64,000 nt of DNA from Brugia malayi (Eukaryota; Nematoda; Chromadorea; Rhabditida; Onchocercidae): NCBI RefSeq assembly GCF_000002995.4, contig NW_025062475.1, forward strand, positions 12,680,687 through 12,744,686, given 5' to 3'. The notes under the pieces were generated by a model. That model had not been told where the DNA came from, searched no databases, and saw only the letters and a program-made list of their open reading frames with translations. Of this stretch, positions 1 to 64,000 are shown piece after piece. Every line of letters starts with the position of its first letter. The stretch's first letter is position 1. Both the position numbers and the translations under genes were made by a program.

Positions 1-2
1 CT

Positions 3-3000
3 TCCTACCAAGTATCGCATTATTTCAACGAAAGGGTAGCCACTCGAAAAAGTCATGTACACAAGGCAATCTATATGATTGCTAAAATTGTGCAAGAAAT
101 CCTTAAAGAAGTTGAAGCACAGGAACCTCGATTCATTTCTACACTCATTGAAAATAATGGTCGATATGAAGGGGTAAGCAATTCCAAATGATCGCAGGAC
201 TGTCATCATATATCATCAATGCATTCAAAGGTGGTCTACCATCTCAGATTTCAAGTATATCACAAGGAAACGAACTGCAAAAACATTCAGTTTCGCAATT
301 CGGATCATACATCATTTTACTTTTATTCTAATCGCACAGCACAATAAATTCTTCGCTTCCATTTATTAACATTTCCATCAATTCAATATGATCCTTCTTT
401 TCCCCCTTTTATATAAGAAAGTTACATTTAGCTTTTCAGTCAAAATACTAAGAACGACATAAGGAAGCAGAGTGACAATCCATCAGATATTATCTTCATG
501 TGTCAATTTGACAGATTGATAATCTACTGTCGCATCATCACCATCATTTTGAAAAAATGAGCCCTTGATAACATCCTTGATAAATCTTATTTGACATAAG
601 TTGCAAATTGAAGGACACTTGTTCCTTTCGAAGGACATTTTATAGTTCTAGTTGAACTAATGCAGTATCTAGAAGTAGCTGGAAAGTCTCATTTGATTTT
701 TGTGTAATTCTTTAAAATCTAAAATTAGTTGGACAATAATGACAGTTCCCTTATATAATTAATTTTACGTAAACAAGTATATCAGTAAGTAACTAATTGT
801 CAACCACATTCTTGATTATCACTTAAATCCTTTTGCTGTAAAGGTTTTTCGAAATACCGCTCTCTTTTGATGTTGACAATCACAATTTCAGATTATAGTT
901 CATTCACCGTGCGAATATGAAGTAATCCTATACCTCAATCAAATGGGAGTTTTCAATTTCGTCGATGATGGCTCTATTCAAGGATGTGCAGTACTAAAAT
1001 TAAGTGATGGTAGAAAACGATCAATGTCATTATGGGTGGAATTTATTACCGCCAGCGGCTATCTGTCAGCGAGGAAAATCCGAAGTCGTTTTCATACCCT
1101 AGTAGGACAAAGCGTAGAGAAGTCACAATATCGCGATATTTGCAAAATGGTACCTGATACTACTGATGTTAAACTGAGGATACACGATGATTACATTGTC
1201 CAGATAACTTGTGCATTTCGATGCAATGGAATTTGGCCACGAAGTGCTAGTCATTGGCCACGAAGCAATATTCCCTGGCCAAATCCATCTATTGCTAATG
1301 AAGTGAAAAGTGAAGGTTTCGATTTGTTCAGCAAGGAAACTAATGCCGCTCAGAATCAACCTAATAAACAGGTCTGCTTTCTAACAGAACTTCTCTGTTT
1401 CCTCAAGACAACTTTGCAGTGTTATTTACATACCTGTAATTTGTCCGAGAACCAGAAAAAAAAAAAAAAAAAAAAAAAAGAGAATGACATTGATGTGAAA
1501 GATTTTAATGTCTATAAATGCAGAAATATTGCTAGCATGAATTCAAAAACCTACCAAATATAACAAGCAATCTTTGTTTGTTTTTAACGTATTTAATATT
1601 AGAAGTAAACATTAGCATTTATATGATGTAATCTACCTTAACCTGTCAGTTCACTATAGTAAAAATTACTACACAAATTCCAGGAAATTTTTAAAAAAAG
1701 GAATCGATTAAAGTCAAATGTCCATCTAAATGTTTGCATGTATGTGTGTCAGCGATTAAACCATGAATCTGTCCTTTCAAAAGTGGCAGGACATTTCACT
1801 AATTCGATTAACTCTCCGGGCGGAGCACATTCCACTTCATGCACTACCGTAATACATTATTTATGGGACCTTGTAATGCCTGCCACTCCCGTCCCATTGA
1901 TTTTGCACAAATGGATTGTTAGGTATCTTCTTTAAAAAGAAGCCTATCTCGCAAGACGGTATATAACTAGGATAGTTTCCCATCCGTTCCGTGAAGCATC
2001 CGATTTTTTAAATCTCATTAAACAAGCTAATAGCATACAGAGTTCCAGCATGTTTTAAATTGAAATAGTCTGCATTTCTCAATGAAAAATGGTAAATGAT
2101 AAATGATAGTCTGTCTCATCATTGGTGAATGATGATTTAAGAACTTTGAGATATTGTCAGCATAAGTCATTTATAGTTTAGCTAGTGATTTGTGGATCAG
2201 GTGGAATAATATACAGCCAAATTTGGTCTGACTACCTATTAGACGACATTCTCTGAATATAAGCTAATTGCAATTTAAATTTTGGGAAAGGAGAAAAACA
2301 AGAAGAGTCGAAGCAATCTTTAGTTTTCTTCTGAAATATGTTCCCACTGATGATAAGAACAATAAGATTTCATTAATTTCTTGATGTATTACCTGACGAA
2401 TGGAAAATAATTTGTAATGTTCGACATGGATGATCACGGAGAGAAAGAAGTTAATTAGTTGAGTGAGTGAATGAGTCCGTTCCGGTGATTAATTACAGGC
2501 CAGTTCGATGGAAGGTGACGCATGGGCGATGAGTTTACACCATGCCGAGAATACACTACTGCAACACGGCAGCAGACGTAAATCATTTTCAATTTTGAAA
2601 TGTCTACGCGACACGCATCTCGATTTCCCGCAATCACCAATTACTAATTACATTTTAAAAACGCTGCTGTTATTCGAATGCGAGAAGCATTACAATGAAT
2701 ATGAGTGGGAGGAACGATTCATCGGTGATCGAGTCATTGGTATTTATACATATTTTATCGAAACTAAGCTTCTCAAGTTCAAGTTCACTACTACTACTAC
2801 TACTACATAATTACCGTTGAAATAAACTACCACTTCCTCTTTGCTCTATTTAATTCATAACAGAAAAACTCTCATCAAATTGCCAAATTCACTGGACTAT
2901 CAACTCTCATTAATATAAAATGATCTCAAAGGGTTCATCTCTACAACCGCTACACACTGAAACGACAATATCTATTAATAAAAAACCATTCCTTTCTTCC

Positions 3001-3599
3001 TTCAATCATCATCACAGTACTGTATCAAAACTCGACGTCAATAATAAATATTCTAATGTATAAAGATTAGTAAATAGAAGTCCTAATGAGAAATGAGAAG
3101 CACAAACTATGAAAAAAAAAAAAGGAAAAATGATTTTACAAGCAGTAAAGTTATTTATTACAACTATAACGAACTATCAACGTAATTTCACTTTTAGAAG
3201 ATAAATAAAAGAATTATTCTTATTTTGGATTAGAAGTAGATATTCTTTTTGGATACGCTTTAATTTATTCTCTTCAAACCAGTATCGATTTTTACTTAAT
3301 ATCTTTACATGGGACAATTATCTAAAAGTCGAACCAAAGGAAAGAATTTGAAAATAAAGCCCAGAAACATTTATAAATCTAGCATTAGAGAGATTATTGA
3401 TCTTTCAGACTTGTTTACTTCAGGTGTGCTATTACAACTGGTATCCTGTTTACAATGCCGAAAATGTCCGCATTATTTCTTGCCTCAGTTGGACCTTCTC
3501 AAAGGAGAGCCAGCACATCTTCTCGATCAAAGTGCAAAGATTACTTGGAATCTTGTTCGACAACTGATCCTCAATGTACGCGCTCTCGAATCCTTATAA
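3..3599 (+). CDS. mab-21: MAB-21 (Mab-21-like family), partial at 5' end
   Basis: Four exons: <3-173, 892-1371, 2499-2739, 3424-3599 (TAA stop). Junction phases 0, 0 and 1 all agree, giving about 355 residues. Alignment to the family suggests that only about the first 8 N-terminal residues lie left of the window. Family hallmarks seen are EAQEPRFIS, YEVILYLNQMGVFNFVDDG, LKLSDGRKRSMSLWVEF, SGYLSARKIRSRF, GIWPRSASHWP, YILKTLLLFECEKH and SCLQCRKCPHYFLP. Length matches the usual ~360-390 residues. Family knowledge: MAB-21 proteins have a nucleotidyltransferase-like (cGAS-related) fold and act in cell-fate decisions, in C. elegans in male-tail rays and body shape. The gene runs opposite to the flanking neurobeachin gene and appears to sit inside one of its introns. 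Introns are 718, 1127 and 684 bp; the second holds a run of about 24 A. Identification is very secure. Confidence 0.96.
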
Positions 3600-4440
3600 T
3601 CTTGGCAAATCCCTAACTTCCTTTCGCTTTTCCAAAATTTGAAAAAAATTCCCAATTAGAATTTTCAGGATTTCTAATTAACGAATTTCCAATAACTACT
3701 ATTGTTCCTATTTTTCTTTTGCTAAGAAAGATACAAATAATACTAAAATTTTGACAAAAATCTTGAATGAAATTTGGACGGGACCTAAAGAAAATTCACT
3801 ATCTTCTCCTATTGCTCCTGAACTCCTATAAATGTGCTCAACTACAAATAGACATCATCCGAATGTTTCACTGAATTCTTAATGCTCAAAACAATATTGT
3901 TGTACGTGTTTGTGCATGTGTGCATATTTTTATAGTATTTCATTTGAATATTGTAGCTGCGATAAGTTTAATTGTAGTTAAATGTTGCTGTGATCATACT
4001 GCTCAACTAAAATGAACCGATGATTGCTTAATGTCCACTGTCTCATCATTAAAATTATTTCTTGAACCAGAGAAGGTAGTTTTCATTATATCTTCAATGT
4101 CGTACGTCTTCTATCATTAGCTTTATCATTAGAGTAAGGGAAATATGTACTTACTAAAAATTTGCCTCATGCTTACTATATGTATAGAGCAAAATTTTTG
4201 ATTCATAGATAATATAAACACTGGATTTATTGTATATTTAACTTCTTTGTCGAAAGCACACATTAGAACAGCTTGGATTAATACAGAAAGTAAGAGATTA
4301 GAAACAAGAATTTTCAATCGAATTAACTTGGTTAACCTTATTAATTAGTGGTTCTTAACTATACGGATTCTGTTAATAGACAGTAGTTATAAAACTGTCT
4401 ACTAAGTTAAAAAAAAAAAATTTAGCAAAAACGAGGTAAC
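3600..4440. other. Non-coding stretch 3' of mab-21, within a neurobeachin intron
   Basis: Both strands were searched for the missing second half of the PH domain and the start of BEACH (the exon following DPK should begin like a LAYTEGLHGKW segment). Nothing resembling it was found; the open frames here are short and AT-driven. The stretch is therefore best read as intron of the minus-strand neurobeachin gene plus the mab-21 3' flank. Confidence 0.7.
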
Positions 4441-7400
4441 CTTGGGATCTTGTTCCTTGTATAGTGGGTCATCTTCATCAGCATCAAAAAACAATTCATA
4501 ATTCGTTATGGAAAGGGTTCCCGGTACAACAAGACCTGGTGCAATCAACTTTGCTGCTGTTCCGTAAGTCGTTTTCTCTGAAAAGCTCCCCATTTCAAAT
4601 TATTTCATATCATAGACGATGTCATGCAAACAATATCATAAATAAACTGAAGAAAACTTTTTGGCTTTTGCAGCAGCTTGGTTAATTCTCCGTTAGCTGT
4701 TAGCAGCTATTATACATTACCATTTTTGATCTTTGGTCATCTTGATTCATTTTTCTTCTCCATTATCATAATTTCAAAATTAGAAGGATTAACTAACACA
4801 AAAAGCAACATAAGTCAAAAGCACTTTTCCGGTAAACTGCATAATTAAGCAAATAGCAATATTGCCATTAACATAGCGCAGTATGTTTCAAATGTTCTTA
4901 ACAACTGATGAAAAAGATGACTGTTGAATAGAGTTTTGTTCGAAAAAGATGAACATGAATACTAATTTGAGTCATAAAGAGATTTGATGGATACTGAAGT
5001 GATTTAGATAGCGTCATATAAGGATCTAATTTAGTTTCTTCCAGTATTTTTAACAGTTCAATTATCAAAAGCTGATATATTTAAGAGGAGATGCTAACAA
5101 TTTGGTACATAAGCACAAACTTCATCTGTCCACAAGTATTAGGTCAAACAGATAGTCTACCGTTGGTTCCAAGTCTCTTCATTCCAAGTATCTGCATAGA
5201 TGCAATCATTTAAAGAGAATTGATTCATTACACAGTCAAAAAATTGTAAAAGGTCACCTTTTAAGTCTGATGATTCCAGTGAATTAAAGTTAATTAATTT
5301 AAATTTGGCTGACAAGTATGAAATAAATCAATTTAATAAAAGCTATATAAGATTTTGAAATATTTACTAAGTGAATTTTTTGCCATTTTCACTAAATTAC
5401 CTCATAGGAATGGAAATTAATACAAAATTAAGCTATTAAAACCCCAAGAAATCAAGAATCCTGATGTTGAAGAATAAAGAACAGTCCTTCTCAATCAAGA
5501 GTAAAGCCAACTCTTTCAGTCAAACCTTCTCATTATTTATTTTGTCTAAAATAAGAGTACAAATATATCGCCTCAGATAAAAGCAAGGTACGAAGACCAA
5601 CAAGACGTATCATTTAGTAATCGAGATGTGACGCATTTGATACAATGTCATATTGTCAAATAATACAAGGTGCCGTTGTGTCTGCATGATGAAAAGCAGA
5701 TGGTCTTTAAAATAGAAGCGCGAAAAGATAATCACATGTTCCAGAAGGAGGATTATGTCAATTTGCACATTGTTTCCCTAGTAGATGTAAAAGAAAAAAT
5801 TTATTTCAGTTTTGAAACTTATAGTGGCACACTCTTCTCTCTAATACCCTAATTCCTGCTTTTCCATAATCCCTTTCACTAATACCAGTTGCATCAGACC
5901 AATCCATCAGAGCTAAATACTTTGAAATCGATTTACTGCCAATATAAGACAAGGAAACATTAATCCACATGCAAGGTTTCAAATACTGCACATTATATCA
6001 TTTCGGAGGGTTTTCCAAATACATTCATTTCTTGAAATTATATATATATATGATGAACTTCTATTCTTGCATCCTTTTAAAAGATCACATGAACAAAAAC
6101 TTACTGTTCGCAATTAATTGAATGAAGCAGCAAAATAGCAAAGCTTCCAATTGAGTAAAGATTACTTATTTAGCTTCTTCCCTCGTTCTAGCTTTACTCA
6201 ATAAGCAGTGGAATTCAACTAATTACTAACTATTCATTTAACAATAATATAATATAATTCGAAATCTCCTACCTCTTTGCAAATCGATTGCAACGTCAGG
6301 TTCAGTGGCCCATTTTTCGAAATCAGTTTCATCAACAAGCTCACCCAAAGTAGAACCAGGTTTTAGCGATCCTAAAGAAACCAGACGTTGTGCTACCAAA
6401 TCGCGTAACAAATCTTCACGAGCCTTATCAACCTAAAATTTATAAGCTCTGAATATTCAGTGTTTGTGTTGATTTCTATATTCAAATGGATTTAAAATGA
6501 AAATCTCATTTTCCACCAGTCTTAAAAAAAAAGATGTAAAAAAAAGAAAACCAGTTTTCGTAAGCTTTAATATAAAAAACTAAAGTACCTCTTTATTAGA
6601 TGACTTGCTTTCTAATATAGCTTTGAGACAAGCTGCTGAATGATGGCAGCCATAAGGATTCAATACGAAACGTTTACGTCGCCTTGAATCATCTTCCCAA
6701 ACATCCAGCTTCCAGAAAGTTTGTCTAGAAATAAATACTAGAACTATTCATTCAAGACGAATAGGTTATAGCGTTTGTGAATATATCAGGTTAACGATAC
6801 CAAACAAGACACTTACAAATGTTGACATGGATCATTCCACGCACCGCCCGGATACGATAATAATGACGTTAATCGTTCCAACAAGCGTGCTGATACAAGC
6901 AGATCTCGTCGTCGATTAGCTGTAATCAAATGGTCATTCACTTGTTCCTCTTTTCGACGTCGATGCATCTGTTCAGCTGCATCACTCTGCAAAATTACTT
7001 GACTCAATGAGGAGCCAGCGTTCAGTAATGCATGAGAAAAATCCTACTCTGACAGGTTACTCACCTCAAACTGAGCATGTTTGCTGATGTCTTCAGCTCG
7101 TAGACGATTTAGTATGAAATCAGCTTCATTAGCAACACGTAGGATATGGTCTCGTGTTGCATGTGCCATTAAACGACCTGAAGAAGATGAGCCAGATTGG
7201 AAGACAAAACGGAATGAAATGAAATGAAATTGGCGACTAAAAAATTATGGAAGAAATCTTGGATTTTTATTGAATATATCATGTATTTACTGTAAAGTCG
7301 AAAAGAAAAGAGTACAAACGATTGCATAAAAATTCGATGTTTTTTTTTTTGCATAATAAAAAAGAATACTTAATGAGCGAATATATTCATCTGACAGACC

Positions 7401-7925
7401 ATTGTAAGAACGAATCATCGGATACTATAAGTGAAACTGGTGGATAAGGGATTTTTTGCTAATAGATAAAGTTGAACAAATCTGAAAGTTAAACTTGCCT
7501 TCGTTTACTAGTTCGATGAAAGCCAGTCCAGCATGTTTTTGTAAAGATGTCTGCCACTCTTGTGAACATAACAGCATGACCAGTTCAATTACTGATCTTG
7601 CCTGATTCTTCATTGTTTCCATTACTAAATTTATGACAACTATTCCAGTTAAATATATTCTGATCACTTCAAAGAAAGAAATGACAATTCTAGAAGTTTA
7701 CCTTTGCTATCATTCATAATTTCTTGACCATGAGTTCCTAACAGTGTTTTCTGAAGATATGAACGAAAATCGGTAAGAATTTCACGCAACAATGGAGCAG
7801 TTGTTTCCAAGGCTTTTTGTAACTTGGTTGTGAGGTAAGCTCGTCGCTCACCTGTTTCTAATTCACGATTAGCAAGACTGCTATCCTAAAGTGTTCATTC
7901 ATTATGTTGAAATTTGTAAACCTTG

Positions 7926-7996
<71 letters not shown>

Positions 7997-10900
7997 TGTA
8001 TGAGAATACATAACTGAATCTCGGAGATATCTTGAACGAAAGAAGAAATAATCCAATACTTTCAAAATACAAACATTAAATGTATCCAAGTGATCTTGCC
8101 GATAGATATTACTCTGCAGTTCTTTTTCCTTGTTTTCCTCTAGTGATATCGATGATTCTTCTCTGAGGAAAACATTCTTATCCACAATATTATCTTCATA
8201 ATTAGACAACTCTCCGTTTTCTTCAGTACACGATTCCTCGTCAGTTTGTCTCAAACTATTACCACAATCTGCAAGATAGCATCGATAAGAAATAAAATAT
8301 ACTTTTTCTTTTCGAAATAATACTGCAGAACTACCTTTGTTTGTACCGCCAGTTATAGTCGTATCGAAAAAAGGACTAGGAATAGATGGTGGCTCTAAAA
8401 TATCTCTGTATCGAGAAACCATAAGTACTGATAACAAGTAAGTAACTGCAAGAGCCAGAAACTGCGCCTGTCGGTTCTCTTCCTAAACAATATTTTTGTA
8501 GCTCTAATATTCATTGCAAGCAAAATTACGGAATTAAAAACTTGACTTTTGTAAGATTCATGATCAAATATCTTATTCAACATTTTTTAAATAACATATT
8601 CACTCTATAAAATAACAGTCACATTTATAAAATACATAACCTATAAAGTATAACAATCACAGAACGGATGACTACGGTTATATGTTATGAAATTCGCAAA
8701 ATATGGTTAAATAATCAAATTAAAAGCAACAGAAAAGGAGCCTACCATATCTCGATAGATTACCCCTCTCAGCCGTTGTAAATCAACTTCCTGCACCAAA
8801 TGTTCCGGGTCCAAAATTCCCTCTTTGTTTCCCTTCAAAAAAAAGGGATAAATTTTTACAATAAGAAAAAAAAAAAAAAAATTTCTAATAAAATACTTAC
8901 TACATCCAGCGTGTCCGAAACAAATTCAGCGATCTGTTGAGCACGTGTTACTTGTTTAGCATCCATGTATGACATTTTGCCAAAGGAAGTTTTTATACGA
9001 CAGGCAAGTATATTCCGTACAGCCACCGTTGACACTATAAATATTACTTCTCACTATCACTACTGCTTCTACGATAAACGTTAATAAGTGTATTCTATTT
9101 GGTTCAAATTAAAGTACGACTTTACCTAGCCGTAATGTTTGTCGCAATATACCACCGTTGGGCATATTCTTTTCCTGTTCAAGATCACTGAAACTTATTC
9201 CGGATGCAAAGACAAAAACATCGGCCAGAACAACAAAACGTGCGAGCAAACGAGCGGCATTGCCTATAGCCAATGTTTGGTTTGTCGAATCCATTATTTC
9301 CAGTTCGCTCTAAGAGAGATTTTTCCCTTTAACAACATTCTTAACATAAGCAATTTAATTTTGACAGTTCAAACCATTGTAACTTACATTAGGAGATGTA
9401 GCAGCAGCCAAAAGAGGAAGGAGACCACCACATGCCATCACTAGCAAATCAATCAGCTGAGATAAAACGTGAACACAGTTAGCAACAAATATGCTATTTT
9501 CATTGCTATTCACAACATCCAGTATTGTTGCTGTGCCCCTAGAAGTATTTTATGTTTTCCAAAAACATAACATTCTAATATTTAATAAAAATATTTTATT
9601 CAAAGCTCATACTTCTTCCACTCTTCTACAGTACTTTCGATTGAAACAAGTAGATCGTCAAGCAATCTCAAGTGAACATCTGACCAGCAAAACTCCGGGG
9701 TGCGGTAGATGGAACTTAGCTGATCATCCGGTATTTTCGATTCATCTTTTCTTTCTACTTCATCCACAAGTCCATCCTTGAAAAAGTGCTTCAAATTAAA
9801 TAAAACTTTTTTATACTTGAAGCAATAAACATTTATAACTTACTACTGTGCGAGCCACAGATGAAACAAGGTTTTGAACTAAGTAAAATATAACGTCCGT
9901 TTCGCGTTCACCACCTCTATGAAATTTTATCTGGTGACGTTCCCAAGATACCTGAATTTTAAGAACAGAGAAATATTATTGTGGCTGAAGCTGCAAATTT
10001 TTTGTACGACACAAATATTGTTTAACTTATACTAGTTGACTTATACTTTATCTATCTCGAAATTAAATAAAACTCTTTTTTATTACTTGAGGCAATAAAC
10101 ATTCATAAACAACCATAAAAAACAAATTACCACATATTATTCTCATTCAACAGTATCAAAATATGAATGACATATTAATAAAGAATTAAATTTAATTGAC
10201 CAATGCATATCTCATTCCTAAAAGCATCCTTTTCTATCTGCCATCTATTATTTTACAAATCCGAAATCGAAAGTTTAAATCTGAACCTTTGAGTGAGCAA
10301 TAGCAAGGGTATCGACCCAAACTCTCCAACCTCCATATTCTAAATAAATAGCGTGAAAGAGAAGCTCTGCAAATACGTGATAAACAAGTTCACTGATTTC
10401 TACTTCATCTTCATTTTTAGGGAAGATATAAGCCAGTGAAATAAGCCATTCTTGCCATACGCTCATTTGCAAAATTGTACGTCGATTATCTCGTGAGTTT
10501 TTACACATATGTAGCAAATCTTCCAAAAAAATTCGTTTCACCTAAAAATACGGCAGAGTCTAACATAATCTCTTTGTTTTCATTTTCGAAAAAATGTTGC
10601 AAAATCAAAAAATCCTCAAAAAATAAAAGAATTCTATCCAAAGAACTTACCTTCATTAGTTCCAAATTATTCTCACTTTGTGTTATCAGATTGGTAATAA
10701 CTTTCAGCATCATAGGATTTTCAAATCTCATTACATCGCTGATCGATGCATGAGCCAAATAATTTATTGTTGGTGTCATTTGTTCAGTTAGTATTTCAAA
10801 CAGCACATTGTATGTTGCCAAAGTGAGATGAGTCGCGTTCAACAATAGCCGATCAGTTACAAGGGACAATAAATTAAGACTACTAACTGAATCCGTCTTT

Positions 10901-13900
10901 CGTCTAAAATATTTGCAAACATCAGCAGATCTATCATTTGTTAAGGGACTAAAAGAGAAATACCAGTTGTGACCAGCACTCATAGCAGTGCTTCCAAAAA
11001 GCAAATTCAATGAATTTATATTATGCATCTAGTACTTATAGGTGCTACATCAGTATTTTCATTCTTTTTTGATTATTAAAAGAGACGGTTCAAAATAAGT
11101 CTCACTTGAGCGTTGAGCGACATAAGAAATAACCAAATATTTTTAAAGCCGGTATACGAACAAGTTCATTGACAGAATTAATTAATTTGAACACAACTGC
11201 AAGGCCCTTCTTTCGATCGAATGCCGGTACCATTGCTGCCGGTTTTTCACAAAGTAACCGTGTTGTAAGAGCTAACACATCATAGAGATTATCATCCTTT
11301 AAACCATATAGCATGAGACAATTTTTTTAATTGTTCAAGATAATATAACGTAATACTTGTTTACATCAAACGACGTAATATTTATAACACTTATTCGCAT
11401 GAAAGCTAACGATCTGTCTACCTTAAACCGTATTAAATATGGACAGTGTTTGTTACAAAAATAAACTATGGTAAACTATTCATAAAAGTCGAAATTTAAC
11501 ACTTGCTTCATTTACGGTGGCGATGAAATTTAACAATGCATTGAATTCGCCGTCTCGATTCATAATACCGCTTTCTTTGGGATCTGGCATACATATTAGC
11601 CGAGAGACGAAAGTCAACATATGCGCGCGTATAGTTATAACTTCGTTTCTAAATAAATAAATAAATAAATATATATATATATATATATCAAAAATGCAAC
11701 CATTAGGAAAAAAACGGAATATAATGTTGTCAAACCACCAGTAACTTTTATCACAGTGAACTGATTTCTCAATTAAAATTTCGTGTTCAAATATCTACCG
11801 ACAATTAATTGTTGTTTATCATCAAAAATTATCTTTCTTTTTTTTAAAAAAAATAAGAACTTGGACGAGATTTGACTATGAGTTAAAAGAAAGAAAGAAA
11901 GACAGAATTAAAAGAAAGACAAAATTTGAATAAATGCTAACCGAGATGGCCTTCCTTCACGGCTAATCACATTGTACAGTGAGGGTGAATGTGGCATAAC
12001 AACCCAATAATACAGCTTGATAGTATGAAGCATCTCAACAACAGTGGCACAACGTTGTACAATCAGCATGAAATTGGCGCCCGTTAAAAATTCGCTTGCC
12101 AAAAAGTAATATAATTGAATTTGTATCTAAAACAACCGTTACTGTTAAATAATAGTGAAAATCAACAATCATTTCAACTACAAAATATATTAATTATGCA
12201 AAAGTATTAATTATTCATATTACGCTTTTTATATAAAATATATTACAACGAAAGGGGAAGATTTACTATCACTTTAGCCAAACTTTACGCAAGAAATTCC
12301 GAAATCCTTGTCTTCGTTGTTGTTGTGGAAATCACTAAATTTTTTTAACCAAACTAATAGCAAGAGTAGAAACTAATGCTTACTATAGGATCAGCTCTAC
12401 TCCAGAGTTCAGGATTGAAAAGAATATAATCGAAAAGATGTTTCAGCAGCGGCGTTCCCGAAGGGAATGCCAATAGATATTTCGAAATATCAATTAAAAT
12501 TTCCAGCACGTGCTGACTAAGGTTTGAAGATGATGACTGAAATAAAGCAGCATTTATTACTATACTCTATAATAATCACAATGTCAATATTAAGCTAACT
12601 GCTGTTAGTTATTTTAATCCCAACGAAATTTAAAATAAATTTACTTCATATAAGGCCTGAGAAATGACAAGAAATGCTCTGCTATGATACAGTTGTTGGG
12701 GGGCATTTGAAGCAGTCCTTAGAAGAAGAGATATAGCTGATAGTAATTTCGAGCTGAAATGTTTGTAATATTTGTAAATTTCTTTTTTTTGAAAATTTGA
12801 AATATTCTTTTAAAAAATTAGTGTAGTAGAGAGATAAAATAGTTCAATGATAAATGATCACTTTTATTACACTTCACTTTTAAAATCAATAATACCTTCC
12901 CGTTACAATGGAGTTGCGTACTTTGATGAAGGATAAGGCAACATAAAAAAGGTATTACTACTACAGCTATCGTTACGATCTTTCTTGCTATATTCAAAGA
13001 GAAACTAATCCGTTTCTGAGACTACAAGTTCTCAGTGATTTTTTTCTTCAGAATAAACTAGTTTAGCATCTTTATAATCGTTCAGCACCTATTCCGATCA
13101 AAAAACTGGAATTTATGCAAGATTATGAGGCTCATCAAAATGCGAGATGGCATGGTTTGGTGCATGAACATTAATTTCCTCTTCTCATAAATGAATTAAG
13201 GTGTTAGAAGGGAGGAAGGAAATAATAAAATATTTTATTTCTTCAAATTCGTTAAAGGAAAAGCTATTGGTAACTTGCAAAGAAGATATCCTAGAGAACT
13301 TAATTTTTTGAAAAACTCGAATGCTAATCAAAGTCTTTGAAAAAATCGTTTAAAAAGAATTATGGTGGTTAATGATGAATATATATATATATATGTAGAA
13401 TGGAAAAAGAAGTGACAGATGAAATGGGATGTATGATATGTTGTAGAATGACAGGAATCAATCAGATATAGCAAGTGAAAAAAGATATTCCTCTTATTGT
13501 GTTAACTGCACAAGTTTTAACACCTCTACATATAATGTAAAAAGTTAATAATTTTATAAATAATATGAAATTTGAAAATTACCACACATCAATTTTCCGT
13601 ACATTTCCATCATACTGAGGAAAATCTAATTGAGAAAATAGAGGCAAAAGCATCTGTATACCGCCTAAGGAATGTAAAGAATTGTGAATTGAATAAGTTT
13701 TCACCACTTCGACGCCCTAAAAAAACCACCGAGAAAATATTGAACATGATAGCATGTGCTTTGAAAAAAATGGTATATTATATATTTGAAAACTGGATAT
13801 GAACCTCTTTCATAATAGCATGTGGAACCTGCACAAAATACGGAGCACCTATTTTAGACGCTGAATGTAAGCACAACTGTCCATCACAATTCTTCGGTGA

Positions 13901-16900
13901 ATACGCTATCACAACGGAAGCACTGAGTTTTCCATCAAATATAAACTGAAATATATAACTCATACGCGAAAAAGTTAACAATGAAGATCCGACTCGACTC
14001 ATAATATTATACCTTTTTATAATCATCAGACAAATCAGTCTCGGCTTCATGCAGAAAACAACTCTGATACGACGATCCCAAACAAAAGATTGCATTAACT
14101 TGTTGCGCACTTAAGGCTTCCGAAAACACATACAAAGCTGCTATCTGTCCACAGAATGGTTCTTCTCCATCGGGGCCACACCCAATACTACATTTATCAA
14201 AGTGTTCTGTTGTGGAGACGAACCTAAAAAAGAACGATTTTCAAAATATCACTAAAACATGATAAATACGTGAAAGTTGCAATAATTGATGACAATCAGA
14301 AAACAAATAAAGCATAACGGATACCACGACACGTCGAAAGACTCAATCATTTGGCCGTCCACAAAACATTGGATTTCACTCTTCGACCAACGAGAATAAA
14401 TATGCGAGATCGCAACATGATGCCACCTAAACAAAACTCGGTATAACAATTATATGAAGAAATTGTCTATAAGTAACAGAACAAGAAGAACGAACCTTCT
14501 AGGTGTCAATTCAAATCGTATACACCGTGCTGTTTCCTTACCTACGACTTTAATGCAACTGATAACCAAACAATTGCCCATAATATAACAGTTGTAACCA
14601 AGTCCTTTTGTGGTCCGAAAACTGAGAAAGAAAAATCTTTATTAATGAAACAAAAAAAAAAAAAAAAAACTAGAATTGAAACCTCCTATTTGAAACCCAG
14701 TCTTTTTGATCAACAATCAAAAAACATTTTAGTAATGAAATATACGCATACCAGTATATGTAGGGGCGCTCCTTTTCGAAGTTGACACTATTTAAAGGGT
14801 CCATTTTCAACCAAGTGCAAAAACTCCAGCCATTCTGATAAGGCCACTTTGTCAGCGGAGGTAATGCAATACCCTTAAACAGATACTTCTCAGCATTAAA
14901 CATTCTCGTTCTGCTACTTTTTTATCAGAATTTCTTTTAAAATTGAGGCAAAGAAACTAACTGCACTATGCACACCAGGAAACGAAAAGAAAACATCTGC
15001 ACCATCGCGTTTTGGCATTTCTCCTAGGACATCCAGAAGCTTGATCGAGTTCTTACGCTGTAATTTACCAACTACAACTTCGTGTTAAAAAAAGAGTAAA
15101 GAAGGGATATCAATAGATTATTTGATATCTCAGACATCACTGAACAATATAAAAAAAACAATAAGGAAAACACACAAACATACCCATTTTCTATTTACTG
15201 CCTTCAAAGCACGGAGAAATCTTTTGGTCTCCTTAACGGTGATACTGTAAGTTGTAAGCACTCCAAGAAGTTGTATTAATAAATCAGAGACAACTGCATC
15301 GCTATTTGATAACCGTTCAAGAATCTAAAATTCCTTCGAAAATTCATTTTATCAGAAAATACTTTAGAAAAGGTTCCAGCAAAATTAACCTCTAAGACGA
15401 GGCCAACTCTTGAGCAAGCTTGCATGTTACGTGCACTTTTGCGGACAACGCCAATGAAGACGCTCCATATTTCTGCCTAAAAAAAATTATGCAACTCTTA
15501 AATATAAAAGTCAGCACAAAGTAAAAAATCAATAGCTGCACGAAAAATGAAGATTATTAAAAATAATATCACCAAATTGATAAGAAAATGATAAGATAAA
15601 CCTCCAAGTGAGATGGAGCTTTGTCCAACAGGTGCAATAGACGAGTAATATTTCTGGAATCTCCGATAATAAAATTTGATTCAATATCGAATGTTCCACC
15701 AACAAGCTAGAAAAACGACTGTAAAAAACAAGAAGAAATGAATTTATTCACTGCTCATATAGTCATATATCTTTTCCTATTAAATAAAATATTTAAACTG
15801 ACCGTATTGAAGACTGAATCAACAATTTCTTTGTGTGTAAGAGTTTTGTCATGCAGACCCTGCTGCAATCTTTGAAATGTCTCATCGGGCATTTCGTCTA
15901 CTGAGTGAATTATTACAGTGTTATTTTCCACTTTATTCTTAATCAAATCAACTTGTTTTTCAAAACTTGACATAGCCTGAAAAACAAATTTTAGAAGGAA
16001 TGTTCGCGCTTTTGCTTTTTTCATTGAATTGATTCCGGCATTTTTCATAAACACTGAAATCACTGTTAAGCCTTATCTTCATTTCTTTGAAAAAAACCGC
16101 TCTGAATTGCTTGGATATTGTAACAGTATAGCTCCATAAAGATCAGTGCAACTTTTTAGTGTCACATTCAGTGTTTGTATTCATGGTATGTTATTGCTTC
16201 TACTGCTTACAAATGAAGCTCATGTATAAAGAGACAGAAGATGACCCAGCAATAGGAATTAGTTGTGTATCTAGAATGATACGACAGAGAAATTGAAGAA
16301 AATTTTCATGAATGTATATAAAGTCAATAACATGTCGAATATCCTAATTTAATGATACTACATGAAAGATTAAGAGAATGTGAGAGAGAGAAAAAAAGAA
16401 ATGGTAGATTCCAATATTTTTTAATTCCTTGAAAGTCTAGCACAGGGAATAAGTCGATTATGGAATGAATGTTATGAATTCCCTCATACTTTGAAGTCAT
16501 AATAATATATTCCATGCAGTACTAGTTTTCTGACTCCTCTACTTTTTTCATTTGACTCCTCATTTCATCTTCTTTTTTAAGAAAAAAAAATTATCAATAT
16601 TAAAATAATACAACAGGAAGTAACACATGTAAGATAAAGCAAAATACTATTCAACCTGCTCATCTTCCAAAGACTTATCATCTTCATCTCGGACATCAGC
16701 AACTTCTCCTTTATTGTGATTATCAACAATATCATCTACAGCTTCCTTCAGCATGCTGCTACTAGATAAATCATTAGCAGTTGATATTACGCTTCTTTCG
16801 TCCAATCTAACATCCTCCATTTCACCTTCATTTTCAGCGTCACACAAATTCTGCAAATTTCCTGCTACTTATCGGATTTCTAACACAGTCACTTCGCTAT

Positions 16901-17451
16901 TGCCATATTTATTGAGCTCATAAATGTACAGGTAAACTCAAAGTACTAACTTTACGATTGCTTATAGACAACTGATCACCAAAAACCGTTGTGTAAGGTA
17001 CCATTTTCATAATCACTTCATAATAAAAGAAGAAGCTTAGTTCACACCAAACAACAAGTGATATGGCTGTTAAGAATGACCAAAAATGTGCAAGATAAGT
17101 TACTGATAATGAGTACAGCATGCTTATCATTAAAGACATTGATCGAGATAATGCAGATTCTTCATTCGTTATCAACAAACACTGATAATTGCATCAGTTC
17201 TAATAAAAGTGAGAAGATAGAAAGAACAGCGATAATAACGAAATGAGCTAAGCTTAGACTGACTAGAAGTAATCAATTACCTGCATGTGACCAGCAGTAT
17301 TACAACTTCCTGCATTTCTGGTGTCAACTGCAATCACCTCAATCTTACTATCACTAATATCGAAGGTGGACATTCTCGGCTCCAACACGGCAGTTCCTCC
17401 TGCCTTGCGTTTCTCTTCTCCTCTCTGAAATAACTCAATTTGAAGTCTCAT
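4441..17451 (-). CDS. sel-2: Neurobeachin/LRBA family BEACH protein (SEL-2), N-terminal 1,767 residues
   Basis: Thirty-five minus-strand exons with consistent phase: 17451-17281, 16850-16656, 15976-15803, 15706-15602, 15476-15390, 15324-15184, 15057-14962, 14873-14752, 14621-14496, 14426-14325, 14223-14013, 13945-13805, 13716-13583, 12753-12645, 12536-12384, 12126-11942, 11648-11507, 11296-11106, 10903-10651, 10541-10287, 9951-9844, 9788-9613, 9538-9388, 9309-9126, 9034-8901, 8832-8746, 8482-8335, 8268-8075, 7885-7702, 7624-7499, 7177-7065, 6986-6817, 6724-6589, 6432-6273, 4577-4441. Sum 5,301 nt. Landmarks: concanavalin-like domain ~324-510 ([14 protein letters not shown]), armadillo-like region ~560-1035 ([17 protein letters not shown]), [25 protein letters not shown], and the first PH strands ~1730-1767 ([14 protein letters not shown]). 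Rest of PH, BEACH and WD40 lie left of the window. Family role: vesicle and endosomal trafficking; SEL-2 dampens LIN-12/Notch. The start is uncertain: an acceptor-like site ending at 17425 could mark an upstream exon or a trans-splice site. Confidence 0.95.
7927..7992. repeat. (TA)33 microsatellite
   Basis: Uninterrupted TA dinucleotides, 66 bp, in the sel-2 intron 7886-8074 between exons 28 and 29. It is likely polymorphic and could extrude as a cruciform. Confidence 0.97.
11651..11688. repeat. (AAAT)n/(TA)n compound microsatellite
   Basis: Several AAAT units run directly into about nine TA units, just upstream of sel-2 exon 17 on the minus strand (intron 11649-11941). Confidence 0.85.
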
Positions 17452-17802
17452 GCCGCACAATCCATTTACGTAAGAAGTACTTTAATCCGCTCAGCGCTTT
17501 TCACCTATATCAACTTTTTTCATATAAATCTACCACTGAACGAATTATACAAAATGTAACGAATACCTTCTCACCAATACTTACTTAGTTCTATCCACGT
17601 CACGTCCACAAGCAATAACTTACCAAGACAACCACCTGTAGGAGAGGAAGTATCCACCACCACTGACTCAGAAGACTTACGTGTGGCGAAGTGCACTGTT
17701 TGGTGTGAGATGCACTTTGCTATGTGATGGACAACTTCACTGCTTTGTCGACGAGGTCAGGAGTTGCGGTCAGTTGAGGGGTCATTCCTGTGTCTGCTAC
17801 AG
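17452..17802. promoter_or_regulatory. Divergent intergenic region between sel-2 and the 496-residue gene
   Basis: About 350 bp separate the first minus-strand coding exon (ATG at 17451) from the plus-strand ATG at 17803. No clear TATA box is visible. Part is less AT-rich than its surroundings. It is the likely shared promoter of a head-to-head pair, although undetected 5' exons would enlarge or move it. Confidence 0.5.
17785..17802 (+). other. Candidate trans-splice acceptor abutting a start codon
   Basis: A pyrimidine-containing stretch ending in CTGCTACAG stands immediately before ATG at 17803. In nematodes this is the arrangement expected of a spliced-leader acceptor. An ordinary cis acceptor with an unseen 5' exon is the alternative; the frame is also open upstream to 17764, but without an ATG. 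Confidence 0.4.
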
Positions 17803-20800
17803 ATGGCGCAAATGTACAGTGCTACTTATGTGCCACGAGGACCAACAACCCAGCCACAACACTGTTCACCTCAGCTCGGACTCATTGTCCAATGTCCATA
17901 CTGCGCTTCACATTTCAATTTTTCTCCACGCTTCATTTACCCACAAGTTTGTTCTCATTTTTCATATATAACTGAATATTATACATGAAATGAGAGCTTC
18001 AGACTGTAGGCAGGCAAATTGCAATAAACCGAGAATGCTATGCTTGACTGTTATTTGGTTTGCTTGAGAAGATATCGATAGACGGATAATGATAAATATT
18101 ACTTTGATGAGGGTTAATGAGGAAATAAGTGTTTGACTTATTAGCATATTAATTTTCAGATCTGTTCTTATTTTCTTTATTTTTTACTTTCTTTCCTATT
18201 TCACTTAATCGCTTTTGTTTTCATTCCTTTTTTTTTTTTTTTTTTTTTTTTTTTTCTATAAAAATGATAGAAATAATGGATCATTACATAATAATATGAT
18301 GTTTGCTCATTTTTCACACTTTTTCCTTTAGAGATGGCCACAAAATGTCACATACTCACAAGGGTCAAACTTCCAATACATCCAACCATTCACTCAGTAT
18401 CTGAGTCCGCAAACCGGTGCACCGCCAACTTTCTATCCATCGACACCTCCAGCGTTTTATATATTTGGTGTAAACCAAGTACATCAGGAAATAAGGGATA
18501 ATACTAACAGTACACAATATGCTGTAAATATAAATGATATGATCGTTCATCGAATACGCGATATCCTTATTGATATCTTAACTTCATCCATGTGTGCGGT
18601 GAGGATTTTGTTTCGTAGTAAGAAAGAACTAAAGTAATAGATAGTTGTTATCTTACCATATTCGGCATGTTAGTAGAATATACAACTTTCACTTTTCTCG
18701 TTCCATATTTCATCAACTGATTATTTTAATGAGAATTCTTTTATATCATCACATTTGCTAGACAGCGATTAGGTATAGCTATAAACTGTACAACAAACTG
18801 TTTCCTGATTTTGCACACTTTTTAAAAGGCTAGTTAAGAACTTTTTTTTTAGATTTTATGATTTTGTACCACCTTAGCCTTTTCCAGTTAACTCCACTCT
18901 GTATAAATAATGTCTTTAGTATGGTGTTGGCGTTTCTCAGCTAATGATTTTGTTGAAACAGTCATGTGAGAAAGACAAGATAGTATTGCCATCATCAGTA
19001 ATGCATGGCTTCATGGATTTCTTGCGCAACGAAATGACTGATTATGTTGAGGTTGAAGATGATCTTTGTCGTTATCGCCATCCAACGCTTCCTATTCAAG
19101 TAAGAAATTTTGTGAACCACTTTATTTATTCATTCTGAATTAACTAACTACTAAGCCTGTTCATCGAAATTTTAGTTTCCAGGGATATTAGCTACAACTA
19201 CTTACTGTAATTTTTGTTAATTTAATTTTCACTTTCAAAAACCGTTGATAAATTCTTATAACTTGCGGATTTTATCGCCATGCCTAGTAAGATTTTTATT
19301 TTGACCATGATAAGTAATTAAAAACTGCCGTACGAAAGAAAGACTAAAAGAGAGCTACTATAAGTCCATGTGGCCTAGAGAATGGTAATGTGAAAAGAAT
19401 TCGAGAGATTAAATGTTGTTATATAAAAAAAAGTCTGATATGAAATACTTAAGTGGAAATAACGAACAAATAATAATTTTGCTGAAATAAAATCGGTGAT
19501 AAGTGGAGATCTGTATTTGAACAATTGGTTACGGCACATAAAAAGTCTCTTATTTATTTCAGGACAATAGAAGAAATCCACATTGTTGTGATATGTTTGT
19601 GAGATCCAGAAGCTATTTTTTTTTTATAGGAACTGTTTTTCAGGAAGAAAGCATTTCAAGTTCATCAGTTTGTGAAGGAACGTCCGGTAACTCTGAAACG
19701 TCTCCTGCTGCTTTAGTCCCTTGGCAAGTTGACGTAAAAGGAACTTATTCTGCAGATAATGTGAAAAAAGTCGTATCCAAAGAACAAGTAATGAATGAAA
19801 ATATTGCATTGTCACTTAGCCTCACTGAATTCCATGGCAATAAGGTAAGGATGACATGAAATTGCTTTTTATAGCAATGATTTCATGACGGTTTTTTGAA
19901 TTACATGCTAACAGCCTTCTATAATATCAGAAATATGTATGAGTAAAACGTAGAGATATTCTACGAGTTACTTAGTACATTATGAATAGAGGCAGAACTG
20001 TCAAGTATCTCTTTTTGTTTAAGTTACTAAAGCATTTGCTTGCAAATGCTTAAATCACATTTCAGAATAATATTTGCATCTTATATCAAAGTTTCATATC
20101 CTTGAAAATTTAGAGCAAAGAGTTTTATGGTGAAATAGAACATCGTAGCAATGATGATACTATAACTGACAATGATACTACAATAATTTCTGATGAAGAC
20201 AGAAAATATAATGTATTGCACGGACATATCGAAGCTAATGCGATTTCGGAGTGCTCATATATGTGAGTTAGCATTCAAAAAATTTCTTAATTATGTTATA
20301 CGTCATTCAGTCTTCAAAGATATCACACTTGAAAGGTTTCAAAATTATGGCATGATGCAACTTGAAATTCGAATTCAAATATCTACGACAATTTATGTTA
20401 CATAGTTCAAAGTGGCTGTTTTAGGAGAAATAATCTAACAAAAATTATGGAGGAATGGAAGAAAATTTTTGTCGGTGACTTGAAAGAACTGATTAGATAT
20501 TTACGGATGATCGATGATTACTTTCAAGAAAACGATAGCAAATTTACTTTGTCAGGATTCAAGGTTTGTCTCTGTTCTCTTTTGCTACACTGGAAGAAAT
20601 ATTCGTTTCTAGTATATGTGTGCATATAGGAAGTCTTTGGAGAATTAAATAAACGATGGGAATTTTGCGACATTGATTTGGTAGAGATGGGTATAATAAA
20701 TATGGTGCAGGGTACTGGTTGGAATGAAGAACCTGTTCTTATCGTCAATCCCGTTGTCAGGTATTCATTTAATCTTTCAAGAAATTCATTTTTATATAGT

Positions 20801-21479
20801 TAGCTTTTGTTCAGTGTCTTTCTGTCGACAATTATGAAGAAAACAATTATGTGAAAACTTTCTCCAGGAAAATGGTATTTCCAGAAGTGGCTGAACTTGC
20901 TAAGGAAATCTATAATTTCCTGTCAAAATTGTTACCATCTGTGAATTCTGTGAAAGTTGAAGTTATTGTTCGCACAGTGGTAAATGTTTAACTTATTAAA
21001 AAGGTCGGTGGTGTCTGGACTGATCAGCGTAGTTAGCAAAATGAAATCGGGCTATAAATTTCAGAATTTTGGTATTAATAACAAGAAAACGATAGACGAG
21101 AAGTATACTCTGCTGTGGGAAGTATTCAGTGACTCTCATTTTCAAAATGTTTTTGTCGTTGACGTTTTACAAAAGCAAAATAAAGGTAAGTTGAGTGATG
21201 AAAAAATCAAGTTATGCAGTGACTTCTTCCACTTTTTATGTTAAAAAATTTTAATAGTCTCAGGATGGTGATAGAGACAGTTTATCATTCATACACTATT
21301 ACGTGGATACTCAAAACGTTAAATCGACAAAAATGATAGCGAATTAGTAAAGACTAAACTTACAGCTGCACAGAGCATGTAAGTTATTAATCTATAAACT
21401 AAGTGTTTCAGAACGTGGTTTTGATGTAATGATACGACTCAATACGAACTTAAATCTGTTCAGAATATTTAATGAATAA
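17803..21479 (+). CDS. Unrecognised 496-residue protein, ten exons
   Basis: Exons 17803-17946, 18332-18598, 18941-19099, 19644-19844, 20114-20262, 20425-20563, 20630-20760, 20868-20979, 21065-21185, 21412-21479 (TAA). Phases close exactly (1,491 nt). I do not recognise the family. Residues 1-110 are rich in P, Q, Y, S and T and carry a CPYC pair at 31-34, possibly half of a zinc site. Residues ~113-190 look globular (helical segments around DMIVHRIRDILIDIL and HGFMDFLRNEM). Residues ~190-305 are Ser/Thr/Asp-rich and probably disordered. Residues ~307-496 look like a second globular domain (WKKIFVGDLKELIRYL, FGELNKRWEFCDIDL, ending RLNTNLNLFRIFNE). No signal peptide or membrane segment is apparent. 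It is divergent from sel-2 and lies about 1 kb upstream of gro-1 on the same strand. A possible polyadenylation signal AATAAA is at 21490. Splice coherence makes it a real gene. Confidence 0.8.
18224..18255. repeat. Poly-T run
   Basis: A run of about 30 T in the first intron of the 496-residue gene. Similar 14-24 nt A/T runs recur in other introns (for example 1456-1479, 21613-21625, 32859-32880, 33938-33955, 35932-35950, 53716-53737, 53994-54014). Confidence 0.9.
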
Positions 21480-22500
21480 TCCCGAAGAAAATAAAAATTT
21501 AGTAAAGATAGATATTTGGTAATGCGTATCGATGAATATACAGTAGTATTCTGGAGTTATAATATGTGTTTCAGCTGTTGAAAGGATTTTTCAACTTATT
21601 TTGATTTGTTTTTTTTTTTTTTTTTTCTTTATGAGTTTCTTCACTAATTACAGTCTTGAACTGATTTTTTTTTTTTTTTTTTGTACGTGGAATGATTTTG
21701 AATCAATTGCTACTTAAAAATGAAGTAGCATCTTGTAGTGAAGAAAAAAAAAAACTTTTTGTTAGAAAAAAAAAAAGACGTGTCATTAGGTTAACAACAT
21801 ATTACTGGTTTTTTTTTCCTCCTATTTGTCAGCAATAAATAACTGATGTGGTTTTTTTTAAATGTATATTACGTTAATGCATTCCTTATGCGGGTATCTG
21901 TTGTTTTATTTAACCTGTATATTTGTTGTGTAGTTCCATTCTCTCTGATCATTTTAACGTAATAGTTGAATATATATTGTAGTCCGTTGATGTATTATAT
22001 ACTTTTGTTGCTCTCTTTTTCTAACTTTTGTTTTTTCAAAAGATTTGCCATAAATTGACATCACTGCTATTATTGTTAATACAGTGTAATTCTTTTTCTT
22101 AGAAGTTTTGATGTGCTGCACCACTTTTTTAAACATATTTTTTGTGATCTTATCACAGTCACTGTGCTTTTGTCTGAGCTGAATTTGACATCAAAATATC
22201 TTTAAGGAATGCTAAAAAACATAGGAAGTGCTCTTTTCCTTAGTAGTAATTGCAGCGTGTTTCCATATTTATTTTTGAAAAAAAGTTGCATCTATTTTTT
22301 TAAAGTGCTATTAAACAGAAATCGAGTGTAAGGAATACTATAAGCATCATCTTTAAATCATTTTTTTCTTCGCAGATTTAAATCTGCAGTCATTTTAATC
22401 CAGAACGAAGTGCTTCATCCTCTTTTTTCTTTCGTTCTTGCAGGAATTATACTCTGAGAGATTTGACGTTAACCATAAAAAGTATTGTGTAATAAAAGGA
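21480..22500. other. T-rich intergenic region upstream of gro-1
   Basis: About 1 kb with repeated T runs (around 21610, 21665 and 21810) and no convincing coding sequence. It ends in a good acceptor (TTTCGTTCTTGCAG, to 22440) 60 nt before the first gro-1 ATG. That site could receive a spliced leader or join an unseen non-coding exon. Confidence 0.5.
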
Positions 22501-25500
22501 ATGCTTACTTCCCACTTACGTACTGTCAAATCAATTTTCCAAAAATTGTGGTGTAGAGTGAATAATTGCCGATTAACGTTATCTCCGGCGGAAATGTCAA
22601 GTATGAAACCCCTAATTGTCATTTTGGGTTGTACAGGAACCGGTAAAAGTGATTTAGGCATTGCAGTGGCGAAGAACTTTAATGGTGAAGTAATCAGTGC
22701 CGATTCAATGCAAATTTATAAGGGTTGGTGAAACTTTCAAATTTCGAAAATTAGAAAGTACTGTCAACAGATAAAAAGCGAAGGTGGGAGTATGTTTTGC
22801 CCGTATCTATTTTTGTGGAAGTAAATCAAGGATGAGTATTATCCATGATATTTTTGTCCGAGAAAGTGCTAGGAAGACAACTCATACTTCAGTTAATTAT
22901 GCTAATGATCATAAATCGATATTCTATAGTAGCAGAAACCGAGGCCTTATTAAATCAAAAGAGTAAAAAAAGGAATTTCTGACCCTTCGGATGATAAAGT
23001 CATCTGTTGTAGTCTTTAATTCATGAAAAAACTTCTTTGTGTAATGCTATTTTACGATATGATCGCAAAGATTATATGTGTATGTGCTATTATAGTAGTG
23101 AGGGAAGAATAATAAGTAAGGCTTTTCTAATTTACTGACAATCACATATGTCATGCATTTTGTACGACTGAACTTAGTGAGGAAGAAACAGGATTTCTAA
23201 GCTTATAATTTAAATTTCGAGGAGTTGCTTTTAGGCTTGGATATTGCTACAAATAAAGTGTCACAGGAAGACATGAATGGCGTGAAGCATCATATGATGA
23301 GCTTTGTTGAACCTTCCACCTCTACATATAATGTACACGAGTAAGCATAATTTTATTAGATTAATTTCAGTTTTTCTAAGAATTAGTCTTCTATTTATTT
23401 CCAGATTTACTAGCAGAGTACTGATTTTATTAGAAGATCTTTGGCGTGCTGGCAAGCTGCCTGTTATTGTTGGCGGTACGGGGTATTATATTGAAGGGAT
23501 TTTGTTCAAAGATAGTTTGATATCAACTAACACATTCGGTATCAGTTTTACGAAGTTTCTTTTGCACTAGTTTTTAATAAAATGTGTATGTCCTGGACTT
23601 CATATATAATGCTGTTGTTTTGAAGATTTCCATTTATTTGTTACTTTAAATGATTAGCAAAAAGTCCGAACTTACATTTTTGTTGTAGATGTTGAATTAG
23701 TGATTTAAGATTTTAGTGATGTGATTCAGTGCCTTTGATTTTATCCAATAAAAGATACACTTAAGAGTTTACTGTCGCCAGTTTTATTTGCGAAAAATGA
23801 TTGTCGGATTATTAATTGTTTCTCAAATTTGTATTTAATAGATGCTAAGAATGATTTCGAAGATCTCTCAGATGATGAAGTTTATGAATTATTGAAACAT
23901 GTCGATTTGGAATCTGCGATGCAAGTAAGCTATTAATCTTTCCATTTCCGGTATCACTAATTGTTCTGATTATCATGATGGATACCGAGTAAACTTCTTA
24001 CATACTGTAACGCACGGCACAACTTGACGGAACGTTAAATGCGCTGTAAGATGTATTCGAACAACAACTTGTCCTTATTAAATGGTTGAAGTGTAACTTC
24101 CCCTAGCTATTGTAAGGTATGTTGTGAAATTGTAAAAGTTCCTCGACTTATGAATCTATCTTTAGGTGCATAAGAACAATCGTTTTCGCGTTGTTCGTGC
24201 TTTGCAAATTTATTACGCAACAGGACAGCGTAAAAGTGAGTATTTGGAAGAGCAGCATCGAAGGACAGAAGTAGACGAAAGGCTGCGTTTTAGAAATGTG
24301 TTATTATTTATTTTGGATGCTCATAAGGAATTGTTGGAAAAACGGCTTAATGAAAGAGTCGCAAAAATGATTGAAAAAGGATTAAGGAGAGAAGTTGAAA
24401 ATTTTTATGAACAGGTGAATGATAAAATAGTATAACTGAGAAGTTTACTAAAAATGATGAAGGAAAAATTAGAACGAGTCATTGTTAGGTGTAATTGTTC
24501 AGATATAAGCACAAGTTATGGAAGATTTTAAAGTGTATTCAGTTCGATGCAGGAATTGTCGTATACTCAGGATCGTGTTTTAGTTAAGAGCTTGAACTGC
24601 TACCAATCACAATTGCTCGTTATGCTAATTGGGTGTATTTTATAATACTTAGTTCCTATATGTCTAAAGTTAATACTATTCAGGTATTTATATTATTATG
24701 CCAGTACTACCTAATTGCCATCACTCTATGATTATTATTCTATTGACTTCTTCAAATCATCCGCATTGCTCTTACAAACTCGAGTAGATAAATTACATTG
24801 ACTTATTATATTACTTTAATTCAACATCAACAAATTGTTACAGTACCGTCATTGTCTCACAGCTCATGGAGTATCTCAGTCAATTGCGATAAAGGAATTC
24901 CATGATTATCTACAGCTAACTCCGGATGAACGGTACACGGAATTGGGTGATAAACTGTTCAGCGAAGGTTGTGAAGCTCTGAAATTGCATACACGGCAGT
25001 ATTCACGAAGGCAACGGCGATGGATTAAACAGCATTTGCTCGGAGGAGGTACTTTAACTGAGGTTAGCATTGCATTCACTTTTTTCATGCTTCATGTGAT
25101 CAAAATTAAGCCTTTGTTGTTTATTAAGAGTTATGTTTAGACAAAGTTATATTTACTTTTGTTTTTAGCAACAGTTCCATTCTAATTTTTGTTTCAGTCA
25201 ACCAATATAGCATTTTTGGATACCTCGGAGAATTTTTATGATGTCGTAGTGCCTAATGGATTGAATAGAATCGAAAAGTTCCTAAGCGTTATTAATGACG
25301 ATGTTTTTCTCAAGCGAATCAATGCAGAAAAAGCAAAACCCTTCACAGTTGATTTTAACTACAGGAAACTGGCGAACCAAGTTAGAATGTCCACTTTCTT
25401 ATTTCCTTCTCGAAAATTTGTAAACTATCTTCCAGTTACTACACTTCTCAAAACTACTAGGAGTAAATGATGAACACAAAATAGTGAGCTAGATTATGAT

Positions 25501-25678
25501 TGTCATTCGTTTATTGCATGAAAATAATTGATACCATTCATGGTTATTTCAGATTTATCGCTGTGAAACATGTAAAATTGATGTGCACGGAACGATCAAC
25601 TGGGAAGCTCACTTGAAAGGCAGAAAGCATCGGAGAATGCTTAATAAAAAAGGAAATGAATCACAAGCACATGAATAA
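22501..25678 (+). CDS. gro-1: tRNA dimethylallyltransferase (MiaA/TRIT1 family) with C-terminal zinc finger
   Basis: Exons 22501-22723, 23235-23340, 23405-23538, 23842-23924, 24166-24414, 24844-25062, 25198-25380, 25553-25678 (TAA). They total 1,323 nt, 440 residues, with all phases consistent. Family knowledge: it transfers an isopentenyl group from dimethylallyl diphosphate to A37 of tRNAs reading UNN codons. Seen: P-loop GCTGTGKS at 43-50, [58 protein letters not shown], and a U1-like C2H2 finger near the C-terminus (CETC, then HLKGRKH). The first 31 residues are basic and lack acidic residues until Glu31, like a mitochondrial presequence. Further Met codons at 32 (22594) and 35 would give a form beginning just before the catalytic core, matching the dual localisation known for GRO-1. 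A possible polyadenylation signal lies at 26150. Confidence 0.96.
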
Positions 25679-26462
25679 GTCAAAGGATTAGTTTACTGTT
25701 TATAATCTATCAAAGATTGGAAACTACATTTCCTGAATATAGTTCTGGATCAATGTAAAGAGGATGAATACAAGATTACATTTCTTTGTAGGTAAAGATT
25801 GGGAATATCGATAATATGGTCAATTATCCTTTACATTTTAATATTTGATGGTAATTCCCTCTTGAATGATGATTTGTCCACTTTTATGTTAGCATTATGA
25901 AAAGAGTGGGATTGAAGTAAGAGAACTTGTCAAGCTACACTGAATGGTATACGGTTCACATTATTCTCTATCTGCATTATAATCAATGAGTGAAATTCTG
26001 GACATAATACATCTCCTAACAGATGAGAGATAATTAGTGAATGAGAATCACCAACTCAGATGCCTGCATGATTGTTTTGTTATTGCTCAAAAAACTAAGC
26101 TTGATTGTAAAACTTAAGTTTGATATATCGAAGTACTTGAAAGTTCAGGAATAAAATTTGTCATTTGTTTCTGGAGAAACTTATGCCACTGTTTTCAACG
26201 TGATACTACTGAAATTTTCTTTGCAAGTTTTTTTTTTTTTGTTTTTTCAAAAAAAGGAGAAGGCTCTATGCAGAAATTAGAAAGTACAGTTCCTACCATC
26301 GAAACTTGCATCATGTGGTATTACATTTTATTTGCATTACACACCAACACATTCCACATTATCCCTATCATTGACAATATCAGCCAAATTACGCTTTATA
26401 CAGGTTACATGTAAAAGTTTTAGCATAGTTAAGTTGTAAAAAGTGAAGAGTTATTTACAAGC
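25679..26462. other. Intergenic region between gro-1 and feh-1
   Basis: AT-rich. It contains an AATAAA at 26150-26155 that may end gro-1 transcripts and a T run near 26230. It must also hold the feh-1 promoter if the start at 26463 is right. No open frame of note was seen. Confidence 0.6.
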
Positions 26463-29400
26463 ATGAATCTATCTGACTGCTTAGTTTGGGAATGCAAACC
26501 TGATTCGTATAACAATTACGAGAGGTTGGTCAGTAGTGTCTTTCAAAAGAAATAATTGAAGAGAAGATATTTAATTAGTCATATTGGAAGAGATGTGGAC
26601 GATGAATGTTGGTAAGAGGAAACTGGAAACCAATTTTCCAATAAATCTATCTATACTTAAGAGCATCGATGATTAAGAGTTATTTTCAAGAGATGAGATT
26701 TATATTCGGTTATCCACTTTTCAACTCTATAAACATACACTTACCAACTACTTATCAAATACAAGAAAAATTCACTTACAATCACCTTTCGTCCCATTTC
26801 TTTTTTTTTTTTTTTTTTCGCTTTCCTACAGCATAGTATAAGATTCGTTTCTTGCATAGCACTGTGTGTGTCTGCTAATTTCTGATTGGAGCAATTGGTA
26901 AGATTAGCTTTGATTCTTATGACAGAAGAACAGGTTGCAGTGGAATGTTAGCACCGATACTGCACGAGCTTACCTTTCTCGAGATCACTTCACTTACTTT
27001 ATCACTGTTGATGAACTTGAAGGTATGAGCTGTACATGTTGACACTGAACTGATCCCTCTTTCGGAATAGTGCAGCATTTTAAAGCCGAAAAGCGAGGAT
27101 GGGTGTAAGACGATTCAGTTGATGAGTGTTGCAATTGTCATCCACTCCACATCCTGCTTGTATGTTTTTCTGCAGGGAATCTCCATCATCGCTCTCACTA
27201 CTAGTAAGTTCTTCACGTGCTTCTGTGTATTTACCAGCGCTACTAACGTTCCCACGTTAGCACGTCAGTATGATTGGAACGTTTTTAATAGAATGTAATA
27301 TGTTCTCTAATAGGTAATACGACACGACGTAAACAATGAAATGAATTCGTTATGCGTTAACTTGTCACTAACCGACTGACATGTCGATACGGTCTGATTG
27401 AATTATACGATTTCTATTCGTATGTTAGATTAACCTGTGTCGCATTCAGTGTCGTCAATGAAGTACTGGTCCTGACTTACTGTTGAAGACTTTTATGATC
27501 TATTTGATTGCCACGACGCATCTTTCGTTTAAATAAAGAACTAGAATGAAAGGTACTTGATAGACATATCCTCTGATAACTGTGTCGAATGAAGGTAACT
27601 GTCCTTAAAGAGAATAACCCCCCACCTCCCTTATCACTTGAACGTTTAACGTTTGAAGCAATTCATGTAAACAAGTCGTTACAGTCAGTCAGAAGACACA
27701 ACTGCACCATTTTTCACCTCTACCTTTCCTCACCGACAAAGTCTGCAGTTGATCATTCGGCGTAGCAATCAGTGCTTTTCTAAACTCATTTCAACTAATT
27801 AAAAAAATCTTTTTAAAAGATAAATTACATGCCCAATTCTCTAACATACGAGACGAGCAAAAAACAGAAGGTCGCATGTACGACAACAATAATATGTGAA
27901 GTTATCGAGAATGAAAAGGTGAGACAGGTATCCTATACTGTCTAGTGTTTCTAATATCACTTTAAGCTATCAATTTGATAAAGATCCTTTACTTTTGCTT
28001 AGGTATAAAATGAGTCACAACTACGTGATACGAATACATCGTTTAGACTAACCTCCACTGATACTATCACCATTACTATTATTATACTACCAAATAATTG
28101 GAAAGATATATTTGTAAGTTATTTGTGTCGAAAGCTTGTTGCACGCTTTTCGTGTTCAGTAGATAATATGTGAAAATCCCATGAGACTGCTTGGAAGATG
28201 CTAAATAGCTGTATGAAGAGAAAGGAGAATGTTCATTGTGATAGTTAAGATTAAGGGAGAGATAACTGAGGAGACAAAAGTAATAGCAGAGAAGGATGAT
28301 GAATTATGTAGCCAAAGAAACCCTAATTAATTTCTTGAGTGAAACGGTCAATACTCTTATAGAGAAGTGGTGTGGCCTGTTTTGTGGCTATTAATAGCTG
28401 CAAAGTAAGCGCCGAAATGTTGGTGTGCCAAATGGTGAAGAGAAAGGAGTCGAACAGTTAGTTATTCATGGGTCAACGTCCTGGAAATTGAAGAAAAACA
28501 GTTTACCCGAGTTTGCCCGAGGTTTCCTATAGTTAGCTTTTTCCACTTTAATGAGAGAAAAGAGAAGGGATTTGTCTTTTTGAAAATTGGAACAAATTAA
28601 GCACTTCCTGCATGCCATGGAATCGAAACAATTGAACGAGAACGGCAAGCTAGGCCAGCTTGATAGGACCAGGACAATGCCTCAAAGTTTCCTACTGCAC
28701 CCATTCTCTTCTCACCGCTCTTCTCCGACCAGTATCATCTCTCCTTTGAGTCATATTTCTTTTTTCGTGCCAGTTATCGATTCACCTACTTATTTGAGAA
28801 GTACTTTTTTACCTTCGTTCTAATCATAGCATTGGCTGTTTGCTTAGAACGCTTGTTGTTTACTTACATATTGGCTGTTTACTCATAGTTATTCAGGAAA
28901 TAACACAAGTTGTTTACCTGAACGCCAACATATTGACTGTTTACTCTGTGAGGCAAGCAAGAGGAAGCAAGGAAAAGCCAAGGTAGTAAAGGACTGACCT
29001 ATCCCAGATAAAGAGACATCTCACAGAGAGCAATTATGGAACGGCACTTACTTTACCTACCCTCTCTTCCTGGCATACTATCCTTCATTTTGTCATTCCT
29101 CCCTCTCTCCTCTTCTCTCTTCCCTTCCTCACTTCTTGAACGCAGTGGATGCTCCCACACAGACAGCAGCCAACCACCATCCATCCTATCGTACCAGACG
29201 AGCACGTAACACTGCGCCCGAGATATCTCGTTCCGTCCTGTGCTTATGTCACTCCATCTTCTACTACTTTAAACTAACCTAACACTTTGTCATCGATGCA
29301 CGCAAGCTTCGCGAGTGTTGTATTGTAGCAGCAGCAGCAGGCAACGACAGGGACCCCACAGATTATCGTCAGATCGACAACTATAAAAGGTGAAGATTAG

Positions 29401-32400
29401 AGGACGGAGAAACGGTGTCGGTTGCGGAAGCGGTAGGGATATCTTCATTCTGAGTGCATCGACCATTTAATCGTCCATGATAGCTTTTCTCTGACGAAAC
29501 CAACACTCTAGTACTCGTCTTCTTGACTTAGTATTATAGAGTGCACTAAGCCTAAGCGTGAAAAAAAGCAATCTTCAGAAGAGGATTGTGGCTGGGCCTA
29601 GGGTCCCGGCGGCATCAAGGCGTTTGTTATCGTCTCAATGCAGAATAGAATACACGACACGAGCAATAGTACAAGAAGCCATCTGCGCTACTTTGATTAT
29701 TGCTGCGTTGTCAACCTGGTTTCTAAGTTACGTCTTTCAGAGATATCCACGTATACTACTTAACTGTGACTCATAGTGTTATGTTCGGTTTACGAATAGA
29801 GTAGCCGAACATAGGGTACAGGGGAGATGTAAACATCGACTGGAAATGACTGCATTTTCAATCTTGTTTGCTACTCTCGTAGTATTCGTGATCTCTATAT
29901 GTTTGTGTGATTAAGCTTATCATGGAGAAATCATTTGTTGGGAAATTCGTGGTGATTCATTTCTTCAACAACTTATTCGGTGTTGAAGATGTTTCATCTT
30001 TTCCCTACATCTTATCATTCATTTCAATTTTAAACAGCAAACAGAGCAAAGACGTTTCATTTTTCTGTTTTAATTCGCTCAGAGGTATTTATACTCGGTA
30101 AACTCAGTATTAAATATGTAATATACGTTATATAAAAATTCCAAGTGAGAAAAGTCATTGGATAAAAATTCAACAGGTAGCGCGAGATTGTGGACAGGCT
30201 GGAAACAATCACAGATACCTGGAGGCGAAGAGTGCTCTCGTATGTCTGTTGACTATAGTGCGCATGATTTTCATGAATCACGTGCGGCAATAGATGCTGC
30301 TTCACGTAACAATGTACGTGTTCGACGTCATGGCGATACCACTGTCGTTACTGAATATCGTGATCCCTACTCCTTCTATTGGCAATTAGATCAAGCAAGA
30401 CCTCGAGAGGAAGAAACACTCAAGTTGGTCCATTTTCCATTTTTATATTAAGTCTTCAGTTATTTCTTGTGCTTAACAGTTAAATGTAGGTACTTTAGGT
30501 GCGCCTTGTGTCATAATGGTATTATGCTTCTTATTATCTTATTGTTTTTTGTACTTATTATCTTATTCTTTGGCTGTAATTTTATTTAGTGTTTAAGGTT
30601 GAAATCTGTCGAAGAGCTTAATTAGTGAGCATGAATTATTAGCAGCTCAGTTATTAGTTAAATGTTGTGATGTTTATAAATGTGCAGTTATATTAATCAC
30701 TATGAAAAACTGCAATTAGAATTTGGGATTTATCGAAATAGCCGACAATTGACGGTCAAGATTGACTGATGTAGTATATTTTCCGTCCAAAAGTTTCATT
30801 TATTTGGCAATGTCTCTAAATTGTGTGAAACTTAAAGTCATCTTCAGCTTTCTTCTTGAATTATTTTCTTAATTATCGGATAAAATCTAAAATATATTTG
30901 CTGTCACCTGTGATGCCCTTTAGTGATCAGTAGCTCTCACAACATTGGTATTTGCTGTGTTATATCGGACTCGGTTATACATTAACTTGCATAAACCTAC
31001 AGACGGCTTATTTTTCACGTTAAAATGTCCATAATTTCTGAATTTAGTTAAGTTTCCCCGTACTATCTTAGGGGAAATGGACGATTCTTCCGTGATATCA
31101 ACAAAAAAACTGAGGGAATCAATGATTGTTTCACTTCACCTTATTTGATTTCTAACTTTCTTGAGTGGATGAATAGCTCTTACCTGTCACTGTCCGTTAA
31201 GCATAATGTTTCTTATATCTTACGTTTTCATTAGTTATTCCAGTTATTTTTATACAAAACAGACTAGATTTGCATGCAGTTCTAATTTGATAAGCAGTCA
31301 TTCATTTCAGACCACCACCACAGACTGATTACGTCATCGATGAAGAGATCATAAATGATTCAGTTTTGTCTCCGGACAGTCATGATAGCGGAATAAACGT
31401 CGAAGTACAATATAGTAGACCAGTTCGACCCGATGATGCATCTTCCGCGAATCTTCCATTTGGTTGGGAAAGGCATGAAGGTATGTGTGCATATTTTGAT
31501 ATATCTTAAATTCAGTTTTTTATCTAATTTTCTACTAGCTGAGTACTTGTTGGAACGATTCGTGGCTAAATTTCTATGTTTTGAATTCAAACGAGTTAAA
31601 AATCTTGTGTAATTTTTATAGATTTAGCATATACCAATTAACATTTTTTCAGATCCATCGGGTTTTTCGTATTATTGGCATGTGGATAGTGGCACAATAC
31701 AGAGAGAACCTCCGGTATAGAACACACTATGTAGTTTGTAAAATTGAATTTTTGTAAGAAGATTATCCACTGTATATTGTGATTTATTTCCACTAAAATT
31801 CTACTTTCAAATCTTATCTGAATGTGTGTTTTTCAAGGTGTTCAATCAGGATGAGATTTCTTTCTCAAAACATTCAGTACAGTTTCATTTACCAGCTAGC
31901 TAAGATACATCGGTTGTTCAGAGAAACTCATGCATCTCTGTAACTCTGGTGTAAGCCACAATTTTATGAGTTAATGAAAGTTTTGTTTAGCATAAGGAAT
32001 TACCAACTGCAACAGTACCCATGCAACTTGAACTTCGTGACCAAGAAACTCAGGCAGATGTGTTGCCGGTACCGCCACCAGTTCAGCAAATTGTACACAT
32101 AACACCACAGCAACCGATTATCGAAGAACGTGCATTCAAGCAGACTACCACAAAACGATCTGTCGATAACGATTTCAGTGATAATGATGATGATATTGCA
32201 AGCAAAGTTGGTGCTTTTGCTGATGTTTTTGAAAATGAATCAAGCGTTTATATATATATTGATTCTAATAATTTATCTTGTTTGTGAATTCCAAACTAAC
32301 CACTGCTTCTCTCATTGTGCTAGACGTAGTCTATTGTTCATATGAAAAGAGGCTTTGAAATAGCCTTAAGATCTGAAAAAGTCGAACATGCACCATACTT

Positions 32401-35134
32401 CCCTGGTGCTGAAAATTATGTGCAGACAGTTGTACGATGCTGAGGATGATTTATAGAATGGAATTGTGATTACATTAGTGATGCACTGTAATCTTTAAAA
32501 TTATTTATTGAAAAAATTTCGGAAATATACGATTTTATAATAAGATATATTTGTTCTTATTACTTTTAGGGTCTATTAAATTTAACAGAGATTTATTGCG
32601 AGAAAATTAGATCATAAAAGAAACCGAACAGTTTTGTATATATCAAATTACTATTTCCAGCCGGTTCGATTTGCAGTCCGCTGTTTGGGCTGGACTGAAA
32701 TTCCGGAGGAAGATTTAACTCCAGAGAAAAGTTCACGAGCCGTTAACAGAGCTATTGTAGATCTGAGTACCGGGCGAAACGATATTCTGGATAATGTTTC
32801 CAAGTGGGGAGATGTAAGTAATGGAAATTTCAAGAAAACTAATAGTTCAGATTTTTCTTTTTTTTTTTTTTTTTTTTTTTGAAATAATCTTAAAGTTCAT
32901 TTTCATTTCGGAGAACCTCTGTGTTATTTTTTAAAATGCAGATATGCAGAATAGCTTTCAGGGTCGAGAACTTATCATGGAGTTAGATAAAAGTGATTTG
33001 AAGTTAGTTGATCCTGATACGATGTCTGTGGTGCATACTGAACGAATACATGATATTCGAGTTTGGGGAGTTGGTCGTGATAATGGCCGGTAGGTCGTCA
33101 TTCATTTTCTATTATAGATTAAGGACTGGTAGCTGAAATGAAACAAATAGTTCCATTATATATGTAGAAATGTAGTGGTTGAACGTTACTTCATTCACAT
33201 GCCTCTTAGTAGTCGAAGAACTAATAATACAGAACTAATATAATGAGAATCTTTGGATGATTTATAGTGTAATATGCACTGATCGGATAGCTTGGAACTT
33301 AGTAATTACCAAATATCACACTTGTAAATTTCCCTTCTACACGTACTCATTCTCTATGTTATGGCTTTTAGCTTTTAGTGTGTATTTGCGTATCCAGATT
33401 TGTCTGATTCTTTTTGGCAACTGTATTATATGTTTTAGAGATTTTGCATACGTTGCACGAGACCGGAGTTCGCGTCGTTTTATGTGTCATGTGTTTCGTT
33501 GCGACACACCGGCACGAACAATTGCAAATACATTACGAGATATCTGCAAACGACTGATGCTTGAACGACGACCAAATAGTCTGGGTTCTTTGAATTATGG
33601 TGAAAGGAGACTTATTGCCAGTCAGTTCAAATCTGTTTGTTTATTTATTTGCTTATGAAAAGAAAAAAGGAGAGCACATGATAGAGCAGTATATTTGATT
33701 GGTCTGCAGGAGATACATATTTACCAACTCCAATCGAGGAGCCAAAAAAGATCATTCGATGTCATTTCCTGGGTGTTACACAGGTGCCTCGGGCAACAGG
33801 TATTGAAATTCTCAACGAAGCAGTCGATCGACTTGTATCACAGGTTAGTGACGTATATTCTTTTCTGCTGCGGCATAAGTATAGGAGTAATAAAGGTTGA
33901 CCATTATTTAGAGTTGCTATAACATCGATATTTTTCTTTTTTTTTTTTTTTTTTTCTTCAATAGCAACATGTTCTAGTCATTCAATTGTTTTCTGAAGAC
34001 TAAGAAAGAGACATAGCTTGCGAATATCCAAGATCATCGTAGGTGAATTAAAAATTTTCTCCTAAAGCATTGATTAGGCTATCCTCTTGTAGAATGAAAA
34101 GAATTTCTGGTATAGATTTATAATACCAGAAGATGCTCGTTAGGCAGTATTATTTTGTTTCTTATAGGTTCGATCAGATAGGTGGATATTAGCGAATGTT
34201 TCCATAGCTCCATCAACAATAATAATAAGTGAAGTGAACGGTAATCAAATTGCTCAGTGTAGAGTGCGGTATTTATCATTTCTGGGAATTGGACGAGATA
34301 TCAAGTAAGTCATCCTTTCCAATAAATTTAATTGATCCCGAAATTGAGTTTTCATCATGTTCATTTGTTTAATATTCCACCTATTGATTAATTTTTTTTG
34401 TAGCGCAAGTTTCTTGAATGGAGTGAATTTAATTTTATGTAGTAATAATTTTGTTTAGTGCTTGTTTGTTGCGTCTATTTAAGAAAAGAAATTTTCATAG
34501 TACTGCGCGCAGTACTTCGCACTGAATTGTAAGTGAGTTCACAACACCAAAAACACTGTTTTGTCAAATTTATAGTTAAGATACAGTAGCTTTTGTAGCT
34601 TTATCCTGGAAAAGTGCAGATTCTATCAAAAACATCTTTTTCTTATTTAAAAAAAAAAAATCTTTCAGACATTGTGCATTTATAATGAGCACATCGTCGG
34701 AAAATTTCATGTGCTATGTGTTTCATGTGGAACCATCGGCAGGTCCAATGGCTAAAACTATTGAAGCTGCTTGCAAATTACGATATCAGAAAGTTCTCGA
34801 TGCTCATGCCGGTGGACGAGTACCAGCGAATGGGAAGGTTGGTTACTGATTTTTTCCAGCGTTAAAATTTGTTAAAATTTAACATTTCGTGGCAACCAAT
34901 CACGTGTTCTGATGACTACCAATTCGTACTGTGGCTTAACAAATATTATAATGGATCTTGGGATACTATTTTATTACTGGTATTTAATTTATGTATTGTG
35001 AAAGTTCATATTCCTCGTCACATAATGTGCATGATAAGTATATGATAAAGTTATTGTTTTTGCAGGGTTGGAGCGATTCACTATGGAGTGCTATAGGTAG
35101 CGTACGCGATCGTTTTTCAACATCCTCGCGTTGA
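26463..35134 (+). CDS. feh-1: FE65/APBB-family adaptor: WW domain plus two PTB domains
   Basis: Fourteen exons: 26463-26524, 26934-27022, 30177-30423, 31311-31480, 31653-31714, 31991-32245, 32330-32428, 32661-32813, 32962-33089, 33439-33620, 33710-33843, 34168-34304, 34669-34837, 35066-35134 (TGA). They total 1,956 nt (651 residues) with every phase consistent. WW domain at ~181-210 (LPFGWERHEDPSGFSYYW ... PP). PTB1 at ~330-480 (FAVRCLGW, HDIRVWGVGRDNGRDFAYVA, CHVFRCDTPA). PTB2 at ~495-620 (CRVRYLSFLGIGRDIKHCAF, CYVFHVEPSAGP). Family knowledge: FE65 proteins bind the cytoplasmic tail of amyloid-precursor-like proteins (APL-1 in C. elegans). The two 5' exons were found by phase and coding character and are less certain than the rest; so is exon 32330-32428. 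An internal ATG at 30242 could start a shorter form. Polyadenylation signals lie at 35505 and 35875. Confidence 0.93.
27023..30176 (+). other. Large feh-1 intron with GC-richer promoter-like patch
   Basis: This 3,154-bp intron is far longer than the other feh-1 introns. Around 29,000-29,560 composition changes: a pyrimidine tract at about 29053-29138, a short CAG run at about 29325-29339, and a TATA-like CTATAAAAGG at 29381-29390. No coding exon was recognised. The patch could be an internal promoter for a form starting at the ATG at 30242. Confidence 0.45.
29381..29390 (+). promoter_or_regulatory. TATA-box-like element inside feh-1 intron
   Basis: CTATAAAAGG matches the TATA consensus and sits in a locally GC-richer patch on the feh-1 sense strand, about 860 bp before an in-frame ATG at 30242. 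In AT-rich DNA such matches arise by chance, so confidence is low. Confidence 0.3.
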
Positions 35135-37011
35135 TTTTGTGATCACCTGCTGTGTGATGTTATTATCAACTTCTTGCAAAGTATATGCAAATTAACATAC
35201 TCTGACAGGCATGAAATCGGACGAGTTTTTTTACATCGCCAGAAAACAGCCATAAGTGATAATAGCAATCAAACGAGATTACTTTGTTTAATGAGCAGTT
35301 CATCTAATATGCTTATTTATGAGGATATTTACTTTTTATCTGCATATTTACCTGTTCTCGCTTCTTTGTTAGGGGATAAGCAAAGAAATTGAATTTGAAT
35401 GCCCATATTGATGGCTTAAGCTGAACTACATCTCTATATGAGCTGTGATGTAGAACATTAAAATTCTCAACCAAATCTGCAAATATCGTTTCAATTCAAT
35501 TTATAATAAATTGGTGAAGTTTATGTTGCACATTCTCTAAGCGAGTGGGATGCATGTGTTGAAGGTTTTTATTTCAGTTTCATATTTCTTTCACTTTTTT
35601 AGAGTGAAATTCAAGCTTTAAATTAAATGGACTAAATGAATTGGGTTTGACATATTTTTGCAGTAGAGAACTGTTTTAATTTAATTGTTGATTGTCTGAC
35701 ACTTCTGCAAAAGTTTGAAAATTGGAAAAATCTGTACGGTAGAAGTGGTATTTTGTATTCTATTTTTTATCAATTTTATATGACACATGTTTTACTAGCT
35801 TCTTTCCTGACATTTTTCCAAGCAATATGTTTGTTCCGCAACAAAATCAGCTAATTTTGTAAATTTTCTAGTATAATAAAGAATCGCATATTTACCACAC
35901 AATGCTAAAGTTTTGGTAGTTTTACTATCATTTTTTTTTTTTTTTTTTTTACTATATACACACAGTGAGCATGAAAAAATGTGGCGGTAATCCGATAATA
36001 GTTAAGACGAAAATTTAGTTGTTTCAAGGTACAATTCTATCGGATTTTTATCGGTGATCTCTCCGTTTGTCCGTCTGACACATTTGAAATTCCCTCTCAT
36101 ACTTTCTATCCTCTCTTTCCATGTAACTCGACCACTTCGAAATATTGATATTAATAAATTCCGCTCTTAATGATTCTGTTTTATTTTCTATGGTCAAAAC
36201 CTAATTATTAGAATATTTCTACGGACGAAACACCACTCGTAAAAAAGAAAAGCATTGTAAAGTGAATAAATCTGCTAGGAATTGAATTTGACACTTATTA
36301 TTTCATTTTCATCTTTCTAACTAGTCATTAATATTTCATTAGACAAACTTGTAAAAATGAATGAAGTAACACAGTTTGTTTGAAGTTCTTTTCATTCATT
36401 TTATTTCATCGAAATTTCATTTTTGTTTTAGATAAACAACAGTTACAATCGTAGTAGCAATTATGTTCTAAGAAATTTATATACAAATGACGATAAATTT
36501 ATGATTTTCAATGAAGCGAAATTTAATTTTTTTCAACCCAAAAATTCAACTCTAGCATTTATTGGTTTATTTCGCAAACATAATTACTATCCTAAATAAT
36601 ATTCGATTTACAATAATATAATGATTTGATCACAATACTTCTGAATTAAGCTAATCTATCGCTAATATGTCATTCAACTTTAAAAGATCTACTGTTACTT
36701 TAAAAGGTAACTAATTTGTTGTATATTGGAGAGCATTTAAAGGTATTGAAACCTATCCTCTTTTGGTAATTCACTGAACAGTACAGTTGATTGGTAGTTG
36801 CAGTTGAAGATAGAATTTTTGGCAGTTAAGGAAGGAAGGAGTAAATCCGACATATTAATTGGAAGCGATGAAAAGTGAGTCATCGATCTAATTGAAATAA
36901 TTACTTCTTTAAAATATCTTTACTTTATAATATGGAATTTCAATTCTACCGATTGAAATGACTGGTATGATCACCAATTTTTTCTAAATAATCAATAATC
37001 AATAAATGAGG

Positions 37012-37042
37012 AGGATATTCCGGATAGCAGGATATTCCGGAT
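37012..37042. repeat. Two 14-bp direct repeats AGGATATTCCGGAT
   Basis: Exact copies at 37012-37025 and 37029-37042, separated by 3 bp. Each contains TTCCGG, the core of ETS-type binding sites. Confidence 0.85.
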
Positions 37043-37619
37043 GTACTGACACGAGAGAGTAGTGATAAATGAGACGAAGCGTACAACAGCATTGCAGTAT
37101 TTTACACTTCATAACAGATAACTAACTCTTTGGAATTATTAGAGAAGTAGTGAAAGTGTAACTGAGCTAAATGATTGGTTCGATTTAACGGAACGATCCC
37201 TTGCGATCCACTGGATTCCTAAGCATATCAGTGTCACCCGATCGGGTGCGGATGACAGTTCATCGCTGCAGGGTGTCAGTGTTTGACATCTATCGGTGAT
37301 CACAGCAACGATAACACTTCCTAACAACATTTGCATTTTAAAGAATTTTTTTAGGAACCAAGTCGTTAAGTGAAGAGAAGGATGTGACAAGAGGTGCACT
37401 TCACCTGTTGAAATTCAATCATTTCGAGTTCGATCATTCTTCAATTTTAGCGTAGCGTAGATGTTCAGAATAAGATGAGAAATAGCTGAACTCTTAGATA
37501 AGCTAAAGCAGAAATGAGAAAGGAAGTGTCCTGAGTACAACTGATTATATTAAAAGACAAATATATGATGTCCTGATGACTGATAATGGTCATCGAAGTA
37601 AATTTGTCATCTATCACAC

Positions 37620-37883
37620 ATGCTTTACTTCTACCTCGCAAATCAGATCCAATTCGAGATACCAAAAATATTTTTGTCTGCCGTGATCATATTGACAAAT
37701 GCGGGAAACGTGAAGGACACTGTTCACTTTTGCATTTCACAGGAACTTACGCCGCTAATTGTTCAGTTGTTAAAAAGCTACCCAATACTAACACAGATAT
37801 CTTCACGAGAGATTCAGCTGGAATGTCTCCAATCTCAAAACTTAACAATTTTACAGTGTCAAATCAATAAAATCTTTGCATGA
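37620..37883 (+). CDS. Orphan ORF, 87 residues, hypothetical
   Basis: An ATG-started frame ending in TGA encodes a helix-friendly protein without low-complexity sequence (for example FLSAVIILTNAGNVKDTVHF and LTPLIVQLLKSYPIL), vaguely like an armadillo-type repeat. A perfect acceptor-like TTTTGCATTTCACAG occurs inside it, so it may be one exon of an undetected gene, a pseudogene fragment or chance. The overlapping frame 37586-37870 is also open, which weakens the case. No neighbouring exon was found. Confidence 0.2.
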   Translation: MLYFYLANQIQFEIPKIFLSAVIILTNAGNVKDTVHFCISQELTPLIVQLLKSYPILTQISSREIQLECLQSQNLTILQCQINKIFA

Positions 37884-39387
37884 CACAGTCACACCGCGGA
37901 GCGCAATGGTGCAAGAATGCATATGCCGCATGCATTGCTGGAAATGTTGAATAACTGCGCGTAATCCAACACTTTCTCGCAATCACCGCATCAATCGAAG
38001 TTATCGTTTGTTAATTTTTTTAGAAGAGAAATATGGCCATTCACTGGAACTTGTAATCTAGGGACATGTTGTCAATTTTTCGAGTTTTAATTAACTTTCT
38101 TATTTCGTCTTCTCTTTATTCGTGACTGAATTCTGTTCGCTGCGTAAGATTTCTCACAAACACTTCCATTTGTGATATTTATTTATTCAAAATCTTTTTG
38201 AATAGATTCTTTGCTATTCCATAGAAAATAATTTTCTGTACGACTTTTTACAGTTTCACCAATACTACTTGCACTTTTTTACATTTCACTGTGTAACCTT
38301 CTTTTCACTTAAGATTTATAAAATCGTTTTAAAATTTCAAAAGTTACATGAAAAAAAAGAAAAAAAAAGATGGATCGGGAAGATCACTGTGGTATGAAAT
38401 AGTATGTATCTGCGGCTCTGTGCAAGAGTACACGTCGTCATCATCCGGAACAAGTAATGTACAGCTTCGGAATAAGTAGCAACGTATCTTAGCAACGAGA
38501 ATAAGCAGTGTTCACGTTGCGGAACAAATGGATGCTCATGAAGACGTATGAATTTTGTTGTATTATAGAATGAAAGTACATCGAGTATGTTCCGCATTAT
38601 TGTCGAGAACGCAAGTTGACATATAAATTCAATTGAGTGAAATCACAAGTGCTAATTGTCACTTAGGACAGAGCAGTGCAAAGATTCGTCAGTCTCTTTT
38701 CAACAACAAATTCCGAATCAAAGCAGATATTTTTACCGGTTCAGGCAGCACCATTCAGGAAATTGACCTAAACAAATGACTGTGGTCCGTAAGAGCTAAC
38801 AGTTCCATGTTCGACGGCTATCCGAGATTACCGATTCTCTGTACAGTAATTGGTTGAAAACAGATAGCTAACAAAAGCAAGAAATCCCTTCAATCATTTC
38901 GCAAGTCCCTAAAATTTTGATAAAATCAATCGAACACAATTTTTTGCTTGATTGAAGCATCTTTCTCTGTCAGAGTCGAAGTGACAAGCAGTACTGTTGA
39001 GGAGAGGTAATTGAGGTCACTGGGAAAGTGTATGCAATACAGGTAGAAATTAATGTAATAATTAATGAGAGTCGAAAGAGAGACCCAAAGAGGACAGATG
39101 ACAGTGTCCTAGTTTGATTGTCTCAAACTGACACTATTATCCACTCTTCTACAAGTCGGTGCTAGGAGGAGGGAGGAAAGGGCGGAAGTTGGTATTTCCG
39201 TCTATCAATCAGCGCAACTGTGCACCTAGAAGGAATACCGCACGAAGTGGTTGGATGTCTTATTAATTGAGATTAGTGAACCTTATCTTTTAACTGATAA
39301 CCGAACTTATCATTTGGAAGACATTGAGATTACTACGACTTAGTTTTGATCAATAAATGAAGTAATGGGCAATAAACAAAAATACGA

Positions 39388-39639
39388 ATGAAAGAGTTAT
39401 GCGATAATGACTGTCGCTTAAATGAGAATCTTCGAAGTGATCGCAATCTGATAAAGAAATGCCCTGAATTCTGTCTCTCTTCAGAAAGAACTGTTTTAAA
39501 TATTTTTCACAGCAAAGCAGGGAATAAAGTTGAAAGAATAATAGGAGTAATGGCTGATTCACTCTTAATTAACTCTTTAGTTGTGCAATTATCAAAAGGA
39601 AGTGTAGAAGTTGGCGTAAATTATCAGACATTGGTATAA
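39388..39639 (+). CDS. Orphan ORF, 83 residues, hypothetical
   Basis: An ATG-started frame with mixed composition (segments such as FCLSSERTVLNIFHSKAG and MADSLLINSLVVQLSKG). It contains an acceptor-like TGTCTCTCTTCAG and a possible donor near its end, but no partner exon was found. It is listed only because it is less AT-biased than the surrounding random frames. Confidence 0.12.
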   Translation: MKELCDNDCRLNENLRSDRNLIKKCPEFCLSSERTVLNIFHSKAGNKVERIIGVMADSLLINSLVVQLSKGSVEVGVNYQTLV

Positions 39640-39988
39640 AGTTTAAAATAACGAAAATGATAAAACATTAGAAGCTGATCCTAATTAATTTAAACTAATC
39701 GTACCATATCATAACTTAATTTAACATTAAATTTCATTTACATTTTCTCTAAATGCTAAATTAAGCATTCGACTGTTTATGATTAAACATAATCACCGAA
39801 AATTTTCAGAGCAGAATGAAATATATTTTTTAAGTAATAACTGCAATTAAATATATATTCAGAAAAGAAATTCTGCACTATACTAATAGATTATCACGTA
39901 CAATTATACTAATGAATTAATCATTAATCAAAATTATGCACTGATTAGGAAACATTCATACTGATAGCGAATCAGACGATCCAACAAT

Positions 39989-40067
39989 TTCCGGCAGTCC
40001 AATAGTTCCAGAGAGTCCAACAGTTCCAAAGAGTCCGACGGTACAGAGAGTCTAGCAGTTCCAGAGA
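39989..40067. repeat. 18-bp imperfect minisatellite (about 4.4 units)
   Basis: Units near TTCCAGAGAGTCCAACAG follow one another at 39989, 40006, 40024, 40042 and 40059. The unit length is a multiple of three, and one frame reads repeated Val-Pro-x-Ser-Pro-Thr before a stop. Confidence 0.8.
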
Positions 40068-40664
40068 ATGGTCATCGTGACTGGAACTTCGATATAATTC
40101 TGAGAAAGATAATTGATTCAACTATTTGCTTCGGGATGGGAAAACATTAGCATTCCGAAATCGGTCGCCTTTCACTGTGATAAAAGTTATCAGTTGCGGT
40201 TACTCCGTGATACGGTGCTGAGGCCATCTCATTAAAAATTCCACTGGTAGTCGTCTGCTGGTCGACTGACTAAGGTCAATGCAATGACTGACCAACTGGA
40301 CATTTCGAGGATAGAAACATGAAACAAAGCCGACTACTTTTAGCGATAGACAGCTGACAGCTCAGGTGGACACATATTGTCATCCCATGAAAAGCTAATA
40401 TAGCTAATGTGGGATAGTCAGCAGAATTGTCAACTCATAAAACATAACTTTTCAACCCGTTTGAACCTGAATTCAATCTTTATTCCACCTCAGTTTATCA
40501 GTTTATCCTTGATCTGCATTGAATGATAAAACTGATATTTCACCACTACCTTTAAATAAATGATGTCACTGTCAAAAATATTAGCTGCAAAATTTATCTT
40601 ATCAATTTATCTTAATCTTACAAAAATATTTTTTGAAAAAATGAATGTTTGCTTATCTATTTTC

Positions 40665-41040
40665 AGTGGCTTGAAAAGAATTTTTTTAAGAATTTTGAAA
40701 AGAATTTTTCAGTTAACAAAAAAAAAAATTTTATTTCAAGCAAAAAAATATAAAAAGCAAAAAATAAAACAAAATTTATTTCAAGCAAGTATACTTATAC
40801 ATTTGCTGTTATAATCTGTATTTGATTAGAGATTTTTATTTCAATTTTTTCTTTTTTTTAATTTCTTTCAGTTTTTACTAAATATTTTGTGGCTTGAAAA
40901 GAATTTGTTTTTTGATTATTTTTTGAAACCTTTTTTTTTAGCCCTTTTTTTGTATTATTTTTGTTAAATTATTATCTAGCAAAAAACAGCTGTTCAAAAA
41001 ATTTTTTTCGAATTTAAATTTTAAAATAAAGCAATTTAAA
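40665..41040. other. Very A/T-rich tract with an internal 15-bp repeat
   Basis: Long A and T runs dominate. The phrase GGCTTGAAAAGAATT occurs near 40669 and again near 40892. Nothing coding was seen. Confidence 0.5.
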
Positions 41041-42926
41041 ATTTTGTTTGCTTCTTTTTCACCATTCATATCTTTGAACATGATATATATGCAAGACACC
41101 CTCATACATTCCCATACAACCTGACACAAACCCTATTCACCTGATGCACAGGCGACACAAACTGCGACACCACCTGACACACAGACACACAAACATGCAA
41201 GCATGCACGAATTGCTGTGAAACAGAAGACGGATGAAATATTTTGTCATATCACATCCATGTTATGTCATCATATCATATCATACCAGATCATATATCAT
41301 GTCGTCCCACCCACTCGAGAGCATCTCAGTTTATTCCCGAGAGTTATCTCACTTGTAAATATGTGCGCTCTCACTTTTCCTTCTATATTGAAATGAAGCG
41401 GAAGAATTATAAGCAAAACAGAAATAAACTTACTGTTATGCTTTACAACACTGTCTTTCAGGTAATGACCTAGAAAGATGAAGATGACCTTTGCAAAAGG
41501 AAGATTCGCGACACCTAATTAAAATAAATTTAATAGCAGAAATTTGAAATCATAATAAGAGATAAAGAGTCAAATATTCATTATTATTCCGTTAATTATT
41601 ATTTCGCACAAGGTTATACCAAGATTTGTTATGCACATTATTATCATTTACAGCGGACAGTAATTTTGCTAATATTTTTGATGAGAGAGAATTTCCGCAC
41701 TATGTTTCAATAATTTCCGTGCGGAAACTTATCGTTGTATTGAGAAATGTGACAAAAATGACCGCAAATAAGATTGAATGTTGAGTCACATAAAACAGTT
41801 AGTTTCACTCATTCTTTTCTCGAACAAAAAACAATCCAATTACAATACAATTGAATAATTCATTTTTGCAAACCGAAACCAATACATCCATCCATCCATC
41901 TATTCCTGACATCTTTGGCACTTTTTTTTTCTTTTCTTCTATAAATTCGTTCTCTATGAGGAGATCATTGTTGTGACCACTCTTACTGACCTCTTGTAAA
42001 TTCCCTCCTGAATCATTCATCTTCAATCCACACCTTCAAACTGCCTTCATTCCAGTTTGTAATTTAGAAAACAACAATGACACCGTTAACAAACAAATAG
42101 GAATTTGTACGGCGTTACTTTTATTTCGTTCCCGAGGCGACCCAAATCATTTTTCAGCATTCTTTTTCCAGTTCTTTCGTCAATTACAAATTTCTCCTTT
42201 TTTACTCAATTACGCGACATCTACATGTATCGTTGTGTGTGTTTTATCATATCTCCAATGTATCATCGTAATTGTATATTTCCTAATTTGTTATTAGAGA
42301 AGGCGCAAATCATAAATGCATTTCGTTTTAAGCGCAAAATTTCTTAGAAGTATTATCAATAAACTATCATTAAAGTGGCTTTGTCGGGTAAACCAGATGA
42401 TAGTGATAGGATGAAATGTTATGCAAATTTCCTCTCCAACCGATATTTATTAAATAAGTCAAATGACGCAATAAAAAGCAAAAACAATATATGAGTGAAA
42501 TTTTCATTATTATTTTGATCCAACAAAATGCAAATTCATTTTTTGTTCCAATTGATAACAGTGATCTATCATCAATCAATAATCAAAATTTCGTTCGCTA
42601 ATTGAGCACTGCAATTTATGCAAATAGCAATAAGCACATGCGATTACAGTAATCACTCTTTAAAATTGCTTAAAAGTTTGAAATTGTTAAAAATGAGAAA
42701 TCACAATTAGATCGTAGCAAAAGTTCGATAGTGTGACATAAGTGATATCAGTGATATCATTGAAGGATAATGTTAACATTCACTGAAATTATCAGATTTT
42801 AGAAGTAGCATTGCAGTGCTTTCTAATATTTGTGCAAAAGGGAAATCTAACTTGTTTACTATAAACTCTCGTGAATCCTTTGAAATGATTTTGATAGTAA
42901 GACTGATCATTTTCTTTAATTCATGT

Positions 42927-42927
<1 letters not shown>

Positions 42928-43004
<77 letters not shown>
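42928..43004. repeat. (CA)n microsatellite, about 77 bp
   Basis: A perfect CA array in the feh-1/dex-1 interval. The Cys/Val and Thr/His frames crossing it are repeat artefacts. Confidence 0.98.
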
Positions 43005-43010
<6 letters not shown>

Positions 43011-43273
43011 GCGAGACAGACACCGAAAGTGTTCCTTTTTTCGGATATTTATTAGTTGCAGTGATAATTAGGAAGATTTGTTGAGTGGCGTTTCCTTCTA
43101 GCAGCAATTCGCTTGCTGGAAGGCCTTCTTCTATTTGTGTGACACATCGTGTGACACTATCCAACAACCAGTCGGCGAGCAAAAATTCTCTAATTCAACT
43201 GCTCTCCATTCATCGAATTCATACTGAATGGAATATTTTGTCAGGTACAATTGCAGTCATGAATGGTGCATAT

Positions 43274-43308
43274 TAATGCATTGCATGCATGCATACATGC
43301 ATGCATGT
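43274..43308. repeat. (GCAT)n-like palindromic repeat
   Basis: Alternating GCATGCATGCAT/ACATGCAT units; the tract is largely self-complementary. Confidence 0.8.
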
Positions 43309-44212
43309 ATCCGTTCATTAATCTCTCTAAGGAATAGCAGAGAGGAGAAAGTATCCCATTCGTGTGGTATGAGAGAGAGAACTAGAACTGGTCCTGGTCA
43401 TCTATTGGTCATCTATTGATGAAAGAAGTGTTTTGTTGTGTTTCTCCTTTGGAATGGTCCATGAGTACTACTAATCTTCCATTCTCTCTACCTTAGCTTA
43501 CCTGTACCTTACATCTACCTTACCATTCCAGCATTACCATTTCTTGAAAATATTACAAGTTTTTTCCGAGAAATTCCAATTATTTGTTAACAGTTATCAT
43601 CTGTAACTGTAAACAACTGTTGACATGACCTTTTCTTTTCTGGGAATTCATTTCTAGGTGACCCCTAAATAACCTTCTGTTCACAAATCACTTACTTACT
43701 TTCCTTTCTTCATATCAAACTAGCAACAAATCTCCGATTTCTCTTTATTCATCTCTCTCTCTCTCTCTTTCTCTCCATTATTAGTGAAGGTGAGCCTTAT
43801 TTGACCAATTGCAGAATGAAGGACAAATTACTTGACACTGATCTAAAAATTCAATTTGGAAAGAGCCAAAGGAGTCAATGATAGTACTGTGTGATTTAGT
43901 TCACCTGACAGGTATGAAAGAGGATGGCAGAGGAAGTGTGGACTCAACGATTCGGTGTTATTCAAATACATTTTGCATTTTGTCCTGTTCCTTTCATTTT
44001 CTCCTTTTTTTGATTATTACCGAAATTTAAACTTTACTAATTAATTCAATTTAGTTTTTTTTTTTTTTTTTTTCTGATTCTCATTTCATGAATATATGTA
44101 TTAACGAAAAAAAGTACATAGTGACAGAATAATTTATGATAAAGAATATCGATTTTCGATTTCCAGTAACTCATCCGAAGTAAATAAATTTGTGGTGTGA
44201 ACTTGTCACCTC

Positions 44213-44400
44213 CTACTTCAAAATATAGCAGTGGAGGAACCAAGGAAGAGTGGTAGCACAGGAGCAGTGGCTACACCACTCTACAATCACCCAATTTCTA
44301 AAGACCACAAAAGCTGGCGGTCCCTGAACCGTACCCTCCTTCATCGGTGGCAGCTCGCTACCTCTCTCGGCGATAAGATTCTTATTGTAGTGAAGGTCAC
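44213..44400. other. GC-richer patch with hairpin potential
   Basis: About 190 bp stand out as GC-richer than the surroundings. AGAGTGGTAGC (44247-44257) pairs with GCTACACCACTCT (44270-44282) apart from a 2-nt bulge. A second small stem, GGTGGC/GCTACC, lies near 44346-44362. A minus-strand frame across it is open and non-repetitive. It could be a structured RNA, a dispersed-repeat fragment or an old exon; nothing decides between them. Confidence 0.35.
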
Positions 44401-47400
44401 ATACGCATACACAGGTCACACAGACACAGACAGACAAACACACACACACACATACATGGTCACAATGATGTATGATGTATCGTTCAAGTATGTTGGATTT
44501 ATTCTTGTCAAATCGATCTTTCATATTTAGCACATTCCTAGGAGACAGCCTAACATTTTCTGTAGGTTAAAGGAGTGAAATGGCCTTCACTGATATCTCA
44601 GTTTGTTTCTTTTGCAATTTTTTTATTTCTTTTGTAACTGAAATGGATGAGAATATGTAAAGTACAAAGATAAGAATATACAAAGAGCTTTTTAAATATT
44701 TTTTCATGTCTTTTCAGGATACGGAATTCCTTCCGACACTTTCATCATTTCCAGTTTTCCGTAATTGAAGTTTCTCTCACTGGATAATTTTTTTTTTCCT
44801 TTGTCATTTTCACTACATTTCTTTTTAGTTTTCAATAACCAGGACATATTTTTGATTTTAGATTTTATTTCTTCCATTAGTACTAAAATTTGTTTTCCTC
44901 AATATTTTTAAACACCATTAATTAATATATGGAAGGACATAATAGTTATATGTGATCATCATTCGAAACGAACGATCAAATCAGTTAGGTCATTTATTAT
45001 CTGATCCGATCAGACCGGTACTCAGTTATTTCCTTCATCCTCTTTCGCTAAGGTAATATCAGGATACGCAGGGACGAGCTTCATAGTTCATACTAAATTT
45101 GTCAAATTCATCTCGTTACTTGGTTCAACGCATGTTATAGCATCGAGACTTGCAAATAGGTGACACAAGATTGAGATTTGCAAATATGTGACATAAGTAT
45201 CATCATTTTAGAAATCAGTGATAGTGTCATGTATGCTTCATTTTAGCACTTAATTTCTGATTTCCACTTTGTATGTCAGTCTGGGTTATTTGTTGAAGAT
45301 GGACTCTTCTCCTGCGACATTCGTAGCGTTCAGAGACTCACTAAAAAAATTCTTTCTCGTAAACATCACGCTATCACGTGACGCAGTATAAGTATGCAAA
45401 TTAGCTGCAATACAAAAATTTCTGTGTTCAGTGCCATATTTTTTTGTTCGACTGAGATGACAATAAGAACGAACTCCCTTTGACTATTCCATATTTCCAC
45501 AACTAAATGACAAGCGACAGTTCAGCTCACCTTGACGTCACGTAGACAGAGCAGAGGCAGCAGATACAGTGTCCACTTGCTGTCTCTGTATCATTTCTTG
45601 TTTAACACGGAAGGAACTAGAGATGACCACCTTATCTCACTGTCTATTCATTCTGTCTTCCTTTTTACCTGTTCATCTATCCCTTTATACTTCCATTTTG
45701 AGGTACAAACTCAAACTGTCATTTCTGTCTCTCCTTTTCATCAATCTTTTGTGACACTGTAAGATGTTTTATCAAATTCTTAATAGATAGAAAAAGGAAC
45801 TTTGTTTTGCAACAGTTAGCAGCAGCAGCATCAACACTTCATTTCACATTTCAGTGCTTAATTCGTTAAGACTTTCCACAATGTTATCTGATCTCTCTGA
45901 TCGATCAGCACTTATCATAATCATCGTTGGAATCAATGATAACAATCAAAATAGTCGATTCTTTTATCAATACAAACAACACTCATTTTTCTTTGTTTTT
46001 ACTCCAATTACTGAAAAGTGATCCAAGTTGTGTAATAAGTGATCAGCGAGAAAATAGAACTTTTGATAAACTATTCATTATCCGTAGTTTGCGAAAATTC
46101 GCAAAGTTCATATTTGATAGAGGTTACAGGGAAAATCAAGAAAAAGGGTGAAGGACGAATAGGTAACCTTAAAATGTCAAATAAAATTTCTCTAGCATCA
46201 GATGATCAAATTTGCTGAAATTATCAATATTCCTTACTCCTTAATTCATATAAATAACTGGTAAACTCTATAATTTTGTCCATTTAAGAAAGAGAAGAAA
46301 AGATAGACCTTTAAAGATTAGATCAATCCAAAGAAGCACCTTGGGAAAAGTTGGATAACCTTGCTTGAGGTCACATCTAAATGGACTTTACGACCTTTTT
46401 CTGAGAACCTTTTAAGGAGTAGTTTCATTATATGCTTGTCACACCTAAACTGTTATCTTTCCATATTATTTTAGAGAATAATTACTTCTAATTAATAATT
46501 AACTAAGCTATGAATTCTCAAGAGTAAGAATTTCGGATTACCTTGAATGGCGCCATTAATTTCAAATTTTTCATTGTTCTAATTTAGGTCGGTAAGTGGT
46601 AATAATAACACTATTTTAAATAAAATCTTTGAAAAGAGCATCTGTTCCCTTGTTTTTATTGAAATATCTTTCAGTGTCGAAAGAACTTCCCATGAAGTTA
46701 AGTTTCATTGCCCGAACTGATTGTCTCATATAAATTAGCTTACCTTTGACCGTAAAACTGTGGCAAATATTGCCCAATACACACCTGTCCAAGTAACTAT
46801 GCATTCTGTTTTAATTGCAATATGCAAAATGCTTACGTTGGCACGTGACTCCTCCACGTGTATATGCGTAATGTGTAGACATTAAATTTCAGTCTGCTAG
46901 TAAACTTGCTAAGCTTATAGCTAGCAGTACCAGTTGATGCAAATACTGCAAACAGCTTAACCAATTCTTATTTTCAAATTCAAAACTTTTTTTTTTATCA
47001 CTCATTCCTGACCGGACCGGAATGGTTCACCATTCCTGCTTTAGCTGCATTATTTTTAAAATCCATATAATCTGCCTTTTCAGAATTCTCACCAATTATT
47101 ATAGATTTACTTTGTCGGAAAAAAGCTCTTACTTAAATTCCTTAGTATCTTTCCTCAAAGTAACTCAAACAAAGATCTAAGAGGTAATTGAGAGAATCAT
47201 TTGTTTGCGATAACCTTTATCCAATATTACTGTCAACAAATCTTCCGTCCATTACTTTCTTGCAATTTTGCCTCTTTCTTAATCACCAATGATCGTCATC
47301 AAGTCAGCACTTTCGGCTTGTTAACAAAGCTGATAAGCTGATAAGGTGATAAATGACAGCCATTACGATACAAACCTGAAATTATGAACTATGGGATTTC

Positions 47401-48778
47401 AGAGTAGTTTACCGCTGTTCATTATTGTTTTTATTAGTAAATTTACTAAACTAACTTTTGAGATGACTCGATGACAGTCGTCAGTATAACAGTTAATATT
47501 ATTTTCAATTAAATGTAATATTCAGTGTCAACAAAATAAGTTCAAAGAATTAGTAATTTTGATTAATCTTTTTTTATCTTTTTTTACCATATCTTTGTGA
47601 AAGTGCTAACAGATAGACAATACAAAGTCATAACAGAATATATTCCTGAATGCTTCAACAAATCGGAAAAATGCAATGCTAAGTATGTTCTCATCAATGC
47701 TATAATATTGTAGAATTAATGGAGCACCTGAAATATCACTAATCATTAAAGAAAGCGGTAAAATACTAATTAAAAATCTTGGAGGCGGTAAAATATCAAT
47801 AAATCAGATGTTAGTCATAAAGAAAAAAAACTTTAAAGCAATTACAAGTATTATTTTTTTTTCTGTTATTTAATTACAGTAAATGAAAAATATTCGTTTT
47901 AATTTTCCAATCAAAAAAGATGAAAGTAGTAATTTCGTTAAATTTCACTTCTGAAAATTCAACTATTTATTGCATTTTGACTAATTACAAACTTGTCTGA
48001 TATCACAGAGATACTCTCTATCCCTGCTTCACATGTATTCATTTTTTTTTTTCTCTTTTAAATTAGAAACTGCAATGTTTCAAAAGTGTGAAACTTCAAC
48101 AGTCAATGAGTATGTCTGAAGTCATTCCTGATAAAATCTTCCCAACGCTCTTCCCTGAATCCGGATTCAATGGACCGGATTGAAGGGTAAGGGAAAGAGA
48201 AACGCTATTTCTGTAATGTTTTTCATTTCCTATCATTTCATCGTCATTTAAATATCATCTCATGATCATCAACAAACAGAGTCAAATCTCTTTGACAATT
48301 TCTCGATATTCATCTATTTATAGGTCATCCCTCTATCTCATCATTATCGTCATTATCACATAATATATGTCGTTCACACGCACGTTGCCAAATTATTGAC
48401 CATATTTTACGACGCGTCATAAGTGAGATTACTATACTTCACGTACGTGACATTCATTTAAGATTGAATATGGCTGGTAAATATCGCAATTTTCACATTT
48501 AATTTGATGATCAGTTATTTAAGAGTGATCATCAGTCACAAATATATTTAAACTGACAGCAAGATTGTATTGTTGAAATTAAATATGCGAGATTTAATCA
48601 CAGTTTGTGTTTAGGATTGTTTTACAGTGTCAAAGATAGTGTCACAAGCAGTTGACAAGAAATTTCTTAGAATTTTAGTATTTTCTCATTTTTACTTTCT
48701 ATCACATTTTTGCGTCAAATCAAATATTATTTGCACAAATTTATGAAAGTTAATTTTAGAATTTGCGGGTAATCAGAG

Positions 48779-51700
48779 ATGAGGTGGTACGGTGAACATA
48801 TTTCTATTGCTGTATGTCCACGGCTAACTTTTCTTTCATTACTATTGTTGGTTTTCTTTTGTTGGATTTCAAAACGAACTATTGCTATGAGATTGAATCC
48901 GGAACGAATTGCCGCACGTTTGCAAATCGAAAGAGAGATGGAAATGGATAAGCTAGTGAAAATGGGAAGAAACAGACGTCAGTTGGCAACGCCAAAAGAA
49001 ATTTCTATTTCTGTTAGTTCATTGCTTTATCAATTACGGAAATGGTATAATACTTCCGGAAATGGAGTAATACTTTTGTAATACAAATTTTCTCACAAAA
49101 TTTAATATCGTTATGTTTCCGTTTTTATTTCCTCTAAAACTTTTCATAATTGAAACATTCACTTCTGTACATTTTCTTTTCATTTGTTATATGATAACAA
49201 AAAATGATAAGACTTGATTGCAAGCAATAGAAGACAAAGTCTTTGCAAGTTTGAAACTTGAAAAGTAATAAATAACAGGATTCGACCGAAATTTTGCAAA
49301 TTAATTTCCGAAAATACAAGGCGGCAACTTTAAAAGAAAGCCTCAAAGATTAAAGATTAGTTTTACACTCTTACACAGTAGTATAAGAAACAGATAAAAA
49401 CTATAAAATATATTTTAAATGGTTGAAATTTGAGCTGAGAAAACTTTTGGATTGTTCGATCAGTTTTTGAAGAATATCTTCAAGAGATAAGCATGCTTCA
49501 GTGACTTTTTTACTTATCATCAACCAATTGTTATCACAAGTTCGGTAGAGGATAGAAGCATAAGAGAGAGACCTTCTGATCTTATTTTCAATTTCAAATT
49601 AAATGACAGGCACTCTCAGAGAAAGAAGCCATCTAAATTTCATTCATTCACTACTCACAATACCAAATGCAAATTTTAATCTTTCAAGAACTTTTGTTGA
49701 CATGAATAATGGATAACTGTAGGTGTTTCCGGGTATTGCATTTCCCGCAGAGATTGTATTTGCATCAGTAGCGATCTTGGATGACTTCGCTTGTACCCGA
49801 GGGTAAACTTTGACAAACATTAAAGGGAAGAGAAGGAATCATTTAGATAGCTAACAGTGCAGTTATTCCCGTTTGCAAATGAGTTCATTAATGAGATCCT
49901 GGCAGGTGTTAATTAATTGAAGACTTACTGCTTTCTCTATTTTTAGTGAAATTTAAAAAATTTTTTCTTTACCTTCTGCCAATTTTCCAAGTTTGTTATT
50001 CTATTAATTAATCAAACTTAATTTTATCAAATTCCAAATTTCGGATTATTCGGTGCCTTGTGACCCATTTTTCAGAACAATTGTAAGAATTTAGGAAATT
50101 TTCGATCAATTTATTAAAAACGATGAGATTAGCATTACATTACTGTACTTTGTTTAGGAAAATATGCACTTCAGTAGATCCAATATTAACAGTATTTGAC
50201 ATTTCAATTTAAAAAAAAATAAAAAGTAACGAAACACAGTCTCTCCTTTTGTACTGTTCCTTACAAACTGCTAATTATAAAGTGTGCTGTTGGATAGTTA
50301 TTATCAAATTGAGATGTTTATCGAATAGAACTTTGATCTATTCCCATTATTTGATATCAATTATAGGAATATTTCAAGAACTAAGAGGAATTGATAGGCG
50401 ATAAATGATTTCAAGAAAATTCTTCCAGATGCACTGAAAAACAAAATTTAAATGTGTGAAAAGAAATGCAGGTTGATTTTTAAGATAAAATTCTTCGAAT
50501 CGCTTCATCCATAGATTAACAGTTTTGCAGTATTTACTGATTTCCGGAATTGTTGAAATGATATCTTTTTAAAATGAATTAATTAGATGCATTTTTATTG
50601 CTATCACTATCCATTGTCACTTTTATGAGGGTACCATAACAACCAGTTCCATTGAATCGTTCCCATCGTATCCACCAGAAAAACTAATTCTTATGAGACA
50701 TTCTGCATAGTTCTTGTGAGTTTTTATTGTGGAGGGGAAAGGGGGGGGGGGGGAGGAGAGGTGGGGAAGGTTTATTGAGCGGAAAGATATGCAACCAACT
50801 TCAATGAAATGGGATAAAATACCGTTAAAAACGAAAGGTATCGTTAAGCAGTATACAGGTATAAAGTCACTTGACGGAAGGATCTACTCTCTATCTAATT
50901 TATTTAATTAAATTTGCTTCATTTAAAGCACATAATTGTATCAGTTATTAAATATCCTCTGGGAAACGAAAAAGTTTGATGGCTCGTAATAATGATACTT
51001 TAATATTGAATACAAACCATTAATTCGACCTTTTCAAAATCCAATTTGTCATTATCAGTTCGTAATCAGACCGATGAATGAATCATCCAATTGTAAATTA
51101 TCATACCATTTCATTACTAATAAATCACATTTTATCTTTCTTCATGAATAGATAGCTTTATCTTCAAACCTTGATTTCGGTAAGCATAAAAAATTCTCCC
51201 CAAAATTAATTTACATTTGCATACATACATGAACTAAGCGATCATACTCTCTACCAATATTCTATGTTGTAAATTGGTAAAAAGCTTGTTTCAAAGGTTA
51301 AATCTGTGCTGAAATCCTAATTACTTACTTTCGTGGTACCACTCGTAAGTTCAACTCTCAAAATTAGGTCTGGCATTGCACACGTTTCACAACTTCTCGT
51401 GAAATACCACAGATTGTCGATGTTTGCTTCACATATCGTCTCAATAAGAGGAAAATTCCACCAGCCACTGCAAGGAACTTCTCAATGATTACTAGAATGA
51501 TTACCTGAAAGATTTAAAACTTACGTCGAAACACTTCAAACGTGAGCGTTTCGACGTACGAAAAATATGAGCATACATTTAGAATCATTCGTTAATTCTA
51601 AAACAGTTTATAATACTAACTTTATGTTTAACTAGTGAATTCCGATGTTAACACGATAAGGATCAGATGAATGTGTCCCGTTCATATTCTCGACAGCACG

Positions 51701-54700
51701 CAGTTTACGTTTTACGTTGGGTTCACGAATTACAGATTAGCATTTCGTAAAGAACAAATTACATTTTTGCTATATAAATGCATTAATTGCAAACTGATCC
51801 CAACTGATCACCGATCAGATCAAATTCATTCATACACAATATCGATAGTCTTCAACATGCTGAAAACGAAAAGTGATAAGAGAATGTTGAATGTCTCTTA
51901 TCATTGCAACAATAATTCATTTATAGTTGAAAATTACGTATTCTACCTTGTTGCATCAGATATTATCAGACGGTTTTCACGTTTATATTATCAAACGATT
52001 TTCACGTTTATCCCATAATATCAACAAAAACCTTATTCCCTTTCTATTTCAGTAATATCAACAAAAATCTTAGACTTTTTTATTCCCTTTCTATTTCAAA
52101 TGTGACAGTTCAATTCCATCCTTCAACCATTTGAAGTGAATAAAGCATTTTGAATTATTTTACTTTTTGTTTTTGTTTTGTTTCGATGTGATTGGTATGT
52201 ATGTTTATATGTGTGTACGTGTATGTGTGTATGTGTATGTCTACGTGTACGCGTGTGTCTGACTCGTCAAGCCAACCATCCCGTTGTTAAATAAAATTCT
52301 TAATAGTTCTGCTTCACGTGAACATTCCGTTTGCACACGTGTGACCCTTCACGACGAGATTCAGAAGATCTTCCTAACACCGTGTTTGACACACTCAATT
52401 TCTAAATTGAATTCATTATAAATTAATAAATACGTCTAAATCTCCTAACGTACCTTCTATAAGTAAGCATGTCAAAAGAAATTCTCTCCTATTAATTTGA
52501 AATTTCTATGAGACATCTGAAGATGACATTTATCATTTCTTAAGCAAGTTCACAATAAGTTCAAGGTATCTTTTAATCATTTTTCGAAGATTTAGCAATA
52601 ACAGTAAAAATTTCGGAACTGCTTCAATAGGAGTGAATTTTGGAATTTTCACTACTTCGAGCACTTCGAACTTTCAGTAAACGTTTGGATTTAAAATTTT
52701 AAGATTTTCAATAAATGTTGAATTTACTGCTTGAATAACATTTATACAGAAGTTTGCGCATTTTTATTTTCTGGGAAACAGAAAGGGGTGAAAGGTCACT
52801 AGGAATATATTCTCTAAAAGTCGTAAGAAGTTACTCTTTCGAGTGTATTCATGAATAATTCGAAATAATATTTCATCGCTCTACACTGTAATCTATGATC
52901 CATTCATATTTCAAGAGAAGCATTCTTCCTTGACCAACCGGATCACATTAAACATTTATGGTCATCCTGTATAACCTGAATAAAAGATAGTTCGCTGTCA
53001 GGAAAAGTCGTCCCTACTCTTTCAGTATAATCGGATTTGTGAAAACCGAAATTTATCAGACATTTCAAAATATGTATGAATAAGAGAAGAAAATGATAAT
53101 CACTTTTTTAACATATTGAAATTGATGTATCTTTGAATTGTTTCAGATTACTGCTCCGCTTTTCTCCAGCCGATTATTTGACTATGGACCAGATGTTGGT
53201 GATCAAGAGTTACCGAGAAATTTAGATGTCGCCGAAAAGATCAACCTGATTTATCCATTGCGATTTTATGGTGTTGACACATCAACGATATATGTAAGTT
53301 GTAACTAACAGAATCGATGGATATTTTTAAATTTTAACAGCTTTGATAGAAATTATCTTCCAATTTTTGTATTTTCAAGACTCATTTTTGATTTTTGATT
53401 TTCTCCTATGAATGCTTCTTGACAACTTAGCAACTGGCGAGCAATCGAAACAAGTTGACAGCTAAAGTAAATATATGCTTAGATATTGAGTAATGGCGGT
53501 ATTGGTATCGAGTCGAATACACGAACCTATCAGCAAAATGTATTACCAAGTAATTTAAAACTAATAGCACCATTTTGGAATCGAAATGACTTACGAAACG
53601 GTGGAAGTGTTTATTTTAGAGAAGTGGCAGGTACAATTTATCTCATAACTGTCACCTCATCTCAGTTCTACATAACTCTTATTCTGTTCAAAAGTTTCAA
53701 AAATTGATCTATTTAAAAAAAAAAAAAAAAAAAAAAACAACTTATTTAATCTGTCAATATGTATATTCAATAATAGATCCCAATAAAAGAGTTTAAAAAC
53801 AACCTAATTAAAAGCGCTAGTATTAATGAAATAATTTGAAAATTTGCAACATGAAATTGCATTCTTGCTAAATTACATTTCATCTATACAATGCTTCTTC
53901 CATAAGGACTCAAAAAAAATTTGAGTAAAGTAAAATTAATTTTCTAACACGAAGATCATGTCAAAGATCAAAATTAACATGAAGTTTTGAATAAAAAAAA
54001 AAAAAAAAAAAAAAGAATGTATGATAATAATTGATGATAAAAATAGATTTCAATCTAACTAGCTTTGAGCATAATGTCAGCAATCAAATATTACCAGAAG
54101 AAAGTTATTTTTAGCGGGACGTGTTCTGGAACGTGGACAAAGTGAAATCCGGTACCAATACGATGAAGTGGTAAAGGTGAAGGCGTGCTTACTAGTTACG
54201 TGGGATAAAATGCAACCCGTCGGCGCTGCGCCTTTACCCGATGATGTTCGTTCATTTGATAAATAGCTATTAATTCTTGTTTATAAAGTGTTAATATCAT
54301 TGACTACACTTTATAAACACGTGGAAACGTATGAAAGCTAATTTAAACTCTCTGCAAATATTACTCTTTTTATTGAAATTCACCGAAAGATAAGTTAATA
54401 ATTTGTTGTTACAGAATACGAACACTTTCCAAATAGCACTGTTTATTACTGATAATGGCACATTTGCTAATTTTATTTACAAAAATATCGGTTGGACACA
54501 AGGAGCTGAGGTTTGTATGCTTTTTCATTTATTTATTAAGAAGTAAACTTGCAAATTGCAGATAGCATTTGCAAACAACAAGTTGAAGTCTAGAAAATAT
54601 CTTAGTAAATGAAAAAAAAAAAAATCAAAAAACTATTTTCAATTGCGAATTATTATTTCAGTAAGTTTTTAGGGATTGAAAAAATATTTTGCTGAAAGTT

Positions 54701-57700
54701 TCTTGAAGATAAACAAAGTGGACAAAAATTCATTGACAAATTCAGTAGTGCAAAAGTAAATGGATGAAAATAATGAGTAGACACAATGAAGTGAAAGTGG
54801 TCAGCATTCTAAGACTTTTTTACAGGCAGGTTTCAACAAAGGTGACAGGAAAGAATTTTTCGCACTTCCTACTTCCGGCACCGGTAATATCATGTATCTG
54901 GAAGAATACGGCAATACAGGAATCCCTGGTGAATGGATGTTTAAGCTTGGTGACAAAAGTGTGGAACGATGCAAATCTGGGATAAAAGGAGATACTTGCG
55001 ACGAGGGTAACTTTCATCGCTTTTCTTGCTGTTCAAAAGAAAAAATCGGTAACTAAAATCTTGTGATGATTTGAAATGATATTATTGATTGATGTAAAGG
55101 TGAAAATTACAGAATGCTCAGCTGGTGAGTGGGGACCTGATTGTGCATTGTGCTGTCACTGTGCAAGCGGTACGTGCAGTGCAACCATCGGTGAATGCAT
55201 TGGTGGCAAATGTTCCGATTGCTGGACAGGTCTACCAACCTGCCAAGAAAGTAAGCCATCCAAATTCTATTACTTTACGTAAGCTTATGCAATTTTCGAT
55301 AATAAGCAAGCGGTGCTTATCCGAAACTACTATGCATTACTGTTTACTAATGCAACTGGTTTTGCTACCTGCCAAACCAAAGTAAGTCAAATCAAATCAT
55401 ACATGAGTTGCTGTAAACTACGCACGTCATTCACTATTTGATAACGTTCTAAGACATCTGAAATTACCTCCACAAGTTAAAGTCCTTTTTTTGTATTCGA
55501 TGTGACACCTTTCTCAGGTGTATAGCCTTTTCTCACTCTATTTGACTTCATTAACTTTCATTATTCTGTCCAATTGAAAAATGTCCTAGTAATTGGTGCA
55601 TTCAACAGAGCTACTCGAACTGAAACTGCAGCATTAGTCTAAAAGCAGAAAATCTGTGTTCTATTACGGAACTTTGGTACCAAAATTTGATCCCTAACTT
55701 TAATATGAAATGTTTTCAAATGTAAATAATTTGAAGAGAGAGAAGAATGCGAAGCGCTGATGCAAGAACATTGCGCTCATAACGCCATGTCATTTACGGA
55801 CTACGACCGTTGCGGTGAACCGATCCAACGGTGTCAGTGCTTGAAAGGCTTTGAAGGTGACGGATATTCCGCATGTGATGGTATGTTTTCCTGAAAGTTC
55901 GTTGCATGCTAGTAAAGTCAAACTTGAATATTTCATGCAAGACTAATGAGCGTATCACGTTGTCCTCCTTGCTTATCAGAAAGGCTTTTATCAGTTGACT
56001 GATTGCAAAACCCAGAAAGCATTCCTAGATTCCTTCAGTACATTCGAGATAAGGAACGATTGAATGATGGCAAAACAATTCAGTGCTTTTACTTTTTATT
56101 ATTGCTATTAATTTTTTGCATATACTAAAAACAAAATAGTAAACAATAAAGCAAATAAGTGAGACAACGATTCCATCTTTCGGGTTCATTAGCCTTACAA
56201 ATGAAATTAATTTTACAAATTAAAGCTTTATAAATTAAACTGAACAAGCAATCTTATCGAACTAAGTCAATAAATTACTCATTGTAAACATTTGCTGACA
56301 AAATTTGCAATGAGTTGTGCAAAAAAGAAAAAAAAAAAAAAAAAGATGCTTAATTTATAAATTTTTGCATTATTTGACGAACAACTGAAAGCTTTACGAT
56401 TGTTCGAACAAAATACTAAATTAGTTTAATTAATAAACTGAGTCGAGAATTGCTCTGTCGAGCAAGCAGCACTGAATGATGCATATTTCATCGTAATACT
56501 GCAATTTAAAACTGACATGCAATATCTTGCAGATATCGATGAGTGCTTGCAGCCAGGTGTATGTCACGAAAATGCAATTTGTGGGAACACTCCAGGACAC
56601 TATTTCTGCACATGTGCGGATGGATTTATTGGTGACGGAGTGAGTGAATGCATAAGTTCGTTGCTGTATTCATACCGCGGTCATCAAGAGCTGCCGAAAG
56701 ATCGGAATGCAAGAGTGGTGCTGCAACTCAAGCAACCACTACAAATATTCGGCAAGAAATTGGACAAATTAACGGTTGGTACCACTTTTCGGATTCTGTC
56801 AACTACCTTGCAAACTGACAGTACAGTTGTGCACCTATTTAACTAATGAATTATTGAATTCTTGAAACCACTACTACACAGTACTTTTATACAAATATTT
56901 ATGCCACTTATTTTCATTCCACAAAAGTTCTCGTAATAAGATGATATCAAAAGGTCAAAAATTAGACTTCAACATTATCATATGAATTCGTCATGTTCAC
57001 ATGTTCCCGTGAAGGAAGGTCACCTCAAACAACACTCCTCACAATACAACAACAATACAGGATGTCAACTAGACTTGGCCAAACTCTTCTCAGGCCTGAA
57101 ATCCTCACTACTACCCATTCCATTTGTCTTACAGATTTGTCTCTATTCCTTTTTGAATCATTCTCCGATATCTTAAAATAAGTACCGCCACCGATAGTGT
57201 TGCGCTAGTTGTTGCATAGTTCACTACTTAGTCATATCTTCTCTTTCATTCTTTCAACTCGCATCGATAACTTAAATTGCGTAAAGAAGAGAATATGTAA
57301 GGTACACGTAAACTAGTTTGTCATTTACATAATACACGTCACGTAAATCTACCGTTTACAACTCTGCATGAAGAATCGTTCTTCCTACGCCACATTCTCC
57401 ATCTTTTCCCTGTTGTAAATGTACAATTGTCAAATAGCAATGGACGAATTAATTGTGAATCCACGTGAAGCACACGTGAAACACGCATACAGAAAAGTTA
57501 GAAAGAAAGCTGTTGAAAGGAGTGTTTATGTTCCTTTCATTAGATATTTAACTGGTTAACTACGAGTAACCTCTTTTACAGATTTCGACATTAGGAATAA
57601 TATCTGTGGAAGACAGCTCAAAAGTTAACGCAGGTGATCACCTCGCTTCTTCCGGAATACATGGCATAGCACCGTTCTTTGCTAATATTGACATCCGGAA

Positions 57701-60700
57701 AGGTGGTCAAATATTTGTGGACGAGACAGATGGTACATTTACTCTACTAGTTTTTATTTTTTAATCAATTCCTTTCCACTTTTTTCTTTCTGTTCATTCT
57801 CAATTTTATCATTTCCTACGGATATTTTTCTAATTTCTTCCTTCTCTGTGTCTTTCCTTCAGTTTTACCGCCACACTTAGATGTTGAACGGTTCTCCATA
57901 ATTTACTTCCCCAAGTTTCATAGGTAATGAAATATATGAGAAATGATGAAAATGAATGAATTGCGAAGAGAGCAGAAAAGTTAATTGTTCGAAAGTTAAT
58001 TTATTTAAGCTAATTGTTCTGCTTTGTTTGCAGATCCAAAAGTACTTTCAAGAGCCACGAAAACAATTGCAAGCAGTATAAATGACAAGAAATTCCAGGC
58101 TAAGACTGCTGTATTGGTCACTTATATCAATGTTACTGATGCTGACCGAACGGTTTCTTTCTTGTTTCATTTTCGTTTAACTTAAGTTAATACTAATATT
58201 TCGATCTGACATCCAAAAAATTGTAAAAATCAAGATTATAGGGTCCAGGGAGTACATTTCAAACATTAATTATTGGCGGAACAAATAAACAACATCGAAA
58301 TGAAACATATGCGCAAATGCTGTATAAGGATTTACCTTGGGGCGATGGAGCTGAGGTATCGTATCGCAGTAATCAGTTAAAATTTATAAAATCCAATACT
58401 TTACAATTATCTGTTAACTGATATCATCGTTATCAGAAGACTATACAATTATCAAAATTTCAGGCTAGCATTTTAACGTACGGTTCAAAGAATCCATTAA
58501 TGCTACCTGGATCTGGTACCAATGAAATAGTGCATTTGAGTAGGAGTAGCAATATTGGAAAACCAGGTCAGTGGTTGTATCGAATTGATTCCAACGACGT
58601 ACAAATGTGTCTTCAGCCAAATCTTCAACCTCCATATTGTGAGCAGTATGAGGTCACGGATGATTCGATATCCGTCACATCGCCAACATGTAATTAATTT
58701 ATGATTTCATTCTTACCTTAATGCATAATATATCCCTAAGTTTTATTTTTAAATAAGTTTAAAACTTGGAAGTTAAAGATTTGTGTTTATTTTGGACTTA
58801 TTACGCTGCAACAATTGAAATTGCTAACTGTCATGGGAAAAAATTTACAGTAGAAGAGATAGAAATATCGGAACAAGTGCATCGTTCCTCAATTTCTGAA
58901 GTGGATGAACCGACCGATGAACTTGTCGAGATTCCCGGACCTCAGATAATCCATCCAGTACTCATCGACCCGCCAACTTCATCTCATATTCAACCGGTAG
59001 TAGAAACGAAACCCAGCGATCACAGTTCCGGAAATGCAAAGGACGGAGGGTGGACGAGAAGTCCAGTGACACCACACATGTCAGTTAGTTCAAAGTGATA
59101 TTTGATTGACCTGCTGCTGTGACTCATACATCCATTCATCCATCCGATTATTCTGACTAATAGATTGCCCGCATTTCAGACCGCTGATCTCGTTGGACCG
59201 CCAGGACATCGAGGATTTGCCCCCGGACGCGTTCGAGGTCACATTCCCGCCTTTTGTCACCGTGGTACCGCGACTGTTCACTACTGGTGACATAGAAACT
59301 GGATTGCTGTCGACTCATCCAGTAGTACTGCCTTGCTGATTACTTTTTTCGATTTAAACTTCTCATTTAATACTATAATTGTTTGTTAATCCAGATGACC
59401 TTTCTACAGCAATCGTTTCGAAATTCTTGAAAATTTGTGTTTTCTTTAAAAAAAAGCCATAAATAAAATTCATGTTTAAATAGTTTTTTAGGGGGATGGA
59501 ATGCAAGACAGACAACCAGAATTTCTTGCGACAACATCAACGATATTGGCAACTGATCCTGTTGTTGATGACAGTCGTTCTGAAGTACTTCCAGAAGTTT
59601 CTGAACTACCTCCGATATCGTCAACACGATCTGTGGAAGATGTTAGACCTGTACAGAAAGTTAAACCGGGAGAAATTGATTTTGATAATGATGAACAAAT
59701 TATTAATCTCTTCCGACCTGACGACGATTCCTTTGATAACAGGCTTGAACCGAATAAAGAGAATGAAGCTTCTGAGGTTTATTATATATATATTTTCTCA
59801 GAACTTTTTTCCTTTTCAAAATCATATTGAATGAGCCAACCTGTAGTGTCTTCATTTCTGCAGGTGTCAATGTCAACAGATTCGCCGGTACAAACCTTGG
59901 TGCAAGAAGATGAAAGGGATTATATGACGTTAAGTACTACCAGTAAACCACTGTTCATTTTCACCACACTACCAAAGGTATGCATGCCTTATCCCACCAC
60001 ACTATGAGATAATTTAAATTGAAAAATGTTCAAATTAACAAATGTTTAGAAACGGCCTATGCCGACGAAACCAAAGTCAGTAGCAGCACACGGTACATCT
60101 TTTACAACAGCGCACGGTCCGTTCGATGTTCGAAACGAAGTGAAGGTGGAAGCATCCAGCAGCAGTTAGCTCTCTTTTCTCCTTCTTTTACGAGACTCTT
60201 TGTTCAGCTAACTGACTTTCTGACTCTGGCTTTGTTGTTAAAAAATTAATACTTTAGATCTCGCTGTTATTATTCCGACGGCAATCATTGCAGTATGGTT
60301 ATTGTTACTCGCAGTTATTGCATTGTTCTGCTGTTGCCGCAGGAAGTAAGTCTTTTTCTTTCTGTCTCACTAATGAGTTAACGGTGGGTAAAATTAGAAT
60401 AAAATTGAAATTTAAAGCGTCCCTGGTGGTTATGTTGTAGGCGAGCGGAACGTCACTTCAGGGACATATATTTCCCGAATCATCAGCAGATTCATCCTAT
60501 TACGACAACATTTGCGATGCGAAAGGATTCGAAGAATTTCGATGGTTCCTACGAAGATCATCTCGAAAAAGCAGCACGACTCAGCTCCGAACTGAATTCC
60601 TACAATCAGGTATTTGTAATTGTTCCTGTTAATCTTGCAATTTGAAGCTTGTCCAGGTGTTTTGGAAGTCCAGCAGGAATGTGACGGAATGCGGAATGCA

Positions 60701-60981
60701 TCTTAAAAGCTCATATTGTTTTAGAATGGTCGTGTTTCGTTATACGGTTCGTATTGGAACTTAGCAGGCAATGCTTCCAGTAGTTCGACAAGCGGTTTGC
60801 CTGTTGGCAATAGGCAAAGCCCATTCTCACAGTACAGTACACAGCAGGTATTTCTGAATTATGTTACTCGGATTTAATTAATAATTTAAATTAATTATTT
60901 CTTTACTAAATTATCGTTAATTAATCGTTTATTTCCTATAGTCTGACATTTCAGCGATATATTTACGGTTCTCGATACTGA
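48779..60981 (+). CDS. dex-1: DEX-1-like transmembrane protein: two nidogen domains, EGF-like modules
   Basis: Twenty-two exons: 48779-49012, 53147-53293, 53483-53630, 54115-54245, 54415-54510, 54826-55006, 55113-55250, 55737-55880, 56533-56774, 57582-57732, 58034-58152, 58242-58355, 58464-58689, 58851-59079, 59180-59321, 59492-59776, 59864-59977, 60050-60164, 60258-60345, 60441-60609, 60725-60847, 60955-60981 (TGA). They total 3,363 nt, 1,120 residues, phases consistent. Seen: signal peptide ~1-36; first nidogen domain ~79-312 (LFDYGPDVGDQELPRNLDV, ILSNGGIGI, LIAPFWNRND); Cys-rich module ~313-358; EGF-like ~365-406; calcium-binding EGF ~407-442 (DIDECLQPGVC); second nidogen-like domain ~445-680; Ser/Thr/Pro-rich stalk; membrane segment ~987-1010 followed by CCCRRK; ~105-residue cytoplasmic tail. 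In C. elegans DEX-1 is matrix-associated and anchors dendrite tips with DYF-7. Least certain: the exon 1 donor, the exon 15 end and the last exon. Confidence 0.92.
50731..50770 (+). repeat. G-run with quadruplex potential
   Basis: Thirteen consecutive G (50741-50753) flanked by GGAGGGG and GTGGGGAAGG lie in an AT-rich intron of dex-1 on the sense strand. It satisfies simple G-quadruplex patterns. Confidence 0.85.
51522..51558. repeat. Perfect 11-bp inverted repeat (hairpin)
   Basis: TACGTCGAAAC (51522-51532) and its exact complement GTTTCGACGTA (51548-51558) flank a 15-nt loop, in dex-1 intron 1. The CpG-containing arms are unusual in this AT-rich sequence. Confidence 0.9.
51961..52010. repeat. 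25-bp tandem duplication
   Basis: Two abutting copies, 51961-51985 and 51986-52010, differ at 2 positions; the motif is TATTATCARACGRTTTTCAC plus GTTTA. Confidence 0.9.
52016..52098. repeat. Second tandem duplication, ~37-46 bp unit
   Basis: Copies at 52016-52052 and 52053-52098 share TAATATCAACAAAAA at the left and TATTCCCTTTCTATTTCA at the right; the second has about 9 extra T-rich bases. It follows the 25-bp duplication after only 5 bp. Confidence 0.85.
52190..52262. repeat. Degenerate GT-rich tract
   Basis: Alternating GTATGT, GTGTGT and ACGTGT units in dex-1 intron 1; an interrupted purine/pyrimidine-alternating microsatellite. Confidence 0.8.
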
Positions 60982-61687
60982 TTAATTATGGATATAAATT
61001 GGAGAGTGCCATTGCAGTCAAACACTAAACCTAGCACACTTAACTCTCGACATTCTCGATATGATCAGTGTTGTTAACCTGACGAAAAATTTGGCAGTGC
61101 AGGAAGTGCAACATTGCTCAAAAGCTCTTTTCAAGCCTCTCGATTAGCTCAGAATTACAGTATTATATGTGGAAATGCGTCGTTAAAAATTCCAATTTTT
61201 CATAATTTCTTTATGCTGGGAATTGTTATTTTATATGGCTGTATCAGCTTATTTTCGGAAATCAGGGCATTACTTCCGGAATACTGGTTGCAGCATGTAA
61301 ACATGTAACTGAGGCGGCTGGTATTTTTTACCTTTTGAAAATTTAACCATAAATTCACTGCATAATTTCAATGCCACATTATTTATCTTCATGAATTTAT
61401 GCTCAATAAGAAAATGCAATGACTTATAAAAAATGAATGTTTTGTTCCTTTTTATCTAAATACTCAATGATTTCAATGTGACAATCATCAGTTATGGTTG
61501 GCAATTTGTATTTCACCACAGTAATATGTGCTTTAGTTCTTGATGACTTATTTGATAATTTAATTAATTAGATGAATAGTTCAATACTTTGTATCTAAAA
61601 TAGTCAATAAGTTGTTTTTAGGAACTCTTTAGAATTTAGCTCTGTGATTTTCGCTTGAGCTATCGTATTTTATTTAGTTATAATAGA

Positions 61688-61729
61688 TGATAATAATAAT
61701 AATTATCTCTCATAATAATAATAATAATC
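61688..61729. repeat. (TAA)n microsatellite, interrupted
   Basis: Two blocks of TAA/ATA units separated by an ATTATCTCTC spacer. Confidence 0.85.
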
Positions 61730-62179
61730 TCTAGCATACTTACCATTTAATAGAAAATAATACGTCATGGTATACCTTTTTGTGTATTGGAAATTTTTTT
61801 TTTTTGACCATTTAAGTTCAGCGATAGGTAAGGGATACAATGTAATAGTGAAGGAGGTAGAAATCAAGCAGTAATAATTAGCGACATTTCTTCTAAACGA
61901 TCTTCTTGTTAATTAGAAATGTTTTAAATCTGATTTTGTGATAAGTCTGAATTATTTCTCGTTGATGTTTCAGAATTATCAAAGATAGTTTAATTTAATC
62001 AGTAATTGCATAAATGAAATGATTCAATGATTGTCATTTTGCATTATTTCTTTTCCCAATGATTAATATAGTGATATTCGGCGACCGATCGGACATCGTT
62101 TCATGGATCTAAAGCTGTGCTACGCGTACAAATTTTGAAAATTTATTTAATTCACTTAAGAGCGCTCTTTCTGATCTCA

Positions 62180-62185
62180 TTTATT
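62180..62185 (-). terminator. Polyadenylation signal AATAAA
   Basis: TTTATT on the plus strand gives AATAAA on the minus strand, about 125 nt downstream of the acyl-CoA synthetase stop codon. Confidence 0.5.
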
Positions 62186-62308
62186 AATTGGCGCATTTGT
62201 ACCTCTATAAGAGTGCTAATGAAATGGTGTAATACTGGACGAAGCAAAACTCACTTTTTCATTTTTAATTAATTTATCAATAAATTTGCATAACTTTTCT
62301 ATCACTGC

Positions 62309-64000
62309 TTATGAGGAATCATCGTGATAGAGATCTGCTATAACTTTCTCGTACTTTTCTTTGATTCGACGACGTTTTAATTTTAGTGCTTCGGTCAAGA
62401 GACCACTCTCAGCTGTCCATGTCTCATCGCATAGATAAATCTTTCTTGGCAGTTCATTTTTCAGCAAATGGTCTAAATCATTGCAATAAAATCTTTTTTT
62501 TTTTTAAATTCTAAAGTTTAATTTTTAACTCGAATTTAATTTTCCTGGAATAATTGCACAGTCTTTTGATCATTCCTTGTTTGACAATCCATTCTTAATT
62601 CATTGCATTTTTTCCTTTAAATCTAATTCCTTTAATTTTGTTGTTATTTATTTTTTTTGTTAATTCAGAATCTTCTAAGTGTCTCTAGAATGCAAAGAGG
62701 AAAATCTGTTTCCTTCAAATTTTAGGACCATGAAGCAAATGATTTCTGACACGATTTTTTTTTGAAATAGCTAGGATACTATCTCTTCTTGTATTATCTT
62801 GCATTCAATTTTAAATGAACAATGGAACATCCATTATTTCTCATAGCTTTTTAGATTTCGTTGATAGATAAGAAAACCTTGAAATGATCTACAAATGATA
62901 ATGATTGGTTGGAATCAATGATTAGACGATTGCTATCAGTGGAAACATACTACTTTTTACAGCAAACTCTTCCAGTCGTTTCTGATATTCTTTCACAATT
63001 TTAGTGTTTCGACATAATTCACTCCAATTGACTGAATGCAAATGAAGCTGAAATTAATAGTCTTTAAATGAGTGATTGCAAATAACAATCGTTTTATACT
63101 CGAATATACAACTAACATCGACGAAATTTTCAAATGTTTATAGTTAACAATAAAAAACAATTTTCGCTTCATATCAAATTTTCCCTTTTATCTTTGCTCA
63201 AGCGAATATGAATCTATCAAAAAAAGAAAAGGAAAAAAGAAATTTGTCATAAATAAAAAAAATACTGAAATTGGTAGGTGATTATAAATACTTCGAAAAG
63301 CCTTTTGTTTCATTATATTTCTGACAATTTATTATAATTTATTTTAATTACATAAGAATTTTAGAAAAAAAAAATTTTCAGTGCTTTGAGAAAACACTGA
63401 TTGATTGATTGTCGTCTCACACTTTATTTATTTAAAATATTTTAATCTTCACATATGTTCATTCTGTTTGCTTCAATTTCAATTCATTATCAAATTACAT
63501 TACTACCATCAAATTATATTTCTAAGAGAAAGGAAACCTCAACAGCAATGCCTTCCAGATGCTTCCTGTTAGGTACGATAAGAGCTATCAGATACGGTGA
63601 TAACTGACCGCCGTAACAGCAAATATTATCAATCAACGGACAACTTAACAGTGTTGTTTCGATTTTAGCCAACGATATGTATTCGCCATTTTGCATTTTT
63701 ATTAAGTCTTTTTTTCGATCTGAAACCGATTGAAATTTAGATTTCTTCCACAAAAATTGGTTAGTAATAATTGTTGTAAATTATTTCAGATAACACATAC
63801 CAATAATACACAACGAGCCGTCCTTGCGAAATTCGCCAATGTCGCCAGTGGCAAAATATCGTGTGCCATTAATAATAACGAAGTCTTCAGCTGTTTTCTC
63901 CGGCTCTTTCCAATAACCAGGTGATACATTTGAACCAGAAACAAGTATCTCTCCTCGAGGTGGATCATTAAGAGGTGTATACTCACCTGTGAAGATGTGA
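62309..64000 (-). CDS. acs-4: Long-chain acyl-CoA synthetase (ACSL3/4-like), C-terminal part
   Basis: Minus-strand exons: 63986 (or the window edge)-63801, 63719-63538, 63047-62954, 62472-62309 (TAA). Seen: [18 protein letters not shown], the adenylate-forming TGDIGEF motif, [20 protein letters not shown] with the conserved DRKKD hinge, CPLIDNI, and a C-terminus near [20 protein letters not shown], all typical of animal ACSL proteins. Family knowledge: the enzyme activates long-chain fatty acids to acyl-CoA using ATP, usually on ER, lipid-droplet or peroxisome membranes. The N-terminal two-thirds lie right of the window. Exon 63047 could instead end at 62961, but 62954 gives the right phase for the last exon. 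The symbol is by likely orthology to the ACSL3/4-type worm gene and is less sure than the family. Confidence 0.88.

Follow-up and report, generated by a model that had tools for sequence, protein, structure and literature searches.

In the filarial nematode Brugia malayi, mab-21 lies antisense within a single intron of the neurobeachin gene (sel-2), and we regard this locus, with a probability of about 0.96, as the ancient metazoan Mab21 - Lrba/Nbea nested pair. Such nesting is already known in nematodes and across metazoa; the addition made here is an apparent match, in both codon position and phase, between the host intron of a filarial worm and human LRBA. The window, that is the whole 64,000-nucleotide stretch under analysis (C135:12680687-12744686), lies on contig C135 (14.7 Mb) within an 86.8-Mb genome. 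Positions below are those of the window unless given as genome coordinates.

Results

Neurobeachin exons on either side of mab-21

The host gene was traced by aligning a 2,547-residue Ascaris neurobeachin to the locus by tblastn. This guide gave 39 minus-strand pieces that follow one another in the order of the protein. They extend from residue 42 to residue 2547, and the parts left without a match are residues 80-143 and eight short stretches of 1-8 residues each. Twenty-five pieces lie upstream of host exon A, the outermost being weak (E 0.08), and 26 fall in the window; eight of the latter span 48-156 bases beyond what their residues need, so that each may contain a short intron. The figure of 35 exons in the first-pass annotation is plausible. 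The upstream exons (6274..16853, minus strand) encode the N-terminal and middle regions, including the DUF4704 region, for which the PF15787 pieces lie within genome 12690976-12694408. Exon A (minus strand, 4577 to 4441) encodes the first half of the PH domain up to EQDPK, where the GT donor of the nesting intron follows. This bears out the exon end given in the first-pass annotation, as well as its view that the host intron splits the PH domain right after the DPK motif.

That annotation had also predicted that the missing exons would be found by extending the contig to the left, and had named their absence, or their location on another contig, as the contrary outcomes. The second half of the PH domain, BEACH and downstream exons were all found there, on the minus strand of C135. 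Exon B, which carries the second half of the PH domain (genome 12676119-12676236, minus strand), is the first host exon left of the nested gene; its start, ILLYCDNLHGRWHFHEIR, resembles the LAYTEGLHGKW that had been predicted. The BEACH region is made up of five pieces (genome 12673422-12675868, minus strand), and the last residue of the guide is matched at genome 12670709. The WD40 family PF20426 did not match the host exons and gave no match above its cut-off; the C-terminal (WD40) end of the host is supported because the Ascaris guide matches in order.

The spliced host PH-BEACH protein aligned without gaps to human LRBA (1t77; 410 aligned residues, E 5e-192) and to human NBEA (1mi1; 409 aligned residues, E 3.4e-186), and these two were the only matches in a PDB search at E 0.001. 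The 'putative neurobeachin homolog' proteins of Ascaris and Loa align in order to the host, with the Loa loa protein 97% identical over PH-BEACH. A relative's neurobeachin (P0123; 2,542 aa) is 88% identical over the scored part of PH-BEACH; its record, of unstated type, has just 8,047 bases, leaving hardly any room for introns, and so offers indirect support for a spliced host message in a relative. Two other BEACH genes sit elsewhere, on contig C139, and were rejected as owners of the left exons; when an intron at the matching PH position was sought in these paralogues, their sequences could not be aligned with confidence. Judged by its protein sequence, the host is the NBEA/LRBA orthologue and not another BEACH gene.

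The mab-21 gene model

The first-pass annotation began mab-21 at base 3 of the window, a position that lies within exon 1; the ATG itself is 25 bases left of the window, at position -24 (genome 12680662). On the plus strand, coding exon 1 extends from -24 to 173 (1..173 within the window) and is followed by exon 2 (892..1371), which carries the PF03281 match, exon 3 (2499..2739) and exon 4 (3424..3599), which ends in a TAA stop. These four coding exons and their three introns, all GT-AG, span genome 12680662-12684285 and give a product of 364 aa. Residues 9-364 match human MAB21L1 (5eog), the best solved-structure match, with an E of 1.7e-147, and the protein is 89% and 87% identical to proteins of Toxocara and Gnathostoma, respectively. 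A genome search with PF03281, the Mab-21 domain, returned this gene as its single match. By these protein comparisons the gene is an intact Mab-21 orthologue, which establishes orthology for both members of the pair.

The nesting intron

The host intron occupies genome C135:12676237-12685126 (window -4449..4440, minus strand) and is 8,890 bp long, in phase 0, with GT-AG ends. All mab-21 coding exons fall inside this one intron on the opposite strand, with minus-strand host exons on both sides and on one contig, as had been proposed from the window; the structures, strands and containment of the two genes can be read directly. The roughly 840 bp after mab-21 that had been described as free of host continuation measure 841 bp (3600-4440), and the guide shows no exon in them. 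Across the intron the guide jumps from residue 1776, in the piece ending at 12685127, to residue 1778, in the piece starting at 12676233, with one residue unmatched. At about 8.9 kb, the resulting gap in the guide chain far exceeds all others in the aligned part (from guide residue 42 on), of which the largest is 1.7 kb.

The mab-21 start codon is separated from exon B by 4.4 kb (4,425 bp). With 40 of 653 candidates scored, this stretch matched itself, low-complexity sequence (mainly query 460-558 and 4011-4095, plus an A-rich stretch) and one self-complementary stretch; on these scored candidates a transposon origin of the host intron was rejected. Rfam at gathering scores gave no noncoding RNA match in the window or in the last 10 kb to its left and into it.

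Position of the host intron in human LRBA and NBEA

We compared the worm intron with human LRBA through the 1t77 chain, residue 1 of which we take to be LRBA residue 2076. The chain length of 414 residues is consistent with LRBA 2076-2489, and under this assumed numbering the worm split follows the Lys of DPK, chain residue 46 or LRBA residue 2121. Patient cDNA is reported in which LRBA exon 35 is spliced to exon 42 (c.5646_6363del), so that human exons 41 and 42 meet at c.6363/6364, in phase 0 (PMC8072023; PMC11511899). If the assumed numbering holds, this junction falls exactly between chain residues 46 and 47. The LRBA variant p.Y2288MfsX29 fits this numbering, where it would be chain Tyr 213; Tyr 178, 226 and 374 fit p.Y2288M too, and as Tyr 213 is picked out only by the assumed numbering, the sequence data alone do not settle the human register. 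On this basis the host intron and the junction of human LRBA exons 41 and 42 appear to agree in codon boundary and in phase. For NBEA, a breakpoint bringing PDK3 upstream of MAB21L1 is assigned to intron 41 in the literature; a search gave no codon position for that intron, and one on LRBA splice variants gave nothing usable.

Discussion

The locus resembles the metazoan pair in placing a mab-21 orthologue within an intron of an NBEA/LRBA orthologue. It differs from vertebrates, where two pairs are described (MAB21L1/NBEA and MAB21L2/LRBA), in that one copy of each gene was found here, and the worm gene has three coding introns where the vertebrate coding sequences are reported to have none (PMC1784063). 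The first-pass annotation took the nesting to date to early bilaterians. Its reading of an ancient nesting is sound, but it is not new: in the accessible portion of Nikolaidis 2007 (PMC1784063) the arrangement is present in every metazoan taxon used except Drosophila, Tsang 2009 is cited for Mab21 - Lrba/Nbea as a conserved nested gene pair, and Rodelsperger 2016 (PMC4994411) treated 20 nematode genomes, the filariae among them being Brugia malayi, Dirofilaria immitis, Loa loa and Onchocerca volvulus. An early bilaterian age would be an underestimate if the metazoan taxa of the 2007 figure include Nematostella. As far as the available text of Rodelsperger 2016 goes, the largest intron of sel-2 harbours an antisense mab-21 in every nematode clade, if not in each genome, with apparent non-overlap in some lineages partly owing to assembly problems and a clear loss in Pristionchus; to this description we add the codon position and phase of the host intron.

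An assembly artefact, in which two parts of neurobeachin were misjoined around mab-21, is hardly credible, given that 8.9 kb of a 14.7-Mb contig separate the flanking exons, which agree in strand and order and yield a gapless spliced protein, and that the nesting is also reported from other nematode assemblies (PMC4994411). Separate insertions of mab-21 into neurobeachin in nematodes and vertebrates are just as hard to credit: we found no point in their favour, and they would have to account for the same host family, an apparently identical codon and phase of the host intron, and the presence of the pair in all but one of the taxa of Nikolaidis 2007. Nematodes split and trans-splice some genes, which speaks for a host consisting of two genes or messages (N-terminal, and second PH half-BEACH-WD40), with no cis-splicing over the 8.9-kb intron and mab-21 intergenic. 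This too is very improbable: a single PH domain is cut by the intron between two codons, the protein is one chain of about 2,550 aa in relatives (in one case on the 8,047-base record), and the single message of human LRBA has an exon junction apparently at the matching place.

Each of the two genes would be transcribed on its own. A promoter within the 4.4 kb that separate the mab-21 start codon from exon B would drive mab-21, and the host pre-mRNA would read through, with mab-21 spliced out as antisense intron sequence. As to why the nested pair has persisted, we think it rather likely that the arrangement lasts because mab-21 enhancers interleave with indispensable host exons, such that separation usually harms one gene. 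Conserved elements are described upstream of MAB21L2 within LRBA, and in Xenopus, according to the excerpts available, targeting the lrba-intron element CE14 lowers expression of mab21l2 and not of lrba. Alternatively, inertia alone may have kept the nesting, the long introns of essential genes being hard to break and mab-21 unable to leave easily, with no shared or interleaved regulation. The available text of Rodelsperger 2016 (PMC4994411) lends this some weight: host and nested-gene expression are generally uncorrelated, P. pacificus and C. elegans share very little conserved noncoding sequence, and its authors point out that unusually large conserved blocks could arise simply from keeping a large host gene intact. 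Together with the loss in Pristionchus, these points imply that the nesting is not essential and weaken the enhancer argument in nematodes. We nevertheless consider inertia alone the less likely reading in view of the Xenopus element and of the broad retention of mab-21/sel-2, as opposed to most nematode antisense pairs, which are lineage-specific (PMC4994411). With regard to the intron itself, the odds seem even that its exact PH codon boundary and phase 0 mark the ancestral dwelling of mab-21, held in place by the nested gene and neither lost nor moved between nematode and human. If so, the PH-domain host intron would be free to shrink or vanish where mab-21 has left, as in Pristionchus and flies.

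The pair is a clear case of linkage maintained from early in animal evolution; with its clean gene model, the compact 8.9-kb locus should help in finding the part of the intron that keeps the two genes together. There is also a link to human disease: in a person with microphthalmia a deletion is reported within LRBA, upstream of MAB21L2, and its zebrafish and Xenopus models showed eye defects. The deletion upstream of human MAB21L2 is described as in-frame, of four exons and 150 aa, and removes parts of PH and BEACH (PMC8072023; PMC11511899). MAB21L2 lies upstream of this four-exon block and near the exon 41/42 junction, in a human LRBA locus far larger than that of the worm. In agreement with the apparent match in intron position, worm host exons B and C together (118 + 332 = 450 bp, 150 aa) equal the human deletion in length, two worm exons corresponding to four human ones.

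mab-21 lies antisense within a neurobeachin intron

The window is located on contig C135 (12680687-12744686) of a genome of 86.8 Mb in 139 contigs. We joined to it the approximately 30 kb on its left, slightly entering the window (12651001-12681000); the 314-base overlap was identical. The first-pass annotation had placed mab-21 antisense in an intron of the minus-strand neurobeachin (sel-2) gene and predicted a further exon beginning like LAYTEGLHGKW, followed by BEACH. The nesting was confirmed, and the next exon begins much as predicted. Host exon A (12685127-12685263, window 4441-4577, minus strand), encoding the first half of the PH domain, ends in EQDPK and is followed by GT. Exon B (12676119-12676236, minus strand) is preceded by TTATAG and begins ILLYCDNLHGRWHFHEIR, and exons C to G follow downstream with GT-AG junctions. 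The intron between A and B (12676237-12685126; 8,890 bp, phase 0) encloses all of mab-21, with 4,425 bp 5' of its start codon and 841 bp 3' of its stop, and the earlier interpretation of the locus is sound.

The mab-21 gene model consists of four plus-strand coding exons (window -24 to 173, 892-1371, 2499-2739 and 3424-3599), with the start codon 25 bases beyond the window edge. These encode 364 residues and a stop; the three introns, of 718, 1127 and 684 bp, each have GT-AG ends. Residues 9-364 match human MAB21L1 (5eog; E 1.7e-147), and the protein scores 89% and 87% against its Toxocara and Gnathostoma counterparts. A family search of the genome returned one Mab-21 domain match, the nested gene itself. 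An acceptor-like sequence, TTTTTTTTAG, terminates 56 bases 5' of the ATG. A GT-rich repeat lies about 350-400 bp 5' of mab-21 (window about -436 to -370).

Exons on both sides of mab-21 very probably belong to one host gene. The spliced product of exons A to G (419 residues) aligned without gaps to human LRBA (1t77; E 5e-192) and NBEA (1mi1; E 3.4e-186). Using the 2,547-residue Ascaris suum neurobeachin homologue as a tblastn guide, we recovered 39 pieces covering residues 42-2547, all on the minus strand and collinear, the piece at residue 42 being weak (E 0.08); no match covered residues 80-143, nor eight short segments lying between pieces. The nesting intron falls between guide residues 1776 and 1778, and the next-largest gap between pieces is 1.7 kb. 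With the Loa loa homologue, 30 of 31 rows were on the minus strand and collinear, breaking at the same point; the other was a weak plus-strand match elsewhere (E 0.62). The 2,542-residue neurobeachin of a relative, 88% identical across the scored PH-BEACH part, comes from a record of 8,047 bases, which suggests that the message is spliced across the nesting point in that species. The genome holds two further BEACH genes, both on contig C139 (4764531-4766375 and 16763289-16765986), which from their appearance we take to be WDFY3-like and LYST-like.

A probable match of the host intron with an intron of human LRBA

The nested arrangement is already known, in print since 2007. Nikolaidis et al. 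2007 state that NBEA carries MAB21L1 in one of its introns and LRBA likewise MAB21L2, and that, of the metazoan taxa they used, Drosophila alone has not kept the synteny of these genes (PMC1784063). Tsang et al. 2009, as summarised in a citing paper, found the organisation kept across metazoan genomes, some insects excepted (PMC3786989). Rodelsperger et al. 2016 studied 20 genomes, four filariae among them, and describe mab-21 from every nematode clade as lying inside the largest intron of sel-2; they also report no apparent overlap in some lineages, partly through assembly problems, and loss of nesting in Pristionchus (PMC4994411). Neurobeachin and mab-21 carry adjacent locus numbers in Haemonchus contortus (V3C99_002630, V3C99_002631) and Pristionchus mayeri (PMAYCL1PPCAC_13471, _13472), and non-adjacent ones in Steinernema carpocapsae (L596_018191, L596_018836), though there the contigs are listed with equal sizes; adjacent numbers alone are not proof of nesting. 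What this analysis adds is a gene model from a filaria and what appears to be a codon-level match between the host intron and human LRBA. We found no statement of such a match in the literature searched, which did not include the full Tsang et al. 2009, and do not claim that it is unpublished.

We take the first residue of the 1t77 chain to be LRBA residue 2076; its 414 residues are compatible with 2076-2489. On this numbering codon 2121 would be chain residue 46, the Lys of DPK, and this Lys aligns with the final residue of nematode exon A. A case report describes c.5646_6363del, an LRBA allele from which exons 36-41 are missing and in which exon 35 is joined to exon 42 (PMC8072023). Exon 41 thus ends with the third base of codon 2121, c.6363, in phase 0. 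The variant c.6862delT, p.Y2288MfsX29 (PMC5022363), requires that a Tyr precede a residue encoded by a codon starting with G; chain residue 213, the expected site, is Tyr-Glu and agrees, but Tyr at 178, 226 and 374 would also be compatible, making this agreement rather than proof. Nematode exons B and C total 450 bp, or 150 codons, and a published 113.6-kb deletion upstream of MAB21L2 takes out four LRBA exons, removing 150 residues in frame and parts of PH and BEACH (PMC11511899), as would be expected if human introns bound B+C on either side. From the c.6363 junction, read with this 1t77 numbering, and the 150-codon agreement, we put at about 0.9 the probability that intron 41 of human LRBA has the same codon boundary and phase as the nesting intron of the nematode. 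MAB21L2 likely lies within intron 41 itself. In NBEA, an intron 41 translocation breakpoint puts PDK3 upstream of MAB21L1 (PMC10557686); the codon position of that intron was not found in the literature searched.

Persistence of the gene pair

Two genes with unrelated products occupy one locus. Host transcription would pass through mab-21, which host splicing would then remove, and mab-21 presumably uses a promoter of its own within the 4.4 kb on its 5' side. In vertebrates, conserved elements lie inside LRBA, upstream of MAB21L2, and in Xenopus targeting one of these lowered mab21l2 and not lrba, which suggests that parting the genes could break regulation. Interleaved regulation is probably what keeps the pair together, and that inertia alone does so seems less likely. 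The case for interleaved regulation is weaker in nematodes, given that the pair has parted in Pristionchus, that hosts and nested genes generally show no correlation in expression, and that little noncoding sequence is conserved (PMC4994411).

Additional sequence features

The host intron contains, 5' of mab-21, a hairpin of almost perfect complementarity whose loop is 5 bases long (C135:12678156-12678200; about 7155-7201 of a 10-kb stretch running from the left flank into the window). Its folding energy is -33.2 kcal/mol over a 121-nt stretch (z -8.65), it had no Rfam match, and its arm motif, allowing up to two mismatches, occurred only at its own two arms. A TA run is present in the host gene region (window about 7926-7993). 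Elsewhere in the genome, COX1 with an open frame under the invertebrate mitochondrial code lies at C7:64774-66114, its contig being 66 kb or longer. Contig C96 carries two COX1-like copies full of stops (2059-3069 and 10189-11205), about 8.1 kb apart. A concatenated mitochondrial contig may account for these findings, together with insertions of mitochondrial-like sequence or artefacts.
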